Assembly (NCBI GenBank): GCA_035935655.1
Contig: DASYWW010000037.1
Location: forward strand, 186,001 to 250,000
DNA: 64,000 nt
Direction: 5' to 3'
Source: Candidatus Bathyarchaeia archaeon
GTDB lineage: Archaea; Thermoproteota; Bathyarchaeia; 40CM-2-53-6
The notes below the pieces were generated by a model. It worked only from the letters and a program-made list of their open reading frames with translations, did not search any database and was not told where the DNA came from. Below, one piece after another: positions 1-64,000 of the stretch. Both the position numbers and the translations under genes were made by a program. Position 1 is the stretch's first letter; each line of letters opens with the position of its first letter.

Positions 1-228
1 AAACAACCAAACCTCAGAGAGATCGTGCAAGCAGCCACAGCACTGGGTTACGTTCATGAGCCGAAAGAAAAATCGGCAATGCCCAGCCTTCACTGGGAAA
101 AGGCAGGATACATCACGGTGAAGAAGACAGCTCCGAAGGTTGCAATGCTCAAATCGATCGCTGGGGAGATCGTAAAAATGCGACAGAAAGAAGCCCAGGC
201 TGCCGAGCCAAAGAAAGATAGGCGATAG
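1..228 (+). CDS. srp19: Signal recognition particle subunit SRP19 (5'-truncated by window edge)
   Basis: The frame is open from base 1, so the gene begins outside the window; only about 75 C-terminal residues are present. SRP19 binds 7S RNA and helps SRP54 load for co-translational targeting to the membrane. The visible part reads PNLREIVQAATALGY, then a conserved W-E-K-AGY block and a basic tail with IAGEIVKMR, the usual arrangement of the archaeal SRP19 C-terminus. A GTG at 25 could be misread as a start, but homology continues through it to the window edge. Family assignment rests on these motifs and on the basic, lysine-rich end. Confidence 0.75.
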   Translation, partial: KQPNLREIVQAATALGYVHEPKEKSAMPSLHWEKAGYITVKKTAPKVAMLKSIAGEIVKMRQKEAQAAEPKKDRR

Positions 229-299
229 GAAGAGTAGATGATGGCCGGACACCGATCTCGCCAATTAACCGGTTAGAGTCCTTCTGAAGATGATTCATC

Positions 300-914
300 T
301 TGAATCCAAGGCAGATTGTGAAAGCAGGGTACAACAAAATCATCCTAGAATACCTTGCCAGCAGAAAGAATGATTCAGAAGACGTCCAACTGTTACACGA
401 GATAGTTGAACGATTACCCAAGAATGCAATTGTTCTGGACGCAGGTTGCGGTGCTGGCTATCCCATAACTCAATTCCTCGCCGAGCACTTCAAGGTGACC
501 GGAGTAGACTTTGCTCGGGAACAAATTCATTCGGCGAAAAAGAGACTCCCAACTGTCGAGTTCATCTGCGCTGACATCTCGAACTTGCCGATCCGCGGAA
601 ATGCGTTTGACGGTGTTTGTTGTTATTATGCAATTATTCACATTCCTCGTAGCGAGCATCGGAACATCCTTGACGGTTTTCTCAGCATCCTGAGGCCAGG
701 TGGGTTGGCTCTGTTATGCATGGGAGCGGGAGATCTTCCGAAAGACTGCAGTCGTTATCGTGGTGCTCCCATGTTTTGGAGCCACTTTGACCGCAAGACC
801 AACCTCAGAATGATCAAGAATTCTGGACTTAACATTCTTTGGTCCAAGAATATCCGAGATTCCACGGATCCGAATAGCGTGCATCTCTTTGTCCTTGCTC
901 AGAAGGTAGGTTAG
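300..914 (+). CDS. Class I SAM-dependent methyltransferase
   Basis: A 204-residue protein starting at TTG. Motif I (VLDAGCGAGYP, about residues 45-55) binds S-adenosylmethionine, followed by the acidic end of strand 2 (VTGVDFA), the motif-II-like FICADISNLPI and the post-motif LRPGGLALL. This is the UbiE/Methyltransf_11 fold; the substrate cannot be read from sequence. The 71-base gap to the SRP19 stop suggests its own promoter or loose coupling; the downstream gene is convergent. A small-molecule methyltransferase is the likeliest role, but an RNA or protein substrate is not excluded. Confidence 0.8.
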   Translation: MNPRQIVKAGYNKIILEYLASRKNDSEDVQLLHEIVERLPKNAIVLDAGCGAGYPITQFLAEHFKVTGVDFAREQIHSAKKRLPTVEFICADISNLPIRGNAFDGVCCYYAIIHIPRSEHRNILDGFLSILRPGGLALLCMGAGDLPKDCSRYRGAPMFWSHFDRKTNLRMIKNSGLNILWSKNIRDSTDPNSVHLFVLAQKVG

Positions 915-947
915 GACTGGACGTAACGCCGGTCTCTGGATTTTTGG

Positions 948-2003
948 CTAGGAATGTTTCTTGTTTGGATACATTATGATCTTGCCGGAGCGTCCTGACT
1001 TCATTAAGGCGAATGCCTTCGAGAACTCTTCCAAATCGAATCTGTGAGTTATCAGCTTCGACAGGTCCACCTGACTCGCCTTCAGTACCTCGGCGGTCTT
1101 GTACCAGGTTCCGAATAGCCGGCGACCAAAAACACCGCGAACATGAGCGTCTTTGAAGACAATCCAGTTTGCGACGTCAAGTTCGACCCTCTTCGAGGGC
1201 AATCCGAAGAGGACGGCGGTTCCGCCGGGACGAAGGACCTTGAAGCCTTCCTCGAATGAGGGCTGGGCCCCGGACATCTCAAAAAACGCGTCCACTCCCC
1301 GCCCATCTGTCAAGCGCATGATCTCCTTCACTGGATCCTGTTGGGATCCGTTGATCAGGATGTCCGCGCCCATGTCTTTTGCGAGCTTCAATCTGTAGTC
1401 GACAATGTCGACTCCGATAATCTTGGTCGCTCCGAATGACTTGCAGAGTCCGATGAGGCATGCGCCTATTGGACCGCAACCAAGGATTGCGACTGTGTTC
1501 CCAGAGATCTCGGCCGCGGACGCGGCATGTACAGCATTGCCGAGCGGCTCTTGAGCCGAAGCAACCTCGATCGGGATCTTTCTATCGTTTAGCCAAGCAT
1601 GCTGTTCGTTGAGGACGTGGTACTCTGCGAAACAACCATCCGTGTCGACTCCTCGGAGATGCATTCTCTCGCAGATGTGAGCGTTCCCAGTTCTGCACTG
1701 GAAGCATTTGCCACAGAAAATGTGGGTCTCGCCGGAGATAATGTCGCCTTCGCGGAGGTCGGATACCTCCTTGCCTACCTCAATGATCTTGCCTGCGAAT
1801 TCGTGTCCCATGACCATTGGAGGTTTGACTTTGTCATGGATCGATTCATGCCAGTCGTAGATGTGTATGTCTGTTCCACAGATTGATGTGGCTTCGATCC
1901 GGACGAGAATGTCTCTGAGACCGGGTTTGGGTGTTGGCCATTGCTCGAAGGCCGCGCCGGGACCCGGGGTTGTCTTAACAACTGCGTGCATCTTTTCTTT
2001 CAA
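948..2003 (-). CDS. tdh: L-threonine 3-dehydrogenase (zinc, MDR family)
   Basis: Oxidises L-threonine to 2-amino-3-ketobutyrate with NAD+. The 351-residue length fits Tdh. Visible features: catalytic zinc region ATSICGTDIHIYDWHES, then GHEFAG, the structural-zinc cluster CGKCFQCRTGNAHIC, and a Rossmann motif ILGCGPIGA. The CGTD plus IYDWHE pattern is typical of threonine dehydrogenase rather than general alcohol dehydrogenases. It is divergent from kbl, whose product cleaves the aminoketobutyrate, so the two form a threonine degradation pair sharing the 85-base region 2004-2088. ATG at 2003 is used; an ATG four codons later (MHAVVK) is an alternative start. Confidence 0.9.
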   Translation of the reverse strand: MKEKMHAVVKTTPGPGAAFEQWPTPKPGLRDILVRIEATSICGTDIHIYDWHESIHDKVKPPMVMGHEFAGKIIEVGKEVSDLREGDIISGETHIFCGKCFQCRTGNAHICERMHLRGVDTDGCFAEYHVLNEQHAWLNDRKIPIEVASAQEPLGNAVHAASAAEISGNTVAILGCGPIGACLIGLCKSFGATKIIGVDIVDYRLKLAKDMGADILINGSQQDPVKEIMRLTDGRGVDAFFEMSGAQPSFEEGFKVLRPGGTAVLFGLPSKRVELDVANWIVFKDAHVRGVFGRRLFGTWYKTAEVLKASQVDLSKLITHRFDLEEFSKAFALMKSGRSGKIIMYPNKKHS

Positions 2004-2088
2004 CAGATTTCCTCGAAACTGTGTGTTAGCCGCGCAGAGAGCGCTGTAAAACGTTTTAGATTAGAAACAAATTCTCAACCCTGAGATT

Positions 2089-3291
2089 ATGAGCCAGGAA
2101 TCCGGTTTCCAGAGAGCTTCACTTCTAGACGCACTGCGGGAAGAGCTTAGAGGACTGGATCAACAGGATTTTCTGTGGCGTGTCCGGACCCTTCAGAGTC
2201 CGTCTGCGCCGCATGCCAAAGTGGATGGCAAGAACGTCATCGTTCTCTGCTCAAACAACTATCTTGGACTCGCGAACCACCCCAAGCTAAAGCAAGCCGC
2301 AATTGCCGCGACAAGAAAGTATGGAGCGGGGAGCGGGTCGGTGCGAGTCATCGCCGGAACGATGAACCTGCATGTTAGGCTGGAGAAGGAATTAGCGGAT
2401 TACAGGGGAACCGAGTCTTCGATTACTTTCCAGTCTGGCTACGCCACGAACCTTGGAACGATAATGTCTTTGGTCGATGAACGTGACCTCATAATAAGCG
2501 ATGAGCTGAACCATGGTAGCATAATCGACGGTTGTCGTCTGACGAAGGCGGAGAGGCGGGTCTACAAGCACAAGGACATGGGCGACCTTGAGAAACAGCT
2601 CAATGGGACAGAACGTTTCCGTAGAATCCTAATCATAACAGATGGGGTCTTTAGCATGGACGGAGACATCGCTCCGTTGAAGGATATCGTCCAGCTCGCC
2701 CGGGAGCACAGCGCGATAACGTATGTGGACGATGCTCACGGGGACGGGGTCTTAGGCAAAGATGGCAGGGGAGTTACCAACCACTTCCACCTGGAGGGAA
2801 AGGTGGATGTTGACATGGGAACTTTCTCGAAGGCTTTCGGCTGCGTCGGAGGATACGTGGTCGGGTCGAAAGATCTCTGCACGTATTTTCAGAACAAGGT
2901 CCGAAGCTACCTGCTCTCCGGGTCCCAACCGCCCGCAGTTGCCGGAGCGTGCATTGCGGCTCTTCAGATTGTGCAAGAGCAGCCCTCGTTACTGAGTAAG
3001 CTCTGGGCCAACACACTTTACTTCAAAAACGGTCTGAAAGATATCGGCTTCGACACTGGAAACAGCGAGACTCCAATCACGCCAGTGATAGCCGGGGATG
3101 CCGGTAAGGCTCGCGAACTGGCTGAAAACCTCTTCAAGCTCGGAATATTCGTTCTCCCGATTGTCTACCCGATGGTTGCGAAAGACAAAGCAAGGGTCAG
3201 GACAATTGTAACCAGCGCGCACACAAGGAAGGATCTCGATTTGGCACTGGTAGCATTTCGAAAGGCTGGCAGACAACTAGCTCTGATCTGA
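2089..3291 (+). CDS. kbl: Glycine C-acetyltransferase (2-amino-3-ketobutyrate CoA ligase)
   Basis: PLP-dependent alpha-oxoamine synthase of 400 residues that converts 2-amino-3-ketobutyrate plus CoA into glycine and acetyl-CoA. Markers in order: CSNNYLGLANHP, the glycine-rich GAGSGSVRVIAG, the DELNHGSIIDG block, VDDAHGDGVLG (PLP-contacting Asp/His), and GTFSKAFGCVGGYV carrying the PLP Schiff-base lysine. The divergent tdh at 948-2003 supplies its substrate, which favours Kbl over the paralogues BioF or HemA. The ATG start gives the family's usual N-terminus. Confidence 0.92.
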   Translation: MSQESGFQRASLLDALREELRGLDQQDFLWRVRTLQSPSAPHAKVDGKNVIVLCSNNYLGLANHPKLKQAAIAATRKYGAGSGSVRVIAGTMNLHVRLEKELADYRGTESSITFQSGYATNLGTIMSLVDERDLIISDELNHGSIIDGCRLTKAERRVYKHKDMGDLEKQLNGTERFRRILIITDGVFSMDGDIAPLKDIVQLAREHSAITYVDDAHGDGVLGKDGRGVTNHFHLEGKVDVDMGTFSKAFGCVGGYVVGSKDLCTYFQNKVRSYLLSGSQPPAVAGACIAALQIVQEQPSLLSKLWANTLYFKNGLKDIGFDTGNSETPITPVIAGDAGKARELAENLFKLGIFVLPIVYPMVAKDKARVRTIVTSAHTRKDLDLALVAFRKAGRQLALI

Positions 3292-3319
3292 CCACAGTTG
3301 TCCTTGCTCGGGATTCGCA

Positions 3320-3838
3320 TTGGTGAAGAAGAATAAAGGAGCAAAGAAGAGCCGAAGTCTAGCGTTCAAAGTTCGCAAGGCTACATTGAAAGATGTTCCG
3401 GTCTTGGTTCGCCAGCGCAGGGAGATGTGGCGCGTTCTTGGGGAGAGAGACCCGGAAGAGTTGGACAGAGCTGACAAGGTCTACGCCCGGTGGTCACGAT
3501 CAAGAATGAAAAGCGGGAATTTGATGGGATGGGTGGCCGAGGATCGGGGCAAGATACTTGGTGGAGGATGTGTGTGGCTGCAGCCTGTTCAACCGCGGCC
3601 AGGGTACAGTCTCATGGTCCAGCCATACCTACTATCAATGTATACGGAACCTCGGTCAAGGGGACTGGGCGTGGCCTCCGGTATTGTGGAGAAAGCTCTG
3701 GAGTGGTGCCGATCGAACGGGTTTCCGCAGCTTCGGTTGCATGCTAGCGTGATGGGAAGGAAAGTCTACCGCAAGCATGGTTTCGAGCGGACTTGGGAAA
3801 TGAGGCGTAGAATCAAGAAGCTCAGAGAAGATAGCTAA
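3320..3838 (+). CDS. GNAT-family N-acetyltransferase
   Basis: A 172-residue protein starting at TTG (or the adjacent GTG). After a lysine-rich N-terminal tail comes VRKATLKDVPVLVRQRREM, a typical GNAT beginning, then the acetyl-CoA pyrophosphate loop in EPRSRGLGVASGIVEKAL and a C-terminal LRLHASVMGRKVYRKHGF strand/helix. It should transfer an acetyl group from acetyl-CoA to an amine; the substrate is unknown. It lies 28 bases behind kbl on the same strand, so co-transcription is likely. Kbl makes acetyl-CoA, but no functional link is proven. Confidence 0.85.
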   Translation: MVKKNKGAKKSRSLAFKVRKATLKDVPVLVRQRREMWRVLGERDPEELDRADKVYARWSRSRMKSGNLMGWVAEDRGKILGGGCVWLQPVQPRPGYSLMVQPYLLSMYTEPRSRGLGVASGIVEKALEWCRSNGFPQLRLHASVMGRKVYRKHGFERTWEMRRRIKKLREDS

Positions 3839-3890
3839 CCGGTCATTTTGACAGAGAAGTTTAGGTACCAAGCGATCGTCTGAGCTGGTC

Positions 3891-4058
3891 TTGTCACGTG
3901 TGGTTCCGAGATGCTCCTGCGGTGGAGAGCTAGTTATCGTAGGTGAGAATCAGAGCCCGGAAGGCTGGAGGACTGGTTTCAAGCTTGAATGCAAGAAATG
4001 CAGAAAGAGATGGACCTACTCAGGCGGAACCTACCGTGCAGACCCGGCTTCTAGTTGA
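3891..4058 (+). CDS. Small CxC/CxxC zinc-ribbon protein (55 aa)
   Basis: Read directly from the sequence: a TTG start, 55 codons and TGA. The product contains RCSCGGELVIVG near the N-terminus and LECKKCRKRWTYSGG later, giving four cysteines spaced as CxC ... CxxC, enough to bind one zinc. Short archaeal zinc ribbons of this form are often nucleic-acid- or protein-binding; no exact role can be assigned. Its stop lies six bases before the ATG of the SIS-domain gene, so the two are probably co-transcribed and perhaps translationally coupled. Confidence 0.7.
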   Translation: MSRVVPRCSCGGELVIVGENQSPEGWRTGFKLECKKCRKRWTYSGGTYRADPASS

Positions 4059-4064
4059 TATGAA

Positions 4065-5003
4065 ATGCCCTTTTCCGCGATGGAACAAGAGATCTGGAAC
4101 CAGGCAGAAGACATTCCGAAATTCGCTTTACAAGCCCGACGACTCTATCGTTTCAAGCTCAAACCCTCTTCTCTGATATTCGCCGGGTCAGGGGACTCGT
4201 ACGCGGCCGCAGTCTTTGCGCAGGAATTGTCGATGGGATATGCCGTTGCTTCAGATCCCTGCGAGCTTTTGAGAAGAATCTCAAGGGTTAGAGGAAAAAA
4301 TCTCGTCATAGTCTCCATCAGTGGCAAAACACGCGCAAATGTCGAGCTAGCTCGAAGGTCAAAGCGAATCGCAAGAGAACGAATAGCTGTCACTTCTAAT
4401 CCAGATAGCCCCCTTGCACATGAATGCGATCAAACTCTGCCTCTGTCGTATCGAACTGCCGAAACGCCAACGCCGGGCACGATTAGTTTCACCGCTAGCC
4501 TAATTGCATGTGCAGCTATTCTCAGACAGCTTCCCAGGACCATCAAACTTGACGGGGCGCTCAGCAAGGCTCGTGAATGGGCAACGAGCCAAGGGACAGT
4601 CGGAAAGGGCTCATTCGTTTTCGTTGGCTCCTCGGTGAATTATGCACTCTCAATCTAAGGAGCTGCAAAGATACGAGAAGCGTTAGGCGAGAAAGCTGAG
4701 GCTGAATATCCTGAGCAGCTTGGCCACTCGAGACTGTTCGTGATTGACAAGAAGAACGACACAATCATTTGCGTATCTTCTGGACAGGACAGGTCCCGCC
4801 GGATCCAAAGGCTACTCGACAGGAACGGTTTCCGAACCAGACTCCTGACGCCACATGGAGAGAATCCCGTCCAGACAAGCTTGGAGGTTGCTATCCACCT
4901 GCAACAACTGGCCCTCACGCCTGCTAGGAAACGTGGAATGAAGGACCCCGCATTCGTAGCCGACTCCAGCAGGCTGAAGCTAAGCAGTAAGATGATCTAC
5001 TAA
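4065..5003 (+). pseudogene. SIS-domain sugar isomerase, interrupted in frame by one TAA
   Basis: The first part (4065-4655) encodes 197 residues with SIS-domain motifs: FAGSGDSYAAA, then VIVSISGKTRANVELA and VAVTSNPDSPLAH-like sequence. At 4656-4658 a TAA stops translation, yet the same frame continues to 5003 with GAAKIREALGEKAEAEYP followed by EQLGHSRLF, the canonical second half. Related SIS proteins have Glu exactly at the stop (EGAxK), so one G-to-T change (GAA to TAA) explains it. The restored protein would be 312 residues. Either the gene is recently inactivated, is read through, or the base is a sequencing error. A GTG at 4740 could give a truncated second product but would lack essential SIS elements. 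Confidence 0.8.
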
Positions 5004-5111
5004 GACCTGACGGTGAAGTCGCGGTAGAGGTGGATAACCATAGTTCGCTCCGGGAATAGGCAGTGATCTTGAGTTAAGTCATCGAGGAGCGACAACGGAT
5101 AACCTTAAGCC

Positions 5112-6071
5112 ATGTTCTCACCGGCCCTGATTTTGATTTTTCGATTGATAGAAGAGAGAAAATCCAAGATTGCGCTCGTCCTTCTCGTACTTGGTGTGTT
5201 GATGATTGTCCCTCGAGAGCCTGTGGCGGTCAGGGCCCAACTGGTGGGCAAAGTTTGCATCGCGGATATTGCTACAACTTTCTGTCCAACAAGCCCGACG
5301 ATCGTTTCCGGAACGGTAGGCACGCCATTAAACGTGGCGGTCAATATTCAGGGCTCTGATGTAATGAACGGTTTCGACATTTTCGTCAAATCCGACACCG
5401 CCACAGTTCAGCCTATCGGTGTAAACATGACTGGAACGGTGCTAGGTACAAACACTCTAGCGTTTGCCGACTGCGTTGAGTTTGTCGGTTCGGGATGCGG
5501 GACTCTTTTGAATGGTCCCGGTATTGTACGTTTTGCCCTAGTCGCTCTAGGCACAGTCGTCCTGGCTCCTGCCACGGGCAGATTGTTCAGCATAGGCTAC
5601 AGGGTACTCCAAAACTCGACTGGAATCAATGTGGGCTTTCAGACCGGCTGCACAGGAGGGAGCGTGCCATCGGGTCTTTGCATTCTGGTGGTAAACGCGG
5701 GGGTGGCTGTTCCAGAGACCGCCCAAGAGAGTGCGACGCCTGGAATTGGAGACTTCTCCCTTTCAGGAGACCAGTTGATCACGATTCCGCGAGGAACAGA
5801 AGCATCAGGACTGGTGAACGTGCTAAGCCAAGGAGGCTTCTTTGGAGGCATCACGCTATCCACAACGATTTCGCCCGTCAGAAAGGACGGTCCTGTCGCT
5901 GTTCTGAGTACGTCTCTCGTTTTCATTCTGCCAGGAACATCCTCAACAGTCAGGCTGCTGATAAGCACCTCCCTGCGCACGCATCCCGGAAATTACAACG
6001 TCATTATTACGGCAACAAGCGGGTCTAAAACGCACTCAATGACTGTGGTCATTACTGTTCCCCGCCGATAA
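5112..6071 (+). CDS. Secreted protein with a cohesin-like beta domain
   Basis: A 319-residue protein. Residues about 18-42 (IALVLLVLGVLMIV, ending in VRAQ) form a signal peptide or membrane anchor after a charged start. Residues about 65-200 carry GTPLNVAVNIQGSDVMNGFD, then PGIVRFALVALG and GRLFSIGYRVL, resembling a cohesin-type Ig-like beta sandwich. The remainder is a second beta-rich domain with GNYNVIITATSG, similar to Ig-like modules of archaeal surface proteins. Four cysteines could form disulfides. It is probably exported; its partner is unknown, but dockerin-like EF-hand repeats occur elsewhere in the window. Confidence 0.6.
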   Translation: MFSPALILIFRLIEERKSKIALVLLVLGVLMIVPREPVAVRAQLVGKVCIADIATTFCPTSPTIVSGTVGTPLNVAVNIQGSDVMNGFDIFVKSDTATVQPIGVNMTGTVLGTNTLAFADCVEFVGSGCGTLLNGPGIVRFALVALGTVVLAPATGRLFSIGYRVLQNSTGINVGFQTGCTGGSVPSGLCILVVNAGVAVPETAQESATPGIGDFSLSGDQLITIPRGTEASGLVNVLSQGGFFGGITLSTTISPVRKDGPVAVLSTSLVFILPGTSSTVRLLISTSLRTHPGNYNVIITATSGSKTHSMTVVITVPRR

Positions 6072-6138
6072 TCCGATACGACAATTATCACTAGGGAAGT
6101 TTCTAGCACTTATCGACTAGCGCGTTGCTCTTCTGGAC

Positions 6139-7266
6139 CTATGGTCCGGCAGACATCCACCACACAGAGAAGCTCGTCCCATCATTCCAAAATGGAAGGA
6201 ATGATCTAGCTTTGGCATATCCAGCAGAATCGACCATTGTATCTTGCACTAAACTGAATGATCCCATTGGACCCGACGAATCAGCAGTGGTGACGATACA
6301 GTTCGAGAAATAGACTTTGTCGAATTTGGCGAGGGGGACGGTTGAGTTGGTCTTGAGAGACAATGGAGCCTCGACTATCCATTCTGCAGAAGCTCTCCAA
6401 GCGGACCTGTCTATAGTCGAATTGACATCGCTTCCAGTCCATCCTTGAGTGAAGTCGGCAAGTGTAGCTGTGAAAACGTTATTGCTCCAGCTGACCTCGG
6501 CTGTCACCTTGTCTCCGGCGCTCACGGGTTTGTTGAAGGATTTGGGACTCGCGGGGTACCATTCAACAAATGACTCATAGACCGGGATAGCCATACCGTT
6601 GGCAATCATACAGCCCGCGACGATTCCAGTCTGTTCGAGTGTCCCTGTGTCGTTCCGGACCCCGTCTATCCCAACCCAGAAACTCGAATACTGGTCCGCT
6701 GTCACCCTGGTACAATTCATGACGGGAACGATCCACGTGCCCTTTACGTCAGTTATCGATGATATCGGGTGATAGAGCTTGTAGCCACTCCATGAAGTCG
6801 AGAAATCCTGGCCGACCACCGAGTATGGATTTCTCGGGAGAACTGGCGAAAACTGCGTCTTAGTCATATTTGCGACGACTGCTCCGAGACCGACCAGGGC
6901 CAGTAGAAGAACCGCGATGGAAATCTTGTATATTCGATGTTCATGCGTTTTTTCCTCGCGATATGGAACCCAAGAGCCAGGCCGCTGGGGCTCAGTAGCC
7001 AGGACTTGACTTCCAATTGGAGTCGTGAGGACGGGTGCTAGCCGCCCTGCGCACCAGGGACAAAATACTGTCGTGTTTGGAACAAGCCTCCGACAGCTCT
7101 GACAAGTGACGAGTTTCGGTGCCGGCTGTTCGCTGGCTACCGACTTCTGGGCCATTACCAGTTGGGCGTTGATTGAGGATTGACGAAACCGTCCGCATGA
7201 GGGACAGCGTTGAGCAGACGCTGGTAGTTCAGTCCCGCATGTATCGCACGTGACCAAATCTCGCAA
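6139..7266 (-). CDS. Membrane-anchored G1 (eqolisin-like) glutamic peptidase with two N-terminal zinc ribbons
   Basis: 375 residues in three parts. (1) Two zinc ribbons, residues 7-24 (CDTC...CPSC) and 55-72 (CQSC...CPWC), cytoplasmic. (2) A transmembrane helix, about 112-134. (3) An exterior domain from about 150 matching peptidase family G1/A4: WSGYKLY, VKGTWIVP, FWVGIDGV, LEQTGIVAG with the candidate catalytic Gln (212), ESFVEWYP, VSAGDKVTAEV, and SAEWIVEAP with the candidate catalytic Glu (about 295). G1 enzymes hydrolyse proteins, usually at acid pH, with a Gln/Glu pair. Best known in fungi, they are sparse in archaea. The zinc-ribbon fusion is unusual and may mediate cytoplasmic anchoring or sensing. 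Confidence 0.75.
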   Translation of the reverse strand: MRDLVTCDTCGTELPASAQRCPSCGRFRQSSINAQLVMAQKSVASEQPAPKLVTCQSCRRLVPNTTVFCPWCAGRLAPVLTTPIGSQVLATEPQRPGSWVPYREEKTHEHRIYKISIAVLLLALVGLGAVVANMTKTQFSPVLPRNPYSVVGQDFSTSWSGYKLYHPISSITDVKGTWIVPVMNCTRVTADQYSSFWVGIDGVRNDTGTLEQTGIVAGCMIANGMAIPVYESFVEWYPASPKSFNKPVSAGDKVTAEVSWSNNVFTATLADFTQGWTGSDVNSTIDRSAWRASAEWIVEAPLSLKTNSTVPLAKFDKVYFSNCIVTTADSSGPMGSFSLVQDTMVDSAGYAKARSFLPFWNDGTSFSVWWMSAGP

Positions 7267-7339
7267 TTCCCCTCATCGCTAGGGCTCAATGGAGGACAAA
7301 AGTCTGCCGGAAATATGGCGATCGCAAATGCTTGTAGTT

Positions 7340-7987
7340 TCAGATTACCGTTAGCAGCTGGTGGTACACGTCGAGAAGATCGTCAGTCTCCACGTGATGT
7401 GACGCTGAGGCCTTGACCTTGTCAGTCTTAGCGTTCAATGCAACAGAGTACCGCACAATGCGGAAGACTGGGATATCGTTAATCCAATCGCCCACGTGAG
7501 CACATCGGGACGGAGGAATGCCCGTCCATGCACAATATTTTCGCAAGCCGAGTCTTTTGTCAGGTAGCGGTTCTATTTCGCCGGTGAATACTCCGCCTTT
7601 GATCGCGACTTTGGAGCCGACGTAGCCTTCGAACCCGAACCTTTCGATCATGTAGGCGCACAAGAAATCTGGATTATCAGTCAAGAGAATAACTCGGATG
7701 CTATGACTTTCCAGTTTCTCCACTGTTTCCCTGACGTTTTTGATCACTTCGACCTTCGAGACCTCTCGTAGAATATCATTGAGCTTCATTCCTTGGAGAA
7801 GCCTGTACTGTGAGACCAAGAGTTGTCCCTTTGTGATCCTTCGATGAAGATGCATTTCTTCAAAAGAGTCCCATTTCTCTCCGATTCCAAGAGATCGAGC
7901 GGCTTGGGTGAGGGCTGCTTTGCGAAAAATCGTTCCATCAACGTCGAACGATACCATTGAGAGGGAGGAGAACGGCAGAATCTTCAC
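7340..7987 (-). CDS. HAD-superfamily phosphatase (SerB-like)
   Basis: A 215-residue haloacid dehalogenase-type hydrolase. Motif I is FDVDGTIF (nucleophile Asp and acid/base Asp), motif II is VILLTDNPD, a lysine candidate for motif III lies in PDKRLGL, and motif IV is GDWINDIPVF (Mg-binding Asp residues). The helical cap between motifs I and II, with an R-R-I-T-K-G-Q-L segment, resembles phosphoserine phosphatase, and the neighbour glyA uses serine, so a serine pathway role is possible but not proven. General phosphatase activity on a small phosphorylated metabolite is secure; the substrate is not. Confidence 0.75.
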   Translation of the reverse strand: MKILPFSSLSMVSFDVDGTIFRKAALTQAARSLGIGEKWDSFEEMHLHRRITKGQLLVSQYRLLQGMKLNDILREVSKVEVIKNVRETVEKLESHSIRVILLTDNPDFLCAYMIERFGFEGYVGSKVAIKGGVFTGEIEPLPDKRLGLRKYCAWTGIPPSRCAHVGDWINDIPVFRIVRYSVALNAKTDKVKASASHHVETDDLLDVYHQLLTVI

Positions 7988-8035
7988 CCGTCCACGACTA
8001 TCGCTCCTTTCCGGGAACGTTTGAACTCTTCGTGG

Positions 8036-9211
8036 TTAAGTGTATTCGATCGTCTTGAATTCTTTTCTCAGCCGAGTGGCTGCCGAACGAACTTTACTCG
8101 GGTCCTCGCCCTTGTAGACTCTTAGGATCAACTCCGCAACTCTCTCCAACTCGCGCGGTTTCATTCCCCGGCGTGTAGATTCGTTAGTTCCGAGCCGGAT
8201 CCCGTGATCCACTATCATGTTTGCTTGCTCCAGCTTCTCCGAAAACCGTTTCACGCTCTCCTCGCCATTGATATCAAGGAAGACCTGGTGCGACTCGGTG
8301 AACCCGTAATCTGCGCATTTGACCGGTAGACCTCCCTCGTGCAGCGCTTTGGCCAAAGCTTTCGCGTTTGCTATCACTTGAGGCGCATATTTCAATCCTC
8401 TACGGCGAACTTCGTCCAACGCCCATGTTAGAGCCGCGATTCTGTTCCAGTGTGCGTTATCGACCAAGCCTGGAAACTGTTGGTCTTTGACCCGCATCTT
8501 CAGTCGGTCAGTTCCGAGGATTATTCCTCCCTGAGGCCCAAAGAAGCTCTTGTGAGTGGAGCCAAGCATCAGGTCGGCACCCTCGTTCAGAGGACGCTGG
8601 AATTCGCCGCCCCCGATTAGGCCCAAGACATGGGACGCGTCGAAGGCAACTTGAGACTCAGCTGCCCGGCAGGCCTCGGATAGCTCCTTGACCGGATGAG
8701 GGAAGAGGAAGTAGGACTGGCCAAAAACGACGAGAGCGGGCTTCTCGTCCTCGATGAGCGCCTTGGTTTTTTCCACGTCAATATTCATTCGTTCAGAATC
8801 GTACGGGAAAAACAGATTCTTCACGTTGACGAACGGAGGATAACCTCGGGTCCCAAGCCCGTCATAACCACCGTTAGAAGGATCGACAGTGAGGATCGAG
8901 CTTCCAGGTTTCGTGAGGGTCGAGACCATTATCATGTCCGCAATGTGTCCGGAGAGCGGTCGGAGGCTTGCCCAGTCAGATCCGAAGACCTCGCATGCTA
9001 GCTTCTCACCGAGGACCTCTAGCTCGTCGATGAAGCGCGTCCCCTTGTAGAACCCGTCCCACGCAGTATAGCGATGGCCCATATCATTCGTGAGAAGTTG
9101 GCGAACCGTGGGGCTGGTTACGTTTTCAGATGGGATGAGGTTGAGGCATTCTTCCGCGCGCCAGCGTTGATGCTCGTCAACGATCTTTCTGATCTGGGAC
9201 GCGTAGGACGT
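8036..9211 (-). CDS. glyA: Serine hydroxymethyltransferase, apparent ACG start
   Basis: PLP enzyme that interconverts serine and glycine using a tetrahydrofolate or tetrahydromethanopterin carrier. PLP lysine lies in GSTHKSFFGPQGG; FDASHVLGLIGGG holds the PLP-binding Asp/His. The first ATG is at 9082, but family homology runs 43 residues further upstream: IRKIVDEHQRWR, NLIPSENVTSP (with the conserved catalytic Glu) and RQLLTNDMGHRY. That extension has no ATG, GTG or TTG; an in-frame TAG lies at 9224-9226 and the best initiator is ACG at 9211-9209, preceded by an AGGGT stretch. With ACG the protein is 391 residues. It lies 20 bases downstream of rpsK on the same strand. Confidence 0.85.
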   Translation of the reverse strand, partial: TSYASQIRKIVDEHQRWRAEECLNLIPSENVTSPTVRQLLTNDMGHRYTAWDGFYKGTRFIDELEVLGEKLACEVFGSDWASLRPLSGHIADMIMVSTLTKPGSSILTVDPSNGGYDGLGTRGYPPFVNVKNLFFPYDSERMNIDVEKTKALIEDEKPALVVFGQSYFLFPHPVKELSEACRAAESQVAFDASHVLGLIGGGEFQRPLNEGADLMLGSTHKSFFGPQGGIILGTDRLKMRVKDQQFPGLVDNAHWNRIAALTWALDEVRRRGLKYAPQVIANAKALAKALHEGGLPVKCADYGFTESHQVFLDINGEESVKRFSEKLEQANMIVDHGIRLGTNESTRRGMKPRELERVAELILRVYKGEDPSKVRSAATRLRKEFKTIEYT

Positions 9212-9231
9212 TGAAAGTCTACCCTAGTTGA

Positions 9232-9639
9232 CTAGACTCTTCGGCCGCGTCGACCGCCAGGCCTTCGGGTCCCATCGTGAGGCACAGGTGTCACGTCTTC
9301 TATTCGGCCGATCCTGAAACCGTGACGGGCGAGCATTCTGATAGCGGCTTGCGCTCCGGGCCCAGGGGTTCTGGCACCGTGTCCACCAGGAGCTCTTACT
9401 CGAATATGAAGAGAAGTAATTCCCTTGTCTTTCGCGGTCTTTGCGGCTGCTGCAGCAGCTTGCATCGCGGCGTATGGCGTTCCTTGGAGTCTGTCTGCCT
9501 TCACATGTTGTCCTCCCGCGCTTCGGGATATTGTCTCCGCGCCAGTAAGGTCTGTTATGTGGACCATGGTGTTGTTGAAGGATGAGTAGATGTGGGCTAT
9601 CCCCCATCTGTCCGCCGGTGCCTTAGCCTTCTCCGCCAT
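9232..9639 (-). CDS. rpsK: Small ribosomal subunit protein uS11
   Basis: 135 residues with the invariant uS11 blocks: [68 protein letters not shown], and the arginine-rich tail [11 protein letters not shown]. It contacts 16S rRNA in the platform region of the small subunit. In many archaea it sits with uS13 and uS4 before rpoD; here it is upstream of glyA without those partners. It is divergent from polB, with a 73-base shared promoter region. ATG start at 9639. Confidence 0.95.
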
Positions 9640-9712
9640 GCAGATTTACCTGATAGATTGGGGCTTGACCCTTACGCGAATTTAAACTCTCCTTGGAAGA
9701 GTTCATCCGAAC

Positions 9713-12052
9713 TTGAAACTTGACTTCTGGCTCCTAGACCTCAACCACGAGGCTCGGGAGGGCAAGTCTGCCATCTGGCTCTGGGGATTAACCCACGACA
9801 ACAAACGAGTCCTGATCATAGACTCCAACTTTCAACCCTATTTCTATCTCCAGCCGAAAAAAGGCCAGGATATCGGTCAACTCAAAGAGACAATTGAGAG
9901 GGAGAAGCCCCACCCATCTGTTGAAAGAGTGGTCGTTGAAAAGGGAAAACGCCTCGGCGAAGAGAAACGGGTTCTCAAAGTGTTCTGCAAAGACCCTGAT
10001 ACTTTGGAAAAGTGCGCCAGAGAATGTGTAAAGCAGCTTGGCGTAGAGGCGAGCTTTGAGGACAAGCTTCGCTATTCGATAAAGTACCAGATCGAGTTCG
10101 AGATCAGACCCTGCCAATGGTACAGCGTCGAAGGAATAGAGTCTAGCATAGATTCGGCAATATATCATGTGGATAGGATCTTGGAAGCAAAGGGGCATCC
10201 GGCTTCTATCCCGAGAGAAAACTCCCCCAAGCTCCGACTCCTCTCCTTCATTATCCTAGCCGTCAGTCCGACAGGTTCTCCAAGCCCGCTTAGGGATCCC
10301 GTAAGACTTGTCGCATGGAAGAACTGCGATCGTCCAGCCGCTACCATTCAAACAGAGAAAAAGTCCGACGAAGAAATAATCGATGGAATTTCACATGTCC
10401 ATCAGAAATATGACCCTGACGTTGTCTTCACGTTTGGCGGGAACACATTCGATTGGTCCTACCTGGTCAAACGAGCGAGTAACACGAATGCGAAGCTTTC
10501 CGTCGGAAGGGACAACGGTCCAGCACGCCAGAGCCTCTATGGCCACTTCTCCCTTACCGGACGTGCAAATGTCGATTTGCTTGATTTCTCATCTGACCTC
10601 TATGATGTCAAGATCAAGACCGTGGAAAACGTTGCAGGGTATCTCGGAGTCGAAGCAACAACTCCAACGATTGATGAGACAGAATACTACGATCGCTGGA
10701 TTGGTAGGGATCACCCGGCGCTAGTTGAACAGATGAGGAGACAGGCAACTTCAATATTCGATGTCGGAGAAGACGCGCTCGACTACACGCTCCAGCTCTC
10801 CAACCTCTCGGCGCTCCCACCAGACCAGGTTCTAGCCGCGGCAGTCGGGTTCAGAGTTGACAACTACCTTATGATGGAGGCCCACAAACTCGGCGAACTG
10901 ATACCAGCTAGAAACGAACTGAACATCGTCCCCTACAAAGGCGCAATTGTCCTCGAGCCAAGCGTAGGTTTACACGACAAAGTTGCGGTAGTCGACTTCT
11001 CGGCAATGTATCCAAGCCTCATGGTCAAGTACAACATTTCTCCTGACACTCTTGTCAACACGGGAGGCGATGACATCTTTGAGGTTCCAGAGGTCGGACA
11101 TCATTTCCGTAAGAGCCCTCCAGGGTTTTACAAGATCGTTTTAAGTCAGCTCATCGCGAGCCGACAGGGGGCGAGAAGAGAAGCCGCTAAGACACCACGA
11201 GGAACTCCCGAGCACAAGATTCTGAAGGCGCGTGAGAAGGCGACCAAGGTCATCACCAACGCAACCTATGGCTACGCGGGTTGGGCAGGGTCCAGGTGGT
11301 ATTCTCGAGAGGTCGCAGAATCCGCAGCCGCCCTTGGACGCGATACCATCAACAAATCCATCGATATCGCCAAGAGTCTCGGGCTCAAGGTCCTGTATGG
11401 GGACACAGACAGTCTCTTTATCGAGTACGAAGAGAAACTCGTCAATCAATTCATCAAAGAGATTGACGAGATATTAGGACTGGAAATTAGTCTGGGACAG
11501 ATGTACAAGCGAATCCTGTTCACTGAGGCTAAGAAAAAGTACGCTGGACTATTGGACGATGGCGAACTTGACGTTGTTGGAATGGAAGCTATCAGGGGAG
11601 ACTGGTCTAATCTTGCCAGAAATGTTCAGAACGAGGTTCTCAGACTTGTGCTTCAAGACGGCAATCCGGCGAGAGCGCAGTCGTACGTTACGAGTTTGGT
11701 TGTGGACCTGGAATCCGCGAAGGTCCCAAAGTCTTCGCTGGTGATATGGAAGACTTTGACCAAACGACCGGATGATTATGAGGTTAACGCTCCCCATGTG
11801 GAGGTGGCTCGGAAGATGGCGAAAGAAGGCTGGCCGGTAACCGTAGGAGACAAGGTTGGCTTCATCATCACAAAGAGGCCAGGGAAACTCTACCAGAAGG
11901 CGGAGCCGCACTTCAAAGTCTCACTAGAGCAGGTGGATTACGAATACTATGTCCACAATCAGATTGTTCCGGCTGCGGCTAGGGTTCTAGAAGTCTTTGG
12001 AATAGCTGAGAAAGATTTGGTCGGGCCGAGTCGCAGTCAGGTCAGTTTGTAA
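9713..12052 (+). CDS. polB: Family B DNA polymerase with degenerate 3'-5' exonuclease motifs
   Basis: 779 residues, TTG start. The polymerase domain is intact: motif A DFSAMYPS (about 427), motif B around KVITNATYGY (about 511-522), and motif C YGDTDS (about 562). The exonuclease domain is not: where ExoI normally has DIE after a LRxLSF strand, this protein has IIL (residues 180-182), and the ExoIII Y-x-x-x-D motif reads YTLQL with the Asp lost. ExoII (GGNTFDW) keeps its Asn/Asp. It should synthesise DNA but probably does not proofread. Its 3' end overlaps the convergent dnaG by 11 bases. Confidence 0.9.
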   Translation: MKLDFWLLDLNHEAREGKSAIWLWGLTHDNKRVLIIDSNFQPYFYLQPKKGQDIGQLKETIEREKPHPSVERVVVEKGKRLGEEKRVLKVFCKDPDTLEKCARECVKQLGVEASFEDKLRYSIKYQIEFEIRPCQWYSVEGIESSIDSAIYHVDRILEAKGHPASIPRENSPKLRLLSFIILAVSPTGSPSPLRDPVRLVAWKNCDRPAATIQTEKKSDEEIIDGISHVHQKYDPDVVFTFGGNTFDWSYLVKRASNTNAKLSVGRDNGPARQSLYGHFSLTGRANVDLLDFSSDLYDVKIKTVENVAGYLGVEATTPTIDETEYYDRWIGRDHPALVEQMRRQATSIFDVGEDALDYTLQLSNLSALPPDQVLAAAVGFRVDNYLMMEAHKLGELIPARNELNIVPYKGAIVLEPSVGLHDKVAVVDFSAMYPSLMVKYNISPDTLVNTGGDDIFEVPEVGHHFRKSPPGFYKIVLSQLIASRQGARREAAKTPRGTPEHKILKAREKATKVITNATYGYAGWAGSRWYSREVAESAAALGRDTINKSIDIAKSLGLKVLYGDTDSLFIEYEEKLVNQFIKEIDEILGLEISLGQMYKRILFTEAKKKYAGLLDDGELDVVGMEAIRGDWSNLARNVQNEVLRLVLQDGNPARAQSYVTSLVVDLESAKVPKSSLVIWKTLTKRPDDYEVNAPHVEVARKMAKEGWPVTVGDKVGFIITKRPGKLYQKAEPHFKVSLEQVDYEYYVHNQIVPAAARVLEVFGIAEKDLVGPSRSQVSL

Positions 12053-13319
12053 TTGTAGGGCCTGGACTGAATGAGGATAGATCGCTAAGCGTCATTACGT
12101 TAACGTTAGATGGTTTCTTGGCTCCATCGGATACTCTGTCGCCGATGACGAATCGGATATTCTTGCCCGCTGCAATGTCCAACAGTCTCTGCGTGACAAC
12201 TCCGTCGAAAAGGATCAAGTGCGCGTTCTCTACACTGGGGATCTTCTCGGCTAGCTCGCTGACGGGCATCCGGGACAGCTCTTTGCCTGCCTCGTCGAAT
12301 ATTACTGCCTCCAGAGTTCCGCGGAGGTCTTTCGCGGCTTCAACCACCGTTGGTGAAAGACTGGGTCGCGGGATAGGTGGTGCTTCAATTCGCGGTTCAG
12401 AGGGACCGTAGCCTCTTTCGTAGGGCCGCTCGTATCGCTCCTGCCTTTCAGGTCGCTCCTGGCGAGCGAATTGTGGTCTCTCTTGCCTCTCAACTGGTCT
12501 AGCGAGGTTGATTGGGACTTTTTCGCGGAGCGCTTTCATTATCTCCTTTGGCGTGAGTTCTTCCACCTCTTTCCCAAAGGATGCGCGTGCGACGTAGTCT
12601 ATGTCTGCGACTTGTTGTAGTTCTTTGAGGATTAGGTCTCCTGCTCTGTCCCCATCGAGGAAGGCCGTGACTTCCTTGTCCTTGGTGAGCTTGATGACGG
12701 TTTCAGGAACCTTGGTGCCGTTGAGTGCGATTACGTTCTTGATGCCGACCTTCATTAGGAGAATGACATCTGCCCTTCCTTCAACCACGATCAACGAGCC
12801 GCTCTCGACTTCAGGACCGGCTGGCAGCTTCTCGGGACCATACTCGATGAGATCGACTCCTCGAAGCGAAGATGCGACCTCCTTGACGACCTCTTCCGTG
12901 CTGGGGGATGATTCGACTACCCATTTACGTAGAATGTCTTTCGCCTTGGTTAGGATCGCGTTTCTCTTTTCCTCGCGAACATCTTCGACCTTTTCCAGTG
13001 TAATCTTGGCTTCGCAAGGTCCGATTCTGTCCACACTCTCAATAGCCGCCGCGATAATTGCTGTTGAAACTTTGTCTAGGCTTGAGGGGATTACGATCGA
13101 CCCTGTTGTCTTGTCGCGTTTGGAATCGAGATTGATCTCGATTCGTCCTATTCTTCCAGATTTTTGCAGTTCTCTAAGATCTAGATCGGGGCCGAACAGT
13201 CCCTCTGTTTGTCCAAAAACTGCGCCGACAACGTCCGGTTTTTCGACAACGCCTTGAACGTCGAAGTGTGCTTTTACTATGTATTTTGTAGTCGTAGCGT
13301 ACTGTGATTGTTCAACCAT
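12042..13319 (-). CDS. dnaG: DnaG-type TOPRIM primase (archaeal)
   Basis: A 425-residue archaeal DnaG. TOPRIM motifs: LIVVEGRADV (178-185) with the catalytic Glu, then FLDGDRAGD (221-228) with the DxD pair. A linker of about 45 residues rich in Arg, Glu and Pro (from about 285) joins a C-terminal domain unlike the bacterial one. Archaeal DnaG has weak primase activity and associates with the exosome in some species. Convergent overlap with polB is compact; a strong GGAGGT ribosome-binding site precedes the ATG. Confidence 0.93.
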   Translation of the reverse strand: MVEQSQYATTTKYIVKAHFDVQGVVEKPDVVGAVFGQTEGLFGPDLDLRELQKSGRIGRIEINLDSKRDKTTGSIVIPSSLDKVSTAIIAAAIESVDRIGPCEAKITLEKVEDVREEKRNAILTKAKDILRKWVVESSPSTEEVVKEVASSLRGVDLIEYGPEKLPAGPEVESGSLIVVEGRADVILLMKVGIKNVIALNGTKVPETVIKLTKDKEVTAFLDGDRAGDLILKELQQVADIDYVARASFGKEVEELTPKEIMKALREKVPINLARPVERQERPQFARQERPERQERYERPYERGYGPSEPRIEAPPIPRPSLSPTVVEAAKDLRGTLEAVIFDEAGKELSRMPVSELAEKIPSVENAHLILFDGVVTQRLLDIAAGKNIRFVIGDRVSDGAKKPSNVNVMTLSDLSSFSPGPTITN

Positions 13320-13328
13320 GAAAGTTTA

Positions 13329-13334
13329 ACCTCC
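13329..13334 (-). promoter_or_regulatory. Shine-Dalgarno site of dnaG
   Basis: The minus strand reads GGAGGT, nine bases before the dnaG ATG at 13319. It is the clearest consensus ribosome-binding site in the window and shows that anti-SD pairing operates in this organism, which supports the weaker SD-like stretches used to argue for ACG starts elsewhere. Confidence 0.7.
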
Positions 13335-13509
13335 ATAACTCATTACCTTCTTTCTGATACCTTCTCTTTTCGATTTGTAAGCGTTAATGCTTGAGAGCGT
13401 AAGAGCCCGTTCCCTAGTATTAAAGCCCGTCTCCAGCCATGACAATTATCGATATTGCTAGTTATGTCTAAAAGACACCATTCTCAATCCTTGAGCCCGA
13501 TGTGTTAAC

Positions 13510-14547
13510 ATGCCGAAGCCAGCTACCCGGGTTGGAGTAAACGGGTTCGGTGTCATCGGCAAGCGGGTCGCCGAGGCCGTGTCGAAACAGAAGGACATGA
13601 AACTCATTGGCATCTCTGACGTCGTAGCGGATTATCGTGTGAAGATGGGGCAGAAGAAGAATTTCGCGATATACAGTTCCATTCCCGAGAAACTTCCCGA
13701 TATGAAAAAGGCGGGAATAGAAGTTTCAGGAGTTCTAGAGGACCTGATCAAGAGGGTTGACGTCATGATCGATTGCACCCCCGCAGGGCTAGGCGCAAAG
13801 AACAAGGCCCAATACGATAAGTTGGGTGTCAAGTCGGTTTTCCAAGGCGGCGAGAAACACGATCTGACAGGATCATCATTCGTCGCGCAGTGCAACTACG
13901 AGGAGAATCTGAACAGGAACGCCACCCGGGTCGTAAGTTGCAATACCACCGGAATCTGCAGAACCATCGGAGCATTGCAGAAAGGGCTAGGCGTGAGAAA
14001 AGCAAGGGTTGTCGTGTTCCGCAGGGGAACCGACCCATGGGAGAGCCACAAGAACGGACTTATCAACACTGTCGTCCCCGAGGCTCATATTCCATCGCAT
14101 CAAGGACCTGACGCGCAGACCGTTCTTCCCAAACTTGACATTACAACAATGGCTGCGAAAGGACCCTTCACTATCGGCCATCTCCACTTCGCAATGGTTC
14201 AGCTGAAGAACGACCCCGAGAGAAAGGATGTCTTGAAGGTCTTGAAGAATGCACCTCGGTTGGCACCTGTTAGGACGACTGATGGAGTTGACAGCATGAA
14301 TGCTGTGGCAGAAATGATGCGAGACATGCATAGAGCTAGGGCCGACATGTGGGAAGTAGCCTACTGGGAGGACATACTCAACGTCACAGACGGCGAGGCC
14401 AATCTCGTCTACCAAGTTCACAATGAAAGCGTTGTAGTTCCCGAGAACGTTGATGCGATAAGAGCGCTTACTGGCCTTGAAACTGAGGGCAGGAGATCGA
14501 TTGCGAAGACTGACGAGGCCCTGGGCATCACTAACAAGTTCCTTTGA
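13510..14547 (+). CDS. gap: Archaeal glyceraldehyde-3-phosphate dehydrogenase (type II)
   Basis: 345 residues. The N-terminal VGVNGFGVIGKRVAEAV binds NAD(P), and VSCNTTGICRTIGAL contains the catalytic cysteine. The sequence follows the archaeal family, not the bacterial GAPDH-I family. It interconverts glyceraldehyde 3-phosphate and 1,3-bisphosphoglycerate in lower glycolysis or gluconeogenesis. ATG start at 13510; the 190-base upstream region is shared with divergent dnaG and contains A/T-rich stretches that may hold promoters for both. No partner glycolytic genes adjoin. Confidence 0.93.
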   Translation: MPKPATRVGVNGFGVIGKRVAEAVSKQKDMKLIGISDVVADYRVKMGQKKNFAIYSSIPEKLPDMKKAGIEVSGVLEDLIKRVDVMIDCTPAGLGAKNKAQYDKLGVKSVFQGGEKHDLTGSSFVAQCNYEENLNRNATRVVSCNTTGICRTIGALQKGLGVRKARVVVFRRGTDPWESHKNGLINTVVPEAHIPSHQGPDAQTVLPKLDITTMAAKGPFTIGHLHFAMVQLKNDPERKDVLKVLKNAPRLAPVRTTDGVDSMNAVAEMMRDMHRARADMWEVAYWEDILNVTDGEANLVYQVHNESVVVPENVDAIRALTGLETEGRRSIAKTDEALGITNKFL

Positions 14548-14682
14548 TCAGATACAGACTGAAGACTCAGCGGGCTGAAACTCAAATCGTCTCGTCTCTT
14601 CGATAGTTTAGCCCAACGTCGACATTTTCAAGTCAAATATAGCGGTTGAACTGCTGATCGGAGTTTCTAGCCTCGGAGACCA

Positions 14683-16197
14683 TTGCAATTGGACTTGCGC
14701 GAAAATGACGCTAAGGTTCTGAAGACTCTCCGTGAGACTGGCGGGACGGCCTCTGTCGAAGAAATAGTCCAGAAAACTGGGTTAGCCGATGCTGCAGTTG
14801 CTCGTGCTTCACTCACATTATCGGAACTGGGTCTAGCCAAGGAACAGACAACAAGAACAACTGAGATATTTTGCACTGAAGAGGGACATGATTACCTCGC
14901 TAACGGTCTGCCTGAGCGAAGGGTCGCCAGGGTTGTCTATGAAGCAGGGGGAAAACTCTCGATCAGCGAAGCCGTTGAGGAAGCGGGTTTACCCCTCGAC
15001 TTTGTCTCAATAGTTACTGGTTGGATTGCCCGCAAAGGCTGGGGAAGAATTGAGAAAACGAGCTCAGGTGCGTCCCTATTGGTGTCGAAGAACCCGCCCA
15101 AAGACGAGGATGAGGAGGTGCTTGAGAGAGTTGGTCAGGTAAGTATTCCAATAGATGAGTTGCCGAGCAACCTGAAACAAGCGGCCGAAAGACTGCTCAA
15201 GAGAAACATCCTCGCCTGGAAGGAGCGGGTACAACGGAAGCTGCAGATCACACCTCGAGGATTGAAGACGATTCCGACCGAAACGCCTACCGACGAGGTC
15301 AGCGCTCTAACGAGCGAGATGATTCTATCGGGAGACTGGGAAAGGGTCCACCTTCGATCTTACAATGTCTCCTCTCCTGTCCCTCCAATCAATCCCGGAA
15401 AATATCATCCATATTTGAGATTCTTACGTATGGTCAAACGGAAACTCGTAGCTCTTGGTTTCACAGAGGCTGTTGGACCTCTAGTCGAGACTGCCTTCAT
15501 CAATGACGACTGCCTCTACATGCCGCAAGATCATCCAGCGAGAGAGATACACGATCTCTACTATCTGAAACGTCCATCCAAGGCGAGCCTGGAGCCTTGG
15601 AGGGATATAGTGGAAAAAGTTGCCCAAACGCACGAGAACGGATGGAAGACAGGGTCCACCGGTTGGGGCTACAAGTATTCGAAAGAAGAAGCTTCCAAAC
15701 TCGTCCTTCGCAGCCACGGAACTGCCCTGAGCGTTCGGTCGATGATATCTGAGGACCTAAGGATCCCTGGCAAGTACTTCGCCATCGCGAGATGTTTCCG
15801 CCCTGAGCTTCTAGATAGAACCCATTTGACAGAGTTCAACCAGGCTGAGGGAATAGTTCTCGATCCCATTCTCAGCCTCCGGAACCTACTCGGGGTCTTG
15901 GAGATGTTCGCCCGCGAAGTAGCAGGAGCTGACAAGGTACGTTTCAAGCCGGACTACTTCCCATTTACAGAACCCAGTGTCGAGTTGCAAGCCTACAAGG
16001 AGGGGTATGGTTGGATGGAATTCGGCGGCAGTGGAATATTCAGACCGGAAGTGACAGAACCCCTCGGCATCAAAGTTCCCGTGATCGCATGGGGACTTGG
16101 AATCGATAGGCTCTACATGATGCACCAGCAGATCCAGGACATTAGACAGCTCTTCACGACAGACCTCGAATGGATAAGACAGCAGAAGGTGGGCTAG
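14683..16197 (+). CDS. pheS: Phenylalanyl-tRNA synthetase alpha subunit
   Basis: 504 residues, TTG start. The N-terminal 100 residues are winged-helix DNA/tRNA-binding-like domains (VEEIVQKTGLADAAVARASL). The class II catalytic core includes motif 2-like YFAIARCFRPE, HLTEFNQAEGI and motif 3 GLGIDRLYMM. It forms the alpha2-beta2 PheRS with pheT, which follows immediately, charging tRNA-Phe. pheS, pheT and trpS lie in one compact plus-strand run. Confidence 0.95.
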   Translation: MQLDLRENDAKVLKTLRETGGTASVEEIVQKTGLADAAVARASLTLSELGLAKEQTTRTTEIFCTEEGHDYLANGLPERRVARVVYEAGGKLSISEAVEEAGLPLDFVSIVTGWIARKGWGRIEKTSSGASLLVSKNPPKDEDEEVLERVGQVSIPIDELPSNLKQAAERLLKRNILAWKERVQRKLQITPRGLKTIPTETPTDEVSALTSEMILSGDWERVHLRSYNVSSPVPPINPGKYHPYLRFLRMVKRKLVALGFTEAVGPLVETAFINDDCLYMPQDHPAREIHDLYYLKRPSKASLEPWRDIVEKVAQTHENGWKTGSTGWGYKYSKEEASKLVLRSHGTALSVRSMISEDLRIPGKYFAIARCFRPELLDRTHLTEFNQAEGIVLDPILSLRNLLGVLEMFAREVAGADKVRFKPDYFPFTEPSVELQAYKEGYGWMEFGGSGIFRPEVTEPLGIKVPVIAWGLGIDRLYMMHQQIQDIRQLFTTDLEWIRQQKVG

Positions 16198-16198
16198 A

Positions 16199-17884
16199 AC
16201 GCCTTCAGTCCAATTCTCTCTAACGGATCTTGAGGATCTTCTTGGACAGAAGGTGCCCCGGGACGAAGACGGGCTCAACGAGATCCTCGCTTATGTCAAG
16301 GGCGATGTGGAATCTCTTGACGAACAGAACGATAGCGTCAGCATCGAAGTAAAGGACAGCAACCATCCAGATATCTGGTCAGTCGAGGGAATCGCACGCG
16401 CCCTTAGAACTCACCTCGGAATCGCTAAACCCAAGGCTCCAATACTTTCCGGAAAATCTGGCCTGAGTGTCACAGTAGATCGTAGACTGGGGCCGATTCG
16501 GCCCTTCATAGCGACATCCATCGTGAAGAATGTCAAGCCCAGCGAGAACGCTCTGAAGAGCTGGATAAGCCTACAAGAAAAAATGGACCTCACTTATGGG
16601 AGAAAGAGGAAACGCGCGTCAATCGGATTCTACTGGGCCGACCTGGTTAAGTCGCCTCTTGGCTACACAGTGGCCAACCCCGACGGCACATCTTTCGTCC
16701 CCTTAGGCTCAACCGAGAAGATGACGCTTCGAGAGATTGTACAGAAACATCCTAAGGGAATCGAGTACGGTGAAATAATCTCATCCTTCAAAGACTGGCC
16801 ACTACTGGAAGACGACGAGCGCAAGATTCTCTCTCTACCTCCGATCATCAACTCGAACGACCTCGGCAAGATAACCTCAGACACGAAGAATATCCTCGTA
16901 GAAGTCACGGGGACGAATATCGATACAGTAGGCAATACGCTGAAAATAGTTGTGGCCGCCCTCGCTGAGAGAGGAGGCAAGATCTACGGCTGCACTCAAA
17001 ACTACGCCAATAAGCCCGCTAAACCCGTAATCACGCCTGACCTGACATCTAGCTTCAAAGAATTGTCTGTTAGTTACGCTAACAGACTACTCGGGGCCAC
17101 ATTCAAACCATCTGAGATGATGCGATCTCTCGTGAGAGCGGGTCATCCAGCTCGACAAGTAAGTAAGGACGCGTTGCGCGTGGAAAGCCTCTGCTACCGC
17201 ATCGACATCATGCATCAAGTCGATCTCGTGGAGGATCTTGCGATTGCGCTAGACATCAACAAACTGGATCCCGAATGGCCGAGAATCTGGACTCTTGGTG
17301 GACTCGCACCCGAAACTGATAGACATGAGATCCTTGCAGAGGCAATGATCGGACTGGGATACCAAGAGATCCTGACCTACAGTCTGACATCCCCAGAAGT
17401 CTTCGTTAACAAAATGGGCATAGGAAAGGAAACTTACGCGGAGCTAATGAATCCGAAGATGTCCACGCACACAGCGATGAGAAGCTGGCTTCTCCCGAGC
17501 ATTCTCAATCTGCTCAAGGACAACACTCATGTCGATTATCCTCAGAGAGTCTTCGAGATTGGACCATGCATTCTTGTCAAGGAGAATGGCGAGGATCAGA
17601 CGGAGACTCGATACAAGATCGCCGCGGTAACAATTCACACAGCGGCTGGTTTCACTGAGATGCGATCCTGCCTCGACACACTCCTTGGAAGCATCGGGGT
17701 CAAGTTCGAAGTCGTACCTACCATTCATCCAAGCTTTCTTGAGGGACGAACAGGGGAGGTAATGTCAGGGCAAAAGCGGCTGGGAGTAGTTGGCGAATTG
17801 CACCCTGAGATAATTCGTACGTGGGGCCTGAGTCTTCCCATGGCAGCATTCGAGCTGGAGATCCCACCAATGGCGGTCGGGTAA
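16199..17884 (+). CDS. pheT: Phenylalanyl-tRNA synthetase beta subunit, apparent ACG start
   Basis: Archaeal PheT with B3/B4 and B5 regions (SYANRLLGATFKPSEMMRSL) and a class II-like core lacking catalysis (YQEILTYSLTSPEVF). A GTG at 16253 would remove the N-terminus. In-frame translation upstream gives PSVQFSLTDLEDLLGQK, matching the M-P-x-V/I/F start typical of archaeal PheT, with ACG at 16199 in the Met position and no ATG/GTG/TTG between it and the preceding gene. A GGTGG stretch at the pheS end lies a few bases upstream. With ACG the protein is 561 residues, a usual family length, and starts one base after the pheS stop. Confidence 0.92.
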   Translation, partial: TPSVQFSLTDLEDLLGQKVPRDEDGLNEILAYVKGDVESLDEQNDSVSIEVKDSNHPDIWSVEGIARALRTHLGIAKPKAPILSGKSGLSVTVDRRLGPIRPFIATSIVKNVKPSENALKSWISLQEKMDLTYGRKRKRASIGFYWADLVKSPLGYTVANPDGTSFVPLGSTEKMTLREIVQKHPKGIEYGEIISSFKDWPLLEDDERKILSLPPIINSNDLGKITSDTKNILVEVTGTNIDTVGNTLKIVVAALAERGGKIYGCTQNYANKPAKPVITPDLTSSFKELSVSYANRLLGATFKPSEMMRSLVRAGHPARQVSKDALRVESLCYRIDIMHQVDLVEDLAIALDINKLDPEWPRIWTLGGLAPETDRHEILAEAMIGLGYQEILTYSLTSPEVFVNKMGIGKETYAELMNPKMSTHTAMRSWLLPSILNLLKDNTHVDYPQRVFEIGPCILVKENGEDQTETRYKIAAVTIHTAAGFTEMRSCLDTLLGSIGVKFEVVPTIHPSFLEGRTGEVMSGQKRLGVVGELHPEIIRTWGLSLPMAAFELEIPPMAVG

Positions 17885-17886
17885 GA

Positions 17887-19041
17887 TTGGTCGAAGAAAA
17901 ATTTGTAGTAACACCCTGGGAAGTCAAAGGGGCAGTTGACTACGACAGACTCATCCAAGACTTCGGAACCCAACCCATCACAGGCCCTTTAGCCAAGAGG
18001 CTCGAGGAAATCATGGGGGAAGCTGCCTACCTCATCCGCCGTCATATCTTCTTCTCCCACAGAGATCTCAACCTCGTACTCGACGACTACTCAAAGGGGA
18101 AGGGGTTGTTCCTGTATACTGGTCGTGGACCCAGCGGTCCAATGCACATCGGCCACATCATCCAGTTCTACTTCACAAAGTGGCTCCAAGACAAATTCCA
18201 TACGAACGTATACGTTCAGATAACCGATGATGAGAAGTTCCTTGAAGAGAAGCGAAACCTGTCGTACGATGATACTCAACGATGGGCGATCGACAATATC
18301 CTTGAGATCGCAGCGGTCGGCTTCGATCCCGATCGAACATTCATACTTCAAGACACAGAATTCATCGGACATGCCTACCCACTGATTCTCAAGATAGCAC
18401 GCCGGATCAATTTCAGTACCGCCAAGTCTGTCTTCGGCTTTACCGGCGAGACAAACATTGGCTTCTCATTCTACCCATCCATCCAGATTCTTCCAAGTCT
18501 CCTCGAGAAACGTCGCTGTCTTATTCCGTCGGCTATAGACCAAGATCCTTACTGGAGGATACAACGGGACATTGCCGAATCCATGGGATACAACAAGGCG
18601 GCTGCTGTCCACAGCAAGTTCCTGCCCCCGCTTACCGGGATGAAGGATAAGATGAGTTCCTCAAAGCCGGAGACCGCGATCGACCTCAGCGACGACGACA
18701 AGACTGTGCGGAACAAGGTATACCGTTATGCCTTCTCCGGTGGACAGGCGACGAAGGAGGAGCACCGTAAGAAGGGTGGAGACCCTGATGTTGACGTTCC
18801 ATTTCAGTGGCTCTACATGTTCTTCGAGCCCGACGACAAGAGGATAGAGCAGATACGGGCCGAGTACAAGAGCGGCCGGATGCTAACAGGAGACTTGAAA
18901 GACATCCTCATCGAGAAAGTGGCAACATTTCTCAACCAGCACCGGCAGCGCAGGGAGAAAGCTCGCGACCTCGTTCATTTGTACAAGAGGGACGGGATGC
19001 TTGCGCGGGAGATGTGGAAGCGTGACTTCAGTAAGTCATAG
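17887..19041 (+). CDS. trpS: Tryptophanyl-tRNA synthetase
   Basis: Class I synthetase; the HIGH-type motif is PMHIGHI and the KMSKS loop is KDKMSSSKPE. The start is taken as TTG at 17887, two bases after the pheT stop, giving 385 residues beginning VEEKFVVTPWEVKG, typical of archaeal/eukaryotic TrpRS. An earlier GTG at 17821 would overlap pheT by 64 bases and add a non-conserved extension. It charges tRNA-Trp; the tRNA-Trp gene of this window is near 25.6 kb. Confidence 0.93.
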   Translation: MVEEKFVVTPWEVKGAVDYDRLIQDFGTQPITGPLAKRLEEIMGEAAYLIRRHIFFSHRDLNLVLDDYSKGKGLFLYTGRGPSGPMHIGHIIQFYFTKWLQDKFHTNVYVQITDDEKFLEEKRNLSYDDTQRWAIDNILEIAAVGFDPDRTFILQDTEFIGHAYPLILKIARRINFSTAKSVFGFTGETNIGFSFYPSIQILPSLLEKRRCLIPSAIDQDPYWRIQRDIAESMGYNKAAAVHSKFLPPLTGMKDKMSSSKPETAIDLSDDDKTVRNKVYRYAFSGGQATKEEHRKKGGDPDVDVPFQWLYMFFEPDDKRIEQIRAEYKSGRMLTGDLKDILIEKVATFLNQHRQRREKARDLVHLYKRDGMLAREMWKRDFSKS

Positions 19042-19089
19042 TTCATACGTAAGAGACAGACGCTTCTATTACGGTAGCTAGGACCCCCG

Positions 19090-20004
19090 GTGGATACAAT
19101 GTACGACACAGAAGCTCTCAACTCGTTTCGGAAATCAGGCCAGATCATCGCGAAGCTCCGAAAAGAAATTCCCAGCATCGTCAAACCGGGGAAACCCGCG
19201 TTGAAGATCTGTGTGGAAATCGAGAGCAGGATTAGGGAACTTGGCGGGAAACCCGCTTTCCCCGTCAATATCGGGATCAATGAGATCGCCGCACACTACA
19301 CTTCGCCCCCCGGCGATATTCTCACTATACCTTTCGGTTCAATGGTGAAGGTAGACTTCGGGGTCCACGTAAACGGCTACGTCACCGATACAGCAGTGAC
19401 CGTTTTTTATGATCCCAAGTTCGAACCCATGGTCAAGGCTGCTGACGAGGCACTGCAGAACGCGATCAAGACATTCAGAGGTGGCGTCAAACTGTCAGAC
19501 ATTGGACGCGTCATTCAGACTACCATAGGAAAATACGGATTCAGACCAATCAGCAACCTCACAGGTCACAGCATTGAGAGATACAGTATACACGCTGGCA
19601 AATCCGTGCCGAATGTCTCAGTCCTCACCGCGGGAAAAGCGAACGCAGGAGAAGTGTTCGCAGTAGAGCCCTTCGTGACCATGCCAGACGCCGCAGGGTC
19701 TGTCACAAACATGCTGCCAGCTCAGATCTATCGCTACATCAAATCGAAAGGCGTCAAGAACGACGACTCCAAGAAGGTTCTTGACGACATTTACACCCGA
19801 TTCTCAACCCTACCCTTCGCGCCTCGATGGCTCGAGGACAAATTCTCCAGAGAAACCGCGAAGAGGGCTATGTTGGACTTGACTCAGAGCAAGTGTGTGG
19901 GCGGCTATCCTGTCCTCGTTGAAGAGACGCGTAAACCTGTTGCTCAGTCAGAACACACTATTCTCGTTGGACGTGATGACTGTACTGTGCTTACAGCGGA
20001 TTAA
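19090..20004 (+). CDS. map: Methionine aminopeptidase, type II
   Basis: 304 residues, GTG start (ATG at 19099 is an alternative). Removes initiator methionine from new proteins using two metal ions. Metal-ligand motifs: VKVDFGVHVNGYVTDTAVTV (two Asp), LTGHSIERYSIHAG (His), EVFAVEPFVT (Glu), and a C-terminal Glu in the SEHTILV block. The inserted helical segment marks the archaeal type II enzyme. It is convergent with the DUF1512/zinc-ribbon pair, an arrangement known near map in Thermoproteota. Confidence 0.93.
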   Translation: MDTMYDTEALNSFRKSGQIIAKLRKEIPSIVKPGKPALKICVEIESRIRELGGKPAFPVNIGINEIAAHYTSPPGDILTIPFGSMVKVDFGVHVNGYVTDTAVTVFYDPKFEPMVKAADEALQNAIKTFRGGVKLSDIGRVIQTTIGKYGFRPISNLTGHSIERYSIHAGKSVPNVSVLTAGKANAGEVFAVEPFVTMPDAAGSVTNMLPAQIYRYIKSKGVKNDDSKKVLDDIYTRFSTLPFAPRWLEDKFSRETAKRAMLDLTQSKCVGGYPVLVEETRKPVAQSEHTILVGRDDCTVLTAD

Positions 20005-20009
20005 CAGAG

Positions 20010-20399
20010 CTACTTTTTCGGCGGGCCTTCGGTGTATATCCCGTTGATACTGAGATCTCCAGTAGTACACTGGGTGCACTTGCCGAGTGTCTTGAAAACA
20101 AAGTCACCGAGCGCGAAGTTCTTGATCTGTTTGAAGCTGCATTGACCGCACTTGACCACGGAAAGCACTTTTGGTGGTGTGTAGGCACCTATTCTGACTC
20201 CTCTCCTCATTCTCGTCAGGGAGAGAAAAACGAATCCGAAGGCGAGAACTGCGATAGTGAAGTAGAGGATCTGAAGATTCGGGTCCTGGATGCCGCCGTT
20301 CAGCGCGAGACCGATAGTGTAGAGGCCGACGACGGCCATGACGGCAACTAGTATCGTCATGACTAGTGATGAGCCACTACGTGGCTTAGGCTGCGACAC
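20010..20399 (-). CDS. Two-helix membrane protein with C-terminal zinc ribbon
   Basis: 129 residues. Two hydrophobic helices (about 14-34 and 42-60) are followed by RMRRG and a cytoplasmic zinc ribbon with CGQC and CTQC pairs. No enzyme motif is seen. It is 14 bases downstream of the DUF1512 gene on the same strand, so the two are probably co-transcribed and may act together at the membrane. It ends five bases from the convergent map stop. ATG start at 20399. Confidence 0.7.
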   Translation of the reverse strand: MSQPKPRSGSSLVMTILVAVMAVVGLYTIGLALNGGIQDPNLQILYFTIAVLAFGFVFLSLTRMRRGVRIGAYTPPKVLSVVKCGQCSFKQIKNFALGDFVFKTLGKCTQCTTGDLSINGIYTEGPPKK

Positions 20400-20413
20400 C
20401 TACGATTATCCTT

Positions 20414-21547
20414 CTATTGACCGATACCGATGGTGTTGCCGATACCCGCGACTATTATAGTATCGCCCGGCTTGCTTCGTTCCAGAATGAGGCTTTTGAT
20501 TCTCTCGATAACTTTCTCTCCAGCCTCCATGATCTCCTTCTTCATCGGCGTAATCGCTTCCTGAATGCTCTCCTTGACGATAACAGCGTAGACTGGAATC
20601 TTGTGGAGTGTTGCTTCCTGTTCGATCTTGAACCGTTCTGTGCCAACACCGCCAATCGCTGCTCCGATTCCTTCGCTGACTTCGCCGGAGGTCTCTCCCT
20701 CGAACTTCACCGCCGCGTCCACCATTACCACCATTGAGACATTACCGCCATTTTCTTCGATGATCGTCTTGATTGCGTCCCCCGGTTTCCCGACGTTTCC
20801 GCCAGGACCCTCCGCCTTCAAAGCGATCACTCTCCGGTCCTCCATCATCGTCTCAGCAACAACAACATCTTTCTCGACCTTCCGTTTCTCCTTATCCTTC
20901 ATCAAGCGCGAAGCAACCAGCGGACCGATTCCATCGCCAATAGGCTGGCCTTCAGCGAACGCTTTTGCCGCCCCCAAGTACGCCTCAGCCTCTTGGATGA
21001 TGAGTGGAAGCAACGCTTGTAGCTGGATGATGATGAATATACTGTTAGTCTTCTTTCCCATCAAATAGAAGTGCCGAATGATCCTGTAGATCGTGTTAAG
21101 TGCCCAAGACGCCTCTACGAGGTTCTCCAGGTTCATGACCTGGGAGGAATCGGCTCCTGGCGCGATCCTTCGAACATCTTCCTTGAATTTCGCATCTCGG
21201 ACATCGAGCAAGTGATCGATCTTGCCGACGATTCCCGCCGGGTCCATATCGACCGGGGAGATGAGGAACTGTTCCATCAAAACGTTGATTTGTGGACCGG
21301 GATCACTTGATGGTTTTCCGATATCTTTGACTGTCTTGAGTGTTAGATCCTTGGCAGAGTTCCGGAACATATCCAGTCTCCGCAATCCTTTGTCTATCTC
21401 CCAGAGGAACTGGCGCATCTGCAGCTTCTGGCCGAAGCCAAAGAACAACGCGATGAAGAGAACTGTAAAGAGTAACTGACTGATGGTGCCAAGGTTTCCA
21501 AGCAGTGGACCGAGAAGATCATTTTCGTGAAGAGAGATTGGCAGCAC
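20414..21547 (-). CDS. DUF1512 family membrane-associated protein
   Basis: A 377-residue archaeal protein. One N-terminal membrane helix (LLFTVLFIALFFGFG, about residues 25-40) precedes a soluble domain; markers include QLLPLIIQEAEAYLGAAKAF, GDGIGPLVASRLM, the acidic VAETMMEDRRVIALKAEGP and a C-terminal GDTIIVAGIGNTIGIGQ. The pattern is that of DUF1512, found widely in Thermoproteota near methionine aminopeptidase. The function is unknown; the GDGIG/IIVAGIG loops suggest nucleotide or phosphate binding. ATG start at 21547. Confidence 0.75.
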   Translation of the reverse strand: MLPISLHENDLLGPLLGNLGTISQLLFTVLFIALFFGFGQKLQMRQFLWEIDKGLRRLDMFRNSAKDLTLKTVKDIGKPSSDPGPQINVLMEQFLISPVDMDPAGIVGKIDHLLDVRDAKFKEDVRRIAPGADSSQVMNLENLVEASWALNTIYRIIRHFYLMGKKTNSIFIIIQLQALLPLIIQEAEAYLGAAKAFAEGQPIGDGIGPLVASRLMKDKEKRKVEKDVVVAETMMEDRRVIALKAEGPGGNVGKPGDAIKTIIEENGGNVSMVVMVDAAVKFEGETSGEVSEGIGAAIGGVGTERFKIEQEATLHKIPVYAVIVKESIQEAITPMKKEIMEAGEKVIERIKSLILERSKPGDTIIVAGIGNTIGIGQ

Positions 21548-21721
21548 TGACTCGGCACCGGAATATGCTCAATATTCCCCTCTGAATGTTATAAACGTTG
21601 ATCCCTAAGACTAACCCAAAGTAATCCGAAAGATATCCAGCAAAGAAACCGTTACATCATCGTTGAAAACAGAAAATGGAGTTGGCAGCGGTCTAAGCTT
21701 CGCGTGGGCTTTCGCACCACA

Positions 21722-22150
21722 CTACCACAGAGATCGCCTGAGAGATTCACTTCCGTGCTTCCGGTACGAGTCAAGCATAGACTTCAGTATTCCCGCCTTG
21801 CCAGCATCACTGAATCCGATCCTATCGCGGAATAGGCGCAAGTTGTCCCTGCCAAGGATAGCTAACTTCCAGCTTGTAATCGTGCTTCGTCGGACGCCAG
21901 CCTTCGTATCCAAGTACAACTTGGAGTCTATGCCCATCTTGTAGAGCATGACTCTGATGTTTTCCAGTAGCGCCTTGTTTGTGTTTGAGATGAAGACTGC
22001 ACGACTGCTGACATAACCAGGTTTGTGGTGTGCTCGCGTGCTTCTGGTTCTGTAGTACGCAGGCCATCCTTCGCCGTCTACGAACCCTCGGATGTAGCGC
22101 TCCTGCTCACGAAGCGCCCACTGCAACATTTCCGTCTTGCTCGTGTCCAT
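21722..22150 (-). CDS. LAGLIDADG-type homing endonuclease, single motif
   Basis: 142 residues. YIRGFVDGEGWPAYY (about 19-33) matches the LAGLIDADG motif with the acidic catalytic residue, followed by NTNKALLENIRVMLYKMGID and a second basic helix. With one motif it would work as a homodimer. It stands free in the 650-base space between the DUF1512 gene and the PQQ-repeat gene; I see no tRNA, rRNA or split gene around it. A homing element that has left its intron, or a recruited regulator, are both possible. Confidence 0.75.
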   Translation of the reverse strand: MDTSKTEMLQWALREQERYIRGFVDGEGWPAYYRTRSTRAHHKPGYVSSRAVFISNTNKALLENIRVMLYKMGIDSKLYLDTKAGVRRSTITSWKLAILGRDNLRLFRDRIGFSDAGKAGILKSMLDSYRKHGSESLRRSLW

Positions 22151-22197
22151 GATGCTTTCCTCGTTCTTTCGGAATGGGTACGGGTCCTAGCTCCCAG

Positions 22198-24201
22198 CTA
22201 TGGCCGCCAACCCCAGTTGGACCTGGCAAGAAAACGCATAGTTAAGCCTTCCCGAAAACTAGACTCAAGGAAATAGCTTGGAACAGTCGGGACAGGAACC
22301 TTAGGCTCTTTCTTCCTCTTGGAGAAGAAAATCCCAACGGCTCCAACTAGCGCCAGAGCCATTGCTCCAATGAGGAAGAGGACTGGTATGCCGGCGACTG
22401 TCAAGCCCGTAAGGTCGGGAGTTCCGCTGACGGTAACTGTTACTTGGTTTTGGCCGGGAGTAAATCCAGTCTTCGACGCCTGAATAGTGACCATTGCGCT
22501 GGAGCTCTGCATTGGAGCGTTGAAGATCGCAGAATAGTTCCCGTCCCCGGCGTCTTTCAAGCTTGAGAAGCTGCCTCCTGCAGAGGATGTTAGGTTGATG
22601 TTAGCTCCGATAATCGGTATACTTCCGTTAGTTACCTGAATTAGTAGCATAATGGTCCCGCCAGGCGACACAGTCACAGTCTTCGGACCGGCTGTAACAG
22701 TGAGCGTCGGCAAGGGACTCAGCGTGATCGTGGATGAAGCCGATCCGTTGAGGAAGCCAGATTTTGATACAACAACCTGAATATCAGTGACCGTGGATGT
22801 GCTCACCGAGGGTGCTGTGAAATTGAATGTGTACGTTCCAGGACCGGTCATCATGGGAACTGTGAAAGTACCTCCAGCCGTTGAACTGAGTGCGAGCGAG
22901 GCCCCCGACTCTGGGGTCGTTATCGATCCGTTAGTCACCTTGATGGTTATGGCAGAGATCTGCCCAGTTCGGAGACTGGTCGGGGTCGTTGAGACGATTG
23001 AGGCGTGCAAAGCGGGTGCGATTACCCCTAACGCGTAGACTTTCGCATCCCAGGATCCGAAGAAAGCTCTTCCATCAGCGATTGCTGGAGAGGATGAGAT
23101 AACTCCTCCAGCAGCATATTTCCAGAGAAGCTTTCCAGAGGTCATGTTGAGAGCGTACAAGTTGTTGTCGCCTGATCCGAACAATATGGTCTTGGAGCCT
23201 AACGCTATGGCAGGCGATGACATTACTGCGCCAATTGCTCCACTGCTGGGGTAGGTCCAAAGTGGGTTGCCCGTTGTGGCATTCCGTGCATAGAGGATGC
23301 CCTGCGCAGTCCCGAAATACACGATCCCGTTATTCACTGCTGCCGATGTGGAGTTGTACGCACCGATGTTGAAGGACCATGATATTGAACCGGTGACCTG
23401 GTCAATCGCTACGAACGTCCCTGTGTCGGCCCCAACGAATACCTTCCCTAGCCCGAGGGCAGGGGCTGTACTGATAGAAGTGAAAGGGCCGACGGCTCGG
23501 CCCCACAAAGCTCGCCCAGTGGATTCGTTGAGCGCGACAACGATTCCTGTGTTCTGGCCGAAGAACACTCGTCCATTGTAGACTGCCGGTGATGATTTGA
23601 TCGTGTCGTTGGCTTCGAGATATTGCCAGGCAACGGTGCCATTATTGGCGTAGAGCGCCATTAGAGCAGAGGCTGAGGTTTTGAACCAAGTTCCATAGAA
23701 CACCTTTCCATCAGCAACAACGGGCGAGGAGGTTAGAGGGCTGATATTGATCCGTTTCCATAACATCTGCCCAGTCTGCTCGTCGATCGCGTAGAGAGCA
23801 GTGTCCTTGGAAGCGAGATAGACAACACCGTTCATCACCGCAGGTGTTGCATAGATAGGCGCGGAGGTGTAGAATACCCATCTTTGCGCGCCGCTATACT
23901 CGTCTAGAGCGTAGAGATTGCCATCATAAGATGGAATGAAAACCATTCCGTCGGTAACCACTGGAGATGGATACACATATGACCCCGTTGGGAAGGCCCA
24001 CATCAAGTTCGGACCGTTTGGAGCTGATGCCGGAGTAACACCGGATCTAAGAGGGTCGTGGTGGAACATTGTCCAGGGATAGTCAGTAGAACCCAAGGGT
24101 CCTGAAGCAGAGCGACTGGGAGATTCTGGAGGTTTTGCTGCAGGCATTCCGATACTTAGGAGGTAGAGAGAAAGGACCAGAAGAACAACTGCCTTTCTCA
24201 A
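22198..24201 (-). CDS. Secreted PQQ-type beta-propeller protein with Ig-like domains and C-terminal anchor
   Basis: 667 residues. An N-terminal signal peptide (VVLLVLSLYLLSIGMPA) is followed by at least seven repeats of the form VFFGxxTGxVVALNxSTGxxLW, the PQQ/quinoprotein beta-propeller signature (about 45-385). Two Ig-like domains (about 390-600) come next, then a transmembrane helix (IPVLFLIGAMALALVGAVGIFF) and a KRKKE anchor. No methanol-dehydrogenase active-site residues are obvious, so a binding or assembly (BamB-like) role is likelier than an oxidase. The tail after the anchor is not typical of the family and may result from a nearby insertion. Confidence 0.8.
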   Translation of the reverse strand: MRKAVVLLVLSLYLLSIGMPAAKPPESPSRSASGPLGSTDYPWTMFHHDPLRSGVTPASAPNGPNLMWAFPTGSYVYPSPVVTDGMVFIPSYDGNLYALDEYSGAQRWVFYTSAPIYATPAVMNGVVYLASKDTALYAIDEQTGQMLWKRINISPLTSSPVVADGKVFYGTWFKTSASALMALYANNGTVAWQYLEANDTIKSSPAVYNGRVFFGQNTGIVVALNESTGRALWGRAVGPFTSISTAPALGLGKVFVGADTGTFVAIDQVTGSISWSFNIGAYNSTSAAVNNGIVYFGTAQGILYARNATTGNPLWTYPSSGAIGAVMSSPAIALGSKTILFGSGDNNLYALNMTSGKLLWKYAAGGVISSSPAIADGRAFFGSWDAKVYALGVIAPALHASIVSTTPTSLRTGQISAITIKVTNGSITTPESGASLALSSTAGGTFTVPMMTGPGTYTFNFTAPSVSTSTVTDIQVVVSKSGFLNGSASSTITLSPLPTLTVTAGPKTVTVSPGGTIMLLIQVTNGSIPIIGANINLTSSAGGSFSSLKDAGDGNYSAIFNAPMQSSSAMVTIQASKTGFTPGQNQVTVTVSGTPDLTGLTVAGIPVLFLIGAMALALVGAVGIFFSKRKKEPKVPVPTVPSYFLESSFREGLTMRFLARSNWGWRP

Positions 24202-24349
24202 TAAGAATCCCTAGTAGAGAGCGAACACCCTTTATCAGAGAGAGTTTGGAGAATCTGCAACTAAAGAGACATGTAACTCATGCTTCCCCAATCATGGGTA
24301 AGCTGTCGATCGCCAGAGCCGAAAGCTAGATTAATCTAGACCTTGCCAA

Positions 24350-24652
24350 ACGCCCGAGCAAGGTGCACCCTGTCTGATATTCGCATTCCTCATATTCTAT
24401 CGAGTAAGACCCCTTTCCGAAGCCGATAAGAAAAAAGCCACAGCCGACTGGACACGCTTCAAGAAGACGCTCTCAAAAGAGCTCGCCATCGTAGCAGAGT
24501 ACGCCCACATCTGGGGAACAACATACAACGGCATGATTCTCGTCGAGTCACGCGATCTATCCACCTTCCACGATTTCTGGCACCGTTTCCGAGAAACAAC
24601 AAGATGGTACGTGCCTGAGACACGAACGTACATCGCCCAGAAAGAAGAATAA
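24350..24652 (+). CDS. Small hydrophobic-start protein without a standard start codon
   Basis: An open frame from after a stop at 24332-24334 to TAA at 24650 encodes LIFAFLIFYRVRPLSEAD and ends GTTYNGMILVESRDLSTFHD followed by FWHRFRETTRWYVPETRTYI. The composition (many Trp/Tyr/Arg, alternating hydrophobics) looks coded and resembles short dimeric alpha/beta-barrel proteins. No ATG, GTG or TTG lies before the conserved-looking part; ACG at 24350 (100 residues) or CTG at 24374 are candidates. This extends the ACG-start theme but has no homology anchor, so the start is uncertain. Confidence 0.45.
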   Translation, partial: TPEQGAPCLIFAFLIFYRVRPLSEADKKKATADWTRFKKTLSKELAIVAEYAHIWGTTYNGMILVESRDLSTFHDFWHRFRETTRWYVPETRTYIAQKEE

Positions 24653-24680
24653 CCCGCCTCGACCTTCATCATTCGACTAA

Positions 24681-24690
24681 GCTTTATACC
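24681..24690 (+). promoter_or_regulatory. TATA box of the duplicated tRNA-Trp leader
   Basis: The sequence GCTTTATACC lies about 29 bases before TCGGTGGGG, the conserved start of the first tRNA-Trp leader. The second copy has a TATA-like element at the same spacing, which supports both as archaeal TFB/TBP promoters. Confidence 0.5.
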
Positions 24691-24712
24691 AAGAATTTCC
24701 GACACCCACCTT

Positions 24713-24806
24713 TCGGTGGGGCACTGCATAGAGCCTTCGTACAGTACCGGGCCGTAGTCTAGCCAGACCCAACGAAATCAGGGTCCTAAGAAAGGAACGA
24801 TGACGC
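24713..24806 (+). pseudogene. Duplicated 5' half of tRNA-Trp with leader and D-loop intron
   Basis: 24713-24747 is a leader beginning TCGGTGGGG; 24748-24805 matches the 5' half of the intact tRNA-Trp downstream: GGGCCG, TAGTCTAGCCAG, a D-loop intron closed by ACCC/GGGT, then GAACGATGAC. After the D-arm the match stops and no anticodon arm follows. The fragment is immediately upstream of a LAGLIDADG gene. It looks like a tRNA-Trp gene cut after the D-arm, probably by an intron-endonuclease event. Whether it is transcribed is unknown, though its TATA box is retained. Confidence 0.7.
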
Positions 24807-24872
24807 ATTTCAATACGATTCACTTTGACTCAGGTCTATCCTAAACAGAACCGTTTACCCAAATAGAAACTG

Positions 24873-25529
24873 ATGCTGACCGAACAAGAATCTGAGATTC
24901 TCGGCATACTATTTGGGGACGGGTGCCTGTCTAAGAATCGCGGCTCCGTCCAGATTGCTGTTACGGGGAACAAGCACGATGACCGAGAATACTTGATCGG
25001 CCACGTTTGTCCGATGTTCGAAGAGCTCTTTGCCGTACAGTTCAAGGTATTATTCGTGAAAGACCAAAATACTATGATTCTATACAAGTACTCTAAACGA
25101 GTTGGGGAGACCCTTCGTCAATGGGGAATGCCCTTTGGCCGAAAGAAGTTCTCCGAGCTGGCACCAAGGCTCGCAGTGCATGAAGTATGTTTCGTCAGAG
25201 GCTTATTTGACACGGATGGCTCTGTATATCGCAAGTATGGCCATTATCAGCAAATTCAGTTCAAGTTCGCTTCCTTTTCCCTACTTGCATACGCGAGGGA
25301 GTGCCTTGTAAGACTCGGCTTTCACCCCACATCGATTACAAGCGACGATACTAAGTTTAGGTTCTATCTAAGTAGACAAGCTGAGGTAGACCATTTCTTT
25401 AGGGTCGTAGAGCCCAAAAATCCGAAGCATCTTAGACGGTTCCAAAATGCTTCTCGAAGACAGTCCTACCGTCCGTACACACATCCTTCTGTAGCATTGA
25501 AGGGATCCAGAACCGCCCAAACCTTATAG
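24873..25529 (+). CDS. LAGLIDADG homing endonuclease (two motifs), beside tRNA-Trp
   Basis: 218 residues with two LAGLIDADG motifs: ILGILFGDGCL (about 8-18) and FVRGLFDTDGSVYR (about 107-120). Two motifs mean a pseudo-symmetric monomer. Intron-type enzymes of this length are common in archaeal rRNA and tRNA introns. It lies between the truncated tRNA-Trp copy and the intact tRNA-Trp; its stop overlaps the second tRNA's TATA-like element. The setting suggests its target is the tRNA-Trp gene. Confidence 0.85.
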   Translation: MLTEQESEILGILFGDGCLSKNRGSVQIAVTGNKHDDREYLIGHVCPMFEELFAVQFKVLFVKDQNTMILYKYSKRVGETLRQWGMPFGRKKFSELAPRLAVHEVCFVRGLFDTDGSVYRKYGHYQQIQFKFASFSLLAYARECLVRLGFHPTSITSDDTKFRFYLSRQAEVDHFFRVVEPKNPKHLRRFQNASRRQSYRPYTHPSVALKGSRTAQTL

Positions 25530-25530
25530 G
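25521..25530 (+). promoter_or_regulatory. TATA box of the intact tRNA-Trp gene
   Basis: ACCTTATAGG lies 28 bases before TCGGTGGGG, matching the spacing in the first copy (24681). The TATA box overlaps the stop codon of the homing endonuclease gene, so the endonuclease ORF ends inside the tRNA promoter. Confidence 0.5.
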
Positions 25531-25594
25531 AACTATTTTGTGAGAACACGCTCGGTGGGGTAGCCCAGGGAGCTTTTCAGTACAAGGGCTCTAT

Positions 25595-25779
25595 GGGGCC
25601 GTAGTCTAGCCAGACCCGTTCCGGGTCCTAGAAAGGGACGACGACGGGCTCCAGAATCTATTGCAAAAGGATAGACCGACCCAAAAATTGAGGGATGAGG
25701 AAATTCAGGAGCGCGTGAAGATACCCGTAGACGAGGGACTCGGCGGATGTCGTGGGTTCAAATCCCACCGGCCCCACCA
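25595..25779 (+). tRNA. tRNA-Trp (CCA) with three predicted introns
   Basis: Acceptor GGGGCCG pairs with CGGCCCC (25769-25775), then A73 and encoded CCA. T-arm GTGGG / TTCAAAT / CCCAC is perfect. D-stem GTC pairs with GAC. Anticodon stem ACGGG (25644-25648) pairs with CCCGT (25724-25728) around the loop C-T-CCA-G-A, so the anticodon is CCA (25651-25653), Trp. Three introns are needed: about 22 bases in the D-loop (25614-25635), 68 bases at canonical 37/38 (25655-25722), and about 18 bases in the variable loop (within 25729-25751). Archaeal tRNA-Trp 37/38 introns often hold a box C/D guide; here only weak C/D-like motifs are seen. The 3' end overlaps rpiB on the other strand. Confidence 0.85.
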
Positions 25780-26273
25780 TTCGGATCTATTTCTTGGTTG
25801 AGAAGATGCTTCGCGTCTAATGCCTTCGCGCGCGCTATTAGCTCAGCGTCAATTCCGATAGTAACAGCACTGTTCGCAAACCATGAGTCAAGTATCTGCT
25901 TTGAGACAGCGGTCGATGTGCTTCTGAGGCTCATCGCCAACACGTTGGCATCGTCCCACATGCGAGCGCCCTTCGCGGTTTCCGCGTCCCAGCACAGAGC
26001 TGCTCGGACTCCTGGGACCTTGTTGGCAGCAATCGTAACCCCAGTTCCGGTCCAACAGAAGAGAACGCCTTGGTCCGCTCTCCCGTGGCTTACCTCTAGT
26101 CCAACTTGCTCTCCAACATCAGGCCAGCCCATTGCCTCTCCTTTCAGTGGGCCAAGGCAGGCGACCGTGTGACCTCTCCTCTTCAACTCCTCGATGACAA
26201 AGTCTGTTAGAGGCGTCTTCTCGTCGCTTCCTACTACGATCTTCAATTCTCGTTCGCGAAACTGTCTAGCCAA
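25758..26273 (-). CDS. rpiB: RpiB/LacA/LacB-family sugar-phosphate isomerase
   Basis: 171 residues, TTG start. Markers of the ribose-5-phosphate isomerase B family: VVGSDEKTPL at the start of strand 1, ADQGVLFCWTGTGVTIAANKVPGVRAALCWD (catalytic Cys in the CxTG loop), and NDANVLAMSLR-like ANVLAMSLR. It would interconvert ribulose 5-phosphate and ribose 5-phosphate, or a related aldose/ketose phosphate. The usual DH of GSDH is DE here, so substrate may differ. Its last codons lie inside the opposite-strand tRNA-Trp, and the encoded tail (PNGGAGGI) is simply antisense of the tRNA 3' end. Confidence 0.82.
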   Translation of the reverse strand: MARQFRERELKIVVGSDEKTPLTDFVIEELKRRGHTVACLGPLKGEAMGWPDVGEQVGLEVSHGRADQGVLFCWTGTGVTIAANKVPGVRAALCWDAETAKGARMWDDANVLAMSLRSTSTAVSKQILDSWFANSAVTIGIDAELIARAKALDAKHLLNQEIDPNGGAGGI

Positions 26274-26360
26274 AATAGGTCTGGTCTTGCGAAACTCTGT
26301 AAAATTAGCGTCGGATATCTCTCTAACGTATTAGCCAGGTTAAGCTTCTCTCCTTCGGCG

Positions 26361-27563
26361 TTGTTGGCTGTCAAGTCTGTCTGGCAACACTATGCTCCAG
26401 CAGGCGATGCTCTGCGTTTGCTGGAGTTGTTCAGGAGGATGGTTAACGAGTCCCTGTGGATAGGTATGGCTAATGACGTGTCGGCGCTGAGAAAGCTCTC
26501 ACTCCTCTCCTACAACCAGCTAGCCCAGTACAACTCTCCCAGCTATTACAAGCTCTGCGCCATATCACGCGCAGCAGGAATACTAGCCTCCAGGAAGAAG
26601 TCTATCCGGAGAGGCTACGTCAACAGGACCCCGTACGCCGTCAGGCAACACCTTGTCTCCTGCTACGGATTCAAGATTAGAAACAGTCTACTGGAGATTC
26701 CGGTTGCCAGGGGACGACGATTTGCAATCCCGCTGACCAAGCATACCCTTCAAATCATATCCCATCCAGATGTCGAAGTTCGTTCCTTCACTCTCACCCG
26801 TACCAGGCTCTGCCTTTGCATCGCCCGCGACCCTCCCATGATAGAATGCGCCTCCACGATAGGTGTGGATCGTAATCTTCGTAATCTCACGGTTGGAAAC
26901 GACCAGCATGCCCATCGATACGATCTCTCAGAGGCGATGCGCATAGCAAGTACCACGGCACGCATAGTAGCCTCCTTCAGACGAGACGATGCTAGAGTAA
27001 GAACGGTGATAGCGTCTAAGTATGGACGGCGAAGAACCTCTAGAACCCTTCACCTACTCCACAACACGACAAAGACAATTGTCGCAGAGGGAGTCCGGCG
27101 GAAAACAGCAATAGTTCTCGAGAACATCGAAGGCATCCGATCCCTCTATCGTAAGGGTAACGGTCAGGGCAGAAAGTATAGGGGTAGAATGAACGGATGG
27201 GGTTTCGGCGAGGCTCAGCGACAGATCGAGTACAAGGCACGATGGGTAGGCCTACCGGTTGTCCGTTTGTCTAGGCGTGGGACCAGAGGCTCCAGTATTA
27301 CTTGTCCGAGATGCGGGGAGAGACTCCAATCAGACAAGCGACTAGAACGCAAGCTCTGGTGCAGCAATTGTCGAACAGTAATGGACCGGGACATGGTAGC
27401 AGCGATAAACTTGTCTCGGCGGGGACGGGTGAGGTTCGCACGTTCCCGGCCTCCCATCAATGAGGCGCAAGGCGGAGCAGTTGAAGCAGTGAAGGGGAAC
27501 CCGACGCCTACGGTAATCCCCGGAGTCGATGTCCCGAAGCTAACTCAACCAACGAAGAGTTAA
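26361..27563 (+). mobile_element. tnpB: TnpB RNA-guided nuclease (IS200/IS605-type, stand-alone)
   Basis: A 400-residue ORF (TTG start) with the split RuvC triad in GVDRNLRNLTVG (Asp), VLENIEGIR (Glu) and MDRDMVAAINLS (Asp), plus a zinc ribbon between the last two (TCPRCG ... WCSNC). TnpB uses an omega-RNA from the element's right end to cut DNA at a matching site and so protect the transposon copy. No TnpA transposase is adjacent, so it is either a stand-alone TnpB or a trans-mobilised element. A related but decayed 3' end occurs at 53345-53595. The final codons probably run beyond the element into flanking DNA. Confidence 0.88.
27462..27531 (+). ncRNA. Candidate omega-RNA 3' scaffold at the right end of tnpB
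   Basis: The segment from GAGGCGCAAGG to GAGTCGATG is shared with the minus strand of 53345-53414, where the coding frame is destroyed; identity ends abruptly after GTCGATG in both copies. Conservation without coding capacity is what an RNA scaffold at the element end predicts. The bases after 27531 would then be the guide. It contains pairing blocks such as GGGGAACCC. Structure and expression are inferred. Confidence 0.55.
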
Positions 27564-27604
27564 CAGAACCTTCTGGGAAAGCTAAAGTCTGTCTAGATCA
27601 CTTC

Positions 27605-28114
27605 GTGAACCGACGCATAATGAGTAGGCCGTCTAAGCCGGTGAGCAGTTCCAAGACCATTCTCTCAAGTCAGATGATGCCTGTAGATGCGAACCCTATG
27701 GGAAACGTCCACGGCGGTACAATACTCAAGCTGGTCGATGAGGCAGCCGGGGTCACGGCTCTCAGGCACGCGCGATCAGTTGTGGTCACAGCGAGTATCG
27801 ACCGCATGGACTTCTACCATCCAGTCTATGTCGGCAACCTTCTCAGCCTCAAGGCCTCAGTCAATTATGCTGGGACAACCTCGATGGAGGTTGGAGTCCG
27901 GATAGAAGCAGAGGATCTCAAGACCGGTAGAATTACACACACCGGATCATCCTACCTCACCTACGTTGCCATTGATGAAAACGGGCGCCCCGTAGAAATC
28001 CCGGACGTCCTCCCTGAAACACCAGAAGAGAAACGACGGTGGAGAGAAGGAAAACAGCGACGAGCTGAACGTCTAAGGACCCTAAAAGACCGAAAGAGGA
28101 AGGGCAAAGCCTAG
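27605..28114 (+). CDS. Hotdog-fold acyl-CoA thioesterase
   Basis: 169 residues, GTG start (ATG at 27620 is an alternative). VDANPMGNVHGGTILKLVDE carries the conserved thioesterase II signature (Asn...HGG...Asp/Glu on the hotdog helix), followed by VVTASIDRMDFYHPVYVGNL. It hydrolyses acyl-CoA to free acid and CoA. It heads the operon of CoA-ester enzymes that follows; its stop is 11 bases from the ACG of the dehydrogenase. A basic C-terminal tail (RRAERLRTLKDRKRKGKA) is an extra. Confidence 0.85.
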   Translation: MNRRIMSRPSKPVSSSKTILSSQMMPVDANPMGNVHGGTILKLVDEAAGVTALRHARSVVVTASIDRMDFYHPVYVGNLLSLKASVNYAGTTSMEVGVRIEAEDLKTGRITHTGSSYLTYVAIDENGRPVEIPDVLPETPEEKRRWREGKQRRAERLRTLKDRKRKGKA

Positions 28115-28125
28115 GTCGATCAAGA

Positions 28126-29007
28126 ACGAAGGTCGCAATTATCGGATTCGGAATGATGGGACGACAAATAGCCCAAGTATTCGCCCAACATGGCCATGAG
28201 GTAGAAGCTGCTGATGAAGATCAACAAGCACTGAAGACAGGGCTCGACGAAATCGCAGACGGACCCTACGGAGTGCATGCGGCCGTTTCAAAAGGAAAAC
28301 TGACCCCAGAGCAAGCGAAGAAGACCCTGGCAAGCGTCAAGACAACACCCAGGCTTGAAGACGCCTGCATGAACTCGACCCTTGTGATCGAAGCGGCCTT
28401 CGAGGACCTTCAACTCAAACAGAATCTCTTTCAGAAGATTGAATCCGCTGCTCCACTAACTGCGATCATAGCGTCAAACACCTCAACCCTCAGTCTCGAT
28501 AAAATTACTCAAAAGATCTCGAGGAAAGATAGAACGGTTGGAATGCACTTCTTCAATCCAGCCCAGCTCACAAAACTCGTCGAGATCATCCGAGGACCGT
28601 CTACGTCACCTGAAACAGTTGAGAAGGCATCCCAAGTTGTCCGCGAGATCGGCAAGACCCCCATCCTCGCTCAAGACGAGCCAGGTTTCATCGCCAACCG
28701 GCTAGGACTCACCCTCTACATTGAGGCTTCCAAACTGCTAGAAGATGGTGTCGCGAGTCTTTCGGATATCGACTCGTGCATGAGACTTGGCTACAACCAT
28801 CCAATGGGCCCCTTCGAACTAGCCGACTTCGTCGGACTAGATACTAGGCTCCGCAACCTTGAATCACTCTACAAGTCGACGAATGAGAGTCGATGGATGC
28901 CACCTAGGATTCTGAGAGAGATGGTCGAACAAGGGTACATCGGCGATCCTTCGAGAAAGAAGGCGAGCAAGGGCGGATACTACGAGTACCTCCGGACAAA
29001 ACTCTGA
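28126..29007 (+). CDS. 3-hydroxyacyl-CoA dehydrogenase, apparent ACG start
   Basis: NAD-dependent oxidation of 3-hydroxyacyl-CoA. The Rossmann motif is AIIGFGMMGRQIA; catalytic His in VGMHFFNPAQL, Asn in ANRLGLTLY, and the C-terminal domain has NHPMGPFELADFVGLD. An ATG at 28153 would delete the first beta strand. Upstream in-frame sequence gives K-V-A-I-I-G preceded by ACG at 28126, exactly the M-K-V-A-x-I-G start of this family, with no ATG/GTG/TTG after the previous gene's stop. With ACG the protein is 293 residues, a usual length. It belongs to the CoA operon 27605-34668. Confidence 0.9.
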   Translation, partial: TKVAIIGFGMMGRQIAQVFAQHGHEVEAADEDQQALKTGLDEIADGPYGVHAAVSKGKLTPEQAKKTLASVKTTPRLEDACMNSTLVIEAAFEDLQLKQNLFQKIESAAPLTAIIASNTSTLSLDKITQKISRKDRTVGMHFFNPAQLTKLVEIIRGPSTSPETVEKASQVVREIGKTPILAQDEPGFIANRLGLTLYIEASKLLEDGVASLSDIDSCMRLGYNHPMGPFELADFVGLDTRLRNLESLYKSTNESRWMPPRILREMVEQGYIGDPSRKKASKGGYYEYLRTKL

Positions 29008-29061
29008 CAAGAAATCCTAACCCTTTATACAGAACAGAACCTTACGAACCACTGATTTCGA

Positions 29062-29835
29062 TTGCCCTACACGCACATACTTGTTGAGACTGAGCCACCT
29101 ATCGGAATTGTCCGGCTGAACCGTCCAAAAGCTCTCAACGCCCTCAACTTCGAACTCATCCGAGAAACAGTCGAAGCGCTCGAATCCTTCGACAAAGACG
29201 AGAAGATTAGGGCGACGGTCCTGACCGGGGGAGACGACGCATTTTCCGCAGGAGCCGATATCAAAGAACTAGCTGAGGCGACCCCTGTGACGCTGATCGA
29301 CCAGAACAAGTTCGCTCTTTGGGATCGTCTGAAAAAGATTGCAAAGCCGATCATCGGAGCAGTGAGTGGCTACATCTACGGAGGCGGGTGCGAACTAGCG
29401 ATGAACTGCGACATCATCATTGCATCCGAGACTGCTCGATTCGCCCAACCTGAAATCAACATTGGAATAATGCCCGGAGCAGGCGGGACCCAGCGTCTTA
29501 CTAGAACCATTGGGAAGTATAGGGCAATGGAGATGGTTCTGACCGGACAACCCGTGACCGCGAAGGAGATGGAAAAGCACGGACTCGTCAACAGAATCGT
29601 GCCGGTAGAAGCTTACTTCGATGAAGCGCGAAAGCTGGCGATGCAGATCGCACAAAAAGCCCCCATCGCCACCCGCTTGGCCAAGGAAGCAGTTCTGAAA
29701 GCATTCGATTCGCCACTTGAAGAAGGACTTCAGTTTGAGAGAAAGAACTTCTATCTCCTCTTCTCGACGGAGGACATGAAAGAGGGCATGAAGGCGTTCA
29801 CGGAAAAAAGACCCCCAAACTTCAAGGGACGATGA
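29062..29835 (+). CDS. Enoyl-CoA hydratase (crotonase family)
   Basis: 257 residues, TTG start. Crotonase oxyanion-hole motifs: SAGADIKELAE and YIYGGGCELAMNCDIIIAS, then FAQPEINIGIMPGAGGTQRL with the conserved glutamate. Hydrates trans-2-enoyl-CoA to 3-hydroxyacyl-CoA, the step before the dehydrogenase encoded upstream. The C-terminal RPPNFKGR is typical. It is followed after three bases by a second crotonase. Confidence 0.9.
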   Translation: MPYTHILVETEPPIGIVRLNRPKALNALNFELIRETVEALESFDKDEKIRATVLTGGDDAFSAGADIKELAEATPVTLIDQNKFALWDRLKKIAKPIIGAVSGYIYGGGCELAMNCDIIIASETARFAQPEINIGIMPGAGGTQRLTRTIGKYRAMEMVLTGQPVTAKEMEKHGLVNRIVPVEAYFDEARKLAMQIAQKAPIATRLAKEAVLKAFDSPLEEGLQFERKNFYLLFSTEDMKEGMKAFTEKRPPNFKGR

Positions 29836-29838
29836 TTC

Positions 29839-30633
29839 TTGACCCCTGAAACACTCATCGTCAAAGAGCACGATCACATCAGAAAGATTACGTTCAACAG
29901 GCCGAGCGCTCTCAACGCGATAAACGACAAGATGGGAGAAGAACTACTCACAACTCTCAAAGAGGCAGAGAAGAACGAGACAGTCCGATGCCTCCTCATA
30001 ACAGGCGCCGGAAGAGCCTTCTCAGCAGGCGAAGACGTATCCAGTTTGAAAGAGCGCTACGGGGCAGGAGAACATCCTTCACTTGGGGATCATCTGAGGA
30101 AAAAATATCATCCGATCATCACTCGCATTCGAAGTATCGAAAAGCCGATTATCGCCCGCTTGAACGGCATCGCTGCCGGAAGCGGAGCAAGCATAGCTCT
30201 TGCGTGCGATATCCGAATAGCCTCTGAGGAAGCAGGTCTCAAACAGGCATTCATTGGAATGGGCCTAGTACCAGATTCTGGAAGTAGCTACTTCCTTACA
30301 CGAATGATCGGCCCAGGAAGAGCTCTTGAACTGATCATGACGGGAAGAACAATACCCGCGAAAGAAGCGGAACAGCTCGGCCTCATCCACAAGGTCGTTC
30401 CGGCCGCAGACCTCGATAAGCACACCGACGAGCTTGCCCATCGGCTTGCAACCGGCCCGACCAAAGCAATTGGATTGTCGAAGCGAATCGTCAATAGAGC
30501 CGCAAGCCTCGAACTTCCCGAAGTTCTCGAGTACGAGGCCTACAATCAGGACATCGCCGGAAAGACTAGCGACCATATTGAAGCGGTCAAATCCTTTTTG
30601 GAAAAACGCCCACCTAAATTCTCAGGAAAATGA
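29839..30633 (+). CDS. Crotonase-family enoyl-CoA hydratase/isomerase (PaaG-like)
   Basis: 264 residues, TTG start. Oxyanion-hole motifs are SAGEDVSSLKERY and IAAGSGASIALACDIRIAS. In the catalytic loop, LVPDSGSSYFLTRMIG has Asp where hydratases have Glu and no GGT, a pattern seen in PaaG-type isomerases that act on ring epoxides or double bonds. It therefore may be an isomerase rather than a plain hydratase. The diiron-type protein just downstream makes an oxygen-dependent pathway possible. Same operon, three bases after the previous stop. Confidence 0.85.
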   Translation: MTPETLIVKEHDHIRKITFNRPSALNAINDKMGEELLTTLKEAEKNETVRCLLITGAGRAFSAGEDVSSLKERYGAGEHPSLGDHLRKKYHPIITRIRSIEKPIIARLNGIAAGSGASIALACDIRIASEEAGLKQAFIGMGLVPDSGSSYFLTRMIGPGRALELIMTGRTIPAKEAEQLGLIHKVVPAADLDKHTDELAHRLATGPTKAIGLSKRIVNRAASLELPEVLEYEAYNQDIAGKTSDHIEAVKSFLEKRPPKFSGK

Positions 30634-30702
30634 GACAAAGAGAGACTTCTCAGGGTTTCACGTTTAAGTAACAATCTCTTCCATCGGGAGAGTTGAACGA
30701 CC

Positions 30703-31707
30703 GTGCCGGGCAAGGACAAGAACAAACGGCCGAAGATTGATCTCAACATCTTCCCCGGAAACTGGACTGTTACGAACGACCAGATGTTCAAGGCCTTTGA
30801 CCTCTCCTTCGCCCAGAACTGGAACCCGGCCACTTTTGCGTGGGATGAGCTAGACCAGAAAAATTTCGACTCGAAGGAGCGAATAGCCCAAGCTTATTGG
30901 ATGTCGAAGCTCGCCCTCTTCGAGAAATCCGGGATCGGAGCATTCGGCTTCGGCGCGGTAAGAGCTGCAGAGCTCAACATGGAGGATCCGACGAAGAAGA
31001 TGCTCGCCTCTATCACATACGATGAATGCCGCCATGATGAGGTTTGCCGGAGAGCATGCGACAAGCTCTGCCCCAACTGGCCGTATGGGTATAAGCCCCA
31101 ATCCGATTTCGAGGCAAGGGCCCTGCGAAACATCACAGCCCTCTATGACGATGGCAAGCGATACTGGGAAGGGTTCCTAAAGGCATGGGAATACCTTCCT
31201 CCTGAAATCCTGTTTGCAGGATTCTTTTTCGCGGAAATAGGCGCAGAAACAATCTTCAACGCGATGCGCCAGACGAGCAAACTTGGAATCTACCAGCAAA
31301 CATTCCGCAACATTACACGAGACGAGACGCGGCACCTCGTGGCCACTATGGCCTTGCTCCGAGCCATGGCCGAGAAATTCACTCTGGAGCAGAAGATGAC
31401 GATAACGCGCCAGATGAAACAGGGCTTCATCTTTCTCTCACCGCTCCTCTATCAACACAAACCCGAATTCTGGCACCTTCCTGCAGACTTCGACAAGGTC
31501 GACCAAGAGATGGAGGAAGCGGCCAGGGACGCGGGACTCGGCGTGCTTACTCTCGAAGAGAAGGTTAAGTTCTGGAGAGAAGCAATCGAAAAGAAACGGG
31601 GCGAGATCGAAGCGATGGGAATCAAAGTACCCGCGATACCGGAGCTGGGAGTTGAGGGCGAGATAGTTCAGGTTAGGAAGAACGAAACAATTGCCACAAG
31701 CTTCTAG
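30703..31707 (+). CDS. Ferritin-like diiron oxidoreductase (R2/AurF-like)
   Basis: 334 residues, GTG start. Two (D/E)E-x-x-H-type motifs, YDECRHDEV (about 106-114) and RDETRHLVA (about 205-213), plus Glu in FFAEIGAETIF, make a four-helix diiron centre. Related folds include ribonucleotide reductase R2, R2-like oxidases, AurF and PaaA-type epoxidases; length and motifs do not decide among them. It is unusual inside a beta-oxidation-like operon and suggests an oxygenation or desaturation step. A weak promoter region precedes it (69-base gap). Confidence 0.75.
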   Translation: MPGKDKNKRPKIDLNIFPGNWTVTNDQMFKAFDLSFAQNWNPATFAWDELDQKNFDSKERIAQAYWMSKLALFEKSGIGAFGFGAVRAAELNMEDPTKKMLASITYDECRHDEVCRRACDKLCPNWPYGYKPQSDFEARALRNITALYDDGKRYWEGFLKAWEYLPPEILFAGFFFAEIGAETIFNAMRQTSKLGIYQQTFRNITRDETRHLVATMALLRAMAEKFTLEQKMTITRQMKQGFIFLSPLLYQHKPEFWHLPADFDKVDQEMEEAARDAGLGVLTLEEKVKFWREAIEKKRGEIEAMGIKVPAIPELGVEGEIVQVRKNETIATSF

Positions 31708-31722
31708 GAGATAGAGAAAAAG

Positions 31723-32028
31723 GTGACAAAGATCATTGTCTTGTTCGGACAGCCCAAGGACCCGAAGCTGTTCGATGAACAATACTGGAAAGACCATATT
31801 CCAATGGCGAAGGCAATGCCCGGTCTGAAAAAATACACGGTTCACAAGATCGTCGGGGCACCCCGAGGAGAACCTGCCTATTACCAAGTCGTCGAGCTCG
31901 AGTTCGAAACAATGGACACCCTGAAGAAAGCGTTGGATAGTCCAGCGGGACGCGAATCAGGACGCCACGGCATCAAGATAGCCTCGGGCGGCATAACTTT
32001 CCTCTACGCAGAATCAAAAGAGGCCTAG
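31723..32028 (+). CDS. EthD-domain (dimeric alpha/beta barrel) protein
   Basis: 101 residues, GTG start. The motifs FDEQYWKDHIPMAKAMPGLK and YTVHKIVGAPRG are those of the EthD family, small dimers found with oxygenases and ether- or sterol-degrading enzymes. No catalytic role is known for most members. It begins 15 bases after the diiron protein, strengthening the view that the two act in one oxidative step. Confidence 0.85.
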   Translation: MTKIIVLFGQPKDPKLFDEQYWKDHIPMAKAMPGLKKYTVHKIVGAPRGEPAYYQVVELEFETMDTLKKALDSPAGRESGRHGIKIASGGITFLYAESKEA

Positions 32029-32128
32029 TAGAAGCAGGCCCTCGAGCCCGATCTGTTTGGTTGAAGGGTCATCAGAAAACGTTCTTCTAATGAAGTGCTA
32101 GAATTCTAGCCTAGGAGCGTCGGAATTT

Positions 32129-33283
32129 ACGAGCCGTATTGGAATCGTCGGAGTCGGCCACTCAAAGTTCGGAAAAAGGAGCGACGCCTCACTTAGAGAG
32201 CTTGCCTTCGAAGCTTACAGCTCCGCTCTTGACGACGCCGACATGGATTCTTCGAGAATAGACGGTTCAGTAGTCTGCTCCGCGACTCACTATGATAAGC
32301 AACGATCACCAGCGGGCGTTGTGGCAGAATACTTGGGACTTAACCCTCAACCTACCTTCAATGTCGAAGCGGCTTGCGCGTCGAGCGCAGTTGGCCTCCG
32401 GACCGCCTGGGCTCTTGTCTCATCAAAGCTCCACGATGTAATCGCGGTCGTAGGGGTCCAGAAGATGACTGAACTCTCCTCGGAAGAGATCCAAGAACTC
32501 ATGGGCAGAGCGGGAGATGTCATGTGGGAATCGCCCTTCGGGACAACGATGCCTGCATACTACGCAATGTACGCAACCGCCCATATGGCGAAGTATGGGA
32601 CTACGGAGGAGCAGATGGCTCTCGTTACAGTGAAGAATCGGAAGTACGGATCAAAAAATCCAAACGCTATGTTTCAAAAACCCGTAACCGCAGAAGAAGT
32701 CCTCAAGTCTCGACCCGTATCGACACCGCTGAAACTCTTCGATTGCTGCGCGAACGCCGACGGCGCAGCATGCCTCATTATCGCAAACGCAGAGAAAGCA
32801 AGGAAGCTAACCGACAGACCCGTATGGGTTGCCGGCTTAGGCCTTGCCTCCAGCCCCATGTCTCTGGCAGGACGCAAGGGTCCGATGACAAGTTTCGAGG
32901 TTACAAAGAACGCGGCAAAGGCGGCCTACCAGATGGCGCGAATAGGACCAAGGGACATTGATGTTGCCGAGGTGCACGACTCGTTCTCGATCACCGAGAT
33001 TCTGAACTATGAAGACCTAGGCTTTGCGAAACCCGGAACAGGAGGCAGACTCCTGCAGAAAGAGGAAACTGAGCTAGGAGGAAGAATACCCGTAAACATT
33101 GATGGAGGCCTCATCTCGAAAGGCCATCCCGTCGGCGCAACAGGCGCCTCCCAACTCTTCGCCCTGACTAAACACCTCAGAGGTGAAGCCGGCTCAACTC
33201 AAGTCGACGGCGCGAAAATAGGGTTAGCTCAGAACATCGGCGGAATAGGAATGTACTGCTCTGTTACAATACTGCGATCATGA
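32129..33283 (+). CDS. Thiolase (SCP2-type acetyl-CoA acetyltransferase), apparent ACG start
   Basis: Catalytic Cys lies in NVEAACASSAVGLR, the C-terminal His in LISKGHPVGATGAS, and a loop AEVHDSFSITEIL is typical of archaeal/SCP2 thiolases. ATG at 32243 is too late: upstream in-frame translation gives SRIGIVGVGHSKFGKRSDAS, the family's N-terminus, starting at ACG 32129. A TAGGAG stretch lies 11 bases before it and no ATG/GTG/TTG is available. With ACG it is 384 residues, the expected size. It would cleave 3-ketoacyl-CoA, or condense acetyl units, with the DUF35 protein at 34261 as partner. Confidence 0.92.
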   Translation, partial: TSRIGIVGVGHSKFGKRSDASLRELAFEAYSSALDDADMDSSRIDGSVVCSATHYDKQRSPAGVVAEYLGLNPQPTFNVEAACASSAVGLRTAWALVSSKLHDVIAVVGVQKMTELSSEEIQELMGRAGDVMWESPFGTTMPAYYAMYATAHMAKYGTTEEQMALVTVKNRKYGSKNPNAMFQKPVTAEEVLKSRPVSTPLKLFDCCANADGAACLIIANAEKARKLTDRPVWVAGLGLASSPMSLAGRKGPMTSFEVTKNAAKAAYQMARIGPRDIDVAEVHDSFSITEILNYEDLGFAKPGTGGRLLQKEETELGGRIPVNIDGGLISKGHPVGATGASQLFALTKHLRGEAGSTQVDGAKIGLAQNIGGIGMYCSVTILRS

Positions 33284-33329
33284 GTACATTCTCGTTGCTC
33301 TTTGACGAAAAGCGAGTGCGAAACTAAAG

Positions 33330-34259
33330 TTGCAAGCGGGCTTTCAAGAGTTGACTCCCTCTCATAGTTTGGACAGAAGGATTAGAGCGTATAGTGAAGC
33401 CGTACACCTTGCACAAAAGGGTCGCTCTGTTACGGAAATCTCGAACGAGACGGGAATGCCTGACGCGACTATTAGAGGATGGCTCGTAGATGGTCGAAGA
33501 CCTTGGACCCGTTACGAACTCTTCAGACCAACATCCTCTGATCAATTGTCGTATGTAATCGGTGTCTACATGGGAGACGGTTCGATTTCCCGGTGGAGAA
33601 ATCGTTTTTCTCTGCGACTAAGTGTCAAAGACAAAGAATTCGCGAATAAGTTTTCTTCAACATGCGCTCAGATTCTTGGAAAGGGACCATATTCTGTGAG
33701 GCATGTCGAGGATCGAGACAACTACGAGACAATTGTCGCAAACGTGTCTTTCTGCAAGTTTCTCGCGCGAGGCCTCCTTGGCCTGGATCGGTACGTGCGA
33801 GAGTATCCGTCTGGCTTTGTAAGAGGTTTGGCAGATAGCGATGGATGCCCCGCCGTGACAACAACAAAAAGACGAGGCAAACCTTGGTTCTTTGTTCAAG
33901 TTGTTGTCGCAACATCTACAAGCATTCGCCTACTGAGCTATACCAAGACAATTCTGAGGGAGTGCCTTGGTCTCAAGGCAACATTCGTATACAAAGGTAA
34001 GCCACGACCTAGTGTGTACAAGAACAAGTTGTTTAATTCAAAAAAGAGGGTCTTTGACCTTAGGATATCGCGCTTTGGTGATGTGAAACGATTTTCCCGG
34101 GTTGTCGGTTTCGAACTAGCTCGGAAACAAGAGAAGCTTGACGCCGCCATTGCCGTTCATGAAAGATTTGGATCCGGTCAAGACGCAGTAGAAGAGTGGA
34201 CCCGTCACTGGGAACGCGGCAAGACTGAGTGGATTCTCAAGAAAAGCGTGGACCAGTAA
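33330..34259 (+). CDS. LAGLIDADG homing endonuclease with N-terminal HTH, inserted in operon
   Basis: 309 residues, TTG start. Residues about 20-50 form a helix-turn-helix (GRSVTEISNETGMPDATIRG). The two LAGLIDADG motifs are YVIGVYMGDGSISR and FVRGLADSDGCPAVT. It lies between thiolase and its DUF35 partner, both complete, so it is free-standing, not an intein or intron in either gene. It has only one base between its TAA and the next TTG start, so it is read with the operon. Confidence 0.85.
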   Translation: MQAGFQELTPSHSLDRRIRAYSEAVHLAQKGRSVTEISNETGMPDATIRGWLVDGRRPWTRYELFRPTSSDQLSYVIGVYMGDGSISRWRNRFSLRLSVKDKEFANKFSSTCAQILGKGPYSVRHVEDRDNYETIVANVSFCKFLARGLLGLDRYVREYPSGFVRGLADSDGCPAVTTTKRRGKPWFFVQVVVATSTSIRLLSYTKTILRECLGLKATFVYKGKPRPSVYKNKLFNSKKRVFDLRISRFGDVKRFSRVVGFELARKQEKLDAAIAVHERFGSGQDAVEEWTRHWERGKTEWILKKSVDQ

Positions 34260-34260
34260 A

Positions 34261-34668
34261 TTGGGTTTTGAAAAGTTTGGTAGAGTCGGTTATGTCTCCC
34301 AGACCAAGATCAATCAACTATTATCCTACCTGGAGAAAGGGCAGATTGTAGCGACAAAATGCAAAAAGTGCGGAAGAAGATACTTTCCACCACGAGCCGA
34401 CTGCCTAGACTGCCGCCACAGCGCGATAGAGTGGGTTGTGCTGGACGGGAAGGCTAACCTGATCACTTTCACCGAGGTTTTCTTCGCACCGCCAGCGTTT
34501 CAGCCGGAAACACCGTACCTACTGGGACTTGCTGAACTCACCAACGGGCTGCGAGCATTCGCCCCAATCAGTCCCAACGTAAACAAGGAGCGGCTGAAAC
34601 CAGGCCTAGAGTTGAGCCTGAAGGTTGCAAAAGGATCCCGTGACAACTTGTTCTATTGGCTTGAATAA
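34261..34668 (+). CDS. DUF35 zinc-ribbon/OB-fold protein, thiolase partner
   Basis: 135 residues, TTG start. N-terminal rubredoxin-like zinc ribbon (CKKCGRRYFPPRADCLDC) followed by an OB fold (GKANLITFTEVFFAPPAFQ ... PYLLGLAEL). In archaea such proteins bridge thiolase and HMG-CoA synthase and channel CoA esters. Here it is separated from the thiolase by a homing endonuclease but remains in the operon. Confidence 0.88.
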   Translation: MGFEKFGRVGYVSQTKINQLLSYLEKGQIVATKCKKCGRRYFPPRADCLDCRHSAIEWVVLDGKANLITFTEVFFAPPAFQPETPYLLGLAELTNGLRAFAPISPNVNKERLKPGLELSLKVAKGSRDNLFYWLE

Positions 34669-34725
34669 AGAATCCTTCCCCGTCGCATTTACCTCTTGTT
34701 GCGGAACAGATTCTTCCAGGCTTCT

Positions 34726-35565
34726 CTAGCGAGGTAAACGGAGATCATTCCCTGCAGTCCTATAGCCCAGCTTCAATACCATAGGGGGGCGTCTCTTGTG
34801 TTCCGACTTCAACCACCGTTCACGAACTTTCTTGACCAGTGCTAGCCTCAAGCCTGTTTCCCCTGCTATCTCTTCTGGCATCATCCATCTCTCGAGGCCC
34901 CAGAGAATCCTATCCAACTTCTCATAGCTGAGACCCAACTCTTTCTCCGCTGTCTGACCAGGCCAAAGCTCAGGGCTGGAGGCTTTCACACGGATCCTTT
35001 CTGGTATCCCCAGATGTTTTGCCAAGTTACGGACGGACGTCTTGTAGAGATCCGCTAACGGCATGATGTCGCAGGCTCCATCGCCAAACTTGGTAAAGTA
35101 GCCTAGCATGACCTCGCTCTTGTCCCCAGTTCCTACGACAAGACCACGCCCTGCGTTTGCAAAATGGTACAAGACCATTGCACGGAGGCGCGCCTTGACG
35201 TTGCCCCAAGGAATTCCCCGCGCCTTCTCAGCGCCGAGAGTAGTTCGAGAGGTTTCAACAATTGGAGTTACGTCGATTATCTTGAGGCGTATCCGATATT
35301 TCGATGCGACCAATCTAGCGTCCTCGAGCGCTCGATCATTCCTCGTCTCCTTCTCAGGCAGGCACACACCCAAAACCCGCTGGCCCCCGACAGCGCGAGC
35401 ACACAACGCCGCAGCAACACTAGAATCCAGACCGCCAGACATTCCCACAACGAGGAGTCTTGCTTCTGCCTCTTCCAGATGAGTCGCAAGAAATCGTTCA
35501 AGTCGGCCGATCGTTTCCTCCAGCTCCCGGATCGCAAAAGGATCCTCACCGAACCTAGAGGACAT
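34726..35565 (-). CDS. nadE: NAD+ synthetase
   Basis: 279 residues. The PP-loop is VVGMSGGLDSSVAAALCARA, and KARLRAMVLYHFAN, VVGTGDKSEVMLGYFTKFGDGACDI are the conserved NadE blocks. It converts nicotinic acid adenine dinucleotide to NAD+ using ammonia and ATP; there is no glutaminase domain, as expected in archaea. C-terminal basic residues (KRRPPMVLKLGYR) complete the family pattern. ATG at 35565; it lies 44 bases after the PAN-like ATPase on the same strand. Confidence 0.92.
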   Translation of the reverse strand: MSSRFGEDPFAIRELEETIGRLERFLATHLEEAEARLLVVGMSGGLDSSVAAALCARAVGGQRVLGVCLPEKETRNDRALEDARLVASKYRIRLKIIDVTPIVETSRTTLGAEKARGIPWGNVKARLRAMVLYHFANAGRGLVVGTGDKSEVMLGYFTKFGDGACDIMPLADLYKTSVRNLAKHLGIPERIRVKASSPELWPGQTAEKELGLSYEKLDRILWGLERWMMPEEIAGETGLRLALVKKVRERWLKSEHKRRPPMVLKLGYRTAGNDLRLPR

Positions 35566-35609
35566 GACGTCCTCTGCTCTTCCAATCGGTAATAAGTCGA
35601 GAGGTTGAT

Positions 35610-36875
35610 CTAGCTAACTATACGAGATCCTCGGTTCGATTCATCCGAGGCGAGGTTCTTGAACAATGGAAGCATCCTGTCCATCGTCACCCAGCGCTCA
35701 CCTGCGAAGGATGCCTCGCTTGCCGCCTCTTGTACAACGTTCTTCAGGTCACGAGGCGTCACAACATACTGTTCTCGAACCGTAATCCCGCGTTCGGGAA
35801 TGGATGCTTCATACAACTGCTTTCTTGATCTGATGGTCCGCCATACACCTTCAAAGGCCTCGTCAGTCAATCCTCCATGATAGTTCGAGATACCAGGATC
35901 CAGTTCGACTTTGGAGCAGTAAAAGTCCAGCAACCTCTTGACTTCCTCCATCGATCTTGGCGGTGGAACATAGATAATTCGTTTGATCCTATCAAGGAGA
36001 GCGGTGTCTATGACACTCGGATAGTTCGTCGCAAATATTACGGACACGTTTCTGTTGACGTGGAAGCCTTCTCCAAGCTCGGTAAGAATCTGATTGAGCA
36101 TTCCCTGAACATCTCGTCCCGCGTCCGTGGTAGCCTCCATCCTCGCTCGCCCAATAGCATCGGCCTCATCGATGAAGAGAACCGTTGGGGCCGATTCGCG
36201 AGCGAGCTTGAATACTTCCTTGACGTTTTTCGCGGACTCTCCGAGCCACTTTGATACTATTTCGTAGCTCTCTATCTTGAGGAAGCTGGTCTCTTGGCCT
36301 CTCTGACCGATCGTTCCAGCTACTGCCTTTGCCATGTAGGTCTTCCCTGTTCCAGGCGGACCGAACAGGAGGATGGATCCGGCCTCTTCCAGCATCCTTG
36401 GATCGCGGATAATCTGCTCGCGTCGAGCTCGGACCTGGGGGTCAAGTATCCACTCGACCGCTTGCCTCAGGCTGTGCAGCTCTTTTTCTAAGCCAACAAC
36501 GTCTTCGTAGAAGACCTTGGGCGATTTTTCCACTTGGTATTCTAAGAGCGAACGCTCACGCAGCCGTTCAATTACGTCTACAATGACACCTTTCGTGGGA
36601 GATAGGACCGCGTCGACATCAGTCGACACTTTTTCTCTTATTTCAGGTGGAATGCTGACCTGGAATGCTTGGCCGCCCGATAATCGGACAAGGGCCATGT
36701 CTCCCTTGACTTCTTCGATCGTTCCAATAGGGCGCATGCCTTGTTTTAGTTCCTCCATGAGGTTGTGGTATCTGCGGAGCTCCGTCTGGAGATATTCGAT
36801 CTGTCTCTCCTTTCTCGTCAATTCCCTTTCGAGGTCTAAGGCAGGAGGATATTCTGGCGAGTTTTGCTCGGCCAT
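35610..36875 (-). CDS. PAN/ARC-like AAA+ ATPase lacking HbYX tail
   Basis: 421 residues. An N-terminal coiled coil (about 13-50), an OB-like domain (about 50-110), then AAA+: Walker A GPPGTGKTYMAKAVA, Walker B VLFIDEADAIGRAR, sensor 1 VIFATNY, and RIKRIIYVPPP. The layout is that of proteasome-activating nucleotidase. However, the C-terminus is NRGSRIVS, not the hydrophobic-Tyr-X (HbYX) tail that docks PAN in the 20S proteasome, and the arginine-finger region RPGRFDR is altered. It may act with another partner or alone as an unfoldase. Confidence 0.85.
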   Translation of the reverse strand: MAEQNSPEYPPALDLERELTRKERQIEYLQTELRRYHNLMEELKQGMRPIGTIEEVKGDMALVRLSGGQAFQVSIPPEIREKVSTDVDAVLSPTKGVIVDVIERLRERSLLEYQVEKSPKVFYEDVVGLEKELHSLRQAVEWILDPQVRARREQIIRDPRMLEEAGSILLFGPPGTGKTYMAKAVAGTIGQRGQETSFLKIESYEIVSKWLGESAKNVKEVFKLARESAPTVLFIDEADAIGRARMEATTDAGRDVQGMLNQILTELGEGFHVNRNVSVIFATNYPSVIDTALLDRIKRIIYVPPPRSMEEVKRLLDFYCSKVELDPGISNYHGGLTDEAFEGVWRTIRSRKQLYEASIPERGITVREQYVVTPRDLKNVVQEAASEASFAGERWVTMDRMLPLFKNLASDESNRGSRIVS

Positions 36876-37067
36876 GCAGCTTCCGCTCTAAGATAGCCGT
36901 TCGGGGAATAAATAGATATGGGCTTGCCTGCGAGACAGCTCTGTGGTCTTTCACGTAGAGAGCAAATTGGAAGACTCGATAATATTCGGTTCTCAGGATT
37001 CCGAGAATGGGGACAGTCCTGACATGGCGAAGAATGATCTGTTGTGAACAAAACGGTTTCTTTGGAT

Positions 37068-37832
37068 CTAGCTTCCAATCATTGTGCCCATGCTAGGCTT
37101 CTTTCGGAGAAACCCGAACCTCGGGAGTTGGAGCTGAATCCCTATGCCGCTTATGATATCGAACCGAACAAGTCGGGGCATTATCTGACGACGGTCCATT
37201 TTCCTGACTAGCAGATATCGCCTTAGCATCTGATGCTCTTCGACCATTCGCAGTTCGACAACGCCATCGACGAGACTCTCTACCTTGTGGAAGAGTTCGG
37301 GCTGGACGCTCCCTGTTGACAGCGTGGCTATCATTTTTCCGCCGACTTTCTTGACTTTTGCGGCGATGCTCTGGAGGAAACTAACAGCATGCTTTGGCTC
37401 TGTTTCGCTAAAGATTGGCATCAGCGAGTCCACGATGATCGTAACCTGATGGTTTCCCATCTTCTCCATGACCGAAGTCAAGTGGATGCTCACGTTGGTA
37501 AGGTCAAATGGTTGTGGAACGACCCCCTCGGTCACTCCAGCTGTAGCAGAATAACAATCGACGATGCTGAGCTTGTTCAGCAATTGATACTTCCGAGGGT
37601 CCCACCCGAACTGGCTCATTCTCTCCAGAATGTTCGAAGGGAATGTGTCGTAAGTGACAATAATGCAGGGTCTCGACCTTTGAAGCTCCTCGTAGAGGAT
37701 CTGTTGCGCAAGGGTCGTCTTCCCACTTCCCGGGTCACCGGTAATCAACACCGATGAAGAATCGGGCAGACTTCCTCCTATGAGGTTGTAGAATCCTTTG
37801 AAGGGAGAGGAACCATCCAGTTCTAAGTTCAC
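37068..37832 (-). CDS. KaiC/RadA-like RecA-superfamily ATPase
   Basis: 254 residues, GTG start. Walker A in VLITGDPGSGKTTLAQQIL, Walker B-like HQVTIIVDSLMPIF, and a KaiC-like SLMPIFSETEP loop. This single-domain archaeal KaiC/Gvp-like group lacks the duplicated clock KaiC domains and its roles are mostly signalling or membrane-linked. No partner response regulator adjoins; the next gene downstream is the unrelated PAN-like ATPase, 192 bases away. It might be a stand-alone regulatory switch. Confidence 0.8.
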   Translation of the reverse strand: MNLELDGSSPFKGFYNLIGGSLPDSSSVLITGDPGSGKTTLAQQILYEELQRSRPCIIVTYDTFPSNILERMSQFGWDPRKYQLLNKLSIVDCYSATAGVTEGVVPQPFDLTNVSIHLTSVMEKMGNHQVTIIVDSLMPIFSETEPKHAVSFLQSIAAKVKKVGGKMIATLSTGSVQPELFHKVESLVDGVVELRMVEEHQMLRRYLLVRKMDRRQIMPRLVRFDIISGIGIQLQLPRFGFLRKKPSMGTMIGS

Positions 37833-38005
37833 CTGAGGAAACTTACCGTTGATAGCGTCTATTTTCCGTCAGGGCTGTTGCGCCGTATGAATGGGGATTG
37901 TAACCTATCCACCTAGCAACGAGTGACCGAGCATCGACGGGTCGACCACCGAGGGATTCTTCCGAGAACTGACGAAGAGAAAAATGTCCCTAAGGCGCGG
38001 GGATG

Positions 38006-38149
38006 TTACTCCAGTTCGCTCTCAAAACGATTTACGTTTCTGAGGCTTGCACTCAGCTCAAGTAGATTGATAAGAGTGGAAATGTCATCGAGGTCCTCGG
38101 GAGAAGGAGTTTGCCTAGGGTTTCGCCCCTCCATGCCGACTCGACGCAT
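38006..38149 (-). CDS. Small acidic-helical protein (47 aa), unknown
   Basis: An ATG-started frame on the minus strand encodes a basic start (MRRVGMEGRN) followed by SPEDLDDISTLINLLELSAS, a regular amphipathic helix, and a charged end. It lies alone in a 440-base gap between the KaiC-like and secreted-protein genes. Helical periodicity suggests it is real, but no homology is recognised. Alternatives are an untranslated spacer with a chance ORF. Confidence 0.4.
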   Translation of the reverse strand: MRRVGMEGRNPRQTPSPEDLDDISTLINLLELSASLRNVNRFESELE

Positions 38150-38275
38150 GAATTCGCTTATTCTCTACTAGTATAAGTGTTGTCATTCTGACAAGCAGAA
38201 ACAGTGATCAAGCCGGTTCGAATCGCGACCTACTCCCGAGACGTAAGAGAGAGTAGAGCTCAGTGACGCAGAATT

Positions 38276-39289
38276 CTAGATGTTTGGTGGTTGAGGTCGT
38301 GGACTCCGCAATTTGATCGCAAGGAGAACCAGGAAGAAGGCCACCCCGAAAATAGTCAATAGCACAATTGCGGAGACAACGGGAGCCGAGGCTGCGCCTC
38401 CAACATTCAGGGTTACGGTGCTCACTGAGGAAACAGAGGCATCTTCGGACCACCTTGTTCCTTGATCCTGCCCCTGGTAAGAGACGCGAACTGAGTAGGG
38501 TCCTAGTGGAATGTGCCCGAGCTGAACTGTTCCCTGACTATCAGTCGTGAACGTTCTAGTTGTAGTATTCGCGAAAGTGGCGGTCACAGACGCTCCTGGA
38601 AGAGGGCTGTTTGACTTGTCGACCACCTTGACCGATGCAGGATACGCGCTGATGGTGACCGCGACAGTCGCGGGAGCTGAGGTGAGATCGATAACCGCAT
38701 TGGTGAGCACGGCTGGCTGGTAGCTCTCCCAGGTTGCCGAAGTGACCGTCCATGAGGCAGCAGAAAGCCACTGGCCTGAATATGTCGATGTTGTAATCGC
38801 GGCTGCTCCGCTTGTCAAGACCAATGAGGTCGGTGCCGGAGTCAATGGCTGGCCTGCGGCATCGTTAAAGGTCAGGGTGTACTGAAATTGTTTGTCGAAC
38901 TTGGCTGTGAAAGAGCCTGATCCAGTGTAGTTGTTTATCATAAGGGGGGTTTTCATCAGAGCTGTTGGGGTCCACTGGTTGCTGTAGACTTCCCATTGCT
39001 TCCAGATGTATCTGGCGCCGGATGATGCCTGAATTGTGAGATTGAGAACTTCGAGGGAGTGGTATGTCCCGTTCGGAAACGAGAATAGGTGAGGGAGAAT
39101 AAATCTCAAGGCGGTGTTATTGTCCTCTTGGACCCATATCGATCCGTCTGCGTTGGGAACATTTGTTTGAGCGTACAAGTCGCAGAATCCTGATTGACAT
39201 CCTACCGCATGGACGTTCTGGATAGAGAGGGGAATAAGCACCATTGACATTACGAGAATGAGAAGTGCAATGGGTTTCCTCGATCTCAC
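38276..39289 (-). CDS. Secreted Ig-like protein with C-terminal membrane anchor
   Basis: 337 residues, GTG start. Signal peptide IALLILVMSMVLIPLSIQ ends before VHA-VGC. The exterior part is beta-rich, with a carboxypeptidase-regulatory-like module (SVKVVDKSNSPLPGASVTAT then GHIPLGPYSVRV). A transmembrane helix near the end (APVVSAIVLLTIFGVAFFLV) and a basic tail anchor it. No enzyme motif. Typical archaeal cell-surface protein of unknown ligand. Upstream is divergent from the blaI-like operon, with a 263-base shared region. Confidence 0.7.
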   Translation of the reverse strand: MRSRKPIALLILVMSMVLIPLSIQNVHAVGCQSGFCDLYAQTNVPNADGSIWVQEDNNTALRFILPHLFSFPNGTYHSLEVLNLTIQASSGARYIWKQWEVYSNQWTPTALMKTPLMINNYTGSGSFTAKFDKQFQYTLTFNDAAGQPLTPAPTSLVLTSGAAAITTSTYSGQWLSAASWTVTSATWESYQPAVLTNAVIDLTSAPATVAVTISAYPASVKVVDKSNSPLPGASVTATFANTTTRTFTTDSQGTVQLGHIPLGPYSVRVSYQGQDQGTRWSEDASVSSVSTVTLNVGGAASAPVVSAIVLLTIFGVAFFLVLLAIKLRSPRPQPPNI

Positions 39290-39552
39290 GATGACCCTCT
39301 CGGGACTATTCTGAAAATCGGAATACTCCGTTTAGAATGTCTTGAATCGGGAGACTGAAAGTGTGGGTACTGGAAGCCCTTTAGAACCCACTCTTCCCCC
39401 GGAGACTGAAATTTCTCACTCTCCCCCGGCACCATTAAGAGTCCGTCTTTGCGCTCACAGCCTAGGTTCGCGTGTCACTAACGCCTGTTTTGTGGTAGTT
39501 CCGACCGGAATAGAAAGTTAGATATTAGAGCTGGGCTACATGCACATTAACG

Positions 39553-39933
39553 TTGGAGCTTGGCGATCTAGAGGCCGCTGTCCTTGGGACAGTTGTACGG
39601 CTAGGAAACGCTTCTGCCCGTCAAGTGGCCCAAGAGCTCGAATCCTCGCGCGGGCTCGCCTACACGACAATCAGTACTACACTAGATCGCCTCTACAAGA
39701 AAGGGATCTTGGCTCGAGACGAGGCCATTGGCAGGGGAGGCTCCCGGTACGTCTATCGCCTTCACTCAGAAGACAGAGTCAAAGGCCGAGTTGTGAAAGG
39801 ATTTGTTGATCGACTACTGACTGCCTTCGGACCCAGCATAATCTCCACTTTGCATGACTACATGGAAGAGATCCCGAAAGAGGACCTAAAAAGGCTCGAA
39901 GAAAGAATTCGAAGGGAGTCTGGGCAACGATAA
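39553..39933 (+). CDS. BlaI/MecI-type transcriptional repressor
   Basis: 126 residues, TTG start. A winged-helix domain (LGDLEAAVLGTVVRLG, ARQVAQELESSRGLAYTTIS, TTLDRLYKKGILARDE) followed by a helical dimerisation end. BlaI-type repressors are released by proteolysis triggered by a BlaR-type membrane metallopeptidase, encoded directly downstream. The upstream 260 bases may hold its operator (a TACA-containing stretch near 39538), but a clear palindrome was not found. Confidence 0.85.
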   Translation: MELGDLEAAVLGTVVRLGNASARQVAQELESSRGLAYTTISTTLDRLYKKGILARDEAIGRGGSRYVYRLHSEDRVKGRVVKGFVDRLLTAFGPSIISTLHDYMEEIPKEDLKRLEERIRRESGQR

Positions 39934-40838
39934 TCCTTGAGCTCTACTCCGTTTACTTTCTTTCAATAACGACTCTGGGAATCGTAGCAACTGTAGGCGT
40001 CGTCCAAGCGCTCTGCTACATTGCTTACCGATCAAACACCGGCGATCCTTCGAAAAGATCCAAGATGCTCTACCCGATCCTATCTTCCTCCATTTTCCTT
40101 TGGTCGTTTCTTGGAACTAGCCTTGTCGTGTGCACCCTTTTCCTCAACATGTACGAGTGGCAACCACAACGAGTCATAGAGCTCGTACTCGGAAGCTCGC
40201 TGCTCGCATCCTTCGGAATTGCATCTTTGCTCTCCCTCATTGCGCGAAGATTCGCATTCCCTAGAATGCTGGAAGGCATGATTGCGGGGACGTTCTCAGG
40301 CTCCAGCCTCAGCGAGACATGTTCGGAACTTTGCAGAAAAATGAACATCAAAGGAGTTGACCTCAGAGAAGCCACGGTTGGAAACGCCTTTTCCTTGGAC
40401 AACAAAAGCCGAAAGATCGTAGCTGTATCCCCAATGCTAGCAGGGTCGATGTCCTCAGCAGAGGTTGAGGCCGTTATCGCTCACGAACTTTCACACTTGA
40501 AGAACAACGATTCTAGGGAGAAGGGACTAGCTAGGTTGGCCAAATTGGCGTTTGCTTTTGACCCAGTCCTCCATCTTGCCGAGGCGGCGGTCCACAGAGA
40601 ACGAGAACTTTTGGCCGATCAAGCATCGGTGATGTACACACGGAAACCATTAGCTTTGGCATCCGCCCTGTTGAGGGTTCACTCGGCGTTTCATACCGGC
40701 TCGCCTGGCCCGGGGGCTGGATTGTTTGTTGGTAACAAGGCGAAGGGTTTGCTCAGTAGGTATCCTGATCTTGACCGAAGGGTCGAACTGTTGATCGATA
40801 TGGCTCGTGTGATGAAGACGGAATCAATTCCCGCTTGA
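39927..40838 (+). CDS. BlaR1/M56-like membrane metallopeptidase, apparent ACG start
   Basis: The zinc-binding HExxH is in VIAHELSHLKNND, with a second zinc-ligand region RELLADQASVMY. ATG at 40065 would lose the first membrane helix; upstream frame gives IILELYSVYFLSITTLGIVA, a clear transmembrane segment, beginning at ACG 39927. It overlaps the blaI stop by seven bases (ACGATAA), an ATGA-type coupled junction, and GGGAG lies eight bases upstream. With ACG: 303 residues and about three N-terminal membrane helices. No penicillin-binding sensor domain is present, so the signal is unknown. Confidence 0.85.
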   Translation, partial: TIILELYSVYFLSITTLGIVATVGVVQALCYIAYRSNTGDPSKRSKMLYPILSSSIFLWSFLGTSLVVCTLFLNMYEWQPQRVIELVLGSSLLASFGIASLLSLIARRFAFPRMLEGMIAGTFSGSSLSETCSELCRKMNIKGVDLREATVGNAFSLDNKSRKIVAVSPMLAGSMSSAEVEAVIAHELSHLKNNDSREKGLARLAKLAFAFDPVLHLAEAAVHRERELLADQASVMYTRKPLALASALLRVHSAFHTGSPGPGAGLFVGNKAKGLLSRYPDLDRRVELLIDMARVMKTESIPA

Positions 40839-40880
40839 GGAAACCCTCTTTTATAGCATCATCAAGTTTGGAGGACAGTC

Positions 40881-42338
40881 TTGACAGTTCAGATTCAGAA
40901 ATACAAGATGCTGATTGGCGGAGAATGGAAGGACAGCTCAAACGGGGCTGTCTCGTCAGTTCTTGATCCATCGAATAACGAGGTTGTTGCCGAAGTTCCG
41001 CGAGCCACGAACGAGGACGCGAAGGCCGCAGTCGAGATTGCCAAGACAGCGCTCGAATCGACAGGCTGGGTCGACATCGATCCCAGCAAGAGAGGCCGCC
41101 TGCTTGCGAAACTCACAGGCCTCGTTCGCGAGAATTCGGAGCAGCTGGCAAGGCTGGAGACTCTGAGCGAGGGGAAGACTCTTCGAGAGTCAAAGGGTGA
41201 TGTTGCATGGGCGGCAAGGGCATTCGAGTACTGGGCCGGATTGGCAGACAAGGTTGAAGGAGAGACCATACCGGTTCCTCCGAGACGTTTGAATTATACT
41301 CTCCGAGAACCGTTAGGCGTAACCGTCCATATTGTTCCTTGGAACTATCCCATTGCTTTGGCTGCGAGAAGTCTGGCACCGGCTATAGCAGCCGGAAATA
41401 CCGCTGTTGTGAAGCCGTCTGAAATCACGCCGCTCACAGCGATCATGCTTGGAGACCTAGCGCTCAAGGCCGGGATTCCGAAGGGAGTAGTCAATATCGT
41501 GACCGGGTCTGGCGCCGAAGTCGGCGGAGCGCTTGTGTCTGACCCGCGAGTGGACGGAATAGTTTTCACAGGATCTGCTGAGACCGGAAAGCAAGTGATG
41601 GAATCCGCGGCGAAAAATGTTACTAGAGTTCTTCTCGAACTGGGTGGGAAGAACCCTCACATTGTTTTCCCTGATGCAGACTTGGCGAAGGCAGGGAGGA
41701 GCGTGAAAGAGGGAATTTTTACCAACGCTGGACAGATGTGCTGGGCGGGATCGAGGGCGTTCGTTCACGAGAGTGTATACGACAGCTTCGTGAAGGAGCT
41801 CGTGTCTAAGACCCGAGCGATAAAAGTTGGGCCTGGCATTGATGAGACCAGCGAGATGGGCCCCTTGGCTTCCAAGGCTCGCCAAGCCGCGATTCTAGGA
41901 TTTGTCAAGGATGGTCTCGAAGAGGGAGCTAGCCTACTCTGCGGAGGAAAGATACCTACCGATCCGAGATTGCAGAAGGGAAATTTCTTCGAACCGACTA
42001 TTTTCGAGAATGTCAATGGGAAGATGAAGATTGGCTGCGACGAGATCTTTGGACCTGTCCTCAGCATTACGAAGTTCAAGACTCTCGAGCAGGTAGTCGC
42101 TATGGCGAATGAAACCGACTATGGACTCTACGGGGGAGTTTGGACCAGCAATCTGAAAGTAGCTCATGAGCTCGCGGCTCGTCTGCAAGTCGGTGGGCTG
42201 GCGGTGAACGAGTACTTGGTGACTTTTCCACAGACGCCATTTGGGGGCTACAAGGACAGCGGGATAGGCCACGAGAACGGGATGCGATCGTTAGAATTCT
42301 ACACGCGAACCAAGAATGTTTCAATCAACCTGTCGTAG
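40881..42338 (+). CDS. NAD(P)-dependent aldehyde dehydrogenase
   Basis: 485 residues, TTG start. Conserved ALDH blocks: IVPWNYPIALAARSLAPAIA (cofactor entry), FTGSAETGKQVMESAAKNV, LELGGKNPHIVFPDAD (catalytic Glu), GIFTNAGQMCWAGSRAFVHE (catalytic Cys), and EIFGPVLSITKFKT. Oxidises an aldehyde to the acid; similarity is to betaine/succinate-semialdehyde dehydrogenases, substrate unresolved. It is 42 bases behind the BlaR-like gene on the same strand; the link is unclear. Confidence 0.92.
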   Translation: MTVQIQKYKMLIGGEWKDSSNGAVSSVLDPSNNEVVAEVPRATNEDAKAAVEIAKTALESTGWVDIDPSKRGRLLAKLTGLVRENSEQLARLETLSEGKTLRESKGDVAWAARAFEYWAGLADKVEGETIPVPPRRLNYTLREPLGVTVHIVPWNYPIALAARSLAPAIAAGNTAVVKPSEITPLTAIMLGDLALKAGIPKGVVNIVTGSGAEVGGALVSDPRVDGIVFTGSAETGKQVMESAAKNVTRVLLELGGKNPHIVFPDADLAKAGRSVKEGIFTNAGQMCWAGSRAFVHESVYDSFVKELVSKTRAIKVGPGIDETSEMGPLASKARQAAILGFVKDGLEEGASLLCGGKIPTDPRLQKGNFFEPTIFENVNGKMKIGCDEIFGPVLSITKFKTLEQVVAMANETDYGLYGGVWTSNLKVAHELAARLQVGGLAVNEYLVTFPQTPFGGYKDSGIGHENGMRSLEFYTRTKNVSINLS

Positions 42339-42344
42339 AATCCT

Positions 42345-42566
42345 GTGCCGCTGGACGGCCCTATTCATGGGCAGTTGGTATCGCCCATCAGCATCGTCAC
42401 CAATCTCGAATCCGGCGCATCCCCCACATCTCACGAAGAAATCGTTCGGGAATCGGTGGATAGCGCAAGCAGACTATTCCATCAAAGCCTGAATCACGCC
42501 TTGAGTCCCCTTATCTCGCGGAATCAGCACCACGCCAGGAAACCTAGCAAGAGAAAAAAGCGGTAG
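42345..42566 (+). CDS. Short basic-tailed ORF after aldehyde dehydrogenase, hypothetical
   Basis: GTG start six bases after the aldehyde dehydrogenase stop; 73 residues ending in KPSKRKKR. Middle part (ESVDSASRLFHQSLNHALSPL) is a possible helix. No family is recognised and the gap to 42704 otherwise holds nothing I can name. Could be a small co-transcribed protein or a chance ORF. Confidence 0.3.
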   Translation: MPLDGPIHGQLVSPISIVTNLESGASPTSHEEIVRESVDSASRLFHQSLNHALSPLISRNQHHARKPSKRKKR

Positions 42567-42703
42567 CAGCGATAGGGTCTCGAGATACTAGAGCGGAAGG
42601 TCCCGATCATCCGATCGATTAGCCCCGGTCAAGCTGAAAGTAACCAAGCGTGGCAAAACCCGGTTCACCAAGCAGCTTGGAAATGGGGGAGATTTTCCCG
42701 GAT

Positions 42704-43630
42704 CTAGGTAAGCTCGTCGAGCAATGGTGTAATGTCGCGGTTGTAGATGTCCTGTTCGACGAACGGCTTGTCCCTTAGAGCAGGCATTCTAAGGGCGAGC
42801 TGGTCCTCGAAAGTAGGCACTTCCATTCTGAAGAACACACCGATGGGTATCTTGTCGCCCCACTCGAATGACTTTAACATGGCATTCCCTTTCTTCGCGT
42901 TAACCTCATCTGTCGAGGGATCTGCTACTGAACCATTGTATCCTGAATCTTCTAGCTTGTAGAGCCTCGGTGCTTTGACGGGAAGATCCTCTCCACCATA
43001 CCATTCCTTAGTGTTGATGTCGTTGTAAGTTGGACATGTCTGGAGAACGTCAACGAACGCGCTTCCTCGGTGTTCTATTGCCGCTCGGAGGGTCTGCTTC
43101 AGGTGACGAACGTCGAGAGCATAACTTCGCGCAACGAAGGTGTAGCCTGAGGCAATGGCCATGGCGATCGGGTTTACACGATCAACAATGTTGGGGGCAG
43201 GCATAGATTTTGTCTTGGCACCTTTCGGCAAGGTTGGAGACGCTTGACCCTTCGTCAACCCATAGACCCCGTTATCGTAGAGAACATATGTGAAGTCGAG
43301 GTTCCTCCTGCCTGTATTGACGAAATGTCCGGCTCCGATGCCAAGCCCGTCTCCATCACCGCCCACTGCTACAACTGTCAATCCAGGGTTAGAGAGGCGA
43401 GCACCTGTGGCAATTGGAAGGACTCTACCGTGGAGCGTGTGGAATCCATAGGCGTTGACAAAGTGCGGCGTTTTGCCTGAGCATCCGATTCCCGAGAAGA
43501 TTGCGACCCTGTGGGGTTCGAGCTGCATTTCCAGGAGGGTCATCTGGATCGCGTTGACGATCCCAAAGTCGCCGCAACCTGGGCACCAGTCGTTGTGAAC
43601 TTGTGTTCGGTAGGTTTTCAGCTCAAGCAT
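42704..43630 (-). CDS. 2-oxoacid:ferredoxin oxidoreductase, beta subunit
   Basis: 308 residues. The TPP- and iron-sulfur-related blocks are NDWCPGCGDFGIVNAIQ (Cys-x-x-Cys), GIGCSGKTPHF, and VGGDGDGLGIGAGHFV (TPP-Mg Asp/Asn). With the alpha/gamma subunit directly upstream it oxidatively decarboxylates 2-oxoacids to acyl-CoA, reducing ferredoxin. It starts at ATG 43630, overlapping the upstream gene's stop by 8 bases, so the two are coupled. Which 2-oxoacid is used cannot be read here. Confidence 0.93.
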   Translation of the reverse strand: MLELKTYRTQVHNDWCPGCGDFGIVNAIQMTLLEMQLEPHRVAIFSGIGCSGKTPHFVNAYGFHTLHGRVLPIATGARLSNPGLTVVAVGGDGDGLGIGAGHFVNTGRRNLDFTYVLYDNGVYGLTKGQASPTLPKGAKTKSMPAPNIVDRVNPIAMAIASGYTFVARSYALDVRHLKQTLRAAIEHRGSAFVDVLQTCPTYNDINTKEWYGGEDLPVKAPRLYKLEDSGYNGSVADPSTDEVNAKKGNAMLKSFEWGDKIPIGVFFRMEVPTFEDQLALRMPALRDKPFVEQDIYNRDITPLLDELT

Positions 43631-45479
43631 GGGATACAGTTACCTCTTTCATTCCGTTCTTTATTATCTCTTTGACTCCTTCGTAGATCTCGTTCTGAGA
43701 AAACGGTCTTCCATCGAACTTTACGATAGTGTTGTCCATTGCTATACCAGTTTTTTCCCGGATGAGCCCGGCCATCTGGGCCGAATAATTGTTTTCTATC
43801 GCGATCTTTCTCCGGGCGGAACTGAGCACCTGCTGAACTAGGTCAGTCGGGAACGGGTTGACGTAACGCACCTGTAGAAAGTTTGTTTCTATTCCATCGA
43901 TCTTGAGGTCTTCCATTCCATCGAGTATCGCACCTTTCGATGATCCCCAGCCGACAAGTGTTATTGGAGCGGACTTGGGTCCGTGAAGTGTTGCCTTCTT
44001 CGCGTCTGGGATAATTTGTCCTGCAAGCTCGATTTTCCGCATTCTCTTTCTCATCATCTTGATTCGGATATCTGCCGCCTCAGTAATATGTCCGTACTCA
44101 TCGTGCTCATCGCCCGTCGTCCAGAATATTCCTCCCTTCTGACCGGGTATGGCCCGTGGAGAAATTCCCATTTCTGTCCAGCGGTACCGTCGGTAATCCG
44201 TGGTGTTGGCTAGATCCGAATCTCTAACCATGTCACCTCGATCGACCTTCAGGTTGTCACCATTAAATGGAGGAACGTCCTGGTATGTGCTTGCCAGGAA
44301 CTTGTCAGTTAGCAGAATCACTGGAACCTGGTAATGTTCGGCGTAGTTGAACGCGTCGAACGTATCGTAGTAAGTCTCGACCACATCTCCAGGTGCCATG
44401 ATTATTCTTGGAAATTCCCCGTGGGCAGCATGAAGTGCGAATCGTAGGTCCGCTTGTTCAGTGCGAGTAGGCAGACCTGTTGCCGGACCCGCTCTCTGAT
44501 ATAGCACCACAACAGGTCCTGGGGCCTCAGTTATTCCCGCCCATCCCAAGCCCTCGGCCATAAGAGAGAATCCCGGGCCAGATGTGGAGGTTGAGGACCT
44601 AAGGCCGGCGTGTGCGGCGCCAGTGGCCATGTTGATGGCGGAAATCTCATCCTCTGCCTGTACGACTATCATGTTGTAGTCTTTTTGATGAGACTCCAAA
44701 TATTCGCTCTCGTCCGTCGCTGGTGTAATCGGATAGTAGGTTTGGAATCCGCATCCGGCCTTGAGTTTGGCAATAGCGACTGCTTGGACTCCTCTGATCA
44801 TCATTCGCTTCCCGGATAACGGCTGCTTTCGCAGTTTTGTCGGAAAAGCATCTTCGCCGAAACTCTTCTTTGCGTAGTCGTAGCCACGCCTTGCAGCGCT
44901 TACGTTCAGGTCGCCGAGAGCCGCTTTCCTGCCTGTGAATCCTTCCCTGATAGCTTCGGTAGCAAGGTCGAAGTCGTAGTCAGCAAGGCCCAACGAGGCG
45001 CCCAAGGCTATCGTGTTTACCATGACTTGGTATTTGCTGAGTTCCTTGTCTTTTCCGAACTCTTTCAGAGCATCAACAAGGAGATTCATGTACGGTATGG
45101 GAAAGAGTTTGATGTCATCTCTGCCGAAGGATTCAGGCGTTAAGTTCAGGCTCCGATCGTATATTATTCCACCACCGGGGCTGACCTCATGTCTATGTCC
45201 TCGATGGGTTGGGTGAACCTTGTTTAGGTCCCCGAAGATCGTCTCCCGGTCGAGCGCGACCAAGAGGTCTACCCAGTCCACATGGGAACGGGGCGCCTTG
45301 GACTCGACTCTAAGCCTGTAGTAGCTGTGTTCTCCTTTGATGTTGGAGTGGTATTCGATGTTGGCAAATATGTGAAGCCCTCCTCGTATGCATGCTTTGG
45401 CAAAGTTCTCTGCAACAGAGTTGATCCCGCTGCCTTGGGGACCGCCTATCATCCAGGTGAAGCTGTTATTTACCGTCAA
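43623..45479 (-). CDS. 2-oxoacid:ferredoxin oxidoreductase, fused gamma/alpha subunit
   Basis: 618 residues: an N-terminal gamma domain (WMIGGPQGSGINSVAENFA, about 1-200) fused to an alpha domain (TYYPITPATDESEYLESHQ, with the YPITP signature near residue 245). The fused arrangement is usual in archaeal 2-oxoacid:ferredoxin oxidoreductases of broad specificity. TPP is bound jointly with the beta subunit. ATG start; the operon faces the divergent aquaporin gene across a 161-base gap. Confidence 0.93.
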   Translation of the reverse strand: MTVNNSFTWMIGGPQGSGINSVAENFAKACIRGGLHIFANIEYHSNIKGEHSYYRLRVESKAPRSHVDWVDLLVALDRETIFGDLNKVHPTHRGHRHEVSPGGGIIYDRSLNLTPESFGRDDIKLFPIPYMNLLVDALKEFGKDKELSKYQVMVNTIALGASLGLADYDFDLATEAIREGFTGRKAALGDLNVSAARRGYDYAKKSFGEDAFPTKLRKQPLSGKRMMIRGVQAVAIAKLKAGCGFQTYYPITPATDESEYLESHQKDYNMIVVQAEDEISAINMATGAAHAGLRSSTSTSGPGFSLMAEGLGWAGITEAPGPVVVLYQRAGPATGLPTRTEQADLRFALHAAHGEFPRIIMAPGDVVETYYDTFDAFNYAEHYQVPVILLTDKFLASTYQDVPPFNGDNLKVDRGDMVRDSDLANTTDYRRYRWTEMGISPRAIPGQKGGIFWTTGDEHDEYGHITEAADIRIKMMRKRMRKIELAGQIIPDAKKATLHGPKSAPITLVGWGSSKGAILDGMEDLKIDGIETNFLQVRYVNPFPTDLVQQVLSSARRKIAIENNYSAQMAGLIREKTGIAMDNTIVKFDGRPFSQNEIYEGVKEIIKNGMKEVTVSHA

Positions 45480-45640
45480 ATTCTCGCAGTACTAGGTATA
45501 GTCTACTATAGAAAATTCTTTGCTCTTCCCAAGTTCGTTCTGCACTATATGGAATAGTACCGATCGAGAGAGCCTGTTAGAATTCGTTTGTCTCGAAAAA
45601 GCGCTAAATACGCATAATCTAGCTTGAATTTGCCTTCGTC

Positions 45641-46348
45641 ATGAACCCGATGGGACGCGCAGCATTAGCAGAGGCCTATGGAACATTTCTTCTTACCATG
45701 ATAGGCCCCGGGACCATAACGGCAGTCACGTTTCTCGACGGTCAAGTCACGAGCGCCGGCCTTGGGTTTATTGGCCTTGCCCATGGAATAGCCCTCCTAT
45801 TAGCTGTCTACACTATCGGTCGTGTCACGGGGGCCCACATCAACCCGGCAGTGACGATCGCTCACTGGGCTACGAGGAGAATAGAGACCAAGAAGGTCGC
45901 GCCGTACATTCTCGGCCAGCTCACTGGCGCATCTATCGCGGGCTTCATCCAACTCGCGTTGTGGACATCGAGCAACAACCCTGGACTCGTGGGAGCGGCG
46001 AGGGCAACCTTTCTCGGTGATACGATTCCTAGCCCTCAGTTCGGCACCGGTGCCGTGCTTCTCGCAGAGGTCATCGGAACAGCTATTCTTGTCTTCACCA
46101 TCTTCGGAGCCACCGCAAAATCTGCCGACCCTAGCCGGGCCGGTGTCACCATAGGGTTTGCTCTTGGAGCGGTTGTGTGGATGTTCGGCCCGATTTCGGG
46201 GGCGTCTCTCAATCCAGCCAGAACTTGGGGACCGACGTTTGCGTCCACCGTCTTCAGTCTTACACCGCTCGGGAATTTATGGATCTATATCGTTGGACCG
46301 ATCTTCGGAGGACTGCTCGGAGCATTCCTCTACGATGTCCTGAGATAG
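45641..46348 (+). CDS. Aquaporin / MIP-family channel
   Basis: 235 residues with six predicted membrane helices and the two half-helix NPA motifs: GAHINPAVTIAHWA and GASLNPARTWGPTF. It conducts water and perhaps glycerol or other small neutral solutes. An A/T-rich TATA-like stretch (CTAAATA near 45604) lies about 35 bases before the ATG, so the transcript may have a very short leader. Confidence 0.93.
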   Translation: MNPMGRAALAEAYGTFLLTMIGPGTITAVTFLDGQVTSAGLGFIGLAHGIALLLAVYTIGRVTGAHINPAVTIAHWATRRIETKKVAPYILGQLTGASIAGFIQLALWTSSNNPGLVGAARATFLGDTIPSPQFGTGAVLLAEVIGTAILVFTIFGATAKSADPSRAGVTIGFALGAVVWMFGPISGASLNPARTWGPTFASTVFSLTPLGNLWIYIVGPIFGGLLGAFLYDVLR

Positions 46349-46382
46349 AAATAGTCTCGGATAAATTGAACTTCCGGCCAGC

Positions 46383-46721
46383 TCAAGACTTCGCTTGCGC
46401 GGGAGTCGTTTCTTGGACGGGTGGAGGGGAATAACCAGGATTTACTCGCTCGTTGATCTCTTTGGCGAGGGCGTGTCCGTGCAGGACGACCGTGACCTTC
46501 TTTACTCCATCAAGTTTGGAGGTCAACGTTCGTATGTTCATTCCGATGTCCTCAGCGAAAATGGGCGGACAGAATGGCGCGGTCAGGTGATACTTGATTA
46601 GTATGTCTCCGTTATCTTGGATGTTTATCTCGTCAACCAAGTGCATCTCGGTGATCGGAAGCCCGATCTCCGGATCAACGACCTTCTCAAGCTCTTTTTC
46701 AACTGCCTCGACGGTAACCAA
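46383..46721 (-). CDS. MIP18/DUF59 (SufT-like) protein
   Basis: 112 residues, TTG start. VEKVVDPEIGLPITEMHLVDE and LTAPFCPPIFAEDIGMNI match the MIP18/DUF59 family that supports iron-sulfur cluster assembly. The Mrp ATPase in this window begins with another DUF59 domain, so the organism has both forms. The C-terminal PGYSPPPVQETTPAQAKS is an unstructured tail. Confidence 0.85.
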   Translation of the reverse strand: MVTVEAVEKELEKVVDPEIGLPITEMHLVDEINIQDNGDILIKYHLTAPFCPPIFAEDIGMNIRTLTSKLDGVKKVTVVLHGHALAKEINERVNPGYSPPPVQETTPAQAKS

Positions 46722-46755
46722 ACTCTTTCACTAGAAAAGACGTGCCTGTTTTGAT

Positions 46756-47037
46756 TTATAGGTTCCTTAGAGTCGTAACCGATTTGAACGGACCTAGCTT
46801 CTCTAAGAAGCGCCGTGCTAGAGTCTCGCTCCAGTAGATCATCGGGAAGAACGCGACTCGCTTTCTTCCGCAATGTACGTCTCCTCCACCAAAAAACCGC
46901 CTTTCCCCGATCGCTTCCTGTTCGGCGCCGATTCTGAGCGAATCGGACAGTTCAAAGCATGATATGAGCTTGGAAAAGCTCAGGGTTCCGCGCCTTTCTC
47001 GACATGAGCTCCCATGAGGCACCGGCTCATCATTCAA
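46756..47037 (-). CDS. Hypothetical ORF, uncertain
   Basis: 93 residues from an ATG, with a possible helical end (VAFFPMIYWSETLARRFLEK). No family is recognised. The 428-base stretch 46722-47149 otherwise shows only the promoter elements near 47095-47117. Codon choice looks moderately coding, but the ORF could be chance. Confidence 0.3.
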   Translation of the reverse strand: MNDEPVPHGSSCRERRGTLSFSKLISCFELSDSLRIGAEQEAIGERRFFGGGDVHCGRKRVAFFPMIYWSETLARRFLEKLGPFKSVTTLRNL

Positions 47038-47094
47038 ACTGGTAACGAGTGCTACCCCCCGGGCAATTCGGTCTCGGAAAATGCAAACTCGATT

Positions 47095-47117
47095 ATGACA
47101 TAAGTCATGTTTAAATA
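47095..47117 (+). promoter_or_regulatory. Promoter with overlapping inverted repeat for regulator gene
   Basis: ATGAC-ATAA-GTCAT is a perfect 5-base inverted repeat (47095-47108) directly before TTTAAATA (47110-47117), a TATA box about 33 bases ahead of the TTG start at 47150. The layout suits autoregulation, with the encoded helix-turn-helix protein blocking TBP. Confidence 0.5.
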
Positions 47118-47149
47118 GATTTTACGGGGAATTCTCCAATGTCGCCTTA

Positions 47150-47599
47150 TTGATCATTCCGTGCGAAGTTGCAGCAAAATCCGTCATTCCTGCATTACGA
47201 GCGATGATAGCCCGCGAGCTGATAGAAGACTACGGAATGAAACAGGAACTCGTCGCAGAGCGACTTGGAATTACACAAGCGGCCGTGAGCAAGTATAGGC
47301 ACCAAGTTCGAGGAGAAGCAATAGACTTGGGAGCCGCGGCAGAAGTCCGTCAGATGAGCAAAGACATCGCCTCAAGACTCGTCGATAACCCAAACCCGAT
47401 AGACGTATCAAGAGATCTCTGTCAAGCATGCACAGACATTCGTGCATTAGGCCTTATGTGCGAAACCTGCAGGAAGGTCGACCCTAGTTGGGATGTTGAA
47501 CATTGTACGATCTGTTTCGGGCATCACAGCTGCGCGGAAACCATAAGCATCGAGCCCAGCAGCATTGCAAAGTATAGAAAAATCCCGATCCAACATTAA
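47150..47599 (+). CDS. HTH transcriptional regulator with C-terminal cysteine cluster
   Basis: 149 residues, TTG start. The helix-turn-helix is MKQELVAERLGITQAAVSKY (about 30-49). Residues about 85-125 hold seven cysteines (CQAC, MCETC, HCTICF), probably a metal or redox centre. It belongs to an archaeal regulator group often sensing metals or cofactors; the effector is unknown. The ATGAC/GTCAT palindrome upstream suggests autorepression. Confidence 0.75.
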   Translation: MIIPCEVAAKSVIPALRAMIARELIEDYGMKQELVAERLGITQAAVSKYRHQVRGEAIDLGAAAEVRQMSKDIASRLVDNPNPIDVSRDLCQACTDIRALGLMCETCRKVDPSWDVEHCTICFGHHSCAETISIEPSSIAKYRKIPIQH

Positions 47600-47700
47600 T
47601 TGAATTCATACGTCGAGGCTAATCCTATCTTTCCGAGTTTATCGGCGCAATGTTCGATCTGTGTGCTATCAGATTATCAAGGTCAATGACCTGATGAAGG

Positions 47701-47814
47701 TCAGTACTTGATCACTCGTCCGCCGCCGGAAGACTTCCTGTATGGCCCTCTCTTTCGCTTACGGGCTTTATCCTTAGATTCTCTCCTCCGAATCATCTTA
47801 TCTTCAGCGCTCAC
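47701..47814 (-). CDS. Very small basic protein (37 aa)
   Basis: A 37-residue minus-strand ORF, GTG start, preceded by GGAGGCGA at a normal ribosome-binding distance. The product has about 16 Arg/Lys, with RKRKRGPYRKSS and a GGGRVIKY end. Strong SD plus composition suggest a real RNA-binding or ribosome-associated protein, but I do not recognise a family. Too short for standard gene calling. Confidence 0.5.
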   Translation of the reverse strand: MSAEDKMIRRRESKDKARKRKRGPYRKSSGGGRVIKY

Positions 47815-47874
47815 AAATCTCGCCTCCCGAGGTTAGCTCACGGCTCTATCTCCTAAAGAATAAATCCCTTTAAA

Positions 47875-48348
47875 TTGCTCGCAAAAGGAGATTACGAGAC
47901 TCTAGGAGATACCCCGAGTACCTTGAAACTAGGCTTCGGCAAGCCGAAACAGAAAAACTCCCCCGTCGAAACCACGACCGACTCCGTGGTGGCCAATAGA
48001 CTGAAAGAGCTCTGCGGTGGGGACAGCGATCTCTATGGCGTTATGTCGCGACTCATGTTTCTCGACCCGAAGAAGATCACAAGCCCTCTGGATCGCGTGC
48101 TAACTGAGGCTCAAGAATTCGAAGCCCAGGGAAACAGGTTACGAGCCGAAGTCAGTTACAGGGTTGCTGGTGGAATATCTCTCTACAGGGGCGATTTGGA
48201 CGGTGTGAGGAAATATTTCGAAAAAGCAGCTTCATACGCCGGAGACTCACATCCCGAGTACCAGATTCTTCTAAAACGTAGCGATGAGGCTGTGAACGTA
48301 GCTAGAAAGTTCTATGACGAATTTGGTTCGCTGAGCATGCAATCATAG
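47875..48348 (+). CDS. Helical repeat-like hypothetical protein
   Basis: 157 residues, TTG start. The second half (LDRVLTEAQEFEAQGNRLRA, VSYRVAGGISLYRGDLDGVR, KYFEKAASYAGD) has TPR-like paired helices. The first 40 residues are Pro/Thr/Ser-rich. Function unknown; it is divergent from the small basic protein gene with a 60-base spacer. Confidence 0.6.
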   Translation: MLAKGDYETLGDTPSTLKLGFGKPKQKNSPVETTTDSVVANRLKELCGGDSDLYGVMSRLMFLDPKKITSPLDRVLTEAQEFEAQGNRLRAEVSYRVAGGISLYRGDLDGVRKYFEKAASYAGDSHPEYQILLKRSDEAVNVARKFYDEFGSLSMQS

Positions 48349-48364
48349 AACACGATGTAGATCG

Positions 48365-48640
48365 TCATCCGGTTATTCTGAATCCTCGAAACTCGCCTGT
48401 AAAGTCGGACCAGTCAATTTCGATATTCTTTACCCTCGCCCGAGGTGGGCCGACGCGGCAGAAATGGATGAGCTGATCCAGTTCCTCCCTGTCTCCCTCG
48501 GCAACCACTTCAACGCTTCCATCAGGAAGATTCCTTACCCAACCATTGATATCCCGTTTTCTCGCCAAGTCGGCAATCTCTCGACGAAAGAACACGCCTT
48601 GCACAACTCCAGAGATCAGAATTCGCGCACGAAGATGCAA
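48365..48640 (-). CDS. acyP: Acylphosphatase
   Basis: 91 residues. The phosphate loop GVVQGVFFRREIADLA contains the catalytic Arg, and NGWVRNLPDGSVEVVAEGD contains the catalytic Asn. It hydrolyses acyl phosphates such as carbamoyl or acetyl phosphate. ATG at 48640. Confidence 0.95.
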   Translation of the reverse strand: MHLRARILISGVVQGVFFRREIADLARKRDINGWVRNLPDGSVEVVAEGDREELDQLIHFCRVGPPRARVKNIEIDWSDFTGEFRGFRITG

Positions 48641-48715
48641 GTTTGCACACTATCTGCTATCTAATTAGCCATGTTCTGGTGACTCCATTCAACTAGGAAG
48701 TAGAAGCAATCTAGG

Positions 48716-49156
48716 CTAGACTGCCGGAGCGGTTACAAGCTGAGCCGCAGCCGGCTGTGGTAAAGGCTCCTTCGCGACTTCAACAATTTCCACGACGAGC
48801 CCCTCGGTTTTCAATCCATTCATGGCCGAGAAAGCATCGAGGGTCATGTAGATATCTCCAGCATCTTCCGCCTCTAGCCTCAATCCATTTCTGACAAGAA
48901 CTTCCCGTGTCCGAGGGAAGGTAACGAGAAGGTCCCCGATCGCTGTATCACCGCGAATGCTCTCGATTGTTACGACGACGCGCTCTCGAGCGGGAGGTTC
49001 GATGGTGACAGGCTGCTGTGTGGTCTGTCTAGTCACGGCTGGAGGTTTCTTTGCTTCAGCCCTTTTACGAACGTGTCCCGCTTTAACGGGCTTTGACTTA
49101 GCCTTCTTTCCAGCTTTCTTAGTTCTTGGAGGAACAACGCGACGCTTTTTCGCCAT
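48716..49156 (-). CDS. DUF1858-domain protein with basic linker
   Basis: With ATG at 49156 (MAKKRRVVPPRTKK) the protein is 146 residues; an earlier start at 49243 adds a poorly conserved extension. Residues 1-45 are Lys/Arg/Pro-rich and likely bind nucleic acid; the second half (GDLLVTFPRTREVLVRNG ... MTLDAFSAMNGL) matches DUF1858, but the CxxC of many members is missing. No enzymatic role known. Confidence 0.65.
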   Translation of the reverse strand: MAKKRRVVPPRTKKAGKKAKSKPVKAGHVRKRAEAKKPPAVTRQTTQQPVTIEPPARERVVVTIESIRGDTAIGDLLVTFPRTREVLVRNGLRLEAEDAGDIYMTLDAFSAMNGLKTEGLVVEIVEVAKEPLPQPAAAQLVTAPAV

Positions 49157-49247
49157 GTGATTGACCTTGCTTACCTGTGTAATGGCGGGACCTGCGTTAA
49201 AAGATTCGCGGCGTGGGAATACCGTTGGAAAAGATAGAGTCACGCCT

Positions 49248-51569
49248 CTACCGGGCGGGTTCGATGGACCATGCGAGCGGAAGTGCTTGCGTCAGTTGCT
49301 CCGCCTGCCTTACGGCTCTTGTTCTGAGCTCGTCAACGATCCCCGTGATTATTGGGTTAGAGTACTCTTCAATCCTTCCCTCGTCGGAGAGTTTCGCTAT
49401 GGCCGGATCTAAGGGTATGGCTCCCAAGAACGGCAAATCCAAGCTCAAGGCTAGTTTTTGTCCCTGTGGTTCTCCGAAAACATACATCGTACCTCCGCAA
49501 TCAGGGCATGTGAGATAGCTCATGTTCTCTATGAGTCCCAGCACGGGAGCGTTCATCTTCTTGGCCATGTTGACCGCCTTGGACACTATCATTGAAGCAA
49601 GATCTTGTGGGGAAGAGATCACAATTACGCCATCTAGCGGCAAAGATTGGAACACCGTTAGGGGCGCGTCACTAGTATTATGGACCACTAGACCATCCGC
49701 AATGAAGTTCTCATTTCCTTCAACTCTGATATCGTATACTTCACGCCGTCCCACGGGAGTCAATTTTGACACCCGTTCGAATCCGACGTACTGGTTGACC
49801 AGCGCGCGACCGACGGCCTGGCGACCGTTCCCCCTGATGAGACCGGCGCCGTACCTACTTGTACGCGCGCTGGCATTACATTCGAAGCTCCAGAATGTTG
49901 TTGCGTAGGAATGGCCAGAAGGAGTCTCTAGGGACCGTATTCGTGAATTGAGGTTTGTCACCTTCAATCCTACTGAAATTGCAAGAGCTCTAATGCCTTC
50001 CAGCAGCCCTCGGTTCGGGGTCTCGAAGACCATCCAGCCGGGCCTCCTAAACCGGCTCTTTCGAAGGCGACGAAATCCATCCGCGTCACAATACCCCTCG
50101 ATGAAGGCGAGCTTCTGTGACTCGGGCAATTCGAAGACCCATTTGGGGACCCGCTTCTGTAGAGCAGACCTGTGTAGGTCGAGCTTGTCGAAGAGAAGGG
50201 CCAATGTTTTTGACGAGACGCCAAACTGTAGGGCATTCTTGGAGATTCTTGCGCCTCGGACAATCCTCTTAATTAGCTCGATGTACTTCGCCCTATATCT
50301 TCCGTTGATCGGCTCGGCGAACATGACTTGATAAGTCCTTGTCTTAGGATTGAGTCTCACGAAACCGTCTCCCATGAAATATCCGATAATTCGACAAAAA
50401 TCATCTGTCGTATGACTTGGAAGAATGGGTCCAGTGGAGCTTGTGTCTGTGATGGGCGATAGCTCTAGTGGAACCGCCTTATTCTGAGGCAGTCTCTTTA
50501 CCACGGCGATGATATCACCGGGCCTCAATTGCCCAAGCTGCTTCCAATAGAGCGAGTATCGGTAGTTTCTGCCGCCTGATGACCTAGACTTCGCCACCGC
50601 GAGAAACGGGTGATTCAAAGTCGCTGCAATCTTTCTAGTCCTGGTTCGGATTTCAAACACTTCAGCTTCGCCCTGGGGCAGAACTTCTAAGACACGTTTC
50701 GCGACGAGGGTGGCACTCAGGGCATTCGGAGATCGGCCTGACTCGGAGATCGAAGCGTCGACAGAGTAGACATGGTCGCCAGGGTTTAGCTGGGATATTG
50801 GAACAGGATGTGGGTTCGCGTAGACCATCGTGTCTGAAGCAACACACCCCGGTGGGAGGTCGACCAGGAGGTAGTGGAGGTCTCCCCAGTCGACGTCCCA
50901 GTATAGCTGTCGAATAACGCTGTTAACGATGGGTCCGCGCCATATGACCGGCATGTTGGGATCTTCCAACACGAGATTGATGGACATGACCTTAATCCCG
51001 CTCTGTGTTTTGAGCGGAACGATGCCGCCGTTTGGCCCTTTGAACGGTTTGCCTGCTACGCCCAGAATTTTCGCGATGCTTGGCCCGGTTAGGTCCGCGT
51101 CAAGAACTCCGACTTCGTACCCGCGCTTCCTTAGTTCCGAGGCCAGTATGCTTGTCACGAACGACTTTCCGACGCCACCTTTCCCGGAAACTATTGCGAT
51201 TATGCTGCGTATACCTCGCCTGCCAAGGCGTTCGATCCCCGGACCTACCATCGAGCCAGCTCTCGGCGGAGGCGACTGGGCTGCGGAAGCCTGTAGTCGG
51301 ACTCTCAGTTCTTCCAGTTCCTTTCGGGTCATAGTTGTCGTGTCGACCTTTACAGATTTTACATCGTCGAGTTTTCTGATTGCGTTTTCTACGTCAGTTT
51401 GAAGGGTCTTAGCTAGCGGACAGTGAGCCACGGTCAGAGCAATTCTGACGCTAACATTTCCGTTGTCGATCGTTACGTCTCGCACCATGTTTAGGTCGAC
51501 AATGCTTCGGCCGATCTCTGGGTCTAGAACGGTTTCCAGTCTCCCCATGATTAGGTTCTTATCAACCAA
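49248..51569 (-). CDS. mrp: Mrp/NBP35-type iron-sulfur carrier ATPase with DUF59 domain and intein
   Basis: 773 residues as translated. N-terminal DUF59 (LDPEIGRSIVDLNMVRDV), then deviant Walker A VSGKGGVGKSFVTS, and FLVDLPPG-type YLLVDLPPG. There the chain is interrupted by an intein (residues 242-631); after splicing, DLPPG joins TSDAPLTVFQSLPLDG and continues to CPDCGGTMYVFG (the cysteine pair that carries the cluster). The mature protein would be 383 residues. It assembles or transfers iron-sulfur clusters. TTG start at 51569. Confidence 0.92.
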   Translation of the reverse strand: MVDKNLIMGRLETVLDPEIGRSIVDLNMVRDVTIDNGNVSVRIALTVAHCPLAKTLQTDVENAIRKLDDVKSVKVDTTTMTRKELEELRVRLQASAAQSPPPRAGSMVGPGIERLGRRGIRSIIAIVSGKGGVGKSFVTSILASELRKRGYEVGVLDADLTGPSIAKILGVAGKPFKGPNGGIVPLKTQSGIKVMSINLVLEDPNMPVIWRGPIVNSVIRQLYWDVDWGDLHYLLVDLPPGCVASDTMVYANPHPVPISQLNPGDHVYSVDASISESGRSPNALSATLVAKRVLEVLPQGEAEVFEIRTRTRKIAATLNHPFLAVAKSRSSGGRNYRYSLYWKQLGQLRPGDIIAVVKRLPQNKAVPLELSPITDTSSTGPILPSHTTDDFCRIIGYFMGDGFVRLNPKTRTYQVMFAEPINGRYRAKYIELIKRIVRGARISKNALQFGVSSKTLALLFDKLDLHRSALQKRVPKWVFELPESQKLAFIEGYCDADGFRRLRKSRFRRPGWMVFETPNRGLLEGIRALAISVGLKVTNLNSRIRSLETPSGHSYATTFWSFECNASARTSRYGAGLIRGNGRQAVGRALVNQYVGFERVSKLTPVGRREVYDIRVEGNENFIADGLVVHNTSDAPLTVFQSLPLDGVIVISSPQDLASMIVSKAVNMAKKMNAPVLGLIENMSYLTCPDCGGTMYVFGEPQGQKLALSLDLPFLGAIPLDPAIAKLSDEGRIEEYSNPIITGIVDELRTRAVRQAEQLTQALPLAWSIEPAR
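49677..50846 (-). other. Intein with LAGLIDADG endonuclease in mrp
   Basis: 390 residues. Begins with Cys (CVASDTMVYANPHPV), contains block B-like motifs, two LAGLIDADG motifs (IIGYFMGDGFVRL and FIEGYCDADGFRRL) and ends with ENFIADGLVVHN, the usual His-Asn. The first C-extein residue is Thr. It sits in the DLPPG/TSD loop beside the Walker B site, so the unspliced protein would be inactive. A site in a conserved ATPase motif is typical of homing inteins. Confidence 0.93.
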
Positions 51570-51668
51570 AGGCTATTCCCGGCTTGACTCAGGATCAACA
51601 TGCGCTCTTGCGTATTTACACCCTCCTCCAAGACCTGCAAGCGAGGCTGTTACGACTAGCATCCGACA

Positions 51669-52436
51669 GTGAATGACATGCCGGTCTCAGAGAGAACCAG
51701 AAGAGCCTTGAAAGATTTTGATCTTACAGAATACGAGGTAAAGGCCTACATCTCTCTGGTCGAGTCTGGCCCGATGCCCGCTAGCCAACTCAGTACGAAT
51801 GCCACAATTCCATACTCGAAAATTTACGAGATTCTTGGAAACTTGGAGAGAAAGGGTTGGGTGGAGACTGAACAAGGAAGACCGAGTAAATATTTTGCAA
51901 AACCGCCTTCAGCGGCGCTTGACTCATCTAGAGTCAGAATGGAGAACACGCTAAAGTCCAGCCAGACGGATGCGTTGTCGGAGTTGCAACCTCTCTATGA
52001 GAGGAAGGAGGTCCAGGAGAGGCCTGACATCTGGATTGTGAGGGGACAGAACAACATTCTAGACAGGATCAAGGAAACACTAGGGCGAACCAGGAGAGAG
52101 CTGCTCGTAGCGATGCCCGTCGTTCCAGAGTCCGTAATCTCCATGGCCGCACCGCTCTTGTCTCTCATGGTTAGCCGAGGCATCAGGGTGTCACTCATGG
52201 TTCCAAGCATTACTGGCAAGGATATGATCAAGAGGCTGAAAGGGGTGGCCGAAGTTAGGGTCCGAGACCAAATGTTCGGCGGAGGGATGATCTCGGACAG
52301 TGGCGAAATAATCATCCTCCTCGGCGAAGAGCCTGAGAAGGGGCTTACCTTGGCTATCTCCTCACACCACGAGGGTCTAGTAAAGTTTGGAAAAATCTAT
52401 TTCGAGTTCCTCTGGGAAAACTCCAGACCAGTGTAG
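51669..52436 (+). CDS. TrmB-family transcriptional regulator
   Basis: 255 residues, GTG start. A winged helix (LTEYEVKAYISLVESG, IPYSKIYEILGNLERKGWV) is the TrmB N-terminus, followed by a coiled segment and a PLD-like domain with WIVRGQNNILDRI. TrmB proteins bind sugars or related ligands to control transport and metabolism; which one is unknown. It is divergent from mrp by about 100 bases and ends 60 bases before the tRNA gene. Confidence 0.85.
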   Translation: MNDMPVSERTRRALKDFDLTEYEVKAYISLVESGPMPASQLSTNATIPYSKIYEILGNLERKGWVETEQGRPSKYFAKPPSAALDSSRVRMENTLKSSQTDALSELQPLYERKEVQERPDIWIVRGQNNILDRIKETLGRTRRELLVAMPVVPESVISMAAPLLSLMVSRGIRVSLMVPSITGKDMIKRLKGVAEVRVRDQMFGGGMISDSGEIIILLGEEPEKGLTLAISSHHEGLVKFGKIYFEFLWENSRPV

Positions 52437-52496
52437 AGAGCTCTGGCGAGACTCTGACAAAAGGGTAAAAGGCTATGACCTATTCGTCCGGACGAT

Positions 52497-52689
52497 GCTC
52501 CGGTGGTGTAGCCCGGTTTAGCATAGCGGCCTTAGCCCTGAAAACAGGGTGGCCAATCGTGCCCAACTGGGCGACGGCGAAGAATCCTGCAGGGATTCAG
52601 AGCCGTTGATCGCGGGAGGCTTAACGGGAACGTTGAGCCCGCGAATTCAAAGGCGGCCCTGGCCGCGGAAAATCCCGCCCGGAGCACCA
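52497..52689 (+). tRNA. tRNA with several introns, isotype unresolved (Glu/Gln/Asp-like body)
   Basis: Acceptor GCTCCGG pairs with CCGGAGC (52679-52685), then A73 and CCA. D-arm GTGT/GCAT follows the Glu/Gln/Asp pattern. T-stem GCGGG (52612-52616) pairs with CCCGC (52674-52678), but the T-loop TTCAAAT is interrupted by two insertions (about 29 and 21 bases, the second a GCGGCC/GGCCGC hairpin). The middle also holds an insertion. The anticodon reads TCA if the stem is GCGGC/GCCGT, or GCA (Cys) if the stem is GAATC/GATTC around CTGCAGG; A73 argues against Cys. At least three introns are needed. Confidence 0.75.
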
Positions 52690-53117
52690 TTCTTCCACGC
52701 TAGCTTACCCTGCCGCCTCCTCAACGACGGGAAGCTCTGTTGAAACTCCCTGTAAACTGTTTCTTCTACTCGTCCGCCGTGTTGCAGAATGTAGCTTGCC
52801 TCACGTGATTTTCTTCCCAAGAGGTACGGAAGTATTCTAGTGATGACTGCCACTGCTCGAGATCCTTGTGCCTCAGCCTCATAGCGACCCTTTCGAGGCC
52901 CCATTAGGGCGACGCCCATCAGAGCAGCTGCCCTTCCAATAGGTTCAGGTTCATAAATGCCTATTCTTACTCTTGCACGGAAGTATCTCTTGCCATTCAC
53001 CGGTGCGCTCATGTAGGTAACTTCACCATCGGCGAGAATCAAAGCTCCCAGCCAAGCAGCATTGACCTCTTGGCCAAGCGGAGCAATCATCTGGGCCGTT
53101 ATTGGCTTGCTTCCCAT
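52647..53117 (-). CDS. Mini LAGLIDADG protein, 3' end antisense to a tRNA
   Basis: 156 residues. A single LAGLIDADG-like motif is in AAWLGALILADGEVTY (about 20-35), followed by a compact RARVRIGIYEPEPIGRAA fold. The last ~14 residues come from the opposite strand of the multi-intron tRNA (stop at 52647). Small one-motif enzymes act as homodimers; its neighbour's introns are its likely targets. ATG at 53117. Confidence 0.7.
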   Translation of the reverse strand: MGSKPITAQMIAPLGQEVNAAWLGALILADGEVTYMSAPVNGKRYFRARVRIGIYEPEPIGRAAALMGVALMGPRKGRYEAEAQGSRAVAVITRILPYLLGRKSREASYILQHGGRVEETVYREFQQSFPSLRRRQGKLAWKNGAPGGIFRGQGRL

Positions 53118-53344
53118 TACGAACCCAGACTATCGAGATACTGTTCAGCATATGCTGAAGAGGCGTCCGAAGCTTTATTCCCTTTCCCTAGAAACTTCGG
53201 TCCAGAGGCCTGTGGGTCTTGAGGACACCTTAGACCTCCGTGGCAGCACTCTCACCTTGGTTCATCCTACGCAAACTAAACGCTCGCGCATTCTTATTGA
53301 GTGTTCTGTCATGTCTTCGGTTGATCGATGACTAGACTTGCTCT
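53118..53344. other. Non-coding spacer between mini-endonuclease and TnpB relic
   Basis: About 230 bases with no convincing ORF or RNA. The minus strand upstream of the endonuclease ATG is A/T-poor with one AATAAAG-like stretch near 53180 that could be a weak promoter. Nothing else supported. Confidence 0.4.
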
Positions 53345-53595
53345 CATCGACTCGGAGGATTACCGTAGTCGTCGGGTTCCCCCTCACTGCTTTACCTGAG
53401 AGCCCTTGCGCCTCGGAGACGAGCAGTCTCTTCTTGGCAGTGAACGGTCAAACCTCTATCGCCCCCTCATGCCCGTAGCGTGGTAGCTTGGCACATTGCC
53501 ATGCCAGGGATTTTACGGTGGCCAACCACCGGTTATCCCAGTTTTGACCCGTCGCGTGGTCGAAGTCGCTCTCCTCATCCCAACGTGACAAGCTC
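53345..53595 (-). pseudogene. Decayed TnpB 3' end with retained omega-RNA-like segment
   Basis: Reading the minus strand, 53414 to 53345 matches the right end of the intact tnpB (27462-27531), from GAGGCGCAAGG to GAGTCGATG, with one to a few substitutions per block. Further upstream are traces of the zinc-ribbon and final RuvC region (ACCGTAAAATCCCTGGCATGG against ACAGTAATGG...), but frames are broken and the catalytic Asp codon is lost. It is a relic of the same IS200/IS605-type family. Confidence 0.65.
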
Positions 53596-53751
53596 ATACA
53601 ACGAACGCCTCTGCGATGTGACCGGTCATTCCTCGAACATAACAGTCAGAGCTGACCGAAGCCACCACCTCTCACCAGCAAACCGAAGAGTTGCGAGTGG
53701 TACGACCGTAGGGCTTATTTTGGCCAGAGCTTCTCTGTCATTTTTTTACGA

Positions 53752-53863
53752 GCGGGGGTACCATAGCCAGGTCAAATGGGCAGTGGGCTCAACAAGATCC
53801 CGCCAAGGGCTTAGGACCCTGTGGCGAAGGCCTTCGTGGGTTCGAATCCCACCCCCCGCACCA
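53752..53863 (+). tRNA. tRNA-Leu (TAG) with an intron near position 29/30
   Basis: Acceptor GCGGGGG / CCCCCGC, D-stem CCAT/ATGG, T-arm GTGGG-TTCGAAT-CCCAC, A73 and encoded CCA all fit. The anticodon loop C-T-TAG-G-A is at 53810-53816. The anticodon stem is CAGGG/CCCTG only if 24 bases (about 53784-53807) are removed, giving a non-canonical intron at 29/30. Long variable arm (TGGCGAAGGCCTTC) is as expected for tRNA-Leu. Confidence 0.9.
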
Positions 53864-53966
53864 ATGAAATCAGCGTGAGTTTTTGCGAGAAATGGGCCAC
53901 TCACAGACCTCGGACGGAAAAACGATCCGATGGTGGCCAGGCGCGAAAGGCTTGTTTGACAGCGCC

Positions 53967-54956
53967 CTAGCGTCTTTGCCTTTTCTTGCTGAACCCTGAC
54001 ACAAGGCGCCTTTCAGAAATGAAGGAGAAAACGCCCAGAACTGATACGGAGAGGATTACTAACCCCATAACTGTCTCAGGCGTGTCGCTGAACACAACTA
54101 TGATCAAGTCGCCGTTCGCAACTGACCTCGCCGGAGCTGTAACCTTTGAAGTCAAACGATAGAATAGTCCATAGAACACGCGGCTACCTCCGCCGGGTTC
54201 ATTTATCGTCGTGAGGATCTCGACACCCAAAAGCCCTCCCCTGAACGACCAACTGAGAAGGTTACCGGGATCATATCCAAACGTCCATTTTGAGATAGGG
54301 GTATTGATTGTGCTAAAGTTCAGTGTTTCAACATTCTTCACCAAGATGGGAAAATCCCGCGGGAGCAACGGATGTCCGTTTACTAGAAACGTAAACCTGA
54401 TTGGGGAACCCAGACCCCCCCGGCTCGCACTCGCAAGTTGACCGGCCACGTTCACGAGATACCCCGTGCCGATGTTGTTCACCTCGTAGCCTCCAACAGT
54501 GACGTTAGAAGGCACTGAGAACGACTTCCAAGCCATATCCACCTGTGAGTTTCCCGACTTGTCAGTTTGGATCCCACTCAGATCAAAACTCAGGGAGATG
54601 TTCAACCACTGAATCGAAGTGCTATTCATCCAAGAAGAAGACCTGGATTGGAGAACCAAGTTAGAGACACGGGCAGATGAATCCTTTGCCCCAATCGCTT
54701 GCTGAACCGCAGCCGCAAGGCTCGTCGAGTTAGAGCCCTCTAGGACACCACTGAACTGTGGTAGAGTAAACGATGCTTCGTATGCCGTGATATTCTGGAA
54801 GATGCTCAAATTGGCTGATGCATGAACTACCCCATTGGCGACGTTGGCCGACAGACTGGCGAGCGGAGCAGAGGCGTCCACTCTCGGTGGAGAGAAGGCT
54901 GCCAAGACGAGTAGGAGGAGAGCGCCAACAATTACAGTCCGCTTAGCCGGAGTCAT
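53967..54956 (-). CDS. Secreted beta-rich protein with C-terminal membrane anchor
   Basis: 329 residues. Signal peptide VIVGALLLLVLAAFSPPRVDA at the start, an exterior beta domain, and a membrane helix (VMGLVILSVSVLGVFSFI) followed by a basic tail (SGFSKKRQRR). No enzyme motif or family is recognised. A cell-surface component, perhaps related to nearby transporters; divergent from the 55038 gene by 81 bases. Confidence 0.6.
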   Translation of the reverse strand: MTPAKRTVIVGALLLLVLAAFSPPRVDASAPLASLSANVANGVVHASANLSIFQNITAYEASFTLPQFSGVLEGSNSTSLAAAVQQAIGAKDSSARVSNLVLQSRSSSWMNSTSIQWLNISLSFDLSGIQTDKSGNSQVDMAWKSFSVPSNVTVGGYEVNNIGTGYLVNVAGQLASASRGGLGSPIRFTFLVNGHPLLPRDFPILVKNVETLNFSTINTPISKWTFGYDPGNLLSWSFRGGLLGVEILTTINEPGGGSRVFYGLFYRLTSKVTAPARSVANGDLIIVVFSDTPETVMGLVILSVSVLGVFSFISERRLVSGFSKKRQRR

Positions 54957-55037
54957 ATTCCGCTAGAATTATCAATCGGAAACGCATCTCTTAAAGGTAG
55001 TCGAGCGATCGACTCTATCGAAGGCGACTAATCCGTC

Positions 55038-55931
55038 TTGGCCGCGGGAAGGACAATTAAGACCGTCAAGAAAAAGTCAAAGAGGAGGCTATTCCTCGCT
55101 CTTTCAATCACGCTTATAGTCATCTTCGGGGGAGTTGGGTATCTCCTGTTCTATAATCCCTACCAGGGAGGGCTGGCGATCGATTGGCAATTGAAGATCG
55201 TATTTTATGACCTGCAGACCGGGACGAATGTTACACTACCGCCTGGTATCGGAGTTCAGGGTGAAATAATCAACAACTACACTCTCTTTCGATACGGTCC
55301 TGACCGTTACGCACCGATTAGTACTCGCGACACTACTGGAACCGTCTACGTTCAATCGACTGTGCCGACGATCTATACGTTCGGAGACCTGTTCAACATC
55401 TGGGGAAAGCAATTCAACCAAAAATGCGTTCCCAACCCCCTGACAAATTTCGCAACTCTCTATTGCACTAGGCCGGGCGAGGCGATAGTCTGGGACGCTG
55501 ATAATGATGGTGGCAGCTACGATCCCTCGGATCAGGTAATGCTTCTCGGCAACAACACAGCTCCTGCTCAAGGTTCGCCCCTCAGTACCGATCCTCACAT
55601 CAAATACGTTGACTCCGACAGCAATAGTCAATGGGATCCCGGGGAGACAATAGTCTATGATTCGAACTTAAACGGAATCTACGATTCCGGCGATAGGCTC
55701 ATAGCAGGAACGACCCCCTCCACCGGCACACAGCTGAAGTCTGATTCGAGAATCTACTTCATAGATTCCGTGGTTCAGAATGGCACTTGGGATCCTCCCA
55801 TACTCCCACCGGCCATGATTGATATTGGTCTTGACAAGGAACGATGCGTTAACCAGGCACTGGGCCTTTCAGCCAACAAGAGCTGGGAGATCATCATTAA
55901 CTCGCCAGTTGGCGTGTCGCAGCATTGCTAG
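55038..55931 (+). CDS. Exported protein with EF-hand/dockerin-like calcium repeats
   Basis: 297 residues, TTG start. A lysine-rich N-terminus and one transmembrane/signal segment (LFLALSITLIVIFGGVGYLLF), then a beta domain with Asp-rich repeats: DADNDGGSYDPSDQ, DSDSNSQWDPGE, DSNLNGIYDSGDR. These resemble calcium-binding loops of dockerin or EF-hand type (D-x-N/D-x-D/N-G). Likely calcium-stabilised and extracytoplasmic. Function unknown. Confidence 0.65.
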   Translation: MAAGRTIKTVKKKSKRRLFLALSITLIVIFGGVGYLLFYNPYQGGLAIDWQLKIVFYDLQTGTNVTLPPGIGVQGEIINNYTLFRYGPDRYAPISTRDTTGTVYVQSTVPTIYTFGDLFNIWGKQFNQKCVPNPLTNFATLYCTRPGEAIVWDADNDGGSYDPSDQVMLLGNNTAPAQGSPLSTDPHIKYVDSDSNSQWDPGETIVYDSNLNGIYDSGDRLIAGTTPSTGTQLKSDSRIYFIDSVVQNGTWDPPILPPAMIDIGLDKERCVNQALGLSANKSWEIIINSPVGVSQHC

Positions 55932-55988
55932 CTGGTTGAGCTGCTCAGAACCTTGAGACCGCTCGTAGGAGTGGTCTGCCTAGTTTGA

Positions 55989-57014
55989 TTATGAGGCGGT
56001 AAATGGTTGGTCAACCAAATGGCAGGCGACCCAGTGGTTCTTTTCAACCTCCATTAATGGAGGATCCACTGATGTGCACCTGATATGAGCATATGGACAG
56101 CGCGTGTTGAAATGGCACCCCGGAGGGGGCGCGATAGGACTGGGAATCTCACCACTGATCACTTCTCCTGTGCGTTTGATCGCAGGGTCGGGAACAGGAA
56201 CCGCTCCAATCAGGGCCCTAGTGTAAGGATGAAGAGGTCTGTTAATTATCGCATCAACATCCCCTAGCTCAACTACTCTTCCAAGATACATGACCGCAAC
56301 CCTGTCACAAATGTGGCGCGCTAAGGCGAGGTCGTGAGTAATGTAGAGAAAAGACGCTCCCCGCTTCTGAACCAGAGTCAGCATCAAGTTCAGAACTTCG
56401 GCCCTAATCGAAACGTCAAGCATAGAAACAGGCTCGTCTGCCACAACGAACTCGGGATTCAGCACGAAAGCCCGTGCAACAGCGACCCTTTGTCTCTGCC
56501 CGCCGCTCATCTCATGCGGGAATCTATGCATGAACTCCTCAGGGGGAACAAGCTCGACCTCTCGCAAGATCTGCTTCACTCTCTCATCAAGCTCATCACG
56601 AGTCTTCGTGACTTTTTGAATTCGCAGCGGCTCAGCGACGATATCCTTGATCATCATTCTAGGGTTCAGGGATTCAAAGGGATCCTGGAAGATGATTTGC
56701 ATTTCCTTACGGAGAGGTTTGAGTTCTCTCGAGGAGAGATGGGAAATGTCTTTCCCCTTGTAGAGGATCTTCCCTTCAGTCGGGTCGGTGAGCCTAATCA
56801 GTAGCCTTCCCGTGGTCGTCTTTCCGCTTCCGCTTTCTCCGACGAGCCCTAAGACTTCACCCTTCCTGACGAAGAGATTTATCCCGTCAACTGCCCGTAC
56901 CAGAAGCTCCGACCGAGCGAAGAGAGTCGAGGCAAATCCACGTTTTATCGGAAAGTATTTTTTCAGTCCTTGGGCGGCTATTATTTCCTCATTTTCCAAA
57001 TTGCTCAGATCCAT
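55989..57014 (-). CDS. oppF: Oligopeptide ABC transporter ATP-binding protein
   Basis: 341 residues. Walker A in GLVGESGSGKTTTGRLLI, signature HEMSGGQRQRVAVARAF, Walker B VVADEPVSMLD, and an OppF/DppF C-terminal zinc- or peptide-loop-type tail (GCHFNTRCPYAHIRC). Together with oppD it energises the permeases oppB and oppC. Its start is just three bases below the end of oppD, so coupling is likely. Confidence 0.93.
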   Translation of the reverse strand: MDLSNLENEEIIAAQGLKKYFPIKRGFASTLFARSELLVRAVDGINLFVRKGEVLGLVGESGSGKTTTGRLLIRLTDPTEGKILYKGKDISHLSSRELKPLRKEMQIIFQDPFESLNPRMMIKDIVAEPLRIQKVTKTRDELDERVKQILREVELVPPEEFMHRFPHEMSGGQRQRVAVARAFVLNPEFVVADEPVSMLDVSIRAEVLNLMLTLVQKRGASFLYITHDLALARHICDRVAVMYLGRVVELGDVDAIINRPLHPYTRALIGAVPVPDPAIKRTGEVISGEIPSPIAPPPGCHFNTRCPYAHIRCTSVDPPLMEVEKNHWVACHLVDQPFTAS

Positions 57015-57017
57015 TTC

Positions 57018-57974
57018 CTAGTAGAGATAACACGCCACCGAATGGTTTGAGGAGCCCGACTTTTTCATTTCTGGGAACGTTGTCTTGCAAACATCCATCG
57101 CGAAGGGGCACCTCGGATGGAACGGGCACCCGCTGGGGGGGGACAGAAGGTCCGGAGGCTGGCCGGGGATCGAGGTAAGCTTCTTCCTCTCCCCCTTGAT
57201 ACTGGGAAAAGCGCCCAATAGACCTTGAGTGTAGGGATGAAGAGGTTCCTTGAACACGGCCTCGGCATCTCCATATTCCACAATATGACCAGCGTACATT
57301 ATCGCAATCTTCTCACATACTTCAGCAACCAATGACAAGTCGTGACTTATCACCATCATGGAGAGGCCCAATTTCTCCTTTAGGCCTCGCATCAACTGCA
57401 GGACTTGCGCCTGGACAACTACGTCGAGAGCAGTTCCCGGTTCGTCGGCTATCAACAATTTCGGGTTCGAGGCAAGGGCCATTGCAATCAACGCCCGTTG
57501 GCGCATTCCACCACTGAACTCGTGTGGATAATTTCTGACTCGGGAGGGCTCGACTCCCACCATCTCGAAAAGTGCCTCTGCACGTCTCCATGCTTCCGAC
57601 TTGGATACGTTCGGTTCATGCAATCTTATTGCTTCGACTATTTGGTCGCCCACTTTGAACACGGGATTCAAGGCATTCATGGCGCCTTGAAACACTATAG
57701 AGATTCCTTTCCATCGTATCTTGCGCATCTCTTTATCGTTCAGCGGAACCAGGTCTGTTCCATCGAAGATTATCTTGCCCCTCCTTACTCGGCCCCCCAT
57801 GGGGAGAATTTTCAGGATCGACAGCGCGACAGTTGTCTTTCCGCATCCAGATTCTCCGACAACCCCTAGAGCTTCTCCTTTTTCGATTTCAAAGTTAACG
57901 TTCTCAGCCGCCTTCACCCATCCTCTCAGGATGCGATACTGAGTAGTTAGATCTTGGACTTGCAGCAATGGCAT
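57018..57974 (-). CDS. oppD: Oligopeptide ABC transporter ATP-binding protein
   Basis: 318 residues. Walker A GVVGESGCGKTTVALSIL, signature HEFSGGMRQRALIAMAL, Walker B LIADEPGTALDVVVQ, and the typical C-terminal GCPFHPRCPFAMDVC. Partner of oppF in the OppBCDF importer. ATG start at 57974. Confidence 0.93.
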   Translation of the reverse strand: MPLLQVQDLTTQYRILRGWVKAAENVNFEIEKGEALGVVGESGCGKTTVALSILKILPMGGRVRRGKIIFDGTDLVPLNDKEMRKIRWKGISIVFQGAMNALNPVFKVGDQIVEAIRLHEPNVSKSEAWRRAEALFEMVGVEPSRVRNYPHEFSGGMRQRALIAMALASNPKLLIADEPGTALDVVVQAQVLQLMRGLKEKLGLSMMVISHDLSLVAEVCEKIAIMYAGHIVEYGDAEAVFKEPLHPYTQGLLGAFPSIKGERKKLTSIPGQPPDLLSPPSGCPFHPRCPFAMDVCKTTFPEMKKSGSSNHSVACYLY

Positions 57975-58095
57975 ATTGGTGATCGCTCTAGGTCCGGTCC
58001 TCGCAAAACAATCTCAAGGGCGAAGATAAGGCTTGGGGATAGTTGACGGCTTGAAGATTGATACGACCCTACGGCTGCTGCTAGGTGTATCCCGA

Positions 58096-59520
58096 CTAGC
58101 GACGTCGTCTCAGCCTCGGGTTGAAAATCGCATCGAACCCAAATCCGAGGAGAATGAATGACAGAGACAACACAGCGATTCCCAGCCCTGGTGGAATGAT
58201 CCACCACCACGGGAGCGAAACACCGCCTCTTGCTTCCGCAAGCATTCTACCCCAGGTCGTTTCGGTTAGGCTTCCAAGTCCGAGAAAGCTAAGGGCTGCC
58301 TCCCCGACGATCGCAGACGGAACAGATAACGCGAGGTTGACATAGGTTAGCGAGACAATGTTGGTGAAGATGTGCCGGATTACTATGTATCCCGTCCCCG
58401 CTCCCGAGGCTTTGGCAGCCTCGATGAATGGTCTTTCTCGCAGACTCAGGACTTGAGAGCGGACGAGCCTAGCGAACCCCATCCAGCCGAGAAAACCGAG
58501 GACAAAAATGATGTTGGTAAGACTTTGTCCGAGCACGGCGACCAGGACGATTAGCAACGGGAGTGATGGAATTACAAGCATCATATCGGTGAACCGCATC
58601 AAAACCTCGTCAACTAGTTTTCCCAGGTATCCGGCCATGAGACCCACCAGCAGTCCTAGCCCAATGCCAATGACGGTGGCCGTAAGGCCTACGATGAGCG
58701 AGAGTCGGGCGCCGTAGACAAATTGCGTGAAAACATCATAGCCGGAATCATCCGTGCCCATCCAGCCAAAAGTGTTGCCGAACACAGCCAACTGGAATTC
58801 CTTTACTGAAACGTCTGCATGAAAGTTGCCGTTTGGTAAGGTTAGCTCCAGAACGTATCGATAGGTTCCTGGAACGTTGAAGATAACTTCCGCCGCATTT
58901 AAGCTCGTCCCACCGAGACGCAGCGTCTGGGCGACGTTATTCGCATCTAGAGAGCCGACAGGGGAGTAGGTCTGCGCATTGGTTAAGGTCTGTGTCCAGA
59001 AGGTGAAGTTCTCCTCGGTTGGCATCCGGTACAACTTTGTCACATAGTCAGTAGCGTTGAACGGACTGGAACGGTCTTTCACGATGACGATTGAGTTTCC
59101 AAGGAAATCTTTGGACTCTCCCTGATATGGGTAGTTGAGCGTCTTTACCAGTTGGATTTTTCCCCCTAACGTAGAGTTGACGGCGAAGTCGAGAGAATTC
59201 GACGTTTGACTATTTTTCGTCAACGTGATTCCGGATCCCACTGTGTTGTAGGTCAACTGCGAGAACTGGGTATTCTGACTATATCCTCCTGCACCGGTGT
59301 AGAACGTTATCCAGCTTGGAGGGTCAAGAGAAGCGGAGACTACCTCCTGCTTCGGATGATAAGGCGTTAACAGCGGTGCTGCTACGGCGAGAACAAGGAA
59401 AAACAGCAATAGGACAAGCCCGGCGGCAGCCATCCTGGTAGAGAGAAGAGATTGGAAGAATTTCTTGAGTCGAATAATGCGATATGGTACTCTTGACGCC
59501 GTCGACAAGACGTGGCTCAC
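58096..59520 (-). CDS. oppC: Oligopeptide ABC permease with large exterior insertion
   Basis: 474 residues. The first membrane helix (MAAAGLVLLLFFLVLAVAAPLL) is followed by about 180 residues of Ser/Thr/Asn-rich exterior sequence not found in bacterial OppC (usually near 300 residues), then the core: WMGTDDSGYDVFTQFVYGAR, EAAKASGAGTGYIVIRHI (EAA loop) and PSAIVGEAALSFLGLG. The insertion may be a substrate-docking module. Confidence 0.88.
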   Translation of the reverse strand: MSHVLSTASRVPYRIIRLKKFFQSLLSTRMAAAGLVLLLFFLVLAVAAPLLTPYHPKQEVVSASLDPPSWITFYTGAGGYSQNTQFSQLTYNTVGSGITLTKNSQTSNSLDFAVNSTLGGKIQLVKTLNYPYQGESKDFLGNSIVIVKDRSSPFNATDYVTKLYRMPTEENFTFWTQTLTNAQTYSPVGSLDANNVAQTLRLGGTSLNAAEVIFNVPGTYRYVLELTLPNGNFHADVSVKEFQLAVFGNTFGWMGTDDSGYDVFTQFVYGARLSLIVGLTATVIGIGLGLLVGLMAGYLGKLVDEVLMRFTDMMLVIPSLPLLIVLVAVLGQSLTNIIFVLGFLGWMGFARLVRSQVLSLRERPFIEAAKASGAGTGYIVIRHIFTNIVSLTYVNLALSVPSAIVGEAALSFLGLGSLTETTWGRMLAEARGGVSLPWWWIIPPGLGIAVLSLSFILLGFGFDAIFNPRLRRRR

Positions 59521-60551
59521 TCGTATTTTATCCGCGGGTCTATGATTCCGTAGACAATATCAGATATCAGATTCGCCCCGATGACGCACAGGGCGATGAT
59601 GTAGAACATTGCCTGCATGACCGGAAAGTCTTTGTTGTTGATCGCGTTGAAAATCCAGAGACCGAGACCATCCCAGAAGAAGACTGTCTCTGTAATAATG
59701 GCTCCCCCGAGCAAACCTCCAAAGCTAAGAGCTGCATTGGTAACGATTGGCAGGGACGCGTTCTTTAGCGCATGCTTGAACAGCACCCCCCAATTCGAAA
59801 CACCCTTCGCTTTTGCCGTAACAATGTAGTCTTCGCCAAGCGATTCCATCATCGTTGCCCTCGTTATCAGCAAATGCCCCCCATAGAAGAAGAGGGTAAG
59901 GACGGCTGCGGGCAGGAACAGATACTGAGTCCTGACAACTATCTGTGTAAGAAGCGGTGGCGGGTTGAGTATCCACTGCGGGGTTGCGGGCGTCACTCCT
60001 CCTGGGGGGAACCATCCCAAGGTCTGGGCGAAAATGAGTATGGCCAGAAGACCCATCCAGAACGTGGGAAGAGAATACGTGATAAGCGATATGATTACTG
60101 AACCATTGTCAAACAGAGACCCTCTTCTTGACGCGGATAGGACGCCGAGAAAGACTCCGATCAGGATTGAAAATGTAGTAGACACACCTAGCAGGATCAG
60201 CGTATTGTATAGTCTCCCTTCGTGAATCATCTCATCAAGAATAGGTTTGCCCGAAGAATAGGAATTTCCAAAGTCGAAGGTTACCATGCTCTTGAAATAC
60301 GCTAGAAATCGCTCGAGAAACGTCGTGCTGATGCACTCCCCAGCAGGGGTGAATCCTTTGCAGATACCATATGCTATCTGAAGGTGGTGGATAACCCGAG
60401 TGTCGTGCACCTTCGGATTCTGGGTCAAGTTCGCAATGGCCGCCTGAGTCCCGGGCAAAAGCTCGAATATCGTGAAGTTCAAGACTATTACAAACAGCAC
60501 GAGGATGACCGTGTTTATTCCTCGTTTAAGCAGGTATCCACGAAGACCCAT
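59517..60551 (-). CDS. oppB: Oligopeptide ABC permease
   Basis: 344 residues with about six membrane helices. Contains GNSYSSGKPILDEMIHEGR (the OppB exterior loop) and MMESLGEDYIVTAKAKGVSN (EAA-type loop). It overlaps the oppC start by four bases, so the two are coupled. With oppC it forms the pore. Confidence 0.92.
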   Translation of the reverse strand: MGLRGYLLKRGINTVILVLFVIVLNFTIFELLPGTQAAIANLTQNPKVHDTRVIHHLQIAYGICKGFTPAGECISTTFLERFLAYFKSMVTFDFGNSYSSGKPILDEMIHEGRLYNTLILLGVSTTFSILIGVFLGVLSASRRGSLFDNGSVIISLITYSLPTFWMGLLAILIFAQTLGWFPPGGVTPATPQWILNPPPLLTQIVVRTQYLFLPAAVLTLFFYGGHLLITRATMMESLGEDYIVTAKAKGVSNWGVLFKHALKNASLPIVTNAALSFGGLLGGAIITETVFFWDGLGLWIFNAINNKDFPVMQAMFYIIALCVIGANLISDIVYGIIDPRIKYE

Positions 60552-60829
60552 TTTTCAGACCGACGAGAGATACCACCCCTGTCATATGTAATTTAGCCTT
60601 ATCGGTAGCTGGTTCCGAACGTTTGTTTCAAAAGCAAGATTGGATGTTAATTGGGAAGGGAGCATCTGTGAATCGGGCCTTTCGGACCGGTGCACGCGCC
60701 CGAACCACCAATGTCGCGAAACGCCTGGGATTTTGAATATCTCCCCGTGACAGCCTCAGACCGCATCCAAGGCTACCGCAGGTATTTGAGAAAAATAAGA
60801 AGGGGAGTTTGACTTGATACGATGTTCTG
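60552..60829 (-). promoter_or_regulatory. Spacer between binding-protein gene and oppB
   Basis: 278 bases with no gene. On the minus strand the region just after the binding-protein stop contains a T-run (TTATTTTTCTC), suitable as an archaeal terminator, and farther on an A/T-rich stretch before oppB (AAATTACATATG) that could be its TATA box. Both are weak calls. Confidence 0.4.
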
Positions 60830-63800
60830 TTATGCTGTTACGTAGAATTGTCCGATCTGGACAGGTCCGGTGCCAGTGTTGTCGAAGATCCTGATCACGT
60901 AGTGAGTTCCGTGTACGAGAGCTGGACTCCAACTGTTCGTTACTGTTCCTCCGGACACTGTAACGGTGCCCGATTGGGCGGTTCCCAGTGTTCCGTCGGC
61001 GTTGAGGACGCTGGCAGAGTCGGTTATTGTGTGGCCGGCTGGTAGGCTTGCTGCGCCTGAAGCGTTGCAGTTCACGAGCACGAGCTGAGTTGCAGCGGTG
61101 TTAGTATTCTGGTAGTAGAGACAGACGCCGCTACCGGGGAGCTGCATGTTGTACGGGTCGATTTGTGGGTCGACATTGAAGAGTCCCGGGCTAGTGCCTG
61201 TACCTCCGAACGGAGCAGTGTTACCAGTGTCGAACAAAACGGCAAGCGCTGATGCAACACAGACGTCAACAACGGTAGCTGTTGGGGTGCACGCGTATTG
61301 CGGGTGGGCCCAGTAGCTGTTGGCCTTGTCGAAGAAGAAGGCCATGTTGCTTCCGTCCAAGATGTTCACTTGACCGTCTTTGTTGTGGTCACCCCAGCTT
61401 GCCTTTTGTAGAGCGTGACCTTGGTCACCTCTAATGCCCCGCATATAGTTCGGGTAGGCAGTCAAGAGCACCCTGCTGTCAGTTGACATTGATGTTCCAC
61501 CGATCACCGCGCCTGTGGAGCTCTGGATGCATGAACCTCCGGGCTTTCCGGAGGCTTGGAAGGTGCTTGGGCTGACGTTGGGGCAGACGTAAGGACCGCT
61601 ACCAGTGAAGATTCCCTGGACGCTACCGTCAGCGAACGTTGTTCCGCAGCCTGCGACCGCTCCTGCAGTTCCTACGCAGGTCACCGGGTCGAAGCCTGGG
61701 TCAGCGCATGCTGATGATGGTCCGTTGGCAATCACGTTCACTGGGCCGGCTGGTGTGGACAAGCTGGATACGCTTCCGCATATCGAGCCGCCCGGTCCCT
61801 GGTACAAGTGCTGTGGAACGATAGGTACTCCACCGATGTTGATCTCATAGAAAGCGCTGTTCGACTCCAACTTCACCTGGACCGTCTTAGCGTCCAAAGC
61901 GACAGCATTGGTAACGAAAGCAACGCTTGAGAAGCCGTTAGCGGAGGGATCGTCCCGTTGAGTCAGGATGCTATAGACAACGTCCTGAGCTGTGACTGGC
62001 GTATTGTCGTGGAAGAAGAGGTCGTTACGAAGGTGCCATGTCTGGGTCGTAATACCCTTAACACAGCTTGGGGCAACAACACTCGGTCCAGCAATACAGC
62101 CAAGCTCATTGGGGTTGAATGTCTCAGAGTGGCTTGTAGTCATCCAGTCGATCACCTGTTGGTTAGCACCGCCGGTAGTCGGGTTCACGGCAACCATCGA
62201 ATCGAAGACTTGGCCAATGATCTCAAAGTCCCAGACAGTCGTCGCCTGATAGACGTTGATCGTGTCCGGATCTTGCGAGAAGCCTCGTCGGATCAGGTTC
62301 GGGTTACCGCCACCTGGCGCGAAAACACCGCTCGCCGGAGTGTAGCCTGGAAGCTGGCGCATGTTCATCAGCGACCAGAACCCTGTCTGAGAACCGTGAC
62401 CCTTCTGGATCACGAGACTCGAGCTCAGGCCTGCGCCGCTGCCTTGCCAGTTCCAACCATTCAGTTCAGCGAACTGTTGAAGGTGAGAGTATTGTGGGTT
62501 GCCGATGGGGACGTTGAACGCTCGCAGTGCCGCATCTTGGAAGATTGCAGCTGCGCCGCTCAAAGTTGGTGTCGAGATGGCCTGGAATTCTCCCGCACTG
62601 GTGATAGCGTCGAACGCGGGGTCGCAGTGGAAGTCATAGTTGGATGGGAACAGGTTGAACGCTGCACCGCAGTCAAAGGAAGCGAATTGGCTGTGGTAGT
62701 TGCTGAACAGAAAGTCCGGTGTGGATCCTAGCGAGAATCCGCCCGTGTAAATGTTCCACCTGTCAGCGAGACCAGTGCCACCGTCACCGAAAACGATCGG
62801 GACAGCGACCCTGATGGTGTTGTACGCGGCTGTTGGTTGTAACGCAGCTCCTGTTGTATAGTAGAGGACCGTGGCAGTTCCGGTGGAGGTCTGGGTGCAT
62901 GGTGCCGGGCAGCTGCCGGAGTCGTTTGGTGTTCCAAAGAACATGTTGATACTGTCAGCGACGATCTGCCCGAAGTGAGCCCTAGGCCGGTCAGTTCGAA
63001 GCAGGGCCAAGAAGTGTGCTCCCGCAGGAGCGGTGAAGTGAGTATACGAGGTTGCGTTCGGCGCGGTTGTTCCCATAGAGTTTACGGCTAGTTCAGCACA
63101 GCTGTTCACTGCCGTTCCCGCAGGAGCGGTGGTCGCACCGGACAAGGTGAAGCCCGGAACCTTCGAAAGGTATTGGCAGGCTGCATCAATATCGGCCGGG
63201 CTAGCATAGCCTGATACTACACTGCCTCGCGCGGTTCGTCCGGGTACACCCCACCATACAGAGCCGGCACCGGTGTTCGCGTCAACGAGGTGATGCGCTG
63301 AGATTGGAGCGCACGCCTTGATTACAGCGTCCAATGTGAGATCGGTGCATTCAGTACTGAGCACAGCTGCGGGGAATGGGGCACCCGGCGGCGGGCTAGC
63401 CACACAGGGCGAACCCTGAATGAGGTGGGCAGGGGCAAGGAATGTGTCTAGGCACCTGGCTAGTCCGTGGAGATCGGCGTCGTTCGCGACAAATTCTGGC
63501 TTGTCAACCAAGTGAGCAATTGCTTTCATGATGTTCGGCATAGCTGCAGTGGGTGTTAGAGTGCTCGGACTGTTCCAGACAACGTTCCATGTAGCCGTGA
63601 GGGCTCCACCTAGCGTACCAGAGCCTGCAGGGATAGCTACGGTGCAGCCTGCTGCGACTCCGCAGCCGAGGTGGGGTGCACTCGTAGAGTTACCTGTGAC
63701 CATCGATCCTGTGATCAGGTAGGTGCCCGCTAGGATGCACGGGAACACGTATGTTCCAGTGGGGGTTTGACCACCCTGATCATTGGTTGGCAAGGACGCA

Positions 63801-64000
63801 GGAGTTCCTGAAGGCTGGTTGGCTATGGTAACTGTATTCAGCGAGTCCTTGAACGCGCCGCCTGCCTCAACGTTGACAACATTGAGGGTTAGCTGTCCAT
63901 TCCCGTTTGCACAAGCAGCTGTCGTTCCAGGAGTTCCAGGGACGACAGAGCCGGTGAGCGAGGGTCGTGCGGTCTGCATGGCCGTTCCTAGGAATGGGGC
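60830..64000 (-). CDS. Peptide-binding protein of ABC transporter, family 5 (5'-truncated by window edge)
   Basis: At least 1056 residues; the frame is open to base 64000, and the residues before the ATG at 63979 (APFLGTA) look like the end of a signal peptide, so the start is outside. Family 5 solute-binding motifs include IGQVFDSMVAVNP and LRNDLFFHDNTPVTAQDVVYS. The chain is longer than usual, with extra Gly/Ser/Thr segments and a dockerin-like EF-hand (GDHNKDGQVNILDG, near 61340-61400). It delivers peptides to oppBC, encoded directly downstream on the same strand. Confidence 0.85.
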   Translation of the reverse strand, partial: APFLGTAMQTARPSLTGSVVPGTPGTTAACANGNGQLTLNVVNVEAGGAFKDSLNTVTIANQPSGTPASLPTNDQGGQTPTGTYVFPCILAGTYLITGSMVTGNSTSAPHLGCGVAAGCTVAIPAGSGTLGGALTATWNVVWNSPSTLTPTAAMPNIMKAIAHLVDKPEFVANDADLHGLARCLDTFLAPAHLIQGSPCVASPPPGAPFPAAVLSTECTDLTLDAVIKACAPISAHHLVDANTGAGSVWWGVPGRTARGSVVSGYASPADIDAACQYLSKVPGFTLSGATTAPAGTAVNSCAELAVNSMGTTAPNATSYTHFTAPAGAHFLALLRTDRPRAHFGQIVADSINMFFGTPNDSGSCPAPCTQTSTGTATVLYYTTGAALQPTAAYNTIRVAVPIVFGDGGTGLADRWNIYTGGFSLGSTPDFLFSNYHSQFASFDCGAAFNLFPSNYDFHCDPAFDAITSAGEFQAISTPTLSGAAAIFQDAALRAFNVPIGNPQYSHLQQFAELNGWNWQGSGAGLSSSLVIQKGHGSQTGFWSLMNMRQLPGYTPASGVFAPGGGNPNLIRRGFSQDPDTINVYQATTVWDFEIIGQVFDSMVAVNPTTGGANQQVIDWMTTSHSETFNPNELGCIAGPSVVAPSCVKGITTQTWHLRNDLFFHDNTPVTAQDVVYSILTQRDDPSANGFSSVAFVTNAVALDAKTVQVKLESNSAFYEINIGGVPIVPQHLYQGPGGSICGSVSSLSTPAGPVNVIANGPSSACADPGFDPVTCVGTAGAVAGCGTTFADGSVQGIFTGSGPYVCPNVSPSTFQASGKPGGSCIQSSTGAVIGGTSMSTDSRVLLTAYPNYMRGIRGDQGHALQKASWGDHNKDGQVNILDGSNMAFFFDKANSYWAHPQYACTPTATVVDVCVASALAVLFDTGNTAPFGGTGTSPGLFNVDPQIDPYNMQLPGSGVCLYYQNTNTAATQLVLVNCNASGAASLPAGHTITDSASVLNADGTLGTAQSGTVTVSGGTVTNSWSPALVHGTHYVIRIFDNTGTGPVQIGQFYVTA

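Follow-up and report, generated by a model that had tools for sequence, protein, structure and literature searches.

The tRNA-Trp gene studied here has in all likelihood been entered by a homing endonuclease gene (HEG) element of about 0.84 kb, which inserted within the gene, stranded the native 5′ half and rebuilt the gene with a half of its own. The host genome is a draft soil metagenome-assembled genome (MAG) of the Bathyarchaeota type, 2.5 Mb in size and 95.8% complete, and the window, the whole 64,000-nt stretch of DNA that was analysed, lies on its contig C37. From left to right, the locus consists of the native promoter and leader, a stranded tRNA-Trp 5′ half, a LAGLIDADG gene, a second promoter and leader, and a complete tRNA-Trp gene (Table 1). 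The comparison of genomes demonstrates the insertion, the regeneration of the gene, the foreign origin of its 5′ half, the recurrence of the arrangement across species and tRNAs, and purifying selection on the HEG.

Table 1. Features of the tRNA-Trp locus, in window coordinates.
Feature	Position	Strand	Basis and remarks
Native tRNA-Trp promoter, TATA-like CTTTATAC	24682..24689	+	Identical box at equal position in HEG-free G001, G005 and G009; putative function
Native tRNA-Trp leader	24690..24747	+	96% identity to G005 and G009 when taken together with the first 18 nt of the tRNA
Stranded native tRNA-Trp 5′ half	24748..24805	+	Predicted D-loop intron 24766-24793; break at about tRNA position 26
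Inserted element, ~838 bp: spacer, HEG, promoter, replacement 5′ half to tRNA position 26	24806..25643	+	Single-copy relatives; right boundary (25643) placed by analogy with the left boundary
LAGLIDADG HEG, 218 aa, two LAGLIDADG motifs	24873..25529	+	PF14528, AlphaFold2, nearest folds, dN/dS
Element-borne promoter, TATA-like CCTTATAG	25522..25529	+	Aligns with the native box; kept in G003, G004 and G017; putative function
Element-borne tRNA leader	25530..25594	+	Resembles the element copies of G004, G003 and G017
tRNA-Trp exon 1, element-borne	25595..25612	+	Alignment of relatives; ARAGORN on the intron-free form
Predicted D-loop intron, 22 nt	25613..25634	+	Mature form passes ARAGORN; splicing predicted
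D-arm 3′ part GGGACGACG, element-borne	25635..25643	+	HEG-free relatives have GGAATGACG
Anticodon-stem 5′ strand and anticodon CCA (25651-25653), native	25644..25654	+	Comparison with relatives; ARAGORN
Predicted canonical intron at 37/38	25655..25722	+	ARAGORN on the intron-free form; relatives
tRNA-Trp 3′ part, native, CCA encoded	25723..25779	+	Predicted 18-nt variable-region intron at ~25731-25748

An earlier note on this DNA had placed a leader and tRNA-Trp 5′ half at 24713-24806, followed by an endonuclease region beginning where the fragment ends. The half is real, but the fragment itself covers 24748-24805 and the native promoter starts at 24682; likewise, the break does lie near the end of the D-arm, but the HEG begins 67 bp further on. 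The LAGLIDADG gene between the copies was confirmed by a PF14528 match. The downstream leader and tRNA-Trp form a complete gene, as had been noted, though not a plain one, since three introns are predicted in it.

The two copies of tRNA-Trp share a perfect repeat, GGGCCGTAGTCTAGCCAGACCC (24749-24770 and 25596-25617), and a weaker repeat of the leader (24713 and 25552). When the whole genome was searched with the intact copy, the stranded fragment was recovered at E = 2e-7 and a single complete tRNA-Trp was found, at 25595-25779. This copy encodes tRNA-Trp(CCA); one intron each is predicted for the D-loop, position 37/38 and the variable region, and once they are removed ARAGORN calls a tRNA-Trp with all stems present. 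Because of these introns the gene was missed by plain ARAGORN, which reported no tRNA in the window, and by Rfam, which gave just a sub-threshold tmRNA match over the gene (35.4 bits, cut-off 47); identity as a tmRNA was rejected as a false match. The D-loop intron is absent from the same tRNA in G020 (L025).

The fragment breaks off around tRNA position 26, where the D-stem meets the anticodon stem. Its position 1 is C instead of G, which makes pairing with position 72 impossible, and its D-stem is spoiled. Retention of the fragment for a function, as a regulatory small RNA or as half of a split tRNA, is extremely unlikely. Most carriers have retained the native promoter and archaea do have split tRNAs, but the whole-genome search with the intact copy found no matching lone tRNA-Trp 3′ half, the downstream copy is complete and passes ARAGORN without introns, and the fragment is lost or differently broken in G012, G013, G014, G015 and G017.

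The origin of the parts was assessed by comparison within the genus. The fragment and its leader share 96% identity with HEG-free G005 and G009, but just 62% with the intact copy, which lies 850 bp away. Over 75 nt of leader plus 18 nt of tRNA, the leader and 5′ half of the intact copy are 89%, 84% and 78% identical to the element copies of G004, G003 and G017 respectively, against 61-62% to native leaders. The HEG and this second leader and 5′ half resemble other carriers only, the HEG protein being 73-79% identical to those of G017, G003 and G004. For the tRNA-Trp 3′ half, identity to G001 and G005 is 94-95%; the gene upstream of the locus is 91% identical to that of G005, which has an empty site. 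As the identities run from native to element to native, the working tRNA-Trp gene is a chimera of an element-borne promoter and 5′ half with a native 3′ half. By the same comparison, the fragment is the older, native piece and the 5′ half of the intact copy the newcomer. The view that homing or repair had left a partial copy of the intact gene is not supported, the fragment being 96% identical to HEG-free relatives. The other suggestion of the earlier note, a gene regenerated after intron insertion, holds for the regeneration, but an HEG element was inserted rather than an intron and the new 5′ half is foreign.

Elements carrying a tyrosine recombinase, of the SSV or pNOB8 type, also rebuild tRNA genes upon integration, leaving att-like repeats, and one has been proposed for a similar tRNA-Thr locus of Caldiarchaeum (PMC3293823). 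Such an origin is extremely improbable for the tRNA-Trp locus, where the repeats are 62% identical and not the perfect repeats expected of att sites, and where the LAGLIDADG protein is the only gene of the 838-bp insert. No recombinase gene was present in any carrier among the loci read, and the same enzyme family is found at sister loci.

Insertion of the HEG element is further illustrated by the other members of the genus. The HEG-free congeners G001, G005, G008, G009, G011 and G016, compared as the earlier note had advised, have one intact tRNA-Trp gene each. Among carrier relatives, an intact first copy was looked for, as that note had named it as evidence against its own reading, and none was found. 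In G012, G013 and G014, the broken first copy has the native type-1 D-loop intron and the rebuilt copy carries another intron, located at 25/26. In G004, the HEG is broken and the fragment before it is a broken copy of the type-2 form, so that a different resident allele was invaded; G004 is a case of re-invasion. The type-2 gene occurs without HEG in G006 and G018. Carriers G015 and G017 have kept the leader and lack the 5′ fragment, while G003, G007 and G010a have no fragment; its loss in G003, G010a, G015 and G017 is read as decay.

The absence of the first copy from these last four carriers also bears on a very unlikely alternative, in which the HEG lies in a very long bulge-helix-bulge tRNA intron and the first 5′ half serves as exon 1, spliced to the downstream 3′ half. 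Archaeal rRNA introns of that kind do hold sister HEGs, found in 16S and 23S rRNA genes (L216-L219, L221, L222 and L230), and one homologue apparently lies inside a tRNA-Lys D-arm intron, with an inverted repeat around the HEG (L144, below). At the tRNA-Trp locus, however, the HEG is not intron-encoded in this sense, since it is followed by another complete 5′ half, which has a TATA-like box of its own and stands directly before the 3′ half, and the first copy carries the G1-to-C change and the spoiled D-stem.

Both empty and invaded tRNA-Trp loci were found in the G010 MAG, on contigs C47 and C59; as their flanking genes are 84% identical, the bin probably contains two species. The separate contigs of G010 and the draft state of the host MAG would fit an artefact of assembly or binning that fused two strains. 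The probability of this is close to negligible, given that independent assemblies of several MAGs, including ones from other orders and phyla, show the same order of features.

The HEG product matches PF14528 with E = 1.7e-8, above the cut-off, and the acidic residues of its two LAGLIDADG motifs, D16 and D115, are invariant across 30 aligned sequences. In the AlphaFold2 model (mean pLDDT 90), the fold alpha-beta-beta-alpha-beta-beta-alpha is present twice. The nearest solved folds are those of I-Tsp061I (E = 2.6e-11) and I-DmoI, enzymes of similar size which also have two LAGLIDADG motifs; these are encoded by introns of archaeal rRNA genes, whereas the HEG described here is free-standing beside a tRNA gene. 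The dN/dS ratio of 0.15-0.16 between G000, G017 and G003 indicates purifying selection and hence that the HEG is kept for function. This selection and the presence or absence of the HEG at one site are only indirect signs of a putative site-specific cleavage and homing activity. The element-borne TATA-like box overlaps the HEG stop codon, and at two loci of the wider search (L116, 4770-5585; L145, 1291-2079) the HEG frame enters the regenerated tRNA gene and has its stop codon within the tRNA. Through these overlaps the enzyme is tied to the rescue half.

A second, cleaner case, an independent and precise filled/empty pair, was found at tRNA-Glu(CTC), in a different family of the Bathyarchaeia class. 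In G091, the native promoter and GCTCCGGTAGTATAGTCCGGTCAAGTATAGCG, a stranded part comprising 32 nt of the tRNA, are followed by a related HEG and then by a whole tRNA-Glu(CTC), whose 5′ half is identical to the first apart from a 17-nt D-arm insertion, ACTTGAAAAAGGACCAT. Its congener G092 has the same promoter and one tRNA-Glu, and lacks both the insertion and the HEG. Of the tRNA-Glu(CTC) loci read, a D-arm intron is present in three out of three with an HEG or an HEG remnant (G091, G135 and G090; in G135 the HEG is reduced to its tail) and in two without HEG (G146 and G087, a congener of G090), and is missing from nine others. Separately, L238 (G142) contains a promoter and a tRNA-Glu 5′ half cut short in the D-arm, and the 2.8 kb read there gave no match to the HEG.

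When GTDB genomes were scanned with the HEG profile, 79 loci emerged. Named relatives of the HEG occur in soil MAGs labelled Bathyarchaeota, Crenarchaeota or ‘archaeon’. Of the 46 bacterial homologues, nearly all from CPR, 45 have a tRNA-Tyr or tRNA-Ser gene immediately 3′ of them, in the same orientation and within about 100 bp. When the region upstream of each bacterial HEG was compared with the tRNA following that HEG, there was no overall excess (own mean 17.7, null 16.6), probably owing to differences between the rebuilt and the native half. A generic class-II 5′-half pattern, picked after some remnants had been seen, was found upstream at 9 of 45 loci with at most 5 mismatches; on the reverse strand no locus came within this limit (best 6). 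Many tRNA-Tyr remnants stop at or close to GTGGTCAATTGC, which forms the 3′ side of the D-arm; L127 has a tRNA-Gly remnant that was judged by eye to stop at the same place, and L103 has a clear tRNA-Val remnant. None of 28 CPR genomes whose tRNA-Tyr has an HEG beside it contains the common tRNA-Tyr sequence spanning the D-arm and the anticodon arm, whereas 59 of 96 and 47 of 80 relatives of two of these genomes do; the contrast is suggestive only, as the groups are unmatched by lineage. Further cases in the phylum-wide search concern tRNA-Phe (L212, L215), tRNA-Leu (L223), tRNA-Lys (L210) and tRNA-Glu (L233), all identified by eye.

Other arrangements were also seen. In L144 (G220:C53, 1415-2180), the HEG apparently lies within a D-arm intron of tRNA-Lys(CTT), with a 22-nt inverted repeat around it, apparently the intron version of the same lifestyle. 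At the archaeal loci L066, L068, L069, L071, L072 and L075, mostly from Woesearchaeota, the HEG stands tail to tail with a tRNA-Trp on the opposite strand, and at most of them a CACTGGACA motif lies upstream of the TATA-like box preceding the HEG. Beside the HEG of L070 (G048, 5632-5822) lies a tRNA-Trp whose last 32 nt are repeated in tandem after it. In the CPR loci L201, L202 and L203, the homologue is on the 3′ side of tRNA-Leu(CAA), and no 3′ remnant was found at these three loci. The tRNA-Asp neighbours L204-L206 have just another whole tRNA upstream. Decayed tRNA-Ser 5′ halves occur about 445 bp before the HEG domain at L077, L078, L079, L085, L099 and L108; they seem to extend as far as the anticodon loop and to share sequence with a possible HEG promoter, which suggests a different break site in this subgroup.

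In the reading favoured here, the element comprises a LAGLIDADG HEG, a tRNA promoter and the 5′ half of a tRNA-Trp, and it has inserted near tRNA position 26 (25 to 29 in the sister cases). The native 5′ half has stayed behind as a dead fragment before the HEG, while the promoter and 5′ half of the element have joined the native 3′ half to give a complete tRNA gene. For the insertion a mechanism can be proposed: the enzyme would cut an uninvaded gene near the boundary between D-stem and anticodon stem, at positions 25-29, and repair from an invaded allele would copy the element in, with the stranded native 5′ half as the left homology arm and the 3′ half as the right one. The native tRNA promoter would now drive the HEG. 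The element behaves like a homing intron, yet the host gene is saved by duplication of half a gene and not by splicing. Regenerated copies are altered at the break site, by a D-arm intron or by substitutions. These alterations suggest immunity: the altered D-arm, whether through base changes or an intron that archaea can splice, may block re-cutting of the rebuilt gene. Against this, the new copy of clade A differs from native alleles in just two bases beside the break and in the intron loop, and D-arm introns are also present where there is no HEG (G006, G018, G087 and G146).

For a broader proposal we see evenly balanced chances: that a widespread family of tRNA-targeting HEGs in Bathyarchaeia, other archaea and CPR spreads while it rebuilds the tRNA genes it breaks, that in archaea the rebuilt half has an intron at the site of the break, and that many non-canonical D-arm introns are therefore immunity marks or scars which outlast the HEG. 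Persistence of the intron may be seen in G135, with the HEG tail alone, and G087, with the intron alone.

The closest precedent is the insertion in tRNA-Thr(GGU) of Caldiarchaeum subterraneum, described in 2012 and ascribed to a pNOB8-type integrase element, whose authors remarked that the added intron could help the element (Sugahara et al., PMC3293823). It shares with the tRNA-Trp locus a tRNA 5′ fragment (positions 1-27), an ORF directly before the tRNA on the same strand and then the complete tRNA, which has gained a D-arm intron (24/25), and an uninterrupted allele without the extra intron exists in the same population. Its insert measures 1.87 kb, and its ORF ‘b’ was not identified as LAGLIDADG in PMC3293823; here the enzyme is identified and the pattern extends across many tRNAs and lineages. 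No tRNA-Thr case was present among the loci read from the phylum-wide search. In fungal mitochondria, mobile ORFs carry a replacement gene end (Allomyces atp6; Glomus atp6, cox2 and nad3; PMC3630166), where an endonuclease gene with a diverged duplicate of part of the target replaces the native part, left as a remnant. The mosaic identities of the tRNA-Trp locus follow the same logic, and common descent is not claimed; the fungal elements concern 3′ ends of mitochondrial protein genes, while those described here concern a tRNA 5′ half and promoter, in archaea and bacteria. Introns in tRNA genes were proposed as a shield against integration by Randau and Soll in 2008 (as reviewed in PMC4090602). 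They, too, envisage an intron that keeps a mobile element out of its target site; their proposal deals with viruses and integrases at attB sites, whereas here the introns arrive with a homing element, at its break site. No report of LAGLIDADG genes rebuilding tRNA genes was found in the open-access literature searched.

The presence of introns at odd positions in archaeal tRNA genes, and the origin of split or fragmented tRNA genes, are long-standing questions. The usual answer, a shield from mobile elements, has to our knowledge lacked a clear element so far. With one enzyme family, one break region and matched invaded and uninvaded genes, the shielding idea becomes directly testable, and the locus provides a strong and testable link between homing elements and the origin of non-canonical tRNA introns. 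The locus also shows that a tRNA gene which is essential and present in one copy can be invaded without splicing. The same strategy occurs in bacteria that are not known to splice such introns, and the rebuilt half there has altered D-arms instead. Related elements, found next to tRNA genes of many uncultured archaea and bacteria, suggest a route by which odd tRNA introns arise.

Two other ORFs of the window were noted. A second small LAGLIDADG ORF of 142 aa (21722-22150, minus strand; PF14528, E = 4e-11) adjoins a beta-propeller gene and has, by eye, no tRNA on its 3′ side. A TnpB-like ORF (Cas12f1-like_TNB, PF07282) is located at 26361-27563 on the plus strand, shortly 3′ of tRNA-Trp and an rpiB-like gene.
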